Shown: positions 1-44,496 of the stretch, one piece after another
How the letters are laid out: the number at the start of each line of letters is the position of its first letter
How positions within the stretch are numbered: the stretch's first letter is position 1
Assembly: GCA_903862595.1 (NCBI GenBank)
Contig: CAIOYO010000157.1
Span: 1 to 44,496, forward strand
Reading direction: 5' to 3'
DNA: 44,496 nt
DNA from: an uncultured Opitutaceae bacterium
GTDB taxonomy: Bacteria; Verrucomicrobiota; Verrucomicrobiia; Opitutales; Opitutaceae
Notes under the pieces: generated by a model
Database searches by the model: none
What the model saw: the letters and a program-made list of their open reading frames with translations, nothing else
What the model was told of the DNA's origin: nothing
Position numbers and translations under genes: made by a program

Positions 1-426
1 GCGGTGGCGAAGGAGTTGGGGGCGACGGACGTGGTGAATTCTGGCCGTCAGGATGCGGTGGCGGCGGTGGCGGCGCTGACCCACGGGCGCGGCGCGGACT
101 ATGCCTTCGAGGTGGTCGGGATTTCGCCCACCCTGCAACTCGCGCTGGGTGCGCTGCGACGCGGTGGCACGGCGGTGCTGGTCGGCAACCTCGCCCCGAA
201 GACGGATCTTCCCCTCCAGGCGGTGGTGACGCGCGAGCTGACCCTGATCGGCACCTGCGGGTCAGCCGGCGAGTACCCGCTCTGCCTTGATCTGATGAAC
301 CGCGGCGTGGTGCGGGTGGAGCCGATGATGACGGCGGTGGCGCCCCTCGCCGAAGGGGCCGCGTGGTTCTCGCGCCTCAGCGCCAAGGACGGAGGGCGCT
401 ACCTGAAGGTCATCCTGACCCCCTGA
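1..426 (+). CDS. Zinc-type alcohol dehydrogenase (MDR superfamily), C-terminal part
   Basis: The reading frame is open at the left edge, so only the last 141 or so residues are present. The fragment covers the second half of the Rossmann NAD(P)-binding domain and the C-terminal part of the catalytic domain. The stretch GRGADYAFEVVG is the usual end of the fourth Rossmann strand in class III-like and related medium-chain dehydrogenases, and RGGTAVLVG follows as expected. The zinc ligands would lie upstream of the window. The likely activity is NAD-dependent oxidation of an alcohol or S-hydroxymethyl-thiol; the substrate cannot be told from this half. The gene ends about 120 bases before a tRNA, and no terminator with a T-run is visible. 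Confidence 0.85.
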   Translation, partial: AVAKELGATDVVNSGRQDAVAAVAALTHGRGADYAFEVVGISPTLQLALGALRRGGTAVLVGNLAPKTDLPLQAVVTRELTLIGTCGSAGEYPLCLDLMNRGVVRVEPMMTAVAPLAEGAAWFSRLSAKDGGRYLKVILTP

Positions 427-544
427 ACGTCGCGTCGGTCCGGGACGTGCGCGCCGCGGATGCGGATGCGGATGCCGCAAGGCTTCGGCCGAGTTCCGGC
501 TCGCTTCGCGCGGCCCGGGCGCGCTAGGACGGGAGGCGCAGGTC

Positions 545-627
545 GCCCGGATGGCGGAATGGTAGACGCTTTCGACTTAAAATCGAATTTCCGTGAGGAA
601 GTGCCGGTTCGAGTCCGGCTCCGGGCA
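545..627 (+). tRNA. tRNA-Leu (anticodon UAA)
   Basis: The acceptor stem pairs GCCCGGA (545-551) with TCCGGGC (620-626), followed by discriminator A at 627. The anticodon arm is TTCGA-CTTAAAA-TCGAA with anticodon TAA, which reads UUA/UUG. A long variable arm (TTTCC-GTGA-GGAA) marks a class II tRNA, and the T arm is GCCGG-TTCGAGT-CCGGC. The D arm has the usual TGGCGGAATGGTAGACGC form of tRNA-Leu. CCA is not encoded, since the genome continues CTT after the discriminator. Confidence 0.96.
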
Positions 628-762
628 CTTGTCAGGAGGCGCGGTCCTGTGATGCTCGATGGCGGTGGCCTCCCGCCGACGGAGCCGCTCTGCTGCCCCG
701 CGCGGCGTCGGCAAGATCTCGGCGTCAGCAACGGCTCACCGCGGCGTGGCGTACCTCGCGGC

Positions 763-2289
763 TCACTTGGCCCACGCGGGGATTTGGTCTAGGCGCACGT
801 CGAAGATCCAAGGTCCCAGCAGGATCACGAGCCCGAGGATGATCGGCAGGACGACCAGATTGAGGATCATGCCGGCCTTGGCCATTTGTGGGAGCGTGAC
901 CTGGCCGCTCCCGAAGACGATGGCGTTGGGCGGCGTGCCGACCGGCATCATGAACGAGCAGTTGGCGGCGAGTGCGGTCGGGATCAGGAACAGGAGCGGG
1001 TTCTGGCCGAGGCTGAGTGCAATTGCGCCGGCGATGGGCAGGAACGTGGCGGCGGTGGCGGTGTTGCTCGTGAGCTCGGTGAGCATGAGAATCCCGAAGG
1101 TCAGCACGCAGAGCGTGAGGAGCATCGGCCAGCCATCGAGGGCCTGGCTCAGGTCGCCGAGAAACCGCGCGAGGCCGTGCTTCTCGATGTTGCCGGCGAG
1201 GCTGAGGCCGCCGCCGAAGAGCAGGAGCACGTCCCACGGCAGACCCTTGGTGTCCTCCCAGCGCATCAGGAATTCACCGCGGCGCGGATTGGCCGGAATG
1301 AGAAACAGCAGCAGGGCCCCCGTCATTGCGATCGTCGTGTCGGTCACCAGCGCGAAGTGCCGTGCGAGCAACGGCTGGAACACCCAGCCGGCGGCGGTGA
1401 GCGTGAAGATCAACGTCACGAGCACCTCTCCGCGCGACGCTGGCCCGAGGCGGGCTTTCTCGGAACGGATGAGGTCGGCCATGCCCGGGATCTCGGTGTC
1501 GTCGAGCTTGAACGACACCTTGGTGAGCACGAAGTGCACGGCGGGCAGGGTCAGGGCGACCACGGGCAGGCCGAGGAGCATCCACTGGCCGAAGCCCAGT
1601 TCGATGCCGTAGACCTTCTGGACGTACGCCGCGAGCAGCGCGTTCGGCGGGGTGCCGATCAGTGTGCCCATTCCTCCCGCGGTGGCGCCGTAGGCGACCG
1701 AGAGCAGGAGCGCGGTGGAGAACGAACGCTGCATCTTACCCGCGGAGGCGGGCACGAGCTGGCTGACGGAGAGCGCGATGGGTAGCATCATCATCGCGGT
1801 CGCCGTGTTGCTCACCCAGAGGCTGACGAAGGCGGAGGCGAGGAGGAAGCCGGCGATGACGCGTGACGGTCGCGTGCCCATCATCCCGATGAGACCGAGG
1901 GCGACGCGGCGGTGCAGGCCCCAGCGTTGCATCGCGAGCGCGAGCATGAAGCCGCCGAGAAACAGGAAGATGATCGGATTCGCGAACGGCGCAGCGCTCT
2001 CGCGGATATCACCGAGGTGCAGGGCGGGAAAGAGCACCAGGGGCAGCAACGCGGTGACGGGAATGGGAACGGACTCGGTGATCCACCAGACCGCCATGAG
2101 CAGGGCCGCACCGGCGGTGTACCAACCGGCGGCGCTGAGGCCCTCCGGGGGTGCAGTGAGCAACGTGAAGAGGAGGCAGCCCGGTCCGAGGATCCATCCG
2201 GACCACTGGCGGAGCCCGTAGGTCTCGGGATGCGTGGCCGCATCGCGGACGGTGTCCGGCACATGGGGATGGGGGTGGGGAAGGTTCAT
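763..2289 (-). CDS. DASS family (SLC13/CitT) Na+/anion symporter
   Basis: This 508-residue polytopic inner-membrane protein belongs to the divalent anion:Na+ symporter family, which moves sulfate, phosphate or C4-dicarboxylates with sodium. Both inverted-repeat SNT signatures that form the sodium and substrate sites are present, at residues 160-162 (WVSNTATAMMMLP) and 408-410 (ELTSNTATAATFLP). Each half also has a GTPPNA hairpin motif (about 212 and 451). I chose the ATG at 2289 because the frame upstream of it is Arg/Pro-rich and unlike this family. The gene is divergent from a sulfatase, so sulfate or a sulfated or carboxylated breakdown product is a reasonable substrate guess, but the sequence alone does not settle this. 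Confidence 0.9.
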   Translation of the reverse strand: MNLPHPHPHVPDTVRDAATHPETYGLRQWSGWILGPGCLLFTLLTAPPEGLSAAGWYTAGAALLMAVWWITESVPIPVTALLPLVLFPALHLGDIRESAAPFANPIIFLFLGGFMLALAMQRWGLHRRVALGLIGMMGTRPSRVIAGFLLASAFVSLWVSNTATAMMMLPIALSVSQLVPASAGKMQRSFSTALLLSVAYGATAGGMGTLIGTPPNALLAAYVQKVYGIELGFGQWMLLGLPVVALTLPAVHFVLTKVSFKLDDTEIPGMADLIRSEKARLGPASRGEVLVTLIFTLTAAGWVFQPLLARHFALVTDTTIAMTGALLLFLIPANPRRGEFLMRWEDTKGLPWDVLLLFGGGLSLAGNIEKHGLARFLGDLSQALDGWPMLLTLCVLTFGILMLTELTSNTATAATFLPIAGAIALSLGQNPLLFLIPTALAANCSFMMPVGTPPNAIVFGSGQVTLPQMAKAGMILNLVVLPIILGLVILLGPWIFDVRLDQIPAWAK

Positions 2290-2549
2290 GGGTTCCGGCG
2301 GCGGGGATCGCTGGGGTAGGAGGGGAGTCGGGACCGTAGCGGGATTTGGCGTGCGGACAATCCGTGATTTTTCCGGCGTCCGCATCGGAGGGGGCAGCGC
2401 CTGTGATCGGTTCCTCTTTGCGTTGCGCGCGCCGTACTCGCGAGTCTTGCTCGTTCTTCCCCCATCACCCGGTGAGTTCAAGACATCGCCTTGGCGGCAG
2501 CCGGTCCGGCTCCGTGTTCACCGGTCTTCACGCCGCACCCTCTGGCCCC
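2290..2549. other. Divergent intergenic region between symporter and sulfatase
   Basis: These 260 bases separate the divergent symporter and sulfatase starts, so both promoters should lie here. I see no convincing -35/-10 pair, no coding signature and no strong hairpin. Frames that remain open into it from both genes look like non-coding read-through. Confidence 0.5.
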
Positions 2550-3959
2550 ATGCCTCTTCCCTGGTCGCTCCGCTCACTGAGTCGATTCCTGTTTCCCGCC
2601 GTCGCGCTCGGCGTGCCGCTCCTGTCGGCGATGGGGCGTCGGCCGCCGGCGACTCCGCCGCCGCCGAACGTAGTGATCATTTATGCGGATGACCTCGGTT
2701 ATGGTGACCTCGGCTGTTATGGATCGCCCACGATCCGAACCCCCGCGTTGGATCGGATGGCGGCGGAGGGCATGCGCTTCACGGATTTCTACTCCGCGGG
2801 TGAAGTTTGCACGCCCTCGCGGGCCGCGTTGCTGACGGGGCGTTACCCCGTACGGAGCGGGATGGCGGGCGGACGACGCGTGCTGTTTCCCGAGTCGGCG
2901 GGTGGGTTGCCGCCCGAGGAAGTGACCTTCGCGGAGGCGTTGCGCGAGCGTGGTTACCTCACGGCGCACATCGGCAAGTGGCACTTGGGAGTGCACGCCG
3001 GATCGCGGCCGAACGACCAAGGTTTCGAGCTCAGCGTGGGGCTGCCGTATTCGAATGACATGGACGCGCGACCCGGTCTGCCACGTGGGGCGGCGGCATC
3101 CCCGACGCCTCCGCCGGATGGATGGAACGTGCCCTTGCTGCGCAACGGAGTGGTTGAGGAGCAGCCCGTTGATCAGACCACGCTGACCGATCGTTACACG
3201 CGCGAGGCGCTGCGGGTGATCGACGGAGCGGCCGGTCGCCCCTTCCTCATTTATCTCGCGCATACTTTCCCTCATGTGCCCCTGTTTGCCTCGACCGCCT
3301 TTCGCGGCCGGAGCCGAGCCGGGATTTACGGCGACACCGTCGAGGAGCTCGATGACAGCGTCGGTCGGATCCTGCGGCATCTTCGGGAAAAGGGATTGGC
3401 GGAGAACACCCTCGTGATTTTTAGCAGCGACAATGGCCCGTGGCTCACCCAAGGCGCTCAAGGTGGCAGTGCAGGTCCCTTGCGGGATGGCAAAGGGAGC
3501 ACGTGGGAAGGGGGCATGAGGGTACCGGCGATTGCGTGGTGGCCGGGGCGGGTTCAGCCTTCGGTGTGCTCAGCCGTGGCCAGCACCCTAGACGTCTTTC
3601 CGACCCTTCTTGCGCTCGCCCGCGTGCCCGTTCCCGGCGGCCTTGAGCTGGATGGGCGGGATGCGTCGCCCCTCCTGTTCCAGACCGGCGCGCGAAGCGA
3701 TCTTCCGTTTCTTTTCTTTCGAGGTCAGGAACTTATGGCAGTCCGATTAAATGAATGGAAATTGCATTTTCAGACCCAAGCTGGGTATGGTGGGTCGCCG
3801 CGGGAGCGCCATGATCCTCCGCTGCTGTTTCATTTGGGGCAGGATCCCGGTGAACGTCGGAACGTCGCTTCGGAGCATCCGGAGCGGGTGCAGGAGCTTC
3901 GGGCGAGGGCGGAGCGGATGCAGGCGGAGGTGGTGGCCGTGCCGAGCCGTCTGCGTTGA
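2550..3959 (+). CDS. Sulfatase (arylsulfatase family, Cys-type)
   Basis: This 469-residue sulfatase would hydrolyse sulfate esters. The metal-binding start of the alkaline phosphatase-like fold is visible as NVVIIYADDLGYGDLGCYG (residues 40-58). The nucleophile motif CTPSRAALLTGR begins at Cys87, the Cys that must be converted to formylglycine by an anaerobic- or FGE-type maturase, which is not in the window. HIGKWHLG and FSSDNGPW are the further conserved active-site blocks. The N-terminus up to about residue 28 is a hydrophobic export signal or anchor, so the enzyme is probably periplasmic or outer-surface. I chose the ATG at 2550 because it gives this signal directly; the frame is open further upstream without family similarity. 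The natural substrate is unknown. Confidence 0.92.
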   Translation: MPLPWSLRSLSRFLFPAVALGVPLLSAMGRRPPATPPPPNVVIIYADDLGYGDLGCYGSPTIRTPALDRMAAEGMRFTDFYSAGEVCTPSRAALLTGRYPVRSGMAGGRRVLFPESAGGLPPEEVTFAEALRERGYLTAHIGKWHLGVHAGSRPNDQGFELSVGLPYSNDMDARPGLPRGAAASPTPPPDGWNVPLLRNGVVEEQPVDQTTLTDRYTREALRVIDGAAGRPFLIYLAHTFPHVPLFASTAFRGRSRAGIYGDTVEELDDSVGRILRHLREKGLAENTLVIFSSDNGPWLTQGAQGGSAGPLRDGKGSTWEGGMRVPAIAWWPGRVQPSVCSAVASTLDVFPTLLALARVPVPGGLELDGRDASPLLFQTGARSDLPFLFFRGQELMAVRLNEWKLHFQTQAGYGGSPRERHDPPLLFHLGQDPGERRNVASEHPERVQELRARAERMQAEVVAVPSRLR

Positions 3960-4033
3960 ACGAAGGGGGGTATGAGGCCGGTTTCTGGGGAAATTAGCTA
4001 CTCACAGATGGGTGCTTGCGCTGCTTATTCCAT

Positions 4034-4059
4034 GCGCTTCCGGGGGAAGCGCTTGATTT
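4034..4059 (+). terminator. Possible terminator after the sulfatase
   Basis: A perfect 8-bp stem, GCGCTTCC (4034-4041) with GGAAGCGC (4045-4052), closes a GGG loop and is followed by TTGATTT. The T-run is imperfect. It lies 75 bases after the sulfatase stop and before the ATP synthase operon, where a transcription boundary is expected. Confidence 0.45.
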
Positions 4060-4132
4060 CGGGAGTTGACGGTCTGGGGGGGCTTGGCTTCGTCTGACCC
4101 TTTCGGTCATCAACGGTTACATTTACGCGACC

Positions 4133-5044
4133 ATGTTCAGGCTCCCTTCGTTTGCCGCTCTTCTCACGTTTCTGGCGTCCGGCGCTTCGGCGTTCGCGGC
4201 GGGGGCGGATCATGGTGTCGCGACGGCGGCCGAGCCGCTGTTCCGTATCGGCGGCCTCCCGGTGACGAACAGCATGGTCACCAGCTGGGTGATCGCGTTT
4301 GGTTTGATCGTGATCGTGCGACTGGCGGTTGGGCGTCCCAAGTTGGTGCCGTCGCGTGGTCAGGCGGTCGTGGAGAATCTCGTGCAAGGCGTGCTGGATC
4401 TGACGGCGCCGATCGTGGGCAGCCAGGTGGCGCGGAAGACGTTTCCCCTGCTGGTGGGGCTGTTCACGTACATCCTGATCCAGAACTGGAGCGGCCTCCT
4501 GCCGGGCGTCGGCACGGTCAAGCACTGGGATGCGGCGAGTGGCCACTGGCAGGATGTGGTGCGCCCGGGCAATGCGGACATGAATGGCACGATCGCTCTG
4601 GCGCTCGTCGCGTTCGTGGCGTGGTTCTACTTCATCATGCGTTACGCCGGTCCGCGGGTGGTGCTGTTCGACATCTTCGGGAATAAGGCGGACAAGAACG
4701 AAATCCCGAAGGTGATTTATTACTTTCTCTTCGTGATCTTCTTCGCGGTCGGCATCATCGAACTCATCTCGATCGCGTTCCGCCCGGTGTCGCTCTCGTT
4801 CCGTCTTTTCGGAAACGTCTTCGGCGGTGAGAACCTGATTCACGCGATGCTGGGCATGCAGAAGTTCATCCTTCCGGTGCCGTTCTATTTCCTGGAGCTG
4901 CTGATCGGCTTCGTGCAGGCGCTGGTCTTCACGCTCCTAGTCAGCGTGTACATTGGCCTGATCTGCAATCACGGCGACGGCCATGACGAGTCGCACGGCG
5001 GTGGCCATGGCCACGGCGAGAAGAAGGCGGAGGCCGCGCACTGA
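4133..5044 (+). CDS. atpB: F1Fo ATP synthase subunit a
   Basis: Subunit a forms the two proton half-channels next to the c-ring in the inner membrane. The essential arginine is in SLSFRLFGN (Arg224), followed by the usual helices ending FVQALVFTLLVSVYI. The 303 residues begin with a cleavable-looking hydrophobic segment (MFRLPSFAALLTFLASGASAFA), and residues 25-60 lie before the first clear core helix. The last 25 residues form a hydrophilic tail with six histidines (NHGDGHDESHGGGHGHG and a terminal His), which is not part of the conserved fold. It is the first gene of the atp operon; no atpI precedes it. No Shine-Dalgarno sequence precedes the ATG. Confidence 0.97.
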   Translation: MFRLPSFAALLTFLASGASAFAAGADHGVATAAEPLFRIGGLPVTNSMVTSWVIAFGLIVIVRLAVGRPKLVPSRGQAVVENLVQGVLDLTAPIVGSQVARKTFPLLVGLFTYILIQNWSGLLPGVGTVKHWDAASGHWQDVVRPGNADMNGTIALALVAFVAWFYFIMRYAGPRVVLFDIFGNKADKNEIPKVIYYFLFVIFFAVGIIELISIAFRPVSLSFRLFGNVFGGENLIHAMLGMQKFILPVPFYFLELLIGFVQALVFTLLVSVYIGLICNHGDGHDESHGGGHGHGEKKAEAAH

Positions 5045-5132
5045 TTCGTCGAACCCTTTCCCGTCGGGAGCGTGCCCTTGTTTGTGCGCACGGCGGAAAT
5101 CCAACCATAACCCTCAGACACAAAATACCATC

Positions 5133-5342
5133 ATGATCACCGTTCTCGCGGAAATCTCCGGCAGCATTCAGGGCGCGTTCGGCTGTCTCGCCGCCGCCAT
5201 TGGCGTGGGTCTCGTCGGCACCAAGGCCGTTGAGGCCGTCGGCCGCAACCCCGGCGCTTCGGGCAAGATCCTCGTCCAGTCCATCATCGGCATGGCGCTC
5301 GCCGAAGCCGTCGCGTTCTACGCGCTGTTCCTCGGCAAGTAA
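5133..5342 (+). CDS. atpE: F1Fo ATP synthase subunit c
   Basis: A 69-residue hairpin proteolipid that assembles into the rotor ring. The polar loop is GRNPGA (37-42), and the ion-binding carboxylate is Glu58 in MALAEAVAFY. The Gln and the Ser/Thr that accompany the Glu in sodium-type c subunits are replaced here (Val25 or its neighbour in helix 1, Ala59 after the Glu), so I infer proton coupling. The start at 5133 gives the expected family length; the frame runs open upstream but that part is not c-subunit-like. The leader CAAAATACCATC has no Shine-Dalgarno sequence. A strong hairpin follows the gene. Confidence 0.97.
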   Translation: MITVLAEISGSIQGAFGCLAAAIGVGLVGTKAVEAVGRNPGASGKILVQSIIGMALAEAVAFYALFLGK

Positions 5343-5364
5343 GCTGACCTCGGGTTTGTTTACC

Positions 5365-5407
5365 GCCGCGGTGGAGCGCATCCGCCGCGGCCCCTTTCTT
5401 TCCGACC
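5365..5407 (+). promoter_or_regulatory. Intercistronic hairpin between atpE and atpF
   Basis: GCCGCGGTGGA (5365-5375) pairs with TCCGCCGCGGC (5381-5391): 11 pairs with one G-T wobble and a GCGCA loop, followed by a pyrimidine tract CCCTTTCTTTCC. It sits 23 bases after the atpE stop and 26 bases before atpF. It could protect the atpE message from 3' decay or partly terminate transcription, either of which would help make more c subunit than b. The pairing is seen; the role is inferred. Confidence 0.5.
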
Positions 5408-5416
5408 TGTTCCGCC

Positions 5417-5995
5417 ATGTTCTCCTCCTTGTTCTTCTTCGCAGCTTCCACCGGTCATGACGCCGCAGCTCACGCCGCGGCGGCGGGCGGCATCTCCAAG
5501 ATCGCGGGCGACTTCGGCATCAGCGCGCCGTACATCATCGCCCAGGTCGTCAACTTTGCGATCGTCGCGTTCGTGCTTTGGCGCTTTGCGTTCAAGCCGG
5601 TGCTTGCGACGCTGGAGGAGCGGCAGGCGAAGATCGCCGCCGGGCTGAAGTACGCCGATGAGACGAAGGCGCAGCTCGCCGCGGCGCAGCAGGAGGGTGC
5701 GGCGCTGATCAAGGCGGCGCAGCAGGACGCGACGCGCGTGATCGATGAGGCCCGCAAGACCGCGAAGGAGTTCGCCGAGCGCGAGACCGCGGCGGCGACC
5801 GAGCGGGCGAACGGCATCATCACGAAGGCCCAGCAGGCCATCGAGCTCGAGCACCGCAAGATGCTCGACCAGGCGCGCGGCGAGATCGCCCGCCTCGTCG
5901 TCGCCACCACCCAGCGCGTGCTGGCCAAGGAGCTCTCCGACGCGGAGCGCTCGCGCTACAACGACGCCGCCGCCCGCGAGCTCACCGGCGTCTAA
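5417..5995 (+). CDS. atpF: F1Fo ATP synthase subunit b
   Basis: Subunit b is the peripheral stalk linking Fo to F1. The 192 residues comprise a short N-terminal Ala/His-rich segment, one membrane helix (AQVVNFAIVAFVLWRFAFK, about 42-60), then a long charged Ala/Glu/Arg-rich coiled coil to the end. Length is slightly above the E. coli form because of the N-terminal extension. The frame is the same as that of the following atpH, from which it is separated by one TAA and nine codons. The leader before the ATG is pyrimidine-rich (CCCTTTCTTTCC) with no Shine-Dalgarno. Confidence 0.96.
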   Translation: MFSSLFFFAASTGHDAAAHAAAAGGISKIAGDFGISAPYIIAQVVNFAIVAFVLWRFAFKPVLATLEERQAKIAAGLKYADETKAQLAAAQQEGAALIKAAQQDATRVIDEARKTAKEFAERETAAATERANGIITKAQQAIELEHRKMLDQARGEIARLVVATTQRVLAKELSDAERSRYNDAAARELTGV

Positions 5996-6022
5996 TCCGC
6001 GCCCCTTTTCTTTTTCCGCGCC

Positions 6023-6403
6023 ATGCCGAAGCAGGACCAGCAGCTCGCCCGCCAGCTCTTCTCCCTCAGTCTCGTCGGAGGCACGCTCTCGACCGAGCAT
6101 GTCGGCGCGGTGCTGCAGTATCTCGAGAAGCATCCGCCCGCCCGGCCGATCGCCGTGCTGCGCGCGTACCAGCGGCTCGTCCGCGCGGAGTACGCCAAGG
6201 GCCAGGCCGTGATCGAACACGCCGGCCCGATCGCCGATTCCCTGGTGCAGTCCATCGCCACCACCATGGCCGGTCGCTACGGACGTGCCGTCGCCGGCGT
6301 CGCCAAGGCCAACCCGAGCCTGCTCGCCGGTCTGCGCGTGCGCGTCGGCGATGATGTCTACGAATCCTCCGTCGCGCAGCAGCTCGCCGGCCTTTCCGTC
6401 TAG
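6023..6403 (+). CDS. atpH: F1Fo ATP synthase subunit delta, short form
   Basis: Delta (OSCP homologue) joins the peripheral stalk to the top of F1. The C-terminal signature NPSLLAGLRVRVGDDVYESSV matches the family block that normally reads like P-S-L-x-G-G-x-x-V-R-x-G-D, so the identification is firm. The protein is only 126 residues against about 175-180 usually. By eye, the C-terminal 95 residues align, and roughly the first four helices of the N-terminal domain, which holds the alpha-subunit N-termini, are lost or compressed. An in-frame stop (the atpF TAA at 5993-5995) lies nine codons upstream, so the gene is not simply mis-started. It sits in the standard place between atpF and atpA. 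Confidence 0.9.
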   Translation: MPKQDQQLARQLFSLSLVGGTLSTEHVGAVLQYLEKHPPARPIAVLRAYQRLVRAEYAKGQAVIEHAGPIADSLVQSIATTMAGRYGRAVAGVAKANPSLLAGLRVRVGDDVYESSVAQQLAGLSV

Positions 6404-6454
6404 TTTCCCTTCCCCTTTCAACCACGTAGTCTTCCCCCGCAACCCTCTCGTCGC

Positions 6455-7981
6455 ATGAGCACGGTCCTCGAACAAATCGAACAGCAGATCGCCAAGCTTT
6501 CCAGCAAGGCTGTCCGCAAGAACACGGGTGTCATTCGCACCGTCGCAGACGGCGTCGCCAAGATCGACGGCCTCTCCGACGTCATGTACAACGAGATGGT
6601 CTCGTTCCCGGGCGGCGCGATCGGCATCGCGCTGAACCTTGAGCAGGACGAGGTCGGCTGCGTCGTCCTCGGCGACGTCTCGCGCCTGAAGGAAGGCGAT
6701 GAGGTCCAGACGACCGGCAAGCTTCTCTCCGTCCCCGTCGGCAAGGGTCTACTCGGCCGCGTGGTCGACGCTCTTGGCGCCCCGGTCGATGGCAAGGGCC
6801 CGATCACCTCGTCCGAGTCCTACCCGGTCGAGAAGATCGCCCCCGGCATCGTGGTGCGTAAGTCCGTTTCCCAGCCGCTTTTCACCGGCATCATGGCGAT
6901 CGACTCCATGATCCCGATCGGCCGTGGCCAGCGCGAGCTGATCATCGGCGACCGCGGCACGGGCAAGACGACGATCGCGATCGATACGATCATCAACCAG
7001 GCGAAGATCAACAAGGTCGGCCTCGCGAGCGGCGATCCGAAGTTCCGCCCGGTCTACTCGATCTACGTCGCGGTCGGTCAGAAGAATTCCAACATCGTCC
7101 GCACCATCGGCGCCCTCGAGGTCGCCGGCGCGCTCGAGTACACCGTGATCGTCGCCGCGCCCGCCGCCGACAATCCGGCCAACCAGTATCTCGCCCCGTA
7201 TTCCGGTGCGGCGATTGGCGAGTGGTTCATGGAAAACGGCATGGACGCGCTGATCGTGTACGACGATCTTTCCAAGCACGCCGTCGCCTACCGCCAGATT
7301 TCGCTGATCCTCAAGCGTCCGTCCGGCCGTGAGGCGTACCCGGGCGACGTGTTCTACCTGCACAGCCGCCTGCTCGAGCGCTCCGCGCGCCTCGATGGCA
7401 AGGGCTCGCTCACCGCGTTGCCGATCATCGAAACGCTGGCCGGCGACGTCTCGGCGTATATCCCGACGAACGTCATCTCCATCACCGATGGCCAGATCTT
7501 CCTCGAGACCGACCTCTTCAACCAGGGCATCCGCCCTGCCGTGTCCGTCGGTCTCTCCGTTTCCCGCGTCGGTTCGTCCGCGCAGATCAAGGCGACCAAG
7601 CAGGTCGGCGGTAAGCTGAAGGGCGAGCTCGCGCAGTTCCGCGAGTTGGCGGCCTTCGCGCAGTTCGGTTCCGACCTCGATGCGAAGACGAAGTCCCAGC
7701 TCGATCGCGGCAGCCGCATCGTTGAGCTCTTCAAGCAGCCGGCCTTCAACCCGATCCCGATCGAGCAGCAGGTCGTCACGCTCTGGGCCATGCAGAAGGG
7801 CTTCTACGACAGCCTCGAGCTCAAGCAGGTGACCGCCGCGAGCGTCTCGCTCCGCGAGTTCTTCGCCACGCGCAAGGACGCCGTCCTCGCCGAGATCCGC
7901 AACAAGGCGGCGCTCGACAAGGACCTCGAGGACAAGATCAAGGTCGGCGTCGAAGAGTGGAAGGCCAGCTTCTCCGCCTAA
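6455..7981 (+). CDS. atpA: F1Fo ATP synthase subunit alpha
   Basis: Alpha is the non-catalytic nucleotide-binding subunit of the F1 hexamer. The 508 residues show the beta-barrel N-terminal domain, the P-loop [11 protein letters not shown] (about 165-175), and the conserved [17 protein letters not shown]-type block, here [19 protein letters not shown], which carries the arginine finger. Length is normal. The leader is pyrimidine-rich (CCCTTCCCCTTTC and CTTCCCCCGC) and lacks a Shine-Dalgarno sequence. Confidence 0.98.
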
Positions 7982-8034
7982 GCCCGTCCCCCCTCCGTCC
8001 CGCTTCCGTTTCCTCCTTCGGTCAACGCTGAATC

Positions 8035-10382
<2,348 letters not shown>

Positions 10383-10427
10383 TCGACGCGCCCCGCCTTG
10401 CGGAGCCGTCCCTCGCTCGTCCTCTCC

Positions 10428-10835
10428 ATGCCTCTCACCCTCGAAATCGTCACCCCCGAAGCCCGGGTGTATTCCGACACCATCGACACCGTGGTCATCC
10501 CCACGGTCGAGGGTGAGATCGGCATCCTCCCTGGCCACATCCCGTTGCTCACGCAAGTGGCGGCCGGCGAACTGCGCGTCACCAAGGACGGCAAGACCTC
10601 CCTCCTCGCCGTGGGCGGGGGCTTTGCCGACGTCAATGGCGACTGCGTGTCGGTGCTCGCCGAGAGTGCGATCGCGGAGGAGAAAATCGACGTGAACGCG
10701 GTCGAGGAAGCGCGCGCCCGTGCTGAGAAGACTCTCAAGGAGAAGTTCGACCTCGAGCCCGCTGAGGTCGAGCGCTTGGAGGGCGTCGTTCGCTTCGCGG
10801 TCGCCCAGCTGACCTTGAAGGCGCGTCGTCGGTAA
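10428..10835 (+). CDS. atpC: F1Fo ATP synthase subunit epsilon
   Basis: Epsilon binds gamma and the c-ring and can inhibit ATP hydrolysis. The 135 residues show the N-terminal beta-sandwich (LEIVTPEARVYSDTID, then GEIGILPGHIPLLT) and the C-terminal two-helix part. I took the ATG at 10428, which gives MPLTLEIVTPE, the normal N-terminus. It is the last gene of the atp operon; transcription may continue into the Cys-rich gene 70 bases on, as no terminator lies between. Confidence 0.96.
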   Translation: MPLTLEIVTPEARVYSDTIDTVVIPTVEGEIGILPGHIPLLTQVAAGELRVTKDGKTSLLAVGGGFADVNGDCVSVLAESAIAEEKIDVNAVEEARARAEKTLKEKFDLEPAEVERLEGVVRFAVAQLTLKARRR

Positions 10836-10905
10836 GAGCCTTGTTGCGACATCCGCTGGCGTTATCTGCTTGCCTCTCCGCCGCGGCACCTCAGGCTTTC
10901 GTCTC

Positions 10906-11142
10906 ATGAAGCTCTCACGTTCCCTCGCTGCTTTTGTTGCCGCCTCGGCTTTCGCCGTGGGCGTGGTGTTCGCTGCTGAAACCGCTGCTCCGAAGGCCAA
11001 GCCCGAGGGCAATCCGGGCAAGTGCTGCGTCAAGGCCGAGAGCGCGGGCAAGACCTGCGATCACAAGTGCTGCGTCGAAGCCAACGCTGCCGGCAAAAAC
11101 TGCGAGAAGTGCGGCGGCACCAATCCGGCGAAGAAGTCCTAA
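10906..11142 (+). CDS. Small exported Cys-rich repeat protein, unknown function
   Basis: A 78-residue protein with a signal peptide (KLSRSLAAFVAASAFAVGVVFA, cleavage near residue 24) and a mature part of about 54 residues with seven cysteines: Cys40, 41, 51, 55, 56, 66 and 69. These form two copies of a unit KCCVxAxxAGKxC (from 39 and 54), then a CxxC. The pattern suggests metal binding or disulfides in the periplasm. I do not recognise a named family. The gene lies between the ATP synthase operon and a terminator that precedes the iron-uptake genes, so a link to either is only positional. An upstream in-frame ATG at 10870 exists, but the signal peptide fits the ATG at 10906. Confidence 0.75.
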   Translation: MKLSRSLAAFVAASAFAVGVVFAAETAAPKAKPEGNPGKCCVKAESAGKTCDHKCCVEANAAGKNCEKCGGTNPAKKS

Positions 11143-11168
11143 CCGACCCCTCGTCTCCTGACTCTCCC

Positions 11169-11199
11169 GGCCGGGCCCCCTGTGGTGCCCGGCCTTTTT
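11169..11199 (+). terminator. Rho-independent terminator
   Basis: GGCCGGGC (11169-11176) pairs perfectly with GCCCGGCC (11187-11194), followed directly by five T (11195-11199). It lies 27 bases after the Cys-rich gene and closes the atp/Cys-rich transcription unit before feoA. Confidence 0.85.
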
Positions 11200-11302
11200 G
11201 TTGGCCAGTGCCCCACGCGATTCGCGCGGGTGGGCGACTGGTTTTCGGGGTCGTGAAGGTTGACTCTGAAACTCAGTCTCAGCAGCCTCGCAACGTTCCG
11301 TC

Positions 11303-11569
11303 ATGCCGTCGCCTCTTCAACCGTCTGGTCAGCCTGAGCGCTTGCCGCTGTGTCAGCTCCCGGCTGGCGCGAGTGGCCGAGTCTACGAGCTGAGCGGAGA
11401 GGGAGCGTTTCGGGAACGGATCCGCGAACTCGGTTTGGGCGAGTCGACGGTGGTCACGAAGGTCTCCGGTCAGTCCCCCGTGATCTGCCGGATCAATGGC
11501 ACGCGCATCGCGCTGAGTCACGCTGCGGCGAGCCAGATTCTCGTGGAGCGTTTCGGCTCCGGCGCCTGA
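11303..11569 (+). CDS. feoA: FeoA-like protein, first copy
   Basis: An 88-residue cytoplasmic SH3-like FeoA domain protein. The core runs from LCQLPAGASGRVYEL through FRERIRELGLGESTVVTKV to GTRIALSHAAASQILVE, matching the FeoA pattern of an L-x-E-L-G-L block, then a strand ending in I-A-L-x-x-x-x-A-x-x-I-x-V. FeoA assists the FeoB ferrous iron transporter. This copy has about 15 extra N-terminal residues compared with the second. It is the first gene of feoA-feoA-feoB. Confidence 0.88.
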   Translation: MPSPLQPSGQPERLPLCQLPAGASGRVYELSGEGAFRERIRELGLGESTVVTKVSGQSPVICRINGTRIALSHAAASQILVERFGSGA

Positions 11570-11582
11570 GCCCGGCCGAGCG

Positions 11583-11828
11583 ATGTCGCAGACAATCGCG
11601 CTTTCGCAGTTGGACCTTGGACGGCAGGCAACGCTGCGTTCCTATCCGCCCGCGGGTGCCGCATTCCTTCGCCTCCGGGAAATGGGTCTGCTGCCCGGGA
11701 CGCGTCTGACCTTGGTGCGCACTGCGCCATTGGGTGACCCACTGGAGATCGAAGTCCGCGGCTACCGACTCAGCCTGCGCCGCGCGGACGCGGACTCCAT
11801 CCTCGTCGAACCCGTTTCTCCCGCATGA
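11583..11828 (+). CDS. feoA: FeoA-like protein, second copy
   Basis: An 81-residue FeoA domain protein: LSQLDLGRQATLRSY, FLRLREMGLLPGTRLTLV, then GYRLSLRRADADSILVE. The LREMGLLPG block is closer to the FeoA consensus than the equivalent in the first copy. The two copies are clearly different in sequence, so the duplication is old. The stop overlaps the feoB start in ATGA (11825-11828), implying translational coupling to the permease. Confidence 0.92.
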   Translation: MSQTIALSQLDLGRQATLRSYPPAGAAFLRLREMGLLPGTRLTLVRTAPLGDPLEIEVRGYRLSLRRADADSILVEPVSPA

Positions 11829-13954
11829 GTGCCTCTGCCGCGGTCTCGAGCGTGGGCTCGCCCTCCGCTGCTCGCGCGCCGGTTTACGCCTTGGTCGGAA
11901 ACCCGAACTGCGGGAAGTCGACGCTGTTCAACGCGCTGACCGGCCTGAAGCAGAAAGTCGGTAACTATCCCGGCGTCACGGTCGAGAAGAAGGTGGGCAC
12001 GGCCTATTCGCAGCACGGCCAGCCGATGCCCGTCATCGATCTGCCGGGCGCGTACTCGCTCGCGGCGCGTTCGCCGGACGAGGCGGTGACGCGCGACGTG
12101 CTGCTGGGGCGGCGGCTGGATACAGCGGCGCCGGATCGCATCCTCTGCATCGTCGATGCTTCGAACCTCGAGCGGAATCTCTACCTCGTCCACCAAATCC
12201 TCGATCTCGGGCGCCCGGTGATTCTGGTCCTGAACATGATGGACCTCGCGGCCAAGGCCGGAGTACGCATCAAGGTGGAGCGACTGGAGAAGGAGCTCGG
12301 CATCCCGGTCATCCCCTGTGAGGCCTCGCAGGGCAAAGGCCTGATCGAGCTGAAGCTGGCGATGAGCCGTCCCGACTTGCCGCTGCCGCGGCACCGCTGG
12401 GACATCCCGTCGCCGATCGCGCCGGCGGTGTCCGAGCTGCAGGCCTCCCTGCTCGAGTACGATCGCAAGGCACCCCTCAGCGCGCGCGCGGAGGCGCTGC
12501 TCCTGCTGACTGATCAGGACTCGGTGCGCGTGGCTGGATCGACGCCCCTGACTGCGCGCACCACGGATATCCTGCAGTCATGGAAGGTGCGTTGGGAAGG
12601 GCAGGGAGTGGACTGGGCGGCGACACTGGTGGCATCGCGTTACGATGCGATCGCGCGCCTGTGTGCCGACGTGCTGGAGCGCGTATCTCCGGAGGAGGAG
12701 GGGCCGAGCCTCAGCGATCGGATTGACGGCGTGGTCACGCATCCGCTGTGGGGCTGGCTGGTGCTGGGTGGTCTGATGGGAGCGCTTTTCCTGAGCATCT
12801 TCACGCTGGCGGAGTATCCGATGACGTGGATCGACGACCACGTCGCTCAGCTCACGGATGCGGTGAAGGCGGCGATGGCGCCGGGCGACCTGCGCGACCT
12901 GATCACGGATGGAGCGATCGCGGGTGTGGGCGGCGTGGTGATCTTTCTCCCGCAGATCTTGATCCTCTTCTTCTTCATCGGACTTCTGGAGAGCACCGGC
13001 TACATGGCTCGGGCGGCCTTCATCATGGATCGTCTGATGAGTCGGGTCGGGCTGAACGGGAAGAGCTTCATCCCGTTGCTGAGTTCGTATGCGTGCGCGA
13101 TTCCCGGCATCATGGCGACGCGGACGATCGAGGACGCGAAGGATCGCCTGGTGACGATCTTGGTGGCGCCGCTGATGAGCTGTTCGGCTCGACTACCGGT
13201 ATACCTTTTGATGATCGCGGCGCTGGTCCCCGGGGAGACCATTCCGGTCGGTACAAAAGTGGGATTGATGCTCCTGATGTACGCGCTCGGGACCTCGGCG
13301 GCCTTTGGTTTCGCATGGCTCTTCAAGCGTACGCTCCTCAAGGGAGAGCCTCCGCTGATGATCATGGAACTGCCGCCCTACCGACTGCCGCGGGTGCGCG
13401 ACGTACTGCTGCAGATGGTGGAGCGCGGTGGCCTCTTCCTCCGGCGGGCCGGTACGATCATTCTGGGAATCTCGATCGTGCTCTGGTTCCTCTCGGCGTA
13501 CCCGAAGGCGCCGGAGGGCGCGACCGCCCAGGCGCAGATGGCACACAGCTTTGCCGGCCAGGCGGGTCACCTCATCGAGCCGGCGATCCGTCCGCTCGGC
13601 TTCGACTGGCAGATCGGTATCGGTCTGATCGCCTCGTTTGCCGCCCGAGAGGTCTTCGTCTCGACCATGGGCGTAGTCTTCAACGCGCAGAGTGATGCGG
13701 ACGACACCGCGCCGCTGCGCCAGGCGCTGGCGGCGGCGCGGTGGCCGGATGGTGCGCCCCTCTTCACACCGCTGGTCTGCCTCACGCTGATGATCTTCTA
13801 CGTCTTCGCGATGCAGTGCGTCAGCACCATTGCGGTGGTGCGGCGCGAGACGAACTCCTGGCGCTGGCCGCTCTTCCAGATCGCCTACATGACCGGCACG
13901 GCGTGGGTGGTCTGCTTCGCCGTCGCCTCGATTGGGCGACTGCTGGGCTACTGA
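11825..13954 (+). CDS. feoB: Ferrous iron transporter FeoB
   Basis: A 709-residue inner-membrane Fe(II) transporter. The N-terminal G domain is complete: G1 GNPNCGKSTLFN (about 23-34), G2 around NYPGVTVEKKVG, G3 DLPGAYSL, G4 NMMD. Two Gate-type halves follow, with the conserved ESTGYMARAAF and SSYACAIPGIMATRTI (first half) and FAAREVFVSTMG (second half). Length is within the usual range of 650-800. Two feoA genes lie directly upstream and a small Cys-rich membrane protein downstream, completing an iron-uptake operon. Confidence 0.97.
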   Translation: MSASAAVSSVGSPSAARAPVYALVGNPNCGKSTLFNALTGLKQKVGNYPGVTVEKKVGTAYSQHGQPMPVIDLPGAYSLAARSPDEAVTRDVLLGRRLDTAAPDRILCIVDASNLERNLYLVHQILDLGRPVILVLNMMDLAAKAGVRIKVERLEKELGIPVIPCEASQGKGLIELKLAMSRPDLPLPRHRWDIPSPIAPAVSELQASLLEYDRKAPLSARAEALLLLTDQDSVRVAGSTPLTARTTDILQSWKVRWEGQGVDWAATLVASRYDAIARLCADVLERVSPEEEGPSLSDRIDGVVTHPLWGWLVLGGLMGALFLSIFTLAEYPMTWIDDHVAQLTDAVKAAMAPGDLRDLITDGAIAGVGGVVIFLPQILILFFFIGLLESTGYMARAAFIMDRLMSRVGLNGKSFIPLLSSYACAIPGIMATRTIEDAKDRLVTILVAPLMSCSARLPVYLLMIAALVPGETIPVGTKVGLMLLMYALGTSAAFGFAWLFKRTLLKGEPPLMIMELPPYRLPRVRDVLLQMVERGGLFLRRAGTIILGISIVLWFLSAYPKAPEGATAQAQMAHSFAGQAGHLIEPAIRPLGFDWQIGIGLIASFAAREVFVSTMGVVFNAQSDADDTAPLRQALAAARWPDGAPLFTPLVCLTLMIFYVFAMQCVSTIAVVRRETNSWRWPLFQIAYMTGTAWVVCFAVASIGRLLGY

Positions 13955-13981
13955 ACGCGCGGGCCGTGGTTCCACGACGCC

Positions 13982-14341
13982 ATGATCGCTGAGTCCCTCA
14001 CGGCATTGACGCGGATCGCGGGAGCGGCGGCTCCCTCGGCATGGGCGGCGGTGACGGACCTGACCGGACCGCCCGGCGGGGTGGCTGCCGGTGTGACGGT
14101 GGCCGTGCCGCTCGAGTCCCTTCCCCTCATGATGGCCGCTGCCGGGGCGGACGCGCGCGCGGCCGGATGGCAGACCCCGGCGGCGCTGGCGGTCGTGGCG
14201 ATCACGATGCTTGCGCTGGGTTGGCGCGTGCGGGCGAACGCGCGCCGGCGTCGTCGGGGCTGCGGTGGTGGTGCGTGTGCCGCCGTGAGCCCGGACGTTG
14301 AGCGCCTGCGCGCGCGGCTTACTTCGAAGCCCGACCGGTAG
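13982..14341 (+). CDS. FeoB-associated Cys-rich membrane protein-like
   Basis: A 119-residue frame with a membrane helix (AALAVVAITMLALGWRV, about 71-87), a basic stretch RANARRRRR and then GCGGGACA. A single helix followed by basic residues and a short Gly/Cys cluster is the layout of the small FeoB-associated Cys-rich proteins, and the position right after feoB agrees. The first 49 residues are Ala/Gly-rich and not like that family, so translation could instead start at the ATG at 14129, giving 70 residues. The last 23 bases overlap the end of glcF on the other strand. The role in iron uptake is inferred from context. Confidence 0.55.
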   Translation: MIAESLTALTRIAGAAAPSAWAAVTDLTGPPGGVAAGVTVAVPLESLPLMMAAAGADARAAGWQTPAALAVVAITMLALGWRVRANARRRRRGCGGGACAAVSPDVERLRARLTSKPDR

Positions 14342-15698
14342 CTTTGGCCTCGGCCGCGTAGGCCTGGGCGAGCAGCACGATGGGGTGGACCACGCTAGGC
14401 GTCGCGGAGCCGGCGGGCGTGGCGCGCTTCAGGCCGTTCTCCAGTTGCAGGTGGCAGCCCGGATTGGCGGTGGCGACCACGGAGGCGCCCGTCGCCTGGA
14501 CATGCCCGATCTTGCGCGTCTGCAGCCACGCGGCGGTCTCGGGCTGCGTGATGTTGTAGATGCCGGCGCTGCCACAGCACCAGGTCGCCTCGGCGCACTC
14601 GCGGAGTTCGACGCCCGGCAGCGCGCGGAGGATCTCGCGTGGCTGACGGCTCACCTTCTGACCGTGGCAGAGGTGGCACGACTCGTGGTACGTGACCCTT
14701 TGTGGCTCGGAGGCCGGGGAGTCGGCCGGAGCAGCGGGGCGTCGGAATCCAATTTCCGCGAGCCACTCGTGGATATCGCGCAGCTTGCGCGACCACGTGA
14801 CGGCGCGGGCGGCGTACACCGGATCATCGGCCAGCAAGTGGTCGTAGTGGCGCAGGTGGGAGCCGCAGCCCCCGGCGTTGCTGATGATGGCGTCGACGGA
14901 GTCGGGATCGATGGCGTCGATCTGCCGGCGCGCCAGCTCGCGGGCGGTCGCGGTGTCGCCGTTGTGGGCGTGGAGCGAGCCGCAGCATGCTTGGGCGCGG
15001 GGAGTGATGACCTCGCAGCCATTGGCGAGGAGGACCTCGACGGTGGCGCGGTTCACGTCGGAGAAGGCGAGATCCTGCACGCAGCCGGTGAGGAGGGCGA
15101 CCCGGTGGCGGGTCGGGCCGGCGGGTCGCTCGACCGGGTTGATGAGGGCGTCGGAAAAGTGCCGTTGGATGCGCGGCGTCTGCGGCTCCAGATCGGCGAG
15201 CTGGCCGGGCAGCAATCGGGTGAGCCCGGTGCGGCGGCTGAGGCTCTGGAGCCCGCTGGCCTGCCACAGCCAGAGCAGACGGCCGAGGGCGCGGAGCAGG
15301 CGGGGCCGGGTGAAGATGAGGCGCAGGGCGAACCAGCGCACCGTGCGGCGCTTCCGGGTGTCGAGCACGCCCTTCCGCTCGATCTCGGCGCGGGCGGTTT
15401 CGAAGAGGTTCGGGTAGTCGACTCCGGCGGGGCAGGCGGTGGTGCAGGCGAGGCAGCCGAGGCAGTAGTACATTTCCTCGCCGAAGTCGGCGTTGACCTC
15501 GAGTTCCCCGTCGGCGATTGCGCGCATCAGGGCGATGCGTCCGCGCGGCGAGTGGCGCTCGCGGCCGGTCTCGACGTAGGTGGGGCAGGTCGGCAGGCAC
15601 ATCCCGCAGTGCATGCACTGCTGGAGCACGGAGTAATCGAGGCTGCGCAGCAGGTTGCCCGTGGTGTCGGGCTGGGGAGGGGGAGTCGCTGAGCTCAT
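14319..15698 (-). CDS. glcF: Glycolate oxidase iron-sulfur subunit GlcF
   Basis: A 459-residue electron-transfer subunit for glycolate (or D-lactate) oxidation. Two ferredoxin-type 4Fe-4S motifs lie at Cys28/31/34/38 and Cys79/82/85/89. Two CCG domains follow, with CCGS in the first (QACCGSLHAHNGD) and the second (TWCCGSAGIYN), together with HESCHLCHG. It starts 19 bases after the glcD stop, in the same operon. Electrons would pass from the FAD of GlcD through these clusters to quinone. No GlcE-like third subunit is present. Confidence 0.93.
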   Translation of the reverse strand: MSSATPPPQPDTTGNLLRSLDYSVLQQCMHCGMCLPTCPTYVETGRERHSPRGRIALMRAIADGELEVNADFGEEMYYCLGCLACTTACPAGVDYPNLFETARAEIERKGVLDTRKRRTVRWFALRLIFTRPRLLRALGRLLWLWQASGLQSLSRRTGLTRLLPGQLADLEPQTPRIQRHFSDALINPVERPAGPTRHRVALLTGCVQDLAFSDVNRATVEVLLANGCEVITPRAQACCGSLHAHNGDTATARELARRQIDAIDPDSVDAIISNAGGCGSHLRHYDHLLADDPVYAARAVTWSRKLRDIHEWLAEIGFRRPAAPADSPASEPQRVTYHESCHLCHGQKVSRQPREILRALPGVELRECAEATWCCGSAGIYNITQPETAAWLQTRKIGHVQATGASVVATANPGCHLQLENGLKRATPAGSATPSVVHPIVLLAQAYAAEAKATGRASK

Positions 15699-15717
15699 GG
15701 TGGTGCGGGTGGAAGGC

Positions 15718-17133
15718 TCAGTCGAAGATCTTGCCTGGGTTGAGCAGGCCGTCGGGATCGAGCGTGCGCTTGATCGCGCGCAGCAGTTCGAGCGTGGGAT
15801 CGCCGAGTTGGCGGGGCAGGAAAGCCTTCTTGGCGAGGCCGACCCCGTGTTCGCCGGTGAGCGTGCCGCCGAGGGACAGCGCGTAGTCGAAGATCTCCTT
15901 CATCGCGGCCTCGACGCGGTGCATTTCCTCCTGATTGCGCTCGTCGGTCAGAAACGTCGGGTGGAGATTCCCGTCGCCGAAATGCCCGAACGTCGCGACC
16001 TCCACCTGGTGGCGGGCGGCGGTCTCGTTGATGAAGCGGATCATCTTGGCGAGTTCGCTCCGCGGGACGGTGGCATCTTCCAGGATCGTGGTCGGCCGCA
16101 GGCGGGCGAGGGCGGAGAAGGCGCTCCGCCTGGCGGTGGCGAGGCGCGTGGCCTCGTCAGCGGAGGCGGCGCGGCGCACCGCGAGGGCGGATTGGGCGCG
16201 GCAGATCTGCTCGATCCGCTCGGCCTCGTCAGCGACTGCCGCCGGGTGGCCATCGGTCTCGATCAGCAGCAAGGCCTCGGCCTCGGTGGGTAACCCGACC
16301 TTGGCGAACGCCTCGACGCAGCGCAGCGTGCGCTGATCGAGGAACTCCAGCGTGCACGGGATGATCTTCGCGGCGATGATGGCGGAGACGGTCTCCGCGG
16401 CCGCATCCATGGAGGCGTAGGTGGCGAGGAGGGTCTGGCGGGCGGCGGGCTTTGGGAGCAGGCGCAGGAGCACCTTCGTGATCACGCCGAGCGTGCCCTC
16501 GCTGCCGATGAACAGGTCGCGGAGATTGTAGCCGGCGACATCCTTGACGCACTTGTTGCCCAGCCAGACGGTGGAGCCATCGGCGAGGACGACCTCGAGG
16601 CCCATGACGTAGTTGCGGGTGACGCCGTACTTGAGACCGCGCAGGCCGCCGGCGTTTTCCGAGACGTTGCCGCCGATCGTACTGATCTTCATCGAGCCGG
16701 GATCGGGCGGGTAGAAGAGCCCGGCCGCGTCGGCGGTGTCGTAGATCTTTTGGGTGATCACCCCCGGCTCGGCGAGGAGGGTGAGGTTCTTGGTATCGAG
16801 TTCCAAGATACGGTTCATGTCGCCAAGGCAGAGCACGACGCAGCCCGGCACGGGGATGCTGCCCCCGGAAAGACCAGTGCCGCTGCCGCGGGAGACGACG
16901 GGCACGCGATGGGTGCGGGCGAGACGGAGGACGGCCGCAACCCCGGCGGCGTCGCGGGGAAACACGACGGCGCCAGGCAGCTGGCGGAGAGCGGCGGTGC
17001 CGTCGAAACCGTACGGGATCAGATCCTCATGGCGGGTGAGCACGGCACTTTCGGGAAACGCCGCGCGCAGGTCGCGGAGGAATAGTTCAGGCAGCGTCGG
17101 GCGGCCGGCGGGCTGGGATGAGGGGGAGTTCAT
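15718..17133 (-). CDS. glcD: Glycolate/D-lactate oxidase FAD subunit GlcD
   Basis: A 471-residue FAD-linked oxidase of the vanillyl-alcohol oxidase fold. The FAD pyrophosphate block is PVVSRGSGTGLSGGSIP (about 83-99), then PPDPGSMKISTIGGNVSENA; the C-terminal substrate domain has GHFGDGNLHP and GEHGVGLAKK, both conserved in GlcD and D-lactate dehydrogenases. The start at 17133 gives the standard N-terminus; the frame upstream is Pro/Arg-rich and overlaps the regulator gene. The true substrate (glycolate or D-lactate) cannot be fixed by sequence alone. Confidence 0.93.
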   Translation of the reverse strand: MNSPSSQPAGRPTLPELFLRDLRAAFPESAVLTRHEDLIPYGFDGTAALRQLPGAVVFPRDAAGVAAVLRLARTHRVPVVSRGSGTGLSGGSIPVPGCVVLCLGDMNRILELDTKNLTLLAEPGVITQKIYDTADAAGLFYPPDPGSMKISTIGGNVSENAGGLRGLKYGVTRNYVMGLEVVLADGSTVWLGNKCVKDVAGYNLRDLFIGSEGTLGVITKVLLRLLPKPAARQTLLATYASMDAAAETVSAIIAAKIIPCTLEFLDQRTLRCVEAFAKVGLPTEAEALLLIETDGHPAAVADEAERIEQICRAQSALAVRRAASADEATRLATARRSAFSALARLRPTTILEDATVPRSELAKMIRFINETAARHQVEVATFGHFGDGNLHPTFLTDERNQEEMHRVEAAMKEIFDYALSLGGTLTGEHGVGLAKKAFLPRQLGDPTLELLRAIKRTLDPDGLLNPGKIFD

Positions 17134-17158
17134 GGGGTGGGCCTGAGGACGGAGGAAA

Positions 17159-17878
17159 TCATGGAACACGCGCCGCGCTGGCCTTGGTGGCGCGCGTGCC
17201 CGCGAGAGTGGACGCGGGGGTGGGCAGAGGGGCGGCTTCGCGGGCGGCGCGCACGTGGGCCAGCATCGCCGCATGCGCGCCGTCGCCGTCTCCCCGTTCG
17301 ATGGCCTCGATGATGCGGTCGTGCTGGGCAGCGGCCTCGACCAGCCCGACGTGCTCGAGCGTGATGCGGCGCGTCTCGGCCTCGAGTCCCGCGATGGAGC
17401 TCAGCATCAGGGAAAGGACCCGGTTGCCGGCGACCTCGGCGAGCAGGCGATGGAATTCCAGGTCGGCTGGCACGGCCTCGTCGAGCGTCGTGCCGAGGCG
17501 CTCGTGGGCCGCCCGGAGCGCGGCGCGTTCGGCCGGGCCCGCTCGCTCAGCCGCGGCGCGCGCGATGGCTGGCTCCACCAGAAGCCGCACCTCGGCGAAC
17601 TGCCTCAGCCGCTCCGTCAGATCCGGAAGCTCGCGCGCGAGCGTCGCGCCGACCGGGGCCTGCGGCTTGTTCACCACCCGCACCCCGACCCCATGCTTCA
17701 CCTCCAGCAATCCCTGGATCTCCATCCGCTGGACCGCTTCTCGCAGGGCCGACCGACTGACTCCCAGGCGCGCGGACAAGGCGCGCTCCGGCGGCAACCA
17801 GGGCACCGAGCGGTACTGACGCGACAACCTCTCGCAGATCGCATCGACCAACGGACCTCGGCGCAGGCTGGCGGGCAT
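17159..17878 (-). CDS. GntR-family transcriptional regulator, FadR subfamily
   Basis: A 239-residue regulator. The N-terminal winged helix has the GntR pattern (LPPERALSARLGVSRSALREA, split here as LPPERALSARLG and VSRSALREA, then LEVKHGVGVRV). The C-terminal all-helical FCD domain starts near residue 85 and shows ADLEFHRLLAE and the later QHDRIIEAI, whose Asp/His residues bind metal in this family. As first gene of a regulator-glcD-glcF operon it resembles GlcC/LldR-type regulators that respond to glycolate or lactate. A palindrome of matching type lies just before its start, suggesting autoregulation. Confidence 0.9.
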   Translation of the reverse strand: MPASLRRGPLVDAICERLSRQYRSVPWLPPERALSARLGVSRSALREAVQRMEIQGLLEVKHGVGVRVVNKPQAPVGATLARELPDLTERLRQFAEVRLLVEPAIARAAAERAGPAERAALRAAHERLGTTLDEAVPADLEFHRLLAEVAGNRVLSLMLSSIAGLEAETRRITLEHVGLVEAAAQHDRIIEAIERGDGDGAHAAMLAHVRAAREAAPLPTPASTLAGTRATKASAARVP

Positions 17879-17886
17879 GGAGGTAG

Positions 17887-17899
17887 GAGGTCAGACCAC
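17887..17899. promoter_or_regulatory. Candidate operator for the FadR-type regulator
   Basis: GGTCAGACC (17889-17897) is a perfect odd palindrome, GGTC-A-GACC, with a further G-C pair one base out. It matches the GGT-N3-ACC core known for PdhR/LldR-type members of the FadR subfamily. It lies 11-19 bases upstream of the regulator's ATG, where binding would block transcription or initiation of the operon. Binding itself is inferred. Confidence 0.5.
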
Positions 17900-17934
17900 T
17901 GAAGCAAACGCAATCGGGAAGTGGGGGTGGGGGT

Positions 17935-18576
17935 GTGGCTCGCTTGACGGCGGGAGGCAATCTGCGTTGCCTGCCAGCGATGCGAGGCTGCGGGCTGTGT
18001 TCCATGCTGGGGTTGCTGCTCGGGAGCGGTGCGTTCCTGGGTGCGGCTCCGTCTGTGTCGTCGGTTTCGCCTTTTCTGCCGCCCGATGTTCCTGCGGTGT
18101 CGGGCGGTGCGGCCGTGGCTCAAGCGTCGCCGATCGAATTCCGGGGCGTGGTCGTGATGGGGGGGCGTCAGCGCTTCAACTTCTTTGATCCGGCGCGGAA
18201 GCAGAGCGCTTGGGTGGGGCTGGCGGAGGCGGGTGGCCCCTATCGCGTCACGGCGTACGATGAGGGGCGCGAGACCGTGACGGTCGAGGTGGAGGGTCGG
18301 GTGCTTTCGTTGGCGTTGGAGAAGGCCAAGATCGGCTCGGCGCCGCTGCCGGCGAATGTCCCGATGGTCGCGGGAGCGACGGCGGGAGCCGCGGCCGTCG
18401 CGGCCCTTTCGCCGGGGGTCGCACCGGTCGTGCTCAATCCCACACCGGCCGACGAGGCGAAGCGCTTGGAAACGATTGCGGCCGAGGTTCGCCGGCGTCG
18501 GGCCCTCCGCCAGCAGCAGCCCGCCGCGGCGCCCGGTCCGGCGGCTGCAATGGGTCCGGCGGAAAAGGCCAATTGA
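17935..18576 (+). CDS. Exported protein of unknown function
   Basis: A 213-residue frame. From the ATG at 17980 (residue 16) a signal peptide is visible (CGLCSMLGLLLGSGAFLGAA), so translation may begin there. The middle (about 66-135) looks like a compact beta domain: IEFRGVVVMGGRQRFNFFDP, then SAWVGLAEAGGPYRVTAYD and a strand pair ending in VLSLALEKAKI. The C-terminal third is low-complexity Ala/Pro with an Arg-rich helix. I do not recognise a family. The beta domain has the feel of small periplasmic adaptor domains, but that is only an impression. It lies upstream of the ABC exporter pair, 89 bases apart. Confidence 0.65.
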   Translation: MARLTAGGNLRCLPAMRGCGLCSMLGLLLGSGAFLGAAPSVSSVSPFLPPDVPAVSGGAAVAQASPIEFRGVVVMGGRQRFNFFDPARKQSAWVGLAEAGGPYRVTAYDEGRETVTVEVEGRVLSLALEKAKIGSAPLPANVPMVAGATAGAAAVAALSPGVAPVVLNPTPADEAKRLETIAAEVRRRRALRQQQPAAAPGPAAAMGPAEKAN

Positions 18577-18665
18577 CTGCGCCAAGTGCGGCTGGGTGGA
18601 GGGCGTCCTAGGCGGGCGGAAAAAAGCCGTGCGCCTCATTCGCGGCGGCTTAGCCTCTCTCCTCC

Positions 18666-20582
18666 ATGCCCTCCGACCTGCCGCTGAGTCCGGTCGATGC
18701 GTCCACGTCCAACTGGACGCTGGTGCGTCGGCTTTGGGGTTTGGCGTGGCGTTACCGCCTGCGGTGCCTGCAGGTGCTGGGCTTGCAGCTGGTGCTGCTC
18801 ACGCTCGGCTTGGCCGGCCTTAGTCTCACGGGTGTTGGCATCGACTACATCCGCTATGTGTTGGGGAAGGAGCATCCGTCGCTGGAGACGCCGGAAATCG
18901 CGATGCCAGTGATTCAGTTTGGCCCGGCGTTGCCTGCGACGTGGTCGCCGACGGAGGTCATCCTCTTGATCGCGGGCCTGATTCTCGCGATGGCGGCGGT
19001 GCGGGCCTGCCTCAACTACGCCTACTCGATTGCGATCAACGGTCTGGTGCAGCTCCGGCTCGTGGTGGATCTCCGCGCGGAGATCTACGACAAGCTGCAG
19101 CGGCTCAGCTTTCGGTTCTTCGATGCGAACACCACGGGTTCCATCATCACCCGGGTGACGGGCGACGTGCAGAGCGTGCGTATGTTCGTGGATCAGGTCC
19201 TGATCCAGAGCCTGATCATGGTGATTTCGCTCACCGTCTACATCATTTACATGGTCAGTCTGCACCCAGGTCTGACCCTGGCCTGCCTCGCGACCACGCC
19301 CGTGCTCTGGCTCATGTCGATGCAGTTCTCGCGCAAGATCCAGCCGGCCTACGCGCAGAACCGCACGCTGGTGGAGCGGATGGTGCAGAACCTGGCGGAG
19401 AGCATCCAAGGCATCCAAGTGACGAAGGGCTTTGGCCGAGAGGTGGAGGATCGGGCCCGCTTTGATGCCGGCAACGATGCGGTCTTGGCGCAGCAGCGCA
19501 GCATCTTCTGGCGGGTCAGCCTCTTCTCGCCGGCGGTGGGCCTCCTGACTCGCGTGAACATGGTGGTGCTGCTCGGCTACGGCGGCTGGCTCGTGCTTGA
19601 GGGCAAGCTGCCGCTGGGAGCGGGGCTCATCGTGTTTGCGGGGCTGCTCGAGCAGTTCTCGGGTCAGGTCAACCAAGTGGCGACCGTGGTGAACAGCGTG
19701 CAGCAGTCGCTGATCGGGGCGCGCCGCGTCTTCGAGATCCTGGATGCGCCGGTGGAGGTGAAGAGTCGGCCGGGTGCGATCCGGAGGCCGCGGCTGACGG
19801 GTGCGGTGGCGATTGAGCGGGTGAGCTTTGCGTATGACGGCATTGATCCGGTGTTGCGGGACATCTCGCTTGAGGTGAAGCCGGGGCAGTGTGTGGCCAT
19901 CCTCGGGGCGACGGGGGCGGGGAAGAGCGTCTTGATGAGCTTGATCCCGCGCTTTTGGGATCCGACTTCCGGGCGGGTGCTGCTTGATGGCATCGACGCG
20001 CGCGATCTCGAGCTCGATGACCTGCGGCGCAACATCGGCCTGGTGTTTCAGGAAAGCTTCCTCTTCTCGAACACCGTCGCTGCGAACATCGCGTTCGGGC
20101 ATCCGGATGCGACGCGTGAGCAGATCGAGAAGGCGGCGCGGATCGCGGCGGCGCACGACTTCATCATGGCGTTGCCGAAGGGCTACGACACGATCCTCGG
20201 CGAGAGCGGCAACACCCTCTCGGGAGGGCAGCGGCAGCGGCTGGCGATCGCGCGCGCGGTCTTGCTCGAACCGCCGATCCTGCTGCTCGATGACCCCACG
20301 GCGGCGATCGACAGCGAGACGGAGCACGAGATCTTCGAGGCGCTCGATCGGGCGATCGCGGGCCGTACGACCTTCATCGTCGCACACCGCCTGAGCACGC
20401 TGCGCCGGGCGGACTTCATCATCGTGATGGAGGATGGACGCATCGTGCAGCGTGGCCGGCACGACGAACTCATGCGCGAGCCGGGTCCGTACCTGCGCGT
20501 GGCCAACCTCCAGTTGCGGGACGGCCGGGAGCTGCAGCAGCAGGCGTTGAACCAGGGCGCCGCGCCAGGAGGTGCCGCGTGA
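18666..20582 (+). CDS. ABC exporter subunit with degenerate catalytic site
   Basis: A 638-residue half-transporter: an N-terminal six-helix membrane domain (about 30-340) and a C-terminal ATPase. Walker A is GATGAGKS (414-421), the signature is LSGGQRQR, and Walker B is LLLDDP with Asp543 where a catalytic Glu is usual. In heterodimeric exporters of the TM287/288 and LmrCD type, the subunit with Asp here forms the non-hydrolysing site. Its TGA stop overlaps the GTG start of the next gene, the second half. The exported substrate is unknown; lipids, drugs and peptides are all known for this family. Confidence 0.93.
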   Translation: MPSDLPLSPVDASTSNWTLVRRLWGLAWRYRLRCLQVLGLQLVLLTLGLAGLSLTGVGIDYIRYVLGKEHPSLETPEIAMPVIQFGPALPATWSPTEVILLIAGLILAMAAVRACLNYAYSIAINGLVQLRLVVDLRAEIYDKLQRLSFRFFDANTTGSIITRVTGDVQSVRMFVDQVLIQSLIMVISLTVYIIYMVSLHPGLTLACLATTPVLWLMSMQFSRKIQPAYAQNRTLVERMVQNLAESIQGIQVTKGFGREVEDRARFDAGNDAVLAQQRSIFWRVSLFSPAVGLLTRVNMVVLLGYGGWLVLEGKLPLGAGLIVFAGLLEQFSGQVNQVATVVNSVQQSLIGARRVFEILDAPVEVKSRPGAIRRPRLTGAVAIERVSFAYDGIDPVLRDISLEVKPGQCVAILGATGAGKSVLMSLIPRFWDPTSGRVLLDGIDARDLELDDLRRNIGLVFQESFLFSNTVAANIAFGHPDATREQIEKAARIAAAHDFIMALPKGYDTILGESGNTLSGGQRQRLAIARAVLLEPPILLLDDPTAAIDSETEHEIFEALDRAIAGRTTFIVAHRLSTLRRADFIIVMEDGRIVQRGRHDELMREPGPYLRVANLQLRDGRELQQQALNQGAAPGGAA

Positions 20583-22492
20583 GCCTGCGTCCCGATCCCA
20601 ATCCCCGTCCCCAGCCCGGTCCCGCCGGTCGCGACCTGATGCTCGTGTACCGGTCGCGCGACGATGATGACGAGGAGCAGTTCCGGCCGCTGGAATGGGG
20701 GCTGATCCGTCGGCTCTTCACCTACGCCGGACCGGTGCGCCGCAAGCTCACCGCCCTGTCGATCCTGACGGTGATCCGTGCCGCGCAACTCCCGATGCTG
20801 CCCTGGCTCGTGTCGGCCGTGATCGGACTGATGAGCCAAGGGGTGATCACCCGCGAGGATTCGCGGTGGCTGTGGTGGGGCGTGGCGGCGTATGCGATCC
20901 TGGCCCTGCTCACCGACGTGCTCTTCCACTTCCGTCAGCGCTATGCGTTGGAGGTTGGCGAGGTGGTGGTGAACCGGCTGCGGGCGGACATCTTCGCGAA
21001 GGTGCAGCGCCAGCCGATGAGCTTCTTCCATCGGGTCAAGCTGGGTCGGATCATCAGCCGCGTGACCAGTGACGTGGAGGCGCTGCGCGTCGGCATCCAG
21101 GACGTGCTCTTCGTCTCGGTGATCCAGTTCGGCCAGATGCTATTTGCGGCGGTGATCATGGCCTTCTGCGACTGGGTCCTTTTCCTTGTCGTGGTCGGCA
21201 TGGCTCCCGTGCTGTGGGCGGTGAATCAGCGGTTCCGCATGCGGCTGAGCCAACTGACTCGAGCCTCGCAGGAAAGCTTCAGCCGGGTGACGGCGACGCT
21301 GGCGGAGTCGGTCAATGGCATCCGGGTAACGCAGGGGTTCGTGCGTCAGGACACGAACGCCGGGCTGTTTCGCAACCTCCTGATGGATCATTCGCGGTAC
21401 AACATCGCGCTGGCGCGGACCTCGGCGCGGCTGCTGCCGATCCTCGAGTTGAACAGCCAGTTCTTCATCGCGATCCTCCTGATGCTCGGAGGATGGCGGA
21501 CCTTCCATGGGCTGATGAGCATCTCGGACCTGATCCAGTTCTTCTTCCTCGCGAACCTCTTTTTCTCCCCGATCCAGATCATCGGTAACCAGTATAATCA
21601 AGCGCTGGTGGCGATGGCGGGGGCGGAGCGGGTGTTTCGCTTGATCGACACCCCGCCGGACTGGACGGATGCGTTGGAGGCGGTGGCCTTGCCGGATCCG
21701 CGGGCGGGTGTTTCAGGCGGAGTGGAGGGAGCGCGCGTGGAGTTTCGCGACGTGTCGTTCGGCTACACGCCGGAACGCCGTGTGCTGCATGGCATCTCGT
21801 TCACGGCCGAGCCTGGCCAATCGATCGCGCTCGTCGGGCACACCGGCAGCGGCAAGAGCTCGATCATCAATCTCGTGGCGAAGTTCTATCTTCCGACCGA
21901 AGGCGAGGTGCGGATCGATGGCCGGGAGATTCGCACACTCACGAGCCAGTCGCTGCACCGGCAGATGGGCATGGTGCAGCAGCAGAATTTTCTCTTCAGC
22001 GGCACGCTGATGGAGAACATCCGCATGGCGCGGCCGGACGCGACGGATGACGACGTGCGGGCGGCGGCGGCGAAGCTCGACTGCTTGGATATCCTCGAGG
22101 CGCTGCCGCGTGGATTGCTGACCGAGGTCGGAGAGCGGGGCGCCGGACTTTCGGTGGGCCAGCGCCAGCTCGTGTGTTTCACCCGCGCGCTGCTGGCGGA
22201 CCCGCGGATCCTCATTCTCGACGAGGCGACGAGCTCGATCGACGCGCTCACCGAGGCGCGCCTGCAGAAGGCCCTGCGCACGCTCCTCGTGGGTCGCACG
22301 AGCTTCGTGGTGGCACATCGCCTCAGCACCATCCGCAGCGCAGATCAGGTCCTCGTGCTGGACGATGGCCGCATCATCGAACGCGGCACGCACGACCAAC
22401 TCCTGTCGTTGAAAGGCCACTACGCAGCGCTTTACCAACAGTTCGTGCAGATCGACGATCCCGGTTCAGGGAGGGGAAAAGCGGGCGCGTGA
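20579..22492 (+). CDS. ABC exporter subunit with canonical Walker B
   Basis: A 637-residue half-transporter paired with the gene before it. The start is GTG at 20579, overlapping the previous stop in GTGA. The membrane domain spans about 40-345; Walker A is GHTGSGKSS, the signature is the variant LSVGQRQL, and Walker B is LILDEATSS with the catalytic Glu intact. The variant signature would face the degenerate Walker B of the partner, so the pair has one active and one silent site. The His switch is in VVAHRLSTI. Confidence 0.94.
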   Translation: MSLRPDPNPRPQPGPAGRDLMLVYRSRDDDDEEQFRPLEWGLIRRLFTYAGPVRRKLTALSILTVIRAAQLPMLPWLVSAVIGLMSQGVITREDSRWLWWGVAAYAILALLTDVLFHFRQRYALEVGEVVVNRLRADIFAKVQRQPMSFFHRVKLGRIISRVTSDVEALRVGIQDVLFVSVIQFGQMLFAAVIMAFCDWVLFLVVVGMAPVLWAVNQRFRMRLSQLTRASQESFSRVTATLAESVNGIRVTQGFVRQDTNAGLFRNLLMDHSRYNIALARTSARLLPILELNSQFFIAILLMLGGWRTFHGLMSISDLIQFFFLANLFFSPIQIIGNQYNQALVAMAGAERVFRLIDTPPDWTDALEAVALPDPRAGVSGGVEGARVEFRDVSFGYTPERRVLHGISFTAEPGQSIALVGHTGSGKSSIINLVAKFYLPTEGEVRIDGREIRTLTSQSLHRQMGMVQQQNFLFSGTLMENIRMARPDATDDDVRAAAAKLDCLDILEALPRGLLTEVGERGAGLSVGQRQLVCFTRALLADPRILILDEATSSIDALTEARLQKALRTLLVGRTSFVVAHRLSTIRSADQVLVLDDGRIIERGTHDQLLSLKGHYAALYQQFVQIDDPGSGRGKAGA

Positions 22493-22613
22493 AGCCTTTC
22501 CCGGCAGGTGGTCAATCTGACACTTGCAAAAGTTTTCTCCTCTGAAAAACGGCGAGTTGCCGTCGAGAAATGCATTGCAATTCCCCGGCGCTGCCCTATG
22601 CCTTGGGTCCGAT

Positions 22614-22874
22614 ATGGCTAAACGCAAACCCAACGCTGCCTTCCTCAAACCGGTTCAGCCTGATGACGCCCTCGCGGCGGTTGTCGGTTCTAAACCCCTC
22701 CCTCGTACCGATCTCACCAAGAAGCTCTGGGACTACATCAAGAAGAATGGTCTCCAGGACAAGAAGGTGAGAACCCAGATCAATGCCGACGACAAGCTGA
22801 AGCCGGTCTTCAACGGCAAGAAGTCGGTCAGCATGTTCGAGATGACGAAGCTCGTCTCGGGCCACCTGAAGTAA
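22614..22874 (+). CDS. SWIB/MDM2 domain protein
   Basis: An 86-residue protein consisting almost entirely of a SWIB domain: LPRTDLTKKLWDYIKKNGLQ, then INADDKLKPVFNGKKSVSMFEMTKLVSGHL (given here in parts; residues 30-85). SWIB domains are typical of eukaryotic chromatin remodelling complexes, and in bacteria are best known from Chlamydiae and Verrucomicrobia. A Lys-rich N-terminus (AKRKPN) would suit DNA contact, but its bacterial role is not settled. The start at 22614 is chosen because residues upstream in the open frame are unlike the family. A possible -35 TTGCAA (22575) and -10 TATGCC (22597) precede it. Confidence 0.92.
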   Translation: MAKRKPNAAFLKPVQPDDALAAVVGSKPLPRTDLTKKLWDYIKKNGLQDKKVRTQINADDKLKPVFNGKKSVSMFEMTKLVSGHLK

Positions 22875-22897
22875 TTCTCGGTCGCTCTGACCTTTTG

Positions 22898-22931
22898 AAC
22901 GCCGGCTCCCTCTTGGAGCCGGCGTTTTTTT
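22898..22931 (+). terminator. Strong rho-independent terminator
   Basis: AACGCCGGCTCC (22898-22909) pairs perfectly over 12 bases with GGAGCCGGCGTT (22915-22926), with a 5-base loop, and runs into a T tract to 22931. It ends the SWIB transcript 23 bases after its stop and lies just beyond the end of the convergent gene. Confidence 0.93.
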
Positions 22932-22936
22932 GTGCC

Positions 22937-23617
22937 CTAGCGTGGGCTCTTGCCGGGGGCGGAGCCGACAAGCGTGACCTTGGCGCGGCCCTTGATGCCC
23001 TCGAACTCGATGAAGAAGGTACCGAGCAGTCCCGGCTTGATCCAGACGCGGCGCCGGGTCGCGTCGCGGGGGGCCTCGTACTCACCTTGGATGACGCGCC
23101 AGCGCTGTCCGTTGGTCAGCGTGAAGACCGTGCCCTCGCGCCATCCGGCGAACTCGCCGACGAGTTCGCTTTCGAGAGTGTCGTAGTCGATCTGGGTGCC
23201 GGGCTTCAGGCGAATGCGTTCGAGGAGGCTCTCCTTGCGCGCGGGCGCGGGTGTCGGTGTCGCCGCGGCGCCTGCGGCCGCTGCGGCGGCGAGACGCTCC
23301 GCAGTGGCCTTGGCCTCACGAACCACGCGCTCGGCCTCCGCCTCCGCGAGGCGGGCCGCTTCGCGGGCCCGCGCGAGTTCTCCGGATTCGTGCGCTCTGA
23401 CCAATCGGTTCAGTTCCTGGAGTTCCGCCTCCGTCAGCTTCCCCAGACCAGCGCCGGAGAACTCGGCGGCGCTCAGCGCAGCGGAGAAAGGGGCAGGGCG
23501 GGGTGGTGGACCGGACTCGGCTCGTCCGATGGGGAGTCCGGCGAGAATGACGACGGCGTACGCCGCGAGACTGGGCCTGAACAGGTGTAGCGACCGGACG
23601 GAACGGTGGAAAAACAT
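22937..23617 (-). CDS. Exported protein of unknown function with helical linker
   Basis: A 226-residue protein. The N-terminus carries a hydrophobic export signal (LAAYAVVILAGLPIGRA, about 17-33). A short segment GLGKLTEAELQELNRLV is followed by an Ala/Glu/Arg-rich helix (about 80-112) and a Pro-rich hinge. The C-terminal 95 residues look like two or three short beta modules: GEFAGWREGTVFTLTNGQRW, RVIQGEYEA, then RRVWIKPGLLGTFFIEFEG. The ending is like beta-barrel modules used in small periplasmic proteins, but I cannot name a family. Convergent with the SWIB gene. Confidence 0.7.
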   Translation of the reverse strand: MFFHRSVRSLHLFRPSLAAYAVVILAGLPIGRAESGPPPRPAPFSAALSAAEFSGAGLGKLTEAELQELNRLVRAHESGELARAREAARLAEAEAERVVREAKATAERLAAAAAAGAAATPTPAPARKESLLERIRLKPGTQIDYDTLESELVGEFAGWREGTVFTLTNGQRWRVIQGEYEAPRDATRRRVWIKPGLLGTFFIEFEGIKGRAKVTLVGSAPGKSPR

Positions 23618-23825
23618 GGGGCGTGACCGTGGGCATTCAGTGGACCCCGCCTGGGATGATTCTGCAAGCCCGAGGCGCCGCGGCCCGGGCCCGCGCCTTC
23701 GGCATTTCCTGGCTTCTCCGGGCTTTTCTTTTCGGGAGGATTTTCCTTAGCTCTGCCTCACCCAACCCCGGCCGCCCGTTCGCAAGAAGGGGCAGTCGCG
23801 TCCAAACCCCAACCGTTTCGTCACT

Positions 23826-26800
23826 ATGTTCTCCCTGCGCACCCCGCTCGGGCGGACGCTGGCATTTCTCGCCGCTGCGTTCTGCCTCCTTGCTCCGTCG
23901 GCTCACGCCCAATCCTCCGGCTCCATCGTTGGCCGCGTCTACAATCCGACCACCCAAGAATATGTCCGCGACGCCGAGGTCGAGGTCGAGGGCACGGCCC
24001 TCAAGACCAACACCGAGGTCGGTGGCCTCTTCCAGCTCTTCAACGTGCCCGCCGGCGAGGTCCGGATGGTGGTCCGTTACTCGGGCTACACGACCCAGAC
24101 GCTGACGGTCACCGTCGGCGCGGGCCAGACGGCCACCCGGGACGTGGAGCTTGTTCCCGTGCGGACTCCGGCGAGGGGCGCGGCAGCCGGCGAGGCCGTC
24201 GAACTCACCGCCTTCGTCGTTTCCAGCGAGCGCGAGGGCAACGCCAAGGCCATCATGAACCAGAAGAAGAGCATGAACGTCACCACCTCGGTGGCGTCCG
24301 ACATCTTCGGCGACGTGACGGATGGCAACGTCGGTGAGTTTCTGAAGTACCTGCCCGGCGTGGACCTCGACTACGTCGAGTCCGAGACCCGCGGCCCGCG
24401 CCTCGGCGGCATGGACGCACAGTACGTCGGCGTCTCCTTCGACGGAGTGAAACTGGCGAGCGCCGATGCCAACCGCACCGGCACGCTCGGTCGCGCGACC
24501 AGCTTCGAGGCCTTCTCGATCAGCAGCATCGAGTCGATCGAGATCAACCTGACGGCCAGCTCCGACCAAGACGCCGACGCGCCGGCCGGAACCATCGACA
24601 TGAAGACCCGTCGCGCGTTCGAGCGCAAGGGTCGGCGCATCGCCTACAATTTCAGCCTCAACATGAACTCCGAGGAGTTCCACCTCAAGAAGACCCCCGG
24701 TCCTGGCGGCCGCGAAGAGTACAAGGCACGGCCCAACTACAGCCTCGAGTATTCCGACGTGTTCTTCAACCAGCGCCTCGGTATCGTCGCCAGCTTCAAC
24801 CGCGTCGATTCGTACACCGAGCAGTACCGCCACAACCTGACCTTCAACCGCACGCCGACCGCGACGGACACGCGACCGCTGGTCATCACCCAGCTGAACT
24901 TCAAGGACGGCAACAAGAACATCGCGAAGGACACCTACACGCTGACGGCGGACTTCAAGGCCACGCCGCATCTGGTGCTTTCGAACACGCTCATCTACAA
25001 CTTCGCTCTCGGTCAGTTCTTCAACCGCAACCTGACCTTCGACGCCGCGACGAACAACACCGCAAACAACACCGGTCGCCAGTTCTCCGTCGGTGACCTG
25101 CTCCAAGTGCGGACCAACGGCCTCGCCGCGAACACCTCGCGCAATGCCACGATCAGCAACGGCGACGCTAGCAAGCAGACGCACACGATCACCCTCGCGC
25201 CGCGGTTCGAGTACAAGCGCGGTGCGTGGACCGTGGATGGCGCCGCCACCTACTCCCGTTCCTTCAACAACTACGAGGCTCTCGAGCAGGGCCACGTCCG
25301 ATCGGCCAACGTGAACAGCATTCGCAGCGACTGGGTCGCCACGCGCTCCAGCCTCCAGTCCCATGAGTGGACGGTGCAGCAGTTGAACGGCCCGGATTGG
25401 TTCGACCTCGCGAACTACACCAATCCGCGCATCACGAACGAGGGCCGCTATGCGCGCACCGAGATCTACAGCGCGATGGTCAATGCGAAGTGGGTGCTCC
25501 CGATTTCCCTCCCCACCACCTTGAAGGTGGGTGCCAAATGGACCGAGGAGAGCCGGAAGAACGGCAACGAGACGTCCTACTACACGTGGCAGTACATCGG
25601 CCCGGGCGGCGGCACGACCGGCAACTGGGCGGCCTTCCCGAACCGTAATCTCTTCTCCACGGGGTCGACCAACATCATCACGACTAAGAATGCGGCGGGC
25701 GAGATCAAGACGATGCCCATGATCGACCCGAACGGGATCGCGGATCTCTTCCGCAGCAATCCGGAGTACTTCGTCAACAACGCGACGCCGGACAATTACT
25801 ACAACGCGTTCATCGGTCCCCGCCGCGACATTCTGCAGACCGTGAATGCGGGCTACGGCTTGGCCGATTTCCGGCCGCTGCCCCGACTGCAGATCCGCGC
25901 CGGCGTGCGCTGGGAGGGAACGCAGAACGACGCGCGCGAGTACGATCCGGTCTCACGGACCGCCATGCTCGCCGCCGGCTATGCGCTGAACAGCTCGGGT
26001 CGCGCCACCACCATCCCTGGCCTGCAGTACCAGTTCTTCAGCAAGCCGGAGATCACGCGCACGAAGAAGTATGACAACCTCTTCCCCATGGTCGCCCTGA
26101 AGTACGACCTGCGCGAGAACCTCCAGCTCCACGTCAGCGCGAACAAGGCCATCTCCCGCCCGCCGATCGACGAGCTCACCGGTGCGTGGATCATCAACGA
26201 CGACGCGCTGCTGATCACGTCACCGAACCCGAACCTGCTGCCGGAGTACTCCAAGAACTACGTCGGTCGTCTCGCCTACTACTTCGAGCCGGCCGGCCAG
26301 CTCACCGTCACGGTGCGCCAGAACGACATCGAGAATCTGCGTTCGAATCGCCGCGGCACCTCCGATGAGTTCGGCTTGGGCGACGATCCGATCTACTCAA
26401 GCTACGAGTTCGTGGCGCCGTTCAACGTGCCGAAACCGGTTCGTTTCCGCGGCCTCGAGGTTGGCTATTCGCAGTCGCTCTCCTTCCTTCCGGATCCGTT
26501 CCGCGGCTTCACCGTCAATTCGTCCTACTCGCGCACCTACGCCGATCAGCGCCGCGAACGCATCGCGCCGCACCGGGTGACGATGAGCCTGGGCTACCGC
26601 TACAAGCGTTTCTCGACCCGCGTCGGTGTGATCTGGCACGCCGACACGCCATGGGACACCGTGTACGGCCGCTACAAGCTGCACACGACGAAGTACGACT
26701 TGGGTGGCGAATACCGCCTCAACTCCCGGGTATCCTTGTTCTTCCAGGGTCGTAACATCTTCAATGATTCGCAGCGTTGGTACGAGAGCCCATTGGTCGA

Positions 26801-26876
26801 GGGCGAGGCCGGTGCGCTCCGCATCCTCGAGAACTACGGCGCAAACTGGAATTTCGGCGTTAAGGGTATGTTCTAA
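23826..26876 (+). CDS. TonB-dependent receptor with carboxypeptidase-regulatory-like domain
   Basis: A 1016-residue outer-membrane receptor. In order: signal peptide (RTLAFLAAAFCLLAPSAHAQ, to about residue 28); a CarboxypepD_reg-like domain (GSIVGRVYNPTTQEYVRDAE onwards, about 32-112); a possible TonB box near ELTAFVVSS; a plug domain (about 135-265) with FLKYLPGVDLDY and ESIEINLTASSDQDADAPAG; a 22-strand barrel with YSLEYSDVFFNQRLG, and many aromatic-rich strands; and a final strand ending NWNFGVKGMF with the terminal Phe needed for barrel assembly. The extra N-terminal domain is typical of receptors for oligosaccharides or peptides. The ligand is unknown and no partner SusD-like gene is adjacent. 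Confidence 0.94.
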   Translation: MFSLRTPLGRTLAFLAAAFCLLAPSAHAQSSGSIVGRVYNPTTQEYVRDAEVEVEGTALKTNTEVGGLFQLFNVPAGEVRMVVRYSGYTTQTLTVTVGAGQTATRDVELVPVRTPARGAAAGEAVELTAFVVSSEREGNAKAIMNQKKSMNVTTSVASDIFGDVTDGNVGEFLKYLPGVDLDYVESETRGPRLGGMDAQYVGVSFDGVKLASADANRTGTLGRATSFEAFSISSIESIEINLTASSDQDADAPAGTIDMKTRRAFERKGRRIAYNFSLNMNSEEFHLKKTPGPGGREEYKARPNYSLEYSDVFFNQRLGIVASFNRVDSYTEQYRHNLTFNRTPTATDTRPLVITQLNFKDGNKNIAKDTYTLTADFKATPHLVLSNTLIYNFALGQFFNRNLTFDAATNNTANNTGRQFSVGDLLQVRTNGLAANTSRNATISNGDASKQTHTITLAPRFEYKRGAWTVDGAATYSRSFNNYEALEQGHVRSANVNSIRSDWVATRSSLQSHEWTVQQLNGPDWFDLANYTNPRITNEGRYARTEIYSAMVNAKWVLPISLPTTLKVGAKWTEESRKNGNETSYYTWQYIGPGGGTTGNWAAFPNRNLFSTGSTNIITTKNAAGEIKTMPMIDPNGIADLFRSNPEYFVNNATPDNYYNAFIGPRRDILQTVNAGYGLADFRPLPRLQIRAGVRWEGTQNDAREYDPVSRTAMLAAGYALNSSGRATTIPGLQYQFFSKPEITRTKKYDNLFPMVALKYDLRENLQLHVSANKAISRPPIDELTGAWIINDDALLITSPNPNLLPEYSKNYVGRLAYYFEPAGQLTVTVRQNDIENLRSNRRGTSDEFGLGDDPIYSSYEFVAPFNVPKPVRFRGLEVGYSQSLSFLPDPFRGFTVNSSYSRTYADQRRERIAPHRVTMSLGYRYKRFSTRVGVIWHADTPWDTVYGRYKLHTTKYDLGGEYRLNSRVSLFFQGRNIFNDSQRWYESPLVEGEAGALRILENYGANWNFGVKGMF

Positions 26877-26888
26877 GCGTCCGGGCAC

Positions 26889-26924
26889 GTCACCGGCCGG
26901 TCACGTTGTGCGCCGGCCGGTGAC
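26889..26924. terminator. Long hairpin after the TonB-dependent receptor
   Basis: GTCACCGGCCGG (26889-26900) pairs perfectly with CCGGCCGGTGAC (26913-26924) over 12 bases, around a 12-base loop. There is no T-run on either side, so it is either a factor-assisted terminator or a 3'-end stabiliser. It starts 12 bases after the receptor stop. Confidence 0.5.
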
Positions 26925-26978
26925 TCCGCGCTTGCCAAGGAATTTGCGTCGGGGTCAGGGTGTCGGCCCGTTTTTCGT

Positions 26979-27446
26979 ATGGCCGGCCGTCTCACCGCCC
27001 TCCTCGATCCTTCCCGCATCCTCCTGCACGTGCAGGCGGCTAAGCGTACCGTGGCCATCCACGAGGTGGCACGTCTGCTGGAAGGGCATCCGGAGGTGGA
27101 GAATTTCCAAGGGTTCTACCAGGAATTGCTCGCGCGGGAACGGCTGGATACGACCTACCTCGGAAACCAGGTCGCCCTGCCGCACGCCCGGACCGAGCAT
27201 GTCCACTCCATCGTCCTTGCGGTCGGTCGCAGCGATGGGGGGATCTTGTTCGAGAACTGCAATCAAACGGTGCGCCTACTATTCGTGCTCGGTACGCCGA
27301 AGTCCAACCCGGGCGACTACCTGCAGGTGGTCAGCGCGCTCTGCCGCCTGCTGAAGGAGGCGTCCACGCGCGAGGCCTTGATGGCGGCTGCCACCGCCGA
27401 GGACTTCATCGCGGTGGTCCGGCGTTTCGAGGAAGGTACGCTTTAG
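26979..27446 (+). CDS. PTS EIIA type-2 (fructose/Ntr) domain protein
   Basis: A 155-residue single-domain EIIA protein. The phosphorylatable histidine is His69 in ALPHARTEH, in the usual GNQVALPHARTE context, and the N-terminal LLDPSRILLHVQAAKRTVAIHEVA is typical of PtsN/FruA-type EIIA (split, residues 8-31). No EIIB or EIIC permease is near, so it is likely regulatory, as PtsN is, rather than a sugar transporter part. It would accept phosphate from an HPr-like protein coded elsewhere. The gene stands alone between a receptor and a convergent slyX. Confidence 0.9.
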   Translation: MAGRLTALLDPSRILLHVQAAKRTVAIHEVARLLEGHPEVENFQGFYQELLARERLDTTYLGNQVALPHARTEHVHSIVLAVGRSDGGILFENCNQTVRLLFVLGTPKSNPGDYLQVVSALCRLLKEASTREALMAAATAEDFIAVVRRFEEGTL

Positions 27447-27447
27447 T

Positions 27448-27474
27448 CCGGATAATCCGGCCGCAGCTGCGGCC
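27448..27474. repeat. Two adjoining perfect palindromes between convergent genes
   Basis: CCGGATAATCCGG (27448-27460) is a perfect 13-base odd palindrome and shares its last GG with GGCCGCAGCTGCGGCC (27459-27474), a perfect 16-base palindrome. They begin two bases after the EIIA stop and lie before the convergent slyX end, so they could act as a two-way transcription stop. No T-run is present. Confidence 0.6.
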
Positions 27475-27516
27475 TGCCGTCACTTGGCTGGGCGGCGTCA
27501 GCCTTTCGGCGGTCCC

Positions 27517-27723
27517 TCAGTAGTGCGGCGGGCGTTCGTCGCCGGCCGACGGCAGGGTTTCGGTTGGAGCGGAGGACTCAGCGCGCTCCCGCAGGCGCAG
27601 GCATTCGCGGCGCACGAGGTCCAGGGCCTCGCTCAGCTCGAGCATGGCCTTGTCCTGCTTGGTGACATGGTGCTCAAGCCAGGCAATGCGTTCCTCGAGG
27701 CGTTCGATGCGGGGGTCAGACAT
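27517..27723 (-). CDS. slyX: SlyX family protein
   Basis: A 68-residue coiled-coil protein. The sequence opens SDPRIERLEERIAWLEHHV, continues as a heptad-like helix through LELSEALDLVRRECLRLRE, and ends in PPHY, the terminal signature of SlyX. The function of SlyX is unclear even in E. coli. The start at 27723 is the only one giving the normal family N-terminus; the frame is open upstream into unrelated Arg/Pro-rich residues. Confidence 0.9.
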   Translation of the reverse strand: MSDPRIERLEERIAWLEHHVTKQDKAMLELSEALDLVRRECLRLRERAESSAPTETLPSAGDERPPHY

Positions 27724-27809
27724 GGCGAAGGGGAATGCCGACCGTTTGACGATCGCAGGAATTTCGGCTCGAGGCGAGCCTGCGCGGCGGGACGACCAGC
27801 ATGGGGCGT

Positions 27810-29975
27810 TTAGTCCGCGAGGAGCGCCGCGAGGGCGGCAGGGTTCGTGACCGGGGCGCGGCACGCGAAGTCGTCGCAGACGTACGCCGTCGCACGTCCG
27901 GAGTCGGTTCGCATGCCTGCCATCCAGGGGGCGCGCTCGGCAAGCCACGCGTCGTCGGCATGACCCGTGAGCGCAAGGATCGTCCGGGCGCGTCCCGGTG
28001 CCGTCCGCGCGGTGGCGACGAGCGCTGCCGTCTCCGGCGCAGTCGCGGCGCCTGCGATCACCACCTGACGGGGTCGGCTGAGGGCTTGGTCGATCGCGAC
28101 GAGCATGGCGGGCAGGGCCTGCGGGTACTCGGTCCAGCGCGTGGCGAAGGCCGCCAGCGTCCTCCGGGCGCGTTCCCGCCGTGATTCGTCGTGCAGGTAG
28201 TCGGCCAAGCGGAGCGCGGTGCGGGCCGCGACGGAGCTGGGGGCGGGCTCGGCGCCGTCGTAGTCCTCCTTGAGCCGGAGGATCAGATGCGGGTCGTCCC
28301 CAGGGGCTGAAAAGTAGCCGCCGCCTGCCTCGTCCCAGAACCGTGCGTCGAGTTCAGTTTGGAGTGCGTCGGCCCACCGCAGCCACGGAAGTGCGAGCGT
28401 GGCTTCGTACAGGTCCAGCAGGCCATCGATCAGGCACGCGTAATCCTCGGCGAAGGCTTCGGCCGTCCCTCGCGAGGTGCCAAAGGCCCGGTGGAGGCGT
28501 CCGGTCGTCGGGTGCACGAGTTCGCGCTGGATGAAGCGCGCCGCCGCCTCGGCGGCGTCGCGGTAGGGGGTCGGTCCCTCGCGGCCGGCCTCCAGCGCGA
28601 GATGGGCCCGGGCCAGCGCAGAAATCATCAGGCCGTTCCACGCGGTGATGATCTTGTGATCGAGGTGGGGCCGGGGGCGGCGGGCCCGCGCGTCACGGAG
28701 GCGCTCCAGCAGGGTGAGGAGTCGGTCGTTGGCCTCCTCCACCGTGAGTTGCGCGGTCTTCGCGGTGGCGGCGAGCGATTGCACCTGGGCGAGGATGTTG
28801 CGTCCGGCGAGTTCGCCCTGCGGGTCCAACTCTGGCGGCACGTTACCTTGGGCGCGGACGCCGAAGTGGGCGGTCGCGAGTGCGGCGTCCTCGGCGGTGA
28901 GTACGTCGGCCAGCTCCTCCGCAGTCCACACGTAGAAGGCGCCCTCTGCGTGCTCCTGGTTCCCCGCGCGTTGGCTGTCGGCGTCCTCGGCTGACGCGAA
29001 CCCGCCTCCCGGCTGGCGCAGATCGCGCAGGGCGTAGTCGAGGATGTCGCGGGTGAGCCACGCGTAGCGCTCGTCGTTTGTCGCGCCGTATGCCTCGAGG
29101 CAGTTCACGGTGATCTGCGCCTGGTCGTAGAGCATCTTCTCGAAGTGCGGGCAGAACCAGCGCGCGTCGACCGAGTAGCGATGGAAGCCGCCGCCGACGT
29201 GGTCGTGGATGCCGCCCCGCGCCATGCCGCGCAGCGTCGTTGTGACCATGCGGAGGGCTTCATCGCCCTCGGCTGATCCCGGTCCCTGCAGGCGGGCGCA
29301 GCGGATCAAGAACGACAGCACGGAGGCGCGCGGGAACTTCGGGGCCCCGCCGAAGCCGCCGACCTGGGCGTCGAACGATTCCGAGAAGTACTGGTACCCG
29401 CGCTCGAAGGCGCCTTGGGCGGCTTCGAGCAAGGCTTCCGCCGAGTCTGCGGCCGGCGGGGTGGAGGGGGTGGCGGGCTGGAGGGCGGCGATGACGCGAT
29501 CGCCCTCGGCGATCAGTTGCGCGCGCTGGGCGGGATCCTTCCAGGCGCCGGCGATGGCGCGGAGGAGCGACGGGAAGCCGGCTCGTCCGCCGCGATCGGC
29601 CGGTGGGAAGTACGTGCCACCGTAAAACGGCTTCCGGTCCGGGGTGAGCCAGACGCTGAGGGGCCAACCGCCGTGGCCGGTGAGGGCCTGGACGTAGGTC
29701 ATGTAGACTTGGTCGACGTCCGGACGCTCCTCGCGGTCGACTTTGATCGCGATGAAGTCGGCGTTCAGCAGCGCCGCGATGTCTTCGTCCTCGAAGGACT
29801 CATGGGCCATCACGTGGCACCAGTGGCACGTCGAGTAGCCGATGCTGAGGAAGATCGGCTTGTTCTCGGCCCGGGCCTGTGCGAAGGCGGCCTCGTCCCA
29901 TTCCTGCCAGTCGACCGGGTTTTCCGCGTGCTGCTGGAGGTAGGGCGATTGGGCGTGCTGAAGGCGATTGGCCAT
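27810..29975 (-). CDS. DUF255 / YyaL-type thioredoxin domain protein
   Basis: A 721-residue cytoplasmic protein of the spermatogenesis-associated protein 20 (SPATA20)/YyaL family. The N-terminal thioredoxin-like domain contains NPVDWQEW and [14 protein letters not shown] with CxxC at Cys50/Cys53, then [10 protein letters not shown] and [20 protein letters not shown] (residues about 73-119). The rest is an alpha/alpha toroid of glycosidase-like fold, with [14 protein letters not shown] and [11 protein letters not shown]. Length and motif set are normal. The family has no agreed activity. Transcribed towards slyX, 86 bases apart; no terminator seen between. Confidence 0.9.
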
Positions 29976-30000
29976 CGCCTACAAAGGTGCAGAATCCGGC

Positions 30001-30039
30001 AAAAGGAAAGCGCGGCCCCGGGGAATCCGGAGGCCGCGC
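30001..30039 (-). terminator. Terminator of the deoxyhypusine synthase-like gene
   Basis: On the minus strand GCGCGGCC (complement of 30032-30039) pairs with GGCCGCGC (complement of 30010-30017) across a 14-base loop and runs into TTTCCTTTT. It lies 60 bases after the minus-strand gene and before the next minus-strand start at 29975. Confidence 0.7.
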
Positions 30040-30099
30040 GGGGGAACTGGGGAACGAGGAGGTTCTCCTCGCGGGAGGTGCGGTGGGCGGCGGGAGCGA

Positions 30100-31146
30100 T
30101 TACTGACCGAGCACCCAGGAGAAGATGAGCGGGGCCACGATGGTGGCGTCGCTCTCGACGATGAACTTCGGGGTCTTGGAGCCGAGCTTGCCCCAGGTGA
30201 TCTTCTCGTTCGGGACGGCGCCGGAGTAGCTGCCGTAGCTGGTGGTGGAGTCGCTGATCTGGGCGAAGTAGCCCCAGAGCGGCACGTTGGTGCGTTGGAG
30301 ATCCTGATGCAGCATCGGCACGACGCAGATCGGGAAGTCGCCGGCGATGCCGCCGCCGATCTGGAAGAAGCCGATCGAGCCTTCGCCGTTGCGCAGCGTG
30401 CGCGCCGTGCCGGTGTACCACTCCGCCAGCCACATCATGTACTCGATGCCGGTGCGGACCGTGTGGACGTTCTTCACGTCGCCGCTGATCACGTGGCCGG
30501 CGTACATGTTGCCGAGCGTGGCATCTTCCCAGCCCGGGACGATGATCGGCAGATTGCGTTCGGCGGCGGCGACCATCCACGAGTGCTTCGGGTCGATCTG
30601 GTAGCTCTTCTTGAGCTTTCCGGAACGCAGTACCTTGTACATGAACTCGTGCGGGAAGAAACGCTGGCCCGCGCGGTCGGCGGCGACCCACTCTTCGAGG
30701 ACGGCGGCCTCGATCCGGCGCATCGCCTCGTGCTCGGGGATGCAGGTATCGGTGACCCGGTTCATGTGCCGGTCGAGCAGCGCCTGTTCGTCCTCGGTGG
30801 TGAGGTGGCGGTAATGCGGGACGCGCTCGTAGTAGTCGTGCGCGACGAGATTGAAGATATCCTCCTCAAGGTTGGCGCCGGTGCAGACGATGGCGTGCAC
30901 TTTGTCGCGGCGGATCATCTCGGCGAGCGAGATGCCGAGCTCGGCGGTGGACATCGCGCCGGCGAGCGTGACGAGCATCTTGCCCCCGGCCTTGAGGTGG
31001 GCCTCGTAGCCCTTGGCCGTATCGACCAAGGCGGCGGCGTTGAAGTGGCGGTAGTTCCGGGCGATGAATTGGGACACCGGGCCCTTCTTGCTCGCGAGGG
31101 CGGCGTTTTCATCTTCGGGGCGGCGGGTCTTGCGCTTGGAGGCCAT
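30100..31146 (-). CDS. Deoxyhypusine synthase-like protein
   Basis: A 348-residue NAD-binding enzyme of the deoxyhypusine synthase family. In eukaryotes and archaea this enzyme transfers the aminobutyl group of spermidine to a lysine of (e)IF5A. Here the catalytic lysine is kept: TWGKLG (Lys320) corresponds to SWGKI with Lys329 in human DHS. GANLEEDIFNL, GGGIAGDFPICVVP and SDATIVAPLIFSW are also family blocks. Bacteria do not have eIF5A hypusine, and some bacterial homologues make homospermidine or related polyamines, so that is the likelier role. The start at 31146 is chosen because upstream in-frame residues lack family similarity. The DMT-type gene is divergent on the other side. Confidence 0.9.
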   Translation of the reverse strand: MASKRKTRRPEDENAALASKKGPVSQFIARNYRHFNAAALVDTAKGYEAHLKAGGKMLVTLAGAMSTAELGISLAEMIRRDKVHAIVCTGANLEEDIFNLVAHDYYERVPHYRHLTTEDEQALLDRHMNRVTDTCIPEHEAMRRIEAAVLEEWVAADRAGQRFFPHEFMYKVLRSGKLKKSYQIDPKHSWMVAAAERNLPIIVPGWEDATLGNMYAGHVISGDVKNVHTVRTGIEYMMWLAEWYTGTARTLRNGEGSIGFFQIGGGIAGDFPICVVPMLHQDLQRTNVPLWGYFAQISDSTTSYGSYSGAVPNEKITWGKLGSKTPKFIVESDATIVAPLIFSWVLGQ

Positions 31147-31325
31147 AGGAGGCGAAGCGTGAAAAGCCGCCGCACTTCGGGCGACAAAAAAGCGCGCGTC
31201 CACCGCGGGGCTCCGGGATTGCGCCCCGGAAGGGGGCGGCCATTGTCGTGCCCTCCCGGGATTTGATCCTGTCCCCGTTGGCATGCTCTGCCGCGCTGGC
31301 GGGTCGGCACCGGGTTGCCGCCTCC

Positions 31326-32240
31326 ATGTTCGCCGCCGTCCTGACCACCGTCTTTTTTTCGCTCTCCGCGATCTTCGCCGCGCGGAGCGTGCGGGCCGTG
31401 GGCGCGACCCATGCGAATCTCGGAAGGCTGGCCTTTGCGGCGGTGGCGCTTGGGATTATCGCGCACGGATGGGGCGGCGGGCTCGGCGGGTCGGGCCGCG
31501 AGTGGCTGGCGTGGAGTGGCGTGGTGGGGATGGGCCTCGGCGACTTGGCGGTGTTCGCGGCCCTGCCGCGGCTGGGGACGCGCCTGACGGTTCTGATGAC
31601 CCAGTGCCTGGCGGCCCCCCTCGCCGGCATTGCGGAATACCTTTGGCTGGGAACGACCCTGTCGATGGCCCAGGTCGCCTGGGGCAGCGTCATCCTGGTG
31701 GGCGTCGGCCTTGCTTTACGTCCGGGGCCGGACGAATCGGGTGGGGTGGTGCGGGTGGGGTGGCTGGGCCTTCTTTACGGCCTCGGAGCGGCAGCGGGGC
31801 AGGGTTTCGGGGCGGTTCTCAGCCGCAAGGCGCGGGAGGTGGCGGAGCAAGCGGGCGAGGTTACGGACGGCTTCACGGCCGCCTACCAGCGGATCCTCGG
31901 CGGCCTCGTGATCACCCTCGCGTTCTTCGCCTTGCGCGCGGTGTGGCGGCGGTGGGCCCGGCGCGGGGACGCCGCCCCGGAGACCGCGGTGCGGCCGCGG
32001 CCGCGCGATTACCTCTGGATCCCGGCCAACGCGCTCTGTGGAGCGGTCATTGGGGTCAGTTGCTACCAGTGGGCGCTGTTCACGACTCCCAGTGGCTTGG
32101 TGCTGCCGATCGTGGCGACCACGCCTTTGGTGATCGTCCCGTTGTCCTTCTGGATCGAGGGCGAGCGTCCCACGCGGCGGTCCCTGATCGGCGGGGTGGT
32201 GGCGGTGGCGGGGGCGGTGGCGCTCACCGTGGTCCGCTGA
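31326..32240 (+). CDS. EamA/DMT-type permease
   Basis: A 304-residue membrane protein with about ten helices in two homologous halves, as in EamA drug/metabolite transporters. First-half signs are FFSLSAIFAARSVRAVGA, GMGLGDLAVFAALPRLG and TVLMTQCLAAPLAGIAEYL; the second half ends CYQWALFTTPSGLVLPIVAT, PLSFWIEGERPTRRSLIGG and VAVAGAVALTVVR. A charged loop (RRWARRGDAAPETAVRPRPR) precedes the last four helices. I used the ATG at 31326, which starts just before the first helix; an ATG-like in-frame start at 31248 would add 26 residues. Substrate unknown. Confidence 0.85.
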   Translation: MFAAVLTTVFFSLSAIFAARSVRAVGATHANLGRLAFAAVALGIIAHGWGGGLGGSGREWLAWSGVVGMGLGDLAVFAALPRLGTRLTVLMTQCLAAPLAGIAEYLWLGTTLSMAQVAWGSVILVGVGLALRPGPDESGGVVRVGWLGLLYGLGAAAGQGFGAVLSRKAREVAEQAGEVTDGFTAAYQRILGGLVITLAFFALRAVWRRWARRGDAAPETAVRPRPRDYLWIPANALCGAVIGVSCYQWALFTTPSGLVLPIVATTPLVIVPLSFWIEGERPTRRSLIGGVVAVAGAVALTVVR

Positions 32241-32306
32241 AACCGTCAGCCGACACAAAATCAGGCTGGGTTTTCGGCGCCAGCTGGCTTTGTCTTAGAG
32301 GTTCGC

Positions 32307-34181
32307 ATGCTGACGATCGCTGATGTCGCCAAGTCCTACGGTACCCGGGAGCTTTTCTCGGAGGTTTCACTGTTCATTGCCCGGACGGACCGCTTCGGCT
32401 TGGTCGGGCCGAACGGCGCGGGCAAGTCGACCCTCTTCAACCTCATCCTCGGCGAGGAAAGTCCGGATGAAGGCACGATCTCCTGGGAGCGCGGCGCCGA
32501 CTTCGGCTTCCTGCCGCAGGAAAGCGCCCCGGCGGGCGATGAGACCATCCTGCACATCGCGACCAGCGGGCGGAAACTCGAGCCGGAGAACGATGACGAT
32601 TACGACATCGACTACACCCTCGAGCCGCGGGCGAAGAAGATCCTCGCTGGTCTGGGCTTTCGCGAATCTGACCACCTCAAGCTGGCGCGGACCTTCTCAG
32701 GCGGTTGGGTGATGCGCGCGCATCTGGCGCGCTTGCTCGTGAACGAGCCGGCGCTCCTGCTCCTCGACGAGCCGACCAACCACCTCGATCTCGAGGCGCT
32801 GCTGTGGTTCCAGGATTACCTGACGCGCTATCCCGGCGGGCTCGTCGTCATTTCCCATGATCGCGCGTTCCTCAATGCGCTGTGCAACGGCATCCTCGAG
32901 CTGCGGGCCGGGACCTTGCATCGGTACACGGGCAACTACGACGATTACGTGAAGGAGAAGGAGGACCGCAAAGCGCAGCAAGCGGCGGCCTTCAAGAACC
33001 AGCAGCGCGAGATCGCCCACCTCCAGAAGTTCGTCGACCGCTTCGGTGCCAAGGCCTCGCTGGCCTCCCGGGCCAAGTCGAAGGAGAAACAGATCGAGCG
33101 CCTCAAGGAGAACGCCATTGAGGAGCCGATGGAGGAGCTCAAGCGGATCAATTTCCGGTTTCCCCAGCCGCCGCGCTCCGGGCTGAAGGTCGTGACCCTC
33201 GAGCACGTGCAGCAGGCATACGGCGAACACGTCGTCTACCGCGACCTGAACTTCGTCGCCGAACGCGGCCAACGCATCGTGCTGGTCGGACCGAACGGTG
33301 CGGGCAAGTCGACGCTTCTGAAGATCCTCGGCGACGTTGTGCCGATCCAGGGCGGCGTCCGCGAGCTCGGCAGCAACGTCATCACGGGCTACTTCGCCCA
33401 GAATCGCCTCGATAACCTGAGCGCCGACGCGACGGTGTTCGAGAACGTGATGGAGCTGCGCACCGTCGAGAACCAGCTCACGGAGCAGCAGGTCCGCGCG
33501 ATCCTCGGGGCGTTCCTCTTCCGCAAGGACGACGTGCACAAGAAGGTGTCCGTGCTGTCCGGCGGCGAAAAGTCCCGCCTTGCGCTCGCCCGGCTCCTCG
33601 TGCATCCGCCGAATCTGCTGCTGATGGACGAGCCGACCACCCACCTCGACATCGCGTCGATCGATGCGCTGGTCGGCGCGTTGAAGGCCTACGAAGGCAC
33701 GCTAGTCTTCATTTCCCACGACGTGTACTTCATCCGCTCGCTGGCGGAGACCGTGTTGCACGTGAACGCCGGTCGCCTGACGCCGTACGCCGGGAACTAC
33801 GATTACTACCTGGAGAAGTCCCGGGCCTCGAATGAGCGCGCGGCGCTGACCGCCGGCTTCACCGATGCCCGGCCGCCGCAGCGTGCGGCTGCCGTCACGC
33901 CGGCGCCCGTTCCGGCGGCCGCGGCTCCCGCCCGCAAGCCTGATCGGAATGAGATCAAGCGCTTGCGGACCGAAGTTGGCAAACTCGAGGAAGCCGTCGC
34001 GGCCCTGGAAAAGAAGCAGGCGGACCTGACCGCCGCGCTCGAGGCCCCGGAGACCTACACGACTCCGGGTCGTCCCCAGCATCTGAACCGCGAGCTATCG
34101 GTGATCGTGGACCAGCTGGCTACGGCCACGGAAGCGTGGGAGCGGGCAGCGAGCCGATTGGCGGAACTGGAGGCCAGTTAG
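32307..34181 (+). CDS. ABC-F family ATPase (Uup/YheS-like)
   Basis: A 624-residue soluble protein with two ABC ATPase domains and no membrane part, which places it among ABC-F factors acting on the ribosome. Domain 1 has GPNGAGKST (about 34-42), FSGGW and LLLDEPTNHLD. A charged linker (FKNQQREIAHLQKFVDRFG and KSKEKQIERLKE) joins to domain 2 with GPNGAGKST, LSGGEKSRLALARLL and LLMDEPTTHLD. Both catalytic glutamates are present. The C-terminal coiled coil (NEIKRLRTEVGKLEEAVAAL) is of the Uup type. ABC-F proteins relieve stalled ribosomes or give antibiotic protection; which applies here is not clear. Confidence 0.95.
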   Translation: MLTIADVAKSYGTRELFSEVSLFIARTDRFGLVGPNGAGKSTLFNLILGEESPDEGTISWERGADFGFLPQESAPAGDETILHIATSGRKLEPENDDDYDIDYTLEPRAKKILAGLGFRESDHLKLARTFSGGWVMRAHLARLLVNEPALLLLDEPTNHLDLEALLWFQDYLTRYPGGLVVISHDRAFLNALCNGILELRAGTLHRYTGNYDDYVKEKEDRKAQQAAAFKNQQREIAHLQKFVDRFGAKASLASRAKSKEKQIERLKENAIEEPMEELKRINFRFPQPPRSGLKVVTLEHVQQAYGEHVVYRDLNFVAERGQRIVLVGPNGAGKSTLLKILGDVVPIQGGVRELGSNVITGYFAQNRLDNLSADATVFENVMELRTVENQLTEQQVRAILGAFLFRKDDVHKKVSVLSGGEKSRLALARLLVHPPNLLLMDEPTTHLDIASIDALVGALKAYEGTLVFISHDVYFIRSLAETVLHVNAGRLTPYAGNYDYYLEKSRASNERAALTAGFTDARPPQRAAAVTPAPVPAAAAPARKPDRNEIKRLRTEVGKLEEAVAALEKKQADLTAALEAPETYTTPGRPQHLNRELSVIVDQLATATEAWERAASRLAELEAS

Positions 34182-34357
34182 GCGGTCTGGTGTTCCGGCA
34201 GCGGCCCGGACCAGGCCTCAACACCTTCGCCCGGAGCCCCGCGCGTCGAGCCTCACCCGCTTTCAACGGTGCCTTCACGCCACGTTCACGGAGAGTCGGC
34301 TATCTTGCCGTCTTACCGCGCGCATCGCGTTTGCACTCCACGCCCATGTCTTCTTTT

Positions 34358-34371
34358 GTTAGGCGCCTAAC
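34358..34371. promoter_or_regulatory. Perfect 14-bp palindrome upstream of the lipoprotein/Mla operon
   Basis: GTTAGGCGCCTAAC reads the same on both strands. It lies 25 bases before the GTG start at 34396 and after a 177-base gap from the upstream gene. A short perfect palindrome at this position would suit a repressor or activator site. No regulator gene is adjacent, and I cannot assign a family. Confidence 0.45.
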
Positions 34372-34395
34372 CATTCTCCCGTATCCTGAGTTTCC

Positions 34396-36012
34396 GTGAT
34401 CCACGTCCGACCCACGACCTATCCCTCGCGCGACCGTTGCGCTCCGTCGTCCCGACGGGGTTCATGGGTGGCTCGTGCGGTGGCGGGCATTGGACTCCTC
34501 GTCGGGTGCGGCACCGGCGCAGCGGCGCCGGCAACGCAGTCGCTCCGCTGGGAGGATAATGCGTGGCCGTTCTGGGTGGGGCAGTGGCGGATGGATACCT
34601 CGACCGGACCGTCGCCGGAGCTTGAATCGTGGACGGCGGCGGGTCCACTGGCCTACCATCGTAGTGCGGGGGACGGTCGGCCGGAGGTCGCCGGGGTGCG
34701 TCCCCTGTGGATCGAGCAGCGGCGGGACGGTGGCACGGCGCGGAGCACGTGGGTACTGCACCCCCTGCTGAGCACCCGCCGGGAGCGTGACGGGGTGGAG
34801 GCGGGCAGCGTCTTTGAGTTGGTGAAGTGGCAGACCGTCCCCGCTGACGGATCGGGCAGTGGGGTGAAGGGCGTGGGCGCGACGCCGGAGCCGTGGCGTG
34901 CGTTGGATGTCTGGCCGTTCTATTTTTCGCGGGCGACGGGTGATGCCGCCACCTCCTATCAGGCTTGGTTCCCGCTGGGCGGCACGCTGGTGAACCGTTT
35001 CGGGCAGGATCGTCTTTCCTGGGTTCTCTTCCCGCTCTATGCGCGCGCCGAGAAGCGGGGGGCGGTCACGACGGCGGTCCCATGGCCCATCGTGCGCTGG
35101 AGCGAGGGCGGCGGGCAGTCCGGTTTCGCGCTCTGGCCGCTCTACGGTGAGACCCGCCGCGTGGATGGCGGGAGCGAGCGCTATGCGCTGTGGCCGCTGC
35201 TGTACCGCCGTGAGGCGCGGGTGGAGGGCGACGCGGACAACCGAGAGGTGAGCCGCGGGTTCCTGCCGTTCTATGCCTCGGACGACGCTCCGGGCTATCG
35301 CTCCGAGACCTGGCTCTGGCCGTTCTTCGGCTACGTCGAGCGCTCGAAGCCGTATCAGTATCGGGCGAATAACTACTTATGGCCGCTCTGGGTCCAGGGT
35401 CGGGGCGATGAGCGGTTCGTGAACCGATGGGCCCCGTTCTATTCCCACTCGGTGATCAAGGGTACGGAAAAGCGCTGGGTGCTCTGGCCGCTATGGCGGC
35501 GCCAGCGCTGGCCGGATGGAGCGATCGAGCAGACGCGGACGCAGGTGCTCTTCGCGGTCTATCACGACACGGTGCAGCGGAGCCGGACCGCTCCCTCGGT
35601 CGCGCCGGCGCGGAAACGTCACCTTTGGCCGCTGTTTTCGGAATGGGATAATGGCGCCGGTCGGCGGCAGGTGCAGGTGCTGAGCCCGTTCGAGGTCCTC
35701 CTGCCCCACAGCGAGGAGGTGCGGCAGGCGTGGTCACCCCTCTTTTCGATCTATCGCTATGATCGCCATGCGGATGGGGGCTCGCGGCATTCGGTGCTCT
35801 GGGATGGAGTGACCTACCGGAGCGCTCCGGACGCACGGGAGCGGGAGTGGCATGTCGGTCCGCTCCTTGGCTTCGCCTCGCGCCCGGAGGCCGCGCGCCT
35901 CGCGCTGTTTCGCGGTCTGCTGGGCTTGAAGCGCGGCCCCGTCGGCTCAGGCTGGCGGGTGTTCGTCGGCGACTTCAAGCCCGCCGGCGCACCCTCTTCT
36001 TCCCAGCCATGA
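34396..36012 (+). CDS. Predicted lipoprotein with tandem Trp-Pro-Leu/Phe repeats
   Basis: A 538-residue protein of a family I cannot name. A short export signal ends in LLVGC (Cys38), a lipobox, so it is probably outer-membrane anchored. The body consists of about a dozen short repeats in which an aromatic, Pro and Leu/Phe recur: DVWPFYFSR, LFPLYAR, LWPLYGE, LWPLLYRRE, FLPFYAS, WLWPFFGY, YLWPLWVQG, VLWPLWRR, LWPLFSE, WSPLFSIYR. Each sits before a polar Arg/Asp/Gly-rich turn, consistent with a beta-strand repeat or barrel facing the membrane. The start codon is GTG; a GTG at 34468 would also leave the signal intact. Its stop overlaps the mlaE start in ATGA, so it is translated together with the MCE transporter and probably works with it in lipid movement. 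Confidence 0.75.
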   Translation: MIHVRPTTYPSRDRCAPSSRRGSWVARAVAGIGLLVGCGTGAAAPATQSLRWEDNAWPFWVGQWRMDTSTGPSPELESWTAAGPLAYHRSAGDGRPEVAGVRPLWIEQRRDGGTARSTWVLHPLLSTRRERDGVEAGSVFELVKWQTVPADGSGSGVKGVGATPEPWRALDVWPFYFSRATGDAATSYQAWFPLGGTLVNRFGQDRLSWVLFPLYARAEKRGAVTTAVPWPIVRWSEGGGQSGFALWPLYGETRRVDGGSERYALWPLLYRREARVEGDADNREVSRGFLPFYASDDAPGYRSETWLWPFFGYVERSKPYQYRANNYLWPLWVQGRGDERFVNRWAPFYSHSVIKGTEKRWVLWPLWRRQRWPDGAIEQTRTQVLFAVYHDTVQRSRTAPSVAPARKRHLWPLFSEWDNGAGRRQVQVLSPFEVLLPHSEEVRQAWSPLFSIYRYDRHADGGSRHSVLWDGVTYRSAPDAREREWHVGPLLGFASRPEAARLALFRGLLGLKRGPVGSGWRVFVGDFKPAGAPSSSQP

Positions 36013-36761
36013 ACCGTATCAACGAGGTCTTTGAAGCGTTTGGCAGCGCCCTTATCTTGGCGTGGCGCGCCTTCCGCTCCCTGCCGTCGGCCCCGCGCAT
36101 CCTCCGTCGCGTTTCCGAGCAGGGGTACCTGGCTGGCTACACCACGCTGCCGATCGTGGCCATCCTGCTGTTCTTCATCGGCGCGGTGCTGGCGCTGCAG
36201 GCGGGCAACACCCTGCGCGACTTCGGTGCGAAGCAGCTCATCGGCACGCTCGTCGGCGAATCCATCGCCCGCGAACTGGGACCCGTCATGGTGGCCATCC
36301 TGCTGGCCGGACGCGTGGGCTCGGCGGTGACGGCGGAACTGGCGTCCATGCGGGTGTCTGGGGAGATCGATGCGCTGGTCACGATGAACATTCCGCCGGA
36401 GCGGATGCTCGTGCTGCCTCGTCTGCTGGCCGTCCTGCTGATCACGCCGGTGCTCACGATCATCGGAAACATCATCGGCTGGTTCGGCGGCGCGATCGTC
36501 TGCGCCGGGGTCAGCACGATCGGGGTCGAGCCGGAGATGTACTTCCAGGCGTTGAAGCAGTACCTGACCGTGCAGGACATCATGGATGGCCTGATCAAGG
36601 CGGAGATCTTCGGCTTCGTGGTCATGCTCATCGCGTGCTCCACCGGGCTGCGCACACGCGGAGGGCCGCGCGAAATCGGCTTCGCCGTCACCAAGTCCGT
36701 GGTGTTCTCGCTCATCGCGATCCTCACGCTCGACTACTTCATCACCAAGGCGCTCGACTGA
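36009..36761 (+). CDS. mlaE: MlaE-like permease of MCE-type ABC transporter
   Basis: A 250-residue inner-membrane protein of the MlaE/YrbE family. Family blocks are LFFIGAVLALQAGNTLRDFG, GTLVGESIARELGPVMVAILLAGRVGSA (in part), ELASMRVSGEIDAL and IGGREIGFAVTKSV-like RGGPREIGFAVTKSVV near the C-terminus. It starts in the ATGA overlap with the lipoprotein gene, and mlaF begins two bases after its stop. It is the membrane channel part for lipid transport between inner and outer membrane. Confidence 0.93.
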   Translation: MNRINEVFEAFGSALILAWRAFRSLPSAPRILRRVSEQGYLAGYTTLPIVAILLFFIGAVLALQAGNTLRDFGAKQLIGTLVGESIARELGPVMVAILLAGRVGSAVTAELASMRVSGEIDALVTMNIPPERMLVLPRLLAVLLITPVLTIIGNIIGWFGGAIVCAGVSTIGVEPEMYFQALKQYLTVQDIMDGLIKAEIFGFVVMLIACSTGLRTRGGPREIGFAVTKSVVFSLIAILTLDYFITKALD

Positions 36762-36763
36762 CC

Positions 36764-37582
36764 ATGGCTTCGCTCCGCCTTAAATCGTTCTCCCCGCCGG
36801 TCCGCGACGATCGTAGTCCGGTCCGGATCAGCGTCTCCGGGCTCAGCAAGAGCTATGGTGCGCAGGGCGTTTTGCACGATATCTCCCTTGAGGTGAAACC
36901 GGGCGAGATCTTCGTCATCATGGGCCCGAGCGGTTCCGGCAAGAGCGTGTTGATGCGGCACATCGCCGGGCTGGAGCTGCCGTCCGCCGGGACGGTCGCG
37001 ATCAACGGCCAGGATCCGAGCCTGCCGGAAACGCGGGACCGTTTCGCGCTCGCCCTCGTGTTCCAGAGCGGCGCGCTGTTCAACTCGCTCAGCGTCTACG
37101 AGAACCTCGCCCTCTATCCTTTGGAGCACCGTCTCTGCCCAAAGCCGGAGATCCGCGAGCGCGTGATGCGCGCGCTGCGCATCCTCTCGATCGAGAATGC
37201 CGTGCACAAGCTGCCCGCCGAGCTGTCCGGCGGCATGAAGAAGCGCGTCGCCATCGCCCGCGCCCTCGTCATGGAGCCGCAGGTCATTCTCTACGACGAA
37301 CCGACCAGCGAGCTCGACCCGGTGATGGCCGCCACCATCGCGGAGATCATCGCGACGCTGAAGGAGCAGTTCAGCGTGACGTCGGTCGTGGTCTCGCATG
37401 ACCGCGACTTGGCCTTTGCCATCGCCGACCGGATCGCCGTGCTGCACCAAGGCCGGCTGATCGCCGTCCAGACGCCGGCGGAGCTGCGCGAGAACCGCGA
37501 TCCAATCATCCGCGAATTCCTCCAACCGGCGATCAATCTCCAGGAACCCCGTTTCAAGAAACTCGAAGCCAACCATGACTAA
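36764..37582 (+). CDS. mlaF: MlaF-like ATPase of MCE-type ABC transporter
   Basis: A 272-residue ABC ATPase. Walker A is GPSGSGKSVLMRHIAG (about 54-69), the signature is LSGGMKKRVAIARAL, in which the MK is typical of Mla/YrbF-type ATPases, and Walker B is LYDEPTSELDP. The gene lies between mlaE and mlaD and overlaps mlaD by eight bases, so all three are translated from one message. The first 20 residues before RISVSGLSKSYG are a short extra N-terminus. Confidence 0.93.
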   Translation: MASLRLKSFSPPVRDDRSPVRISVSGLSKSYGAQGVLHDISLEVKPGEIFVIMGPSGSGKSVLMRHIAGLELPSAGTVAINGQDPSLPETRDRFALALVFQSGALFNSLSVYENLALYPLEHRLCPKPEIRERVMRALRILSIENAVHKLPAELSGGMKKRVAIARALVMEPQVILYDEPTSELDPVMAATIAEIIATLKEQFSVTSVVVSHDRDLAFAIADRIAVLHQGRLIAVQTPAELRENRDPIIREFLQPAINLQEPRFKKLEANHD

Positions 37583-38564
37583 CGCGCAAATGTCGGCCCG
37601 CGTGGGCCTGTTCTTCCTACTCGGAGTCGCCCTCATCTGGGTCACGTTCGAGGCGCTCAGCTCCGGCAAGGTCCGTCGCGACCGGGGCTACCGGCTCATC
37701 GCCCACTTCTCCAACGTCAAGGAACTGAAGGGCGGCGACGAGGTCCGCATGGCCGGCGTCAAGGTCGGCTCAGTGGCCGAGACGCGCCTCGCCAACCGCC
37801 GCGCCGAGGTGGTCCTGCTCATCAATTCCGACGTGAAGGTCGCGCGCGACGCCGTCGCCACGATCGGCATGGCCGGTCTGCTCGGCGCGAACTACGTGTC
37901 GCTCGATCTTGGTACGGAGGCGGCGGGAACGCTGCAGCCCGAGAACCAAATCGTCACCGCTGATACCCCCGACCTCAACGCGGTCATCTCCCAGCTCGGC
38001 GAGGTCAGCCGCAAGATCGATACGGCCCTTTCCCAATTCACCGGGGCCATGGGCTCCGCGGGTGGTTCCGGTCTGCTCGGGAAGATCGACCGATTGGTCG
38101 ACGAGAACAGTGTGCGGATCGGTCAGATCACCACGGATCTCGGCGCGATCTCCAGCAAGGTGAACTCTGGCCAGGGCACCCTCGGGCGCTTGGTCAACGA
38201 TCCGGCCGCCTACGACTCGTTGGTCGCCGCCCTCGGTGAGATCCGCGGCGCCGCCGCCGAGGCCAAGACTTTCATCGCGAGTTCCCAGGCGATCGTCGAT
38301 GAGGTGAAGAGCGGTCGCGGCACGCTGGGTTCCCTGGTCTTCGACCAGCAGACGGGCGAGGACATCCGCGTCGTGGCCCGCAATCTGCGCTCGGTGTCCG
38401 ACCGCCTCAGCAAGGGCGAGGGCACGCTCGGGCGCCTGTTGACGGACGATACGCTCTACCGTGACGCGCAGGGGGTGATGCGGAAGGTCGACCGGGCCGT
38501 CGATGGCCTCACCGACCAAGGCCCGATCACCGCCGTGGGCGTCGCCGCAAACGCGCTGTTCTGA
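37575..38564 (+). CDS. mlaD: MlaD-like MCE domain protein with three C-terminal repeats
   Basis: A 329-residue periplasmic protein with an N-terminal membrane helix (VGLFFLLGVALIWVTFEAL, 10-28) and an MCE domain (about 38-118) with GDEVRMAGVKVGSV and MAGLLGANYVSLDLG. After a linker there are three related elements, QGTLGRLVNDP (200-210), RGTLGSLVFDQ (248-258) and EGTLGRLLTDD (282-292), each preceded by an amphipathic helix. Such helices in MCE proteins pack into tubes or tunnels that carry lipid. Compared with E. coli MlaD (about 180 residues) it is much longer. No mlaC or mlaB homologue is present. Confidence 0.92.
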   Translation: MTNAQMSARVGLFFLLGVALIWVTFEALSSGKVRRDRGYRLIAHFSNVKELKGGDEVRMAGVKVGSVAETRLANRRAEVVLLINSDVKVARDAVATIGMAGLLGANYVSLDLGTEAAGTLQPENQIVTADTPDLNAVISQLGEVSRKIDTALSQFTGAMGSAGGSGLLGKIDRLVDENSVRIGQITTDLGAISSKVNSGQGTLGRLVNDPAAYDSLVAALGEIRGAAAEAKTFIASSQAIVDEVKSGRGTLGSLVFDQQTGEDIRVVARNLRSVSDRLSKGEGTLGRLLTDDTLYRDAQGVMRKVDRAVDGLTDQGPITAVGVAANALF

Positions 38565-38604
38565 GCCGCGCCTTCGCTCGGCCAGCCATGGTCCGTCGGC
38601 GGAC

Positions 38605-38991
38605 TCAGTTCGCCGGCTTGACCTCTTCCAGCCACCAGCCGTCCGGCTTGCGCACGAGCAGGCCGGTGATGGCTTGATCCTTCTGCGCCGCCGCCAAGGT
38701 CGGGGCGTCGACCTTCAGGAGCATGGTCATGGCGCGCATGACGCCGGGGATCTCCTCGTGCTTCACGATGAGCGCACTGCGGTCGGCCCGGATGTCGAGC
38801 ACCACGCCCTTCAGCGGGTGCCGAGCCGGTGCCTTGGCGGGGGCGGAACCTGCTGCAGGAGGCGTGGCATCACTCGCTGCGGACGCGGAGACGGGGCCGG
38901 AGGCGAGCGCCAGCAGAGCGGCGAGCGCGACGGCGGCCGGAAGCTTACAGCTGACAGCATGGAAGTCGGAGCGTTGGAACAGCGGTTTCAT
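38605..38991 (-). CDS. Exported CusF-like copper-binding domain protein
   Basis: A 128-residue protein: signal peptide (KLPAAVALAALLALASGPVSA, about 16-36), an Ala/Pro spacer and one small beta domain (about 59-125). The domain contains GVVLDIRADRSALIVKHEE and IPGVMRAMTM with His78, Met85, Met88 and Met90, the same sort of spacing as the Cu(I) ligands in CusF (His, Trp, Met-x-Met). The Trp position is not kept. It closely resembles the N-terminal domain of the SCO1-like protein encoded next to it. Its likely role is to carry copper in the periplasm. Start chosen at 38991, directly before the signal peptide. Confidence 0.7.
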   Translation of the reverse strand: MKPLFQRSDFHAVSCKLPAAVALAALLALASGPVSASAASDATPPAAGSAPAKAPARHPLKGVVLDIRADRSALIVKHEEIPGVMRAMTMLLKVDAPTLAAAQKDQAITGLLVRKPDGWWLEEVKPAN

Positions 38992-39154
38992 GGGAGAGGA
39001 TTCGAGGTGATCGGGGGAAGTTCGGGGAAAAGGGTGGGCGCGGCGGGGAGGCACGTGGGCGAACTCGGATCTGAGCGAGCGAAGATGGAACGGTGGGAAG
39101 GAGGATTGCCGGGGACTGCGAACGACGGGCGGCGACAGTAGCAGCCAGGGCAGT

Positions 39155-40081
39155 TTATGACCGCTTGAGGCGCGCCGCCACATCGGCAGGCGCCCACTGC
39201 GAGCCGTCGATCCGGTGCACGATCCGGCCATCGCGGTCGATCACGAGGGTGGCGAGCGTGTGCTTGAAGAGGTTTTCGCCCGGCTCCACGAGCACCCCGA
39301 ACTGCAGCAGCAGGTCGCGGATCGCGGTCTCCGGACCCGTGAGGAACGAGAAGTTCTTCGAGTCGATGCCGTAGCCCGCCGCATACGAGCGCAGGATCGC
39401 GGGGGTGTCGTGCGTGGGGTCGAGCGTGACCGACACGAGTTCGACGTCGGGAATCGACTGCTCCCGCACCATGCGCTGGAGCTGCGCCATCTTTGTCGTC
39501 GCCGCCGGGCACATCGTGGCGATGGGGCAACGGGTGAAGATGAAGTTCAGGACCACGCGGCGCCCGCGGAAGCGTTCGAATGAAACGAGTTCACCCTCCT
39601 GGTTGAAGAGGGTGAAGCGGGGCGCGTTTTCTCCGACTTCACGGTGCACGGCCCGACCGCGGATCTGGGTCTCCTGGCGCAGCTCCGCCGCCGCCGCCGC
39701 GATCACACGCTCCTTGTCGGCATCGATGATGCGGATCCGATCCAGCTGCAGATCACCCGGCGCGGGCTGAATCATCCGGCCAGTGATGCGCTGGCCTTCC
39801 TTGAACAGGCTGAAGTCCGCCGCTCCGATCCCGAACTCCATCGTCATCTCCGGCATATACCCGGGGATCTCCTCATGATGCACGAGCAGCGTGCGACGCT
39901 CGGGGGAAAGTCCGACGATCTCACCTTTCAGGTCGTGTTCCTCGAACGCGAGCGGGTCCTTGGGCTTTTCCGCCGTCGCGGTGGGTGCAGCCGACCGGCT
40001 GCAGCCGGTGAGCGATGCAGTCAGGGCGAGGGCCGCGGCCAAGGTAGCAACGGTGGAGGTAAAGATGCGGAGACGGGTCAT
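39155..40081 (-). CDS. SCO1/SenC-like lipoprotein with N-terminal CusF-like domain
   Basis: A 308-residue protein. The lipobox is SLTGC with Cys27. Residues 50-120 form a CusF-like domain with HHEEIPGYMPEMTM (His68/69, Met76, Met79, Met81). Residues 148-305 form the SCO thioredoxin-like domain: APRFTLFNQEGELVSFERFRG (part), NFIFTRCPIATMCP and KHTLATLVIDRDGRIVH. The copper Cys pair is Cys185 and Cys191, CX5C instead of the common CX3C; the conserved His is His274. SCO proteins deliver copper to the CuA centre of cytochrome oxidase, so this protein probably receives copper on its first domain and passes it to the second. The start at 40081 gives the lipobox at a normal distance. Confidence 0.88.
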   Translation of the reverse strand: MTRLRIFTSTVATLAAALALTASLTGCSRSAAPTATAEKPKDPLAFEEHDLKGEIVGLSPERRTLLVHHEEIPGYMPEMTMEFGIGAADFSLFKEGQRITGRMIQPAPGDLQLDRIRIIDADKERVIAAAAAELRQETQIRGRAVHREVGENAPRFTLFNQEGELVSFERFRGRRVVLNFIFTRCPIATMCPAATTKMAQLQRMVREQSIPDVELVSVTLDPTHDTPAILRSYAAGYGIDSKNFSFLTGPETAIRDLLLQFGVLVEPGENLFKHTLATLVIDRDGRIVHRIDGSQWAPADVAARLKRS

Positions 40082-40176
40082 GACGTTGAACGGGAATTTC
40101 GGAGGCTTCAGGACTTGCTGGCTTCGAGAGGTGCCGGAATGGACGGTTTGATCGGCGCGCGTGGGTCGATCCAGGT

Positions 40177-41544
40177 TCAGGCTTTCGGCGCCGGGGTCGG
40201 TGGACACAGCTCCCGAGTGGTTGGGGCGGTGGAGCGGGGCAGGGCCGGGAGTAATCCGGCGGCTGGGCTCAACTGGGTTGGATCCCACTCGCGCACGCGC
40301 ACATGCGTCTCAGCGGGGTCTCCAGGCCCAACCTCGGTCCACGCCAACACCACGGTCCCCGAGGACCGCACCGCCGCCCGCGGGAAACCGCCGGCTCGCG
40401 CGGCCGAGACGTCGGCGAGCAACTCGGCGGCCGAAAGGCTCCCATCCCGGAAAATCCGCCGCGCGTACAGGCCGGTGGCCTGCCCTTCACGCTTCGATTC
40501 CAGCCAGAGGACGACCGATGTTCTGTCCGCGAGGGTGACGACCTCCACGCGTCCCAAGGGTTGGCCAAGGTCGATGGGCAGCGGTGCCCCGAAGGTGGCA
40601 CCGCCGTCGTGCGAAAGCTTTGCCTGCACCTTGGCTTGCCCGTTCGCGAGGGTGAACCAGGCCACGCACACCGTGTGGCCCTGCGCATCTCCGGCGGGTC
40701 CGTTGACGGGACACGCCGCGATCTGCCAGCCGTCCTCATGCACGGGTTGCGGTGCGCTCCACGTCTCGTTCCCAAAGCGGGTACAGCAGTGATCCCGGAT
40801 CTCCAGCGGCGTGCGTCCGCGGTAGAAGGCCAAAGTCTCGTCGCCGGGGAGGGCGACCAAGGAGGTCTGGCAGCAACTACACACGTCCGGGTCCACCACC
40901 CACTCCCGGACCGTGCTTCCGTCCGCGGCGAGGAGTCGTGACTTGAGTTGCATGGAGGCAGGTGTTGCGTCCCCCGGCTTCCACGTCGGTCGCGGACTCC
41001 GCGGAGCCCCGGCGGGGCGCGGTGGCTGGAGACTTTCGAGCCAGATCGCGAGGACGCGCCCCGAGGACATCGGCGCAAGGCTGACGAATTCATGACCCAG
41101 CGGCGAAGGCTGGGACCACGTCCGCCCGTCATCCACCGATCGCGCGACCCACCCATCGTAGCCCGTGCCGACCGACGCGTCGCGCCGCTCAAACCACTGC
41201 GCCCAGAGGGTGCCGTCGGTGCCGCGAATCAACGAGGGGAAATCCGCCCAGTTCTCCATCAGTCGTGGGGAGACCACGATCGCCCGCGGAGAGCTCCAAG
41301 TCTGGGCCGAGGGTTCCAGCAGCGAGAGCCAGACGGCGCGAGAGTCGGCCCGGTCTGCGGGTCCACACCAGGTCAAGTGAAGGCGTCCGTCGCGATCCGC
41401 GTGGAGATTGGCCTCCCCCGAGTCCGCGCCGGCCGGTGACACGAGCTCGCGCAGGTTCCCGGCTGCCTGAAGCCCTGGGATCACGGTTCCCATCAGGAGC
41501 GCGAGGCCCAAGGCGAAGCGGATGAGCGGGAAGGTCATGGTCAT
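40177..41544 (-). CDS. Exported Cys-rich BNR/sialidase-like beta-propeller protein
   Basis: A 455-residue protein with a signal peptide (IRFALGLALLMGTVIPGLQA, about 8-27). Asp-box motifs SVDDGRTW (136-143) and SHDGGATF (311-318) show a sialidase-type beta-propeller. It lacks an obvious sialidase active site; instead it has a Cys cluster: Cys222, 224 and 225 in DPDVCSCCQT, Cys253 and 254 in RDHCC, Cys278 in CPVNGP, with Cys60 and Cys293 further away. Clustered cysteines inside a propeller suggest metal binding. It lies between a TonB-dependent receptor and a SCO1-like gene on the same strand. The annotation exo-alpha-sialidase would probably be misleading. Start at 41544; the ATG two codons on (41538) is also possible. 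Confidence 0.75.
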   Translation of the reverse strand: MTMTFPLIRFALGLALLMGTVIPGLQAAGNLRELVSPAGADSGEANLHADRDGRLHLTWCGPADRADSRAVWLSLLEPSAQTWSSPRAIVVSPRLMENWADFPSLIRGTDGTLWAQWFERRDASVGTGYDGWVARSVDDGRTWSQPSPLGHEFVSLAPMSSGRVLAIWLESLQPPRPAGAPRSPRPTWKPGDATPASMQLKSRLLAADGSTVREWVVDPDVCSCCQTSLVALPGDETLAFYRGRTPLEIRDHCCTRFGNETWSAPQPVHEDGWQIAACPVNGPAGDAQGHTVCVAWFTLANGQAKVQAKLSHDGGATFGAPLPIDLGQPLGRVEVVTLADRTSVVLWLESKREGQATGLYARRIFRDGSLSAAELLADVSAARAGGFPRAAVRSSGTVVLAWTEVGPGDPAETHVRVREWDPTQLSPAAGLLPALPRSTAPTTRELCPPTPAPKA

Positions 41545-41920
41545 GCCCCCGCCATGCCCCTGCGCGGCGGAGTAGGGAAATCCTACGCGGCCGCGGTTTG
41601 CCTGCAAGTGGGCGGCTGCGGATCCGGTTCGCGCGGGTACCGCCCCCTCCCGACGCATCGCTCGCTCCGCCGCCAGCGTGGCCGTCCGCAGCCGCATCCG
41701 CGTCGGGTCGGTGGTTAGTCGCGGTCGGCGGGCGGACCGATCGACCGCTCGGCTGTGGCGGGCCGCGCCGCAGGTCTTGTTCCGGCATGAGCGGGGTGAG
41801 CGGGATCGGTGCATCGGGGTGGAGGGTGGGGGCGGGGGCGGCTTTTGAGTGCGGGGAGCCGTCGGGACGGCGGCTGGACCGGAGCGAGGTGGCGTAAGCC
41901 GCGCGGAGGCGCGAGTGGCT
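41545..41920. other. 376-base gap between the receptor and propeller genes
   Basis: I see no supported gene here. Frames on the minus strand stay open upstream of the propeller start, but they are Arg/Pro/Ala-rich with no signal peptide or domain, as expected of GC-rich non-coding DNA. The region is large enough for a separate promoter for the propeller, SCO and CusF-like genes. No hairpin with a T-run was found. Confidence 0.5.
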
Positions 41921-44137
41921 TCAGAACTCCACGCGGGTGCTCCACTCGACACTGCGTGGATCGGCGAGGCGGCGCATCGTTGTGCCGGCCACCGGCTCGT
42001 ACTCCTCGTCGAGCAGGTTGCGGCCGCGGAGCGCGACGTGCCAGCGTCCCCAGGTCTGACTCACCGAGAGATCGAGCGTGGTGTAGCCGTCGGCGACGAC
42101 GCTGTTGAGGTTGTTGGCGAAGCGATCGCCGACGTAGCGCGGGCCGCCGCTGATCACGAGTCCGCCGGGGAAGCGTCGCGACACGAAGACGTTGGCAACC
42201 CACTCCGGCACGTTCGGCGGTCGCTTCCCGGAGCGGGAAATGATGCCGCTGCCGAGCGCCTCGTTGAAGTCCACGAAGGCCGCGTCCGTGAACGCCGCAT
42301 TAGCCTCGATCCGCCAGCCGTCGCTGGGGGTGAGCGCGACCGCCGCCTCGATGCCCTGCGAGGTTTGCGCCCCGATCTGCTGGCTGATGCGTTGACCCGT
42401 GGCGGGGTCCAACGTGGAGCTGAGAAGGTCCGTCTTCTCGATGTCGAAGAGCGCGAGCGTGAAATCGGCGCGTCCGCGGAGCAGGGACCCCTTCACCCCG
42501 GCCTCCCACTGTCGGCCCCCCTGGAGCGAGAAATTGGCCTGGGCGGCGCCGAAGCTGACCAGCTGGGTGACCGGCTCGGCGGCGGTGCTGTAGGCCGCGT
42601 ACGCGTTGAGCGCCGGCGACACCTCGTAAACCATGCCGGCGCGTCCGGTCCACGGGCGGTACCGCTTGTGGAACGTCGAGAACGCGGTCGCGGGCGCGAC
42701 GGTTGGATTGGCGAGTGTGTCGCGTTGGACATGGATCGCATCGCTGCGCAGGCCGGTGACGAGGCGCAGCTTCGGAGCGAGATCGAGGGTGTTTTCGACG
42801 AAGGCGGCGCCGGTCTCCAGGCGGATGCGGGCGGTTTTCTGGAAGCGCGCGGCGGGGCCGACGCCGACCTCGGGATTGAGCAGGCTGACGCTCGACAGTG
42901 TGGTGGGCACGCCGCCGGGCGTGCCGCCGCGGATCTGATCATTGCGTTCGACGCTGAATCCGGCGATCCACCGAGTCGGCCGGCCGGCGATTGCGCCGCG
43001 CCAGGCGAGGTCGGTGCGGTTGCCCGCGAGGACATCGTCGCGGTAGATGTGGACGAACGATGAACGCGCGACGAGACGCGTGACCGGATTCCAGGTGTTG
43101 GTTTCGAGGTTGCGCCATTTCAGGAGCTGGGTGGTGAGGTACGTCTCGCTGCGGAGATCGAGGCTCGGCGACAGTTGCAGCTCGGCGCGAAGACGCTGGA
43201 AGCTGTTCTCGGTGTCAGCGTAGTTATCGAGGATGTTGTAGTTAGTGCGCCGGGCCGCCGGATCGATCCGCGCATTGACCATGCGGTCGGTCGCGGCGTT
43301 GAAGGTCCGCACCTCGGGTTGGGCGTTTGCGACGGTCGCGTTGATCACGGAGTCGTAGATCACGGGAGATCCGTAGTAGCTCTCGACGGAGTCGGAGAGC
43401 CACGTCGTGAACCACGTCAGCGTGAGCTGTTCGGACGCCTTCCAGCGGAAAGCGGCGGAGGCGCCGAAGTAGTCCTGATGATTCCGATCCTGGTAGCCAT
43501 CGGTCGTGTTGGAGCTCACGTCGACGCGGTAGGCGAGGGCGGGACCTGCGAGAGGGCCGCCGATCCCGGCGCCGAGCCGGTAGGATCCCCACGGCCCCAC
43601 GCTGGCGGCGACCTCGCGACGGACCCGACCATCCGGGACCTTGGAGACGTAGTTCACGGCTCCCCCGACCGCGCCCTCGCCGAACATGAGGGAGGCGGGC
43701 CCCTTGAGGACCTCGATCCGGTCGAGCAGGAACGCGTCGATCGTGCGGGACGATTGGGAGGCGGTGTTCTGGCGGATGCCATCGCGGAGGACGGTCACAT
43801 TGTTGCCGCCGAAGCCGCGGGTGGAGTAGGTCGGAATCGAGCCGAACTGCGTGCCGCCGGTCATGCCGACCGCCGCCTCCACGGCTTCGACGGCGGTGCG
43901 CAGGCCGCGGGCCTGCATGACCTCCTGGGTGATGACGGATACGCTCGCGGGGACCTCCCGGAGCGTGAGACCCAGTCGTGAGCCGGTGCCGACGGGGGCG
44001 TCGATCGGCAACGAGAACGTCTTTTCCTTTTCGGAAATGACATCGACGCGGTCGAGTTGGACGACGGGCTGCGCGACCGCGGCCATCGTGAACGTAAGAA
44101 AACTGAGCGGGAGAGCGAAACGGGAAGAGGAAAACAT
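41921..44137 (-). CDS. TonB-dependent receptor (siderophore/metal-type)
   Basis: A 738-residue outer-membrane receptor. Signal peptide FALPLSFLTFTMAAVAQ (about 7-23), plug domain from about 50 with REVPASVSVITQEVMQ, then STRGFGGNNVTVLRDGIRQ (part), DRIEVLKGPASLMFGEGA and GGAVNYVSK. The barrel ends in RSVEWSTRVEF with terminal Phe. The plug pattern is that of siderophore- and copper-type receptors such as FhuA/FpvA relatives. The neighbours downstream (propeller, SCO, CusF-like) make copper a plausible cargo, but siderophore-iron is the common alternative for this plug type. The ATG at 44137 is chosen because it places a proper signal peptide at the N-terminus. Confidence 0.93.
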   Translation of the reverse strand: MFSSSRFALPLSFLTFTMAAVAQPVVQLDRVDVISEKEKTFSLPIDAPVGTGSRLGLTLREVPASVSVITQEVMQARGLRTAVEAVEAAVGMTGGTQFGSIPTYSTRGFGGNNVTVLRDGIRQNTASQSSRTIDAFLLDRIEVLKGPASLMFGEGAVGGAVNYVSKVPDGRVRREVAASVGPWGSYRLGAGIGGPLAGPALAYRVDVSSNTTDGYQDRNHQDYFGASAAFRWKASEQLTLTWFTTWLSDSVESYYGSPVIYDSVINATVANAQPEVRTFNAATDRMVNARIDPAARRTNYNILDNYADTENSFQRLRAELQLSPSLDLRSETYLTTQLLKWRNLETNTWNPVTRLVARSSFVHIYRDDVLAGNRTDLAWRGAIAGRPTRWIAGFSVERNDQIRGGTPGGVPTTLSSVSLLNPEVGVGPAARFQKTARIRLETGAAFVENTLDLAPKLRLVTGLRSDAIHVQRDTLANPTVAPATAFSTFHKRYRPWTGRAGMVYEVSPALNAYAAYSTAAEPVTQLVSFGAAQANFSLQGGRQWEAGVKGSLLRGRADFTLALFDIEKTDLLSSTLDPATGQRISQQIGAQTSQGIEAAVALTPSDGWRIEANAAFTDAAFVDFNEALGSGIISRSGKRPPNVPEWVANVFVSRRFPGGLVISGGPRYVGDRFANNLNSVVADGYTTLDLSVSQTWGRWHVALRGRNLLDEEYEPVAGTTMRRLADPRSVEWSTRVEF

Positions 44138-44345
44138 GGAAGGAGTTGTTTTAGGTGGCGGTGGGTCTCGTGCGCGTGGCGGTGCCAGCAGGGTGCGCGT
44201 GCGCGATGCGATGCGGCAGGGCGTGAGGCACGACGGTGGTCCGGCGGCTGCGCTCAATGCCTCCCTGACGTCAATGGTGCCGGCAGGGTGAGTCGCCATG
44301 CGACGCGCGCCCGCGCGGGGCGGGCGGATCGCGTGCAGGCAGCAA

Positions 44346-44378
44346 CGTCCGGAGTCAGGACGCGGTGCGTCCCGGACG
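44346..44378. repeat. Nested hairpin upstream of the receptor
   Basis: GGACGC-GGT-GCGTCC (44358-44372) is a perfect hairpin with a three-base loop, and outside it CGTCCG (44346-44351) pairs with CGGACG (44373-44378). There is no T-run. It lies after the stop of the partial minus-strand gene at the edge and about 210 bases before the receptor start, so it could end the upstream transcript or belong to the receptor leader. Confidence 0.45.
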
Positions 44379-44388
44379 GAGCGCTGGC

Positions 44389-44496
44389 TTAGGCCAGCCG
44401 CGGCGGTGGGGTCGGCGGGGCGCTGCGGCGGGCACCGTCAGCGATCTGGTCCTCGGCGCGCCACGGCGCGACCGGGGGAGCGCTCAGTACGAAGAC
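44389..44496 (-). CDS. C-terminal end of an unidentified gene, cut by the window
   Basis: The minus-strand frame ending in TAA at 44389-44391 is open to the right edge, giving 35 residues: VFVLSAPPVAPWRAEDQIAD, then a Pro-rich end. A Trp followed by a polar stretch and a terminal APPTPPP resembles the tails of small DUF2946-type proteins often found near copper receptor genes, but 35 residues is too little to be sure. It may also be chance open frame. Same strand as the receptor it precedes. Confidence 0.3.
   Translation of the reverse strand, partial: VFVLSAPPVAPWRAEDQIADGARRSAPPTPPPRLA

Follow-up and report, generated by a model that had tools for sequence, protein, structure and literature searches.

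The CrtA (BfrG) operon of B. pertussis, set out in passages of PMC12914433 and PMC9426467 as cruR, crtA and a PepSY gene, is built around the receptor CrtA, which passages of PMC12914433 show to be an importer supplying heme-copper oxidases with copper. According to the same passages, a few crtA operons also contain Sco and PCuAC genes, and CrtA orthologs belong mostly to beta- and gammaproteobacteria; the words 'CusF', 'sialidase' and 'propeller' do not occur in that text. CutF of Rhodobacter capsulatus is described in passages of PMC9973294 as an exported protein with a Cys pair and a Pro-rich C-terminus, encoded before a copper gene. 'Verrucomicrob' has no mention in the texts of PMC9973294 and PMC9426467. 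In addition, the RAPP/RGPP arrest peptides, as portrayed in parts of PMC12992588, are small exported proteins with an Arg/Pro motif near the C-terminus, some of them encoded 5' of TonB-dependent receptors. By description, further related systems are TccA of Caulobacter and PcuB, from the copper-starvation operon of B. japonicum, TonB receptors that supply an aa3-type oxidase with copper or are predicted to do so; no propeller appears in the passages of PMC12617631 on these two receptors.

Layout and gene order of the locus

The window analysed here is a stretch of 44,496 nucleotides (contig CAIOYO010000157.1, assembly GCA_903862595.1) from an uncultured Opitutaceae bacterium. The original prediction had placed four genes in a row near its end, for a TonB receptor, an exported propeller with a Cys cluster, a CusF-SCO lipoprotein and a small CusF, and profile matches bear out all four at the positions given, on the minus strand, with outer limits at 38605 and 44137 exact to the base. 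It had overlooked a fifth gene, 5' of the receptor, in which both window and contig end (44496-44389) and which is the first gene of the locus in relatives. The features are as follows.

44389..44496, minus strand: leader, C-terminal 35 residues and stop, the remainder lying past the contig end
44138..44388, minus strand: leader-receptor gap of 251 nt, candidate control region
41921..44137, minus strand: TonB-dependent receptor of a CrtA-like sister clade (Plug 87.2 bits, barrel 142.5 bits)
40177..41544, minus strand: exported propeller with four invariant Cys (BNR_2 37.1 bits)
40870..40881, minus strand: propeller CxCC cluster (C222, C224, C225), invariant in 18 sequences (alignment A1)
40711..40713, minus strand: propeller C278, in the CPVNGP motif, invariant in the same 18 sequences (A1)
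39155..40081, minus strand: lipoprotein with an N-terminal CusF domain (39731-39937, PF11604) and a C-terminal SCO domain (39224-39619, PF02630)
39509..39529, minus strand: SCO C-x5-C motif, CPIATMC, read from the sequence
38605..38991, minus strand: stand-alone CusF-like protein (PF11604 25.5-26.6 bits, slightly below the cut-off of 27)

The gaps between the receptor, propeller, CusF-SCO and CusF-like genes are 376, 95 and 163 bp, distances that are no proof of a single transcript and leave the operon a candidate.

The gene order on which the original prediction was built is not unique to the source genome, since it recurs exactly in four of the 57 family loci compared (L166-L169). All four belong to the genus of the window, the exact order being found only within that genus, and elsewhere in the Opitutaceae the locus takes rearranged, SCO-less or fused versions. 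A CusF domain lies within 3 kb and on the same strand at 45 of the 57 propeller loci, fusions included. As 61 family genomes have 111 CusF matches, an average of 1.8 each, the estimated chance of such proximity is about 0.0015 per locus, and the association is thus above chance in this set of mutually related loci, drawn from the better part of a longer list.

Leader and receptor

The leader fragment aligns over 35 of 35 residues with the C-termini of the L166 and L167 leaders at 80% identity, and it is matched by leader model A5 at 21.5 bits (E 1e-8 in a one-sequence search). Leaders of this class start, as judged by eye, with a likely export signal, carry a CxxC and end in P-x-PPPR, and they turned up in 77 of 100 family genomes. 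In two sets of leaders, CxxC is present in 30/31 and 40/40, and PP[RKQ] stands within 12 residues of the C-terminal end in 30/30 and 38/40. A receptor gene is the next labelled one in 26 of 29 loci, and the leader also stands 5' of receptors unlike CrtA.

A CxxC leader with a Pro-rich C-terminus, a long gap and a related receptor are common to this locus and the B. pertussis operon, as far as the latter is described in the passages cited above. In contrast with CruR, the leader motif is P-x-PPPR rather than RAPP, and the Cys pair is 59-72 residues from the Pro motif, compared with 45 to RAPP in CruR. The leader matches no Pfam family, and its assignment to DUF2946 was rejected, as that family is absent from those listed for 30 leaders at E up to 1; the source genome has two weak DUF2946 matches, both under the cut-off and elsewhere than the leader. 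CutF, in the passages available, differs in having CxxxC and a multicopper oxidase as its target. Unlike the arrest peptides, none of 70 leaders has RAPP or RGPP near its end, so that searches for those motifs would miss them. By motif likeness to CruR and CutF, the leader looks like a candidate copper-sensing switch.

A rut/Rho signal in the leader-receptor gap was rejected, because the C>G bubble there is like that in the remaining gaps of these loci (means 0.33 in 29 and 0.32 in 41, p = 0.48). Folding is slightly stronger, with a mean z of -1.2 for 29 leader-receptor stretches and -0.5 for 45 other gaps (p = 0.028), a weak difference from a test that covered other loci rather than the 251-nt gap of the window and stretches that run into the 5' end of the receptor gene.

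The best solved relative of the receptor is 9rvq, CrtA of B. pertussis, which aligns with residues 25-737 of 738 at 273 bits, the next best reaching 131 bits. Among the other receptors of the source genome (29 of 33 Plug sites compared), the best match to CrtA scores 42 bits, against 271 for the locus receptor. Nevertheless, the 18 Opitutaceae receptors form a 100/100 clade of their own, apart from CrtA, L230 and L062, and in an alignment from which six duplicate loci had been dropped the essential His358 of CrtA is Arg in 18/18 of them, compared with His in 12/12 proteobacterial receptors. Filing the receptor as CrtA was rejected because this essential His is missing. Among the other site residues of CrtA, E337 and R395 are kept in 18/18, W265 is replaced by Y or F, and Y130 and Q356 are changed outright, to T (S in one) and I respectively.

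Propeller, CusF and SCO proteins

Where the PepSY gene stands in the crtA operon, this locus has the propeller, CusF and CusF-SCO genes. The propeller shares its fold and an Asp-box type sequence with sialidase-fold (BNR/Asp-box) proteins and PLL-type lectins, but its family conserves a four-Cys pattern instead, and its likeness to sialidase GH33 amounts to fold and partial sequence similarity only. Fold matches are to lectins and sialidases, with TM-scores of 0.3-0.55 by query length and 9-16% identity, and mean pLDDT of the model is 57 over residues 271-280. Invariance in alignment A1 (18 sequences) is not confined to the cysteines, W, D, Y, R and E residues being equally conserved. Copper may perhaps be bound at the four-cysteine site.

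Fusions join the propeller to CusF-SCO in L173 and L174 (L174 occurs a second time, as L005) and, in other loci, to CusF, and in a Burkholderiales MAG (L062) a CrtA relative (597 bits) lies 63 nt before the propeller gene. A copper link in all phyla was rejected: of 66 neighbour proteins scanned after crude gene picking, five are AhpC-TSA/redoxin proteins and eight PD40 propellers, the rest being mostly unrelated. A limited literature search, by title and abstract opening, returned no paper that assigns sialidase-like proteins a role in copper handling.

Both domains of the CusF-SCO protein score above cut-off (PF11604 37.2 bits; PF02630 88.8 bits, cut-off 22.8), and a lipobox, LTGC, was recognised by eye. 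The usual, defining spacing of SCO proteins is C-x3-C; the window and 12/12 SCO domains of L166-L222 have C-x5-C, with which solved SCO proteins align by a two-residue gap, and the two Cys and the His are present. The stand-alone CusF has a counterpart in a same-genus genome (G326) that scores above the PF11604 cut-off of 27, at 31.2 bits. The ligands of CusF are His, Met and Met, and H-x9-M-x-M is found in both CusF domains of the locus, in 10/10 SCO-fused and in 31/31 stand-alone domains; the CusF domains of the locus have Met where E. coli CusF has Trp. The locus gene is the one PF02630 match found in the source genome, which has a caa3-type oxidase, encoded on contigs other than that of the locus, whose subunit II carries by eye what we take to be the CuA residues.

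Proposed copper route and rival explanations

The locus is probably an Opitutaceae copper acquisition and delivery operon, for which we infer metal binding, transfer, direction of transport and leader action. The original prediction of copper uptake across the outer membrane and hand-over towards an oxidase has good, if indirect, support from the CrtA-like receptor, the sole SCO match in a genome with a CuA oxidase, the CusF/SCO/propeller fusions and the CruR-like leader, and loses from the Arg in place of the essential His. The leader would be translated and exported and its CxxC would sense copper, while its C-terminal P-x-PPPR would slow the ribosome, with the result that receptor and downstream genes are made under copper shortage. 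The receptor would import copper in chelated form through the outer membrane; in the periplasm the propeller would take it up, perhaps at the four-cysteine site; the CusF domains would ferry Cu(I), through His and Met-x-Met, to the SCO domain, which would use C-x5-C and His to load CuA in the caa3-type oxidase.

Copper defence is an unlikely alternative, in which the propeller, CusF and SCO-like protein would buffer or detoxify periplasmic copper while the receptor recovers chelated copper or the chelator and exports nothing. In 6/6 Rhodobacterales plasmid contexts opened among 62 records with a match, a same-strand multicopper oxidase gene precedes the propeller within 8 kb; three of the six have further copper genes, some contexts have CusA, TolC, P-type ATPase or mercury genes, and these settings look like copper resistance rather than uptake. 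In L063, moreover, a metal P-type ATPase adjoins the propeller. Against defence in the Opitutaceae stand the inward-type receptor and CusF-SCO protein of the 57 family maps, the copper importer that is the nearest solved relative of the receptor, and CruR-type leaders, which in the passages describing them turn the receptor off with copper.

Quite unlikely, too, is a cargo of another metal or metallophore, such as nickel or iron, with the copper-like proteins as general soft-metal or thiol handlers. The best NCBIfam model for the receptor is a siderophore receptor (209 bits, under the cut-off of 223.5), and His358 is absent. Alphaproteobacterial kin lie beside NikR (L226), FecCD-type iron ABC genes (L227) and NixA/CobW nickel/cobalt transport genes (L229), and also beside PepSY genes, so that kinship alone does not give copper. 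In L168 and L169 the propeller additionally carries a DUF4198 domain, a family presumably linked to nickel/cobalt uptake. CusF and SCO are copper families, however, and the CusF domains beside most propellers argue for copper. Very improbable is a thiol-redox module, with an SCO or TlpA-like protein keeping reduced the cysteines of a propeller that is an enzyme or a binding protein of unspecified ligand: 24 of 80 loci (other phyla and Rhodobacterales) have a TlpA-like gene adjoining the propeller, and the lectin and sialidase folds and invariant non-Cys residues would fit, but the Opitutaceae partner has a CusF domain with intact ligands.

Beyond copper acquisition and delivery by this operon, a wider proposal is advanced tentatively: copper-sensing arrest leaders with CxxC and P-x-PPPR, free of DUF2946 profile kinship and of RAPP, may occur throughout the Verrucomicrobiota, and the four-cysteine propeller may be what carries copper through the periplasm from receptor to CusF/SCO, so that one locus would encode an unbroken route from outer membrane to oxidase.

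Copper uptake and its delivery to oxidases in Gram-negative bacteria are a largely open field, CrtA having been described in 2026. The locus brings together a receptor, chaperones of two types and a probable sensor, in a phylum outside the texts of the CrtA, CruR and CutF studies. Its leaders belong to a class overlooked by RAPP motif or DUF2946 searches, and many proteins annotated as 'sialidase family' gain a testable role in copper handling.

The four-gene locus and its variants

As originally predicted, the receptor, propeller, CusF-SCO and CusF-like genes lie on one strand, all minus, between 44137 and 38605. The window spans an entire contig of the source genome, which comprises 3.34 Mb in 397 contigs (94.8% complete). 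All four proteins have export-signal-like N-termini, as judged by eye.

Features of the locus in the window
44389-44496, minus: C-terminal part of a leader gene that the contig end truncates; P-x-PPPR stands ahead of the stop
44137-41921, minus: receptor
41544-40177, minus: propeller
40081-39155, minus: CusF-SCO lipoprotein
38991-38605, minus: CusF-like protein

An MlaD gene (37575-38564, plus strand) lies downstream of the locus and convergent with it, and MlaE- and ABC-like frames are recognisable by eye ahead of it. A further TonB-receptor Plug match (40 bits) occurs elsewhere in the window, at 24267-24593 on the plus strand.

Fifty-seven propeller loci, drawn from the list of family-genome matches, were mapped. 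The exact order receptor, propeller, CusF-SCO fusion, CusF was found in the window and in L166, L167, L168 and L169, all of the same genus, and is thus not confined to the window's genome. Other arrangements are receptor, CusF-SCO fusion, propeller (L186, L188, L191); CusF, SCO and propeller as a single frame (L173, L174); receptor, propeller and CusF without SCO (e.g. L170, L176-L179); and a propeller-CusF fusion that precedes a receptor from a different family (e.g. L214, L216, L219). The single frame is also seen at L005:640-2862 (741 residues), L005 and L174 being the same genome. Within 3 kb of the propeller and on its strand, CusF was present in 45 of the 57 loci, a receptor in 35 and SCO in 12. 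A DUF4198 domain (PF10670) is fused to the propeller at L168:3374-5575 (minus, 100.7 bits) and L169:7029-9245 (plus, 96.8 bits). In propeller-CusF fusions the CusF metal ligands are often gone, being retained in 4/14 domains; His/Met ligands are missing from the domain fused behind the propeller in L208, L209, L215, L216 and L220-L222.

The receptor and its kinship with CrtA

The top solved-structure match of the receptor is 9rvq (273 bits, nearly full length; runner-up 131 bits), the Bordetella pertussis protein CrtA, reported as an importer of chelated copper that supplies heme-copper oxidases (PMC12914433). Among the other Plug sites of the genome (29/33 compared), none scored above 42 bits against CrtA; the window receptor reached 271 bits. 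A tree built from 33 receptors placed the 18 Opitutaceae sequences in a clade of their own (support 100/100) on a long stem (1.1), separate from CrtA with its relatives in L230 and L062 and from an alphaproteobacterial clade. After removal of six duplicate loci, CrtA residues Glu337 and Arg395 were found retained in 18/18 Opitutaceae receptors; the column of the essential His358 holds Arg in all 18 and His in 12/12 proteobacterial rows. Judged by sequence, the window receptor is a relative of CrtA and not itself a CrtA, because of this separate clade and the Arg substitution. The alphaproteobacterial sisters adjoin PepSY genes and also NikR, iron-type ABC and nickel/cobalt genes, and the cargo of that clade is therefore broader than copper. 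In L062:5436-9242 (Burkholderiales MAG H5_AOB4) a CrtA relative stands directly ahead of a propeller gene, and on a Sphingomonas plasmid (L233:197-6079) a gene for a DUF2946 protein is accompanied by two TonB receptors, of which the second is CrtA-like.

The propeller, SCO and the oxidases

The propeller model (pLDDT 81.9, pTM 0.82) resembles PLL/PHL lectins and sialidases, with modest scores. Cysteines C222, C224, C225 and C278 are invariant in alignment A1 (18 sequences), as are other residues. The family occurs in 15/288 phylum genomes, every one in the window's family, in 92/200 family genomes and in 6/10 same-genus genomes on the family genome list. A scan of named genomes confirmed at least 584 stretches, 80 of which were kept; those listed come from Opitutaceae, Acidobacteria, Gemmatimonadota, Rhodobacterales and others, the closest among them being Verrucomicrobia/Opitutaceae MAGs (75% and 60% identity), on which basis the family is read as Opitutaceae. 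Propeller matches were also found in 62 plasmid records, and each of the 6 plasmid contexts inspected has a same-strand multicopper oxidase gene within 8 kb upstream.

The window's genome contains one SCO (PF02630) and two CusF (PF11604) matches, all in the locus; at 94.8% completeness, a further SCO could be missing. As SCO was found in 94/100 family genomes, many with several copies, possession of a single SCO characterises this genome and the same-genus genome G326 and is not a family trait. Three PF00115 matches are present. By eye, one belongs to a caa3-type operon whose subunit II is CuA-like and which also contains a CtaG-like gene, another to a cbb3-type set, and the last is a further oxidase-like gene.

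The leader and the reading of the locus

The final 36 codons of the window on the minus strand read VFVLSAPPVAPWRAEDQIADGARRSAPPTPPPRLA-stop, and this fragment is 80% identical to the L166 and L167 leaders across all 35 residues. Relatives encode an exported protein of about 130 residues upstream of the receptor. CxxC is present in 30/31 unique leaders from the 57 loci, the exception being a fragment-like match in L203. In alignment A5 (30 CxxC leaders) C55, C58, P118, P121, P122 and R123 are invariant, PP[RKQ] falls within the final 12 residues in 30/30 (background, with the leaders counted in: 53 of the 1,520 open frames 80-250 residues long at these loci), and 59-68 residues separate the two motifs. 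The labelled gene within 700 nt after the leader (n=29) is a receptor in 26 cases and CusF in 3. Leaders occur in 77/100 family genomes, with the window's cut copy scored as absent, and in 49/194 phylum genomes.

Forty additional leader loci, hand-chosen as 20 inside and 20 outside the family, have CxxC in 40/40 and PP[RKQ] in 38/40. A receptor, mostly unlike CrtA, directly follows in 21/40 (20 by the receptor model of this analysis, L323 by Pfam); elsewhere the next gene encodes CusF, a NosL protein (L327) or a protein without a Pfam match. Across L309-L348 the leader family precedes, in other Verrucomicrobiota, receptors that are not CrtA-like and small Cys-bearing outer-membrane-like proteins, and may serve a wider metal control.

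CruR of B. pertussis belongs to DUF2946 and carries CxxC and, 45 residues on, RAPP three residues from its end; copper relieves stalling, so that Rho terminates transcription ahead of the receptor gene (PMC9426467). CutF acts in the opposite sense, on an oxidase (PMC9973294). The Opitutaceae leaders share CxxC with CruR, but are without a DUF2946 match and without RAPP near the end. Since the present leaders matched no Pfam family and 0/70 had RAPP or RGPP near the end, any action like that of CruR or CutF would come from outside DUF2946. Tests of leader-receptor gaps gave no signal for a Rho-type C>G bubble; RNA folding was weakly stronger there than in other gaps.

The best reading of the locus, and a somewhat favoured one, is copper uptake with delivery to an oxidase. 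Weighing on it are the absent His, the mixed metals of the sister receptors and the resistance-like Rhodobacterales contexts. The parts most worth following are the leader class and the propeller.
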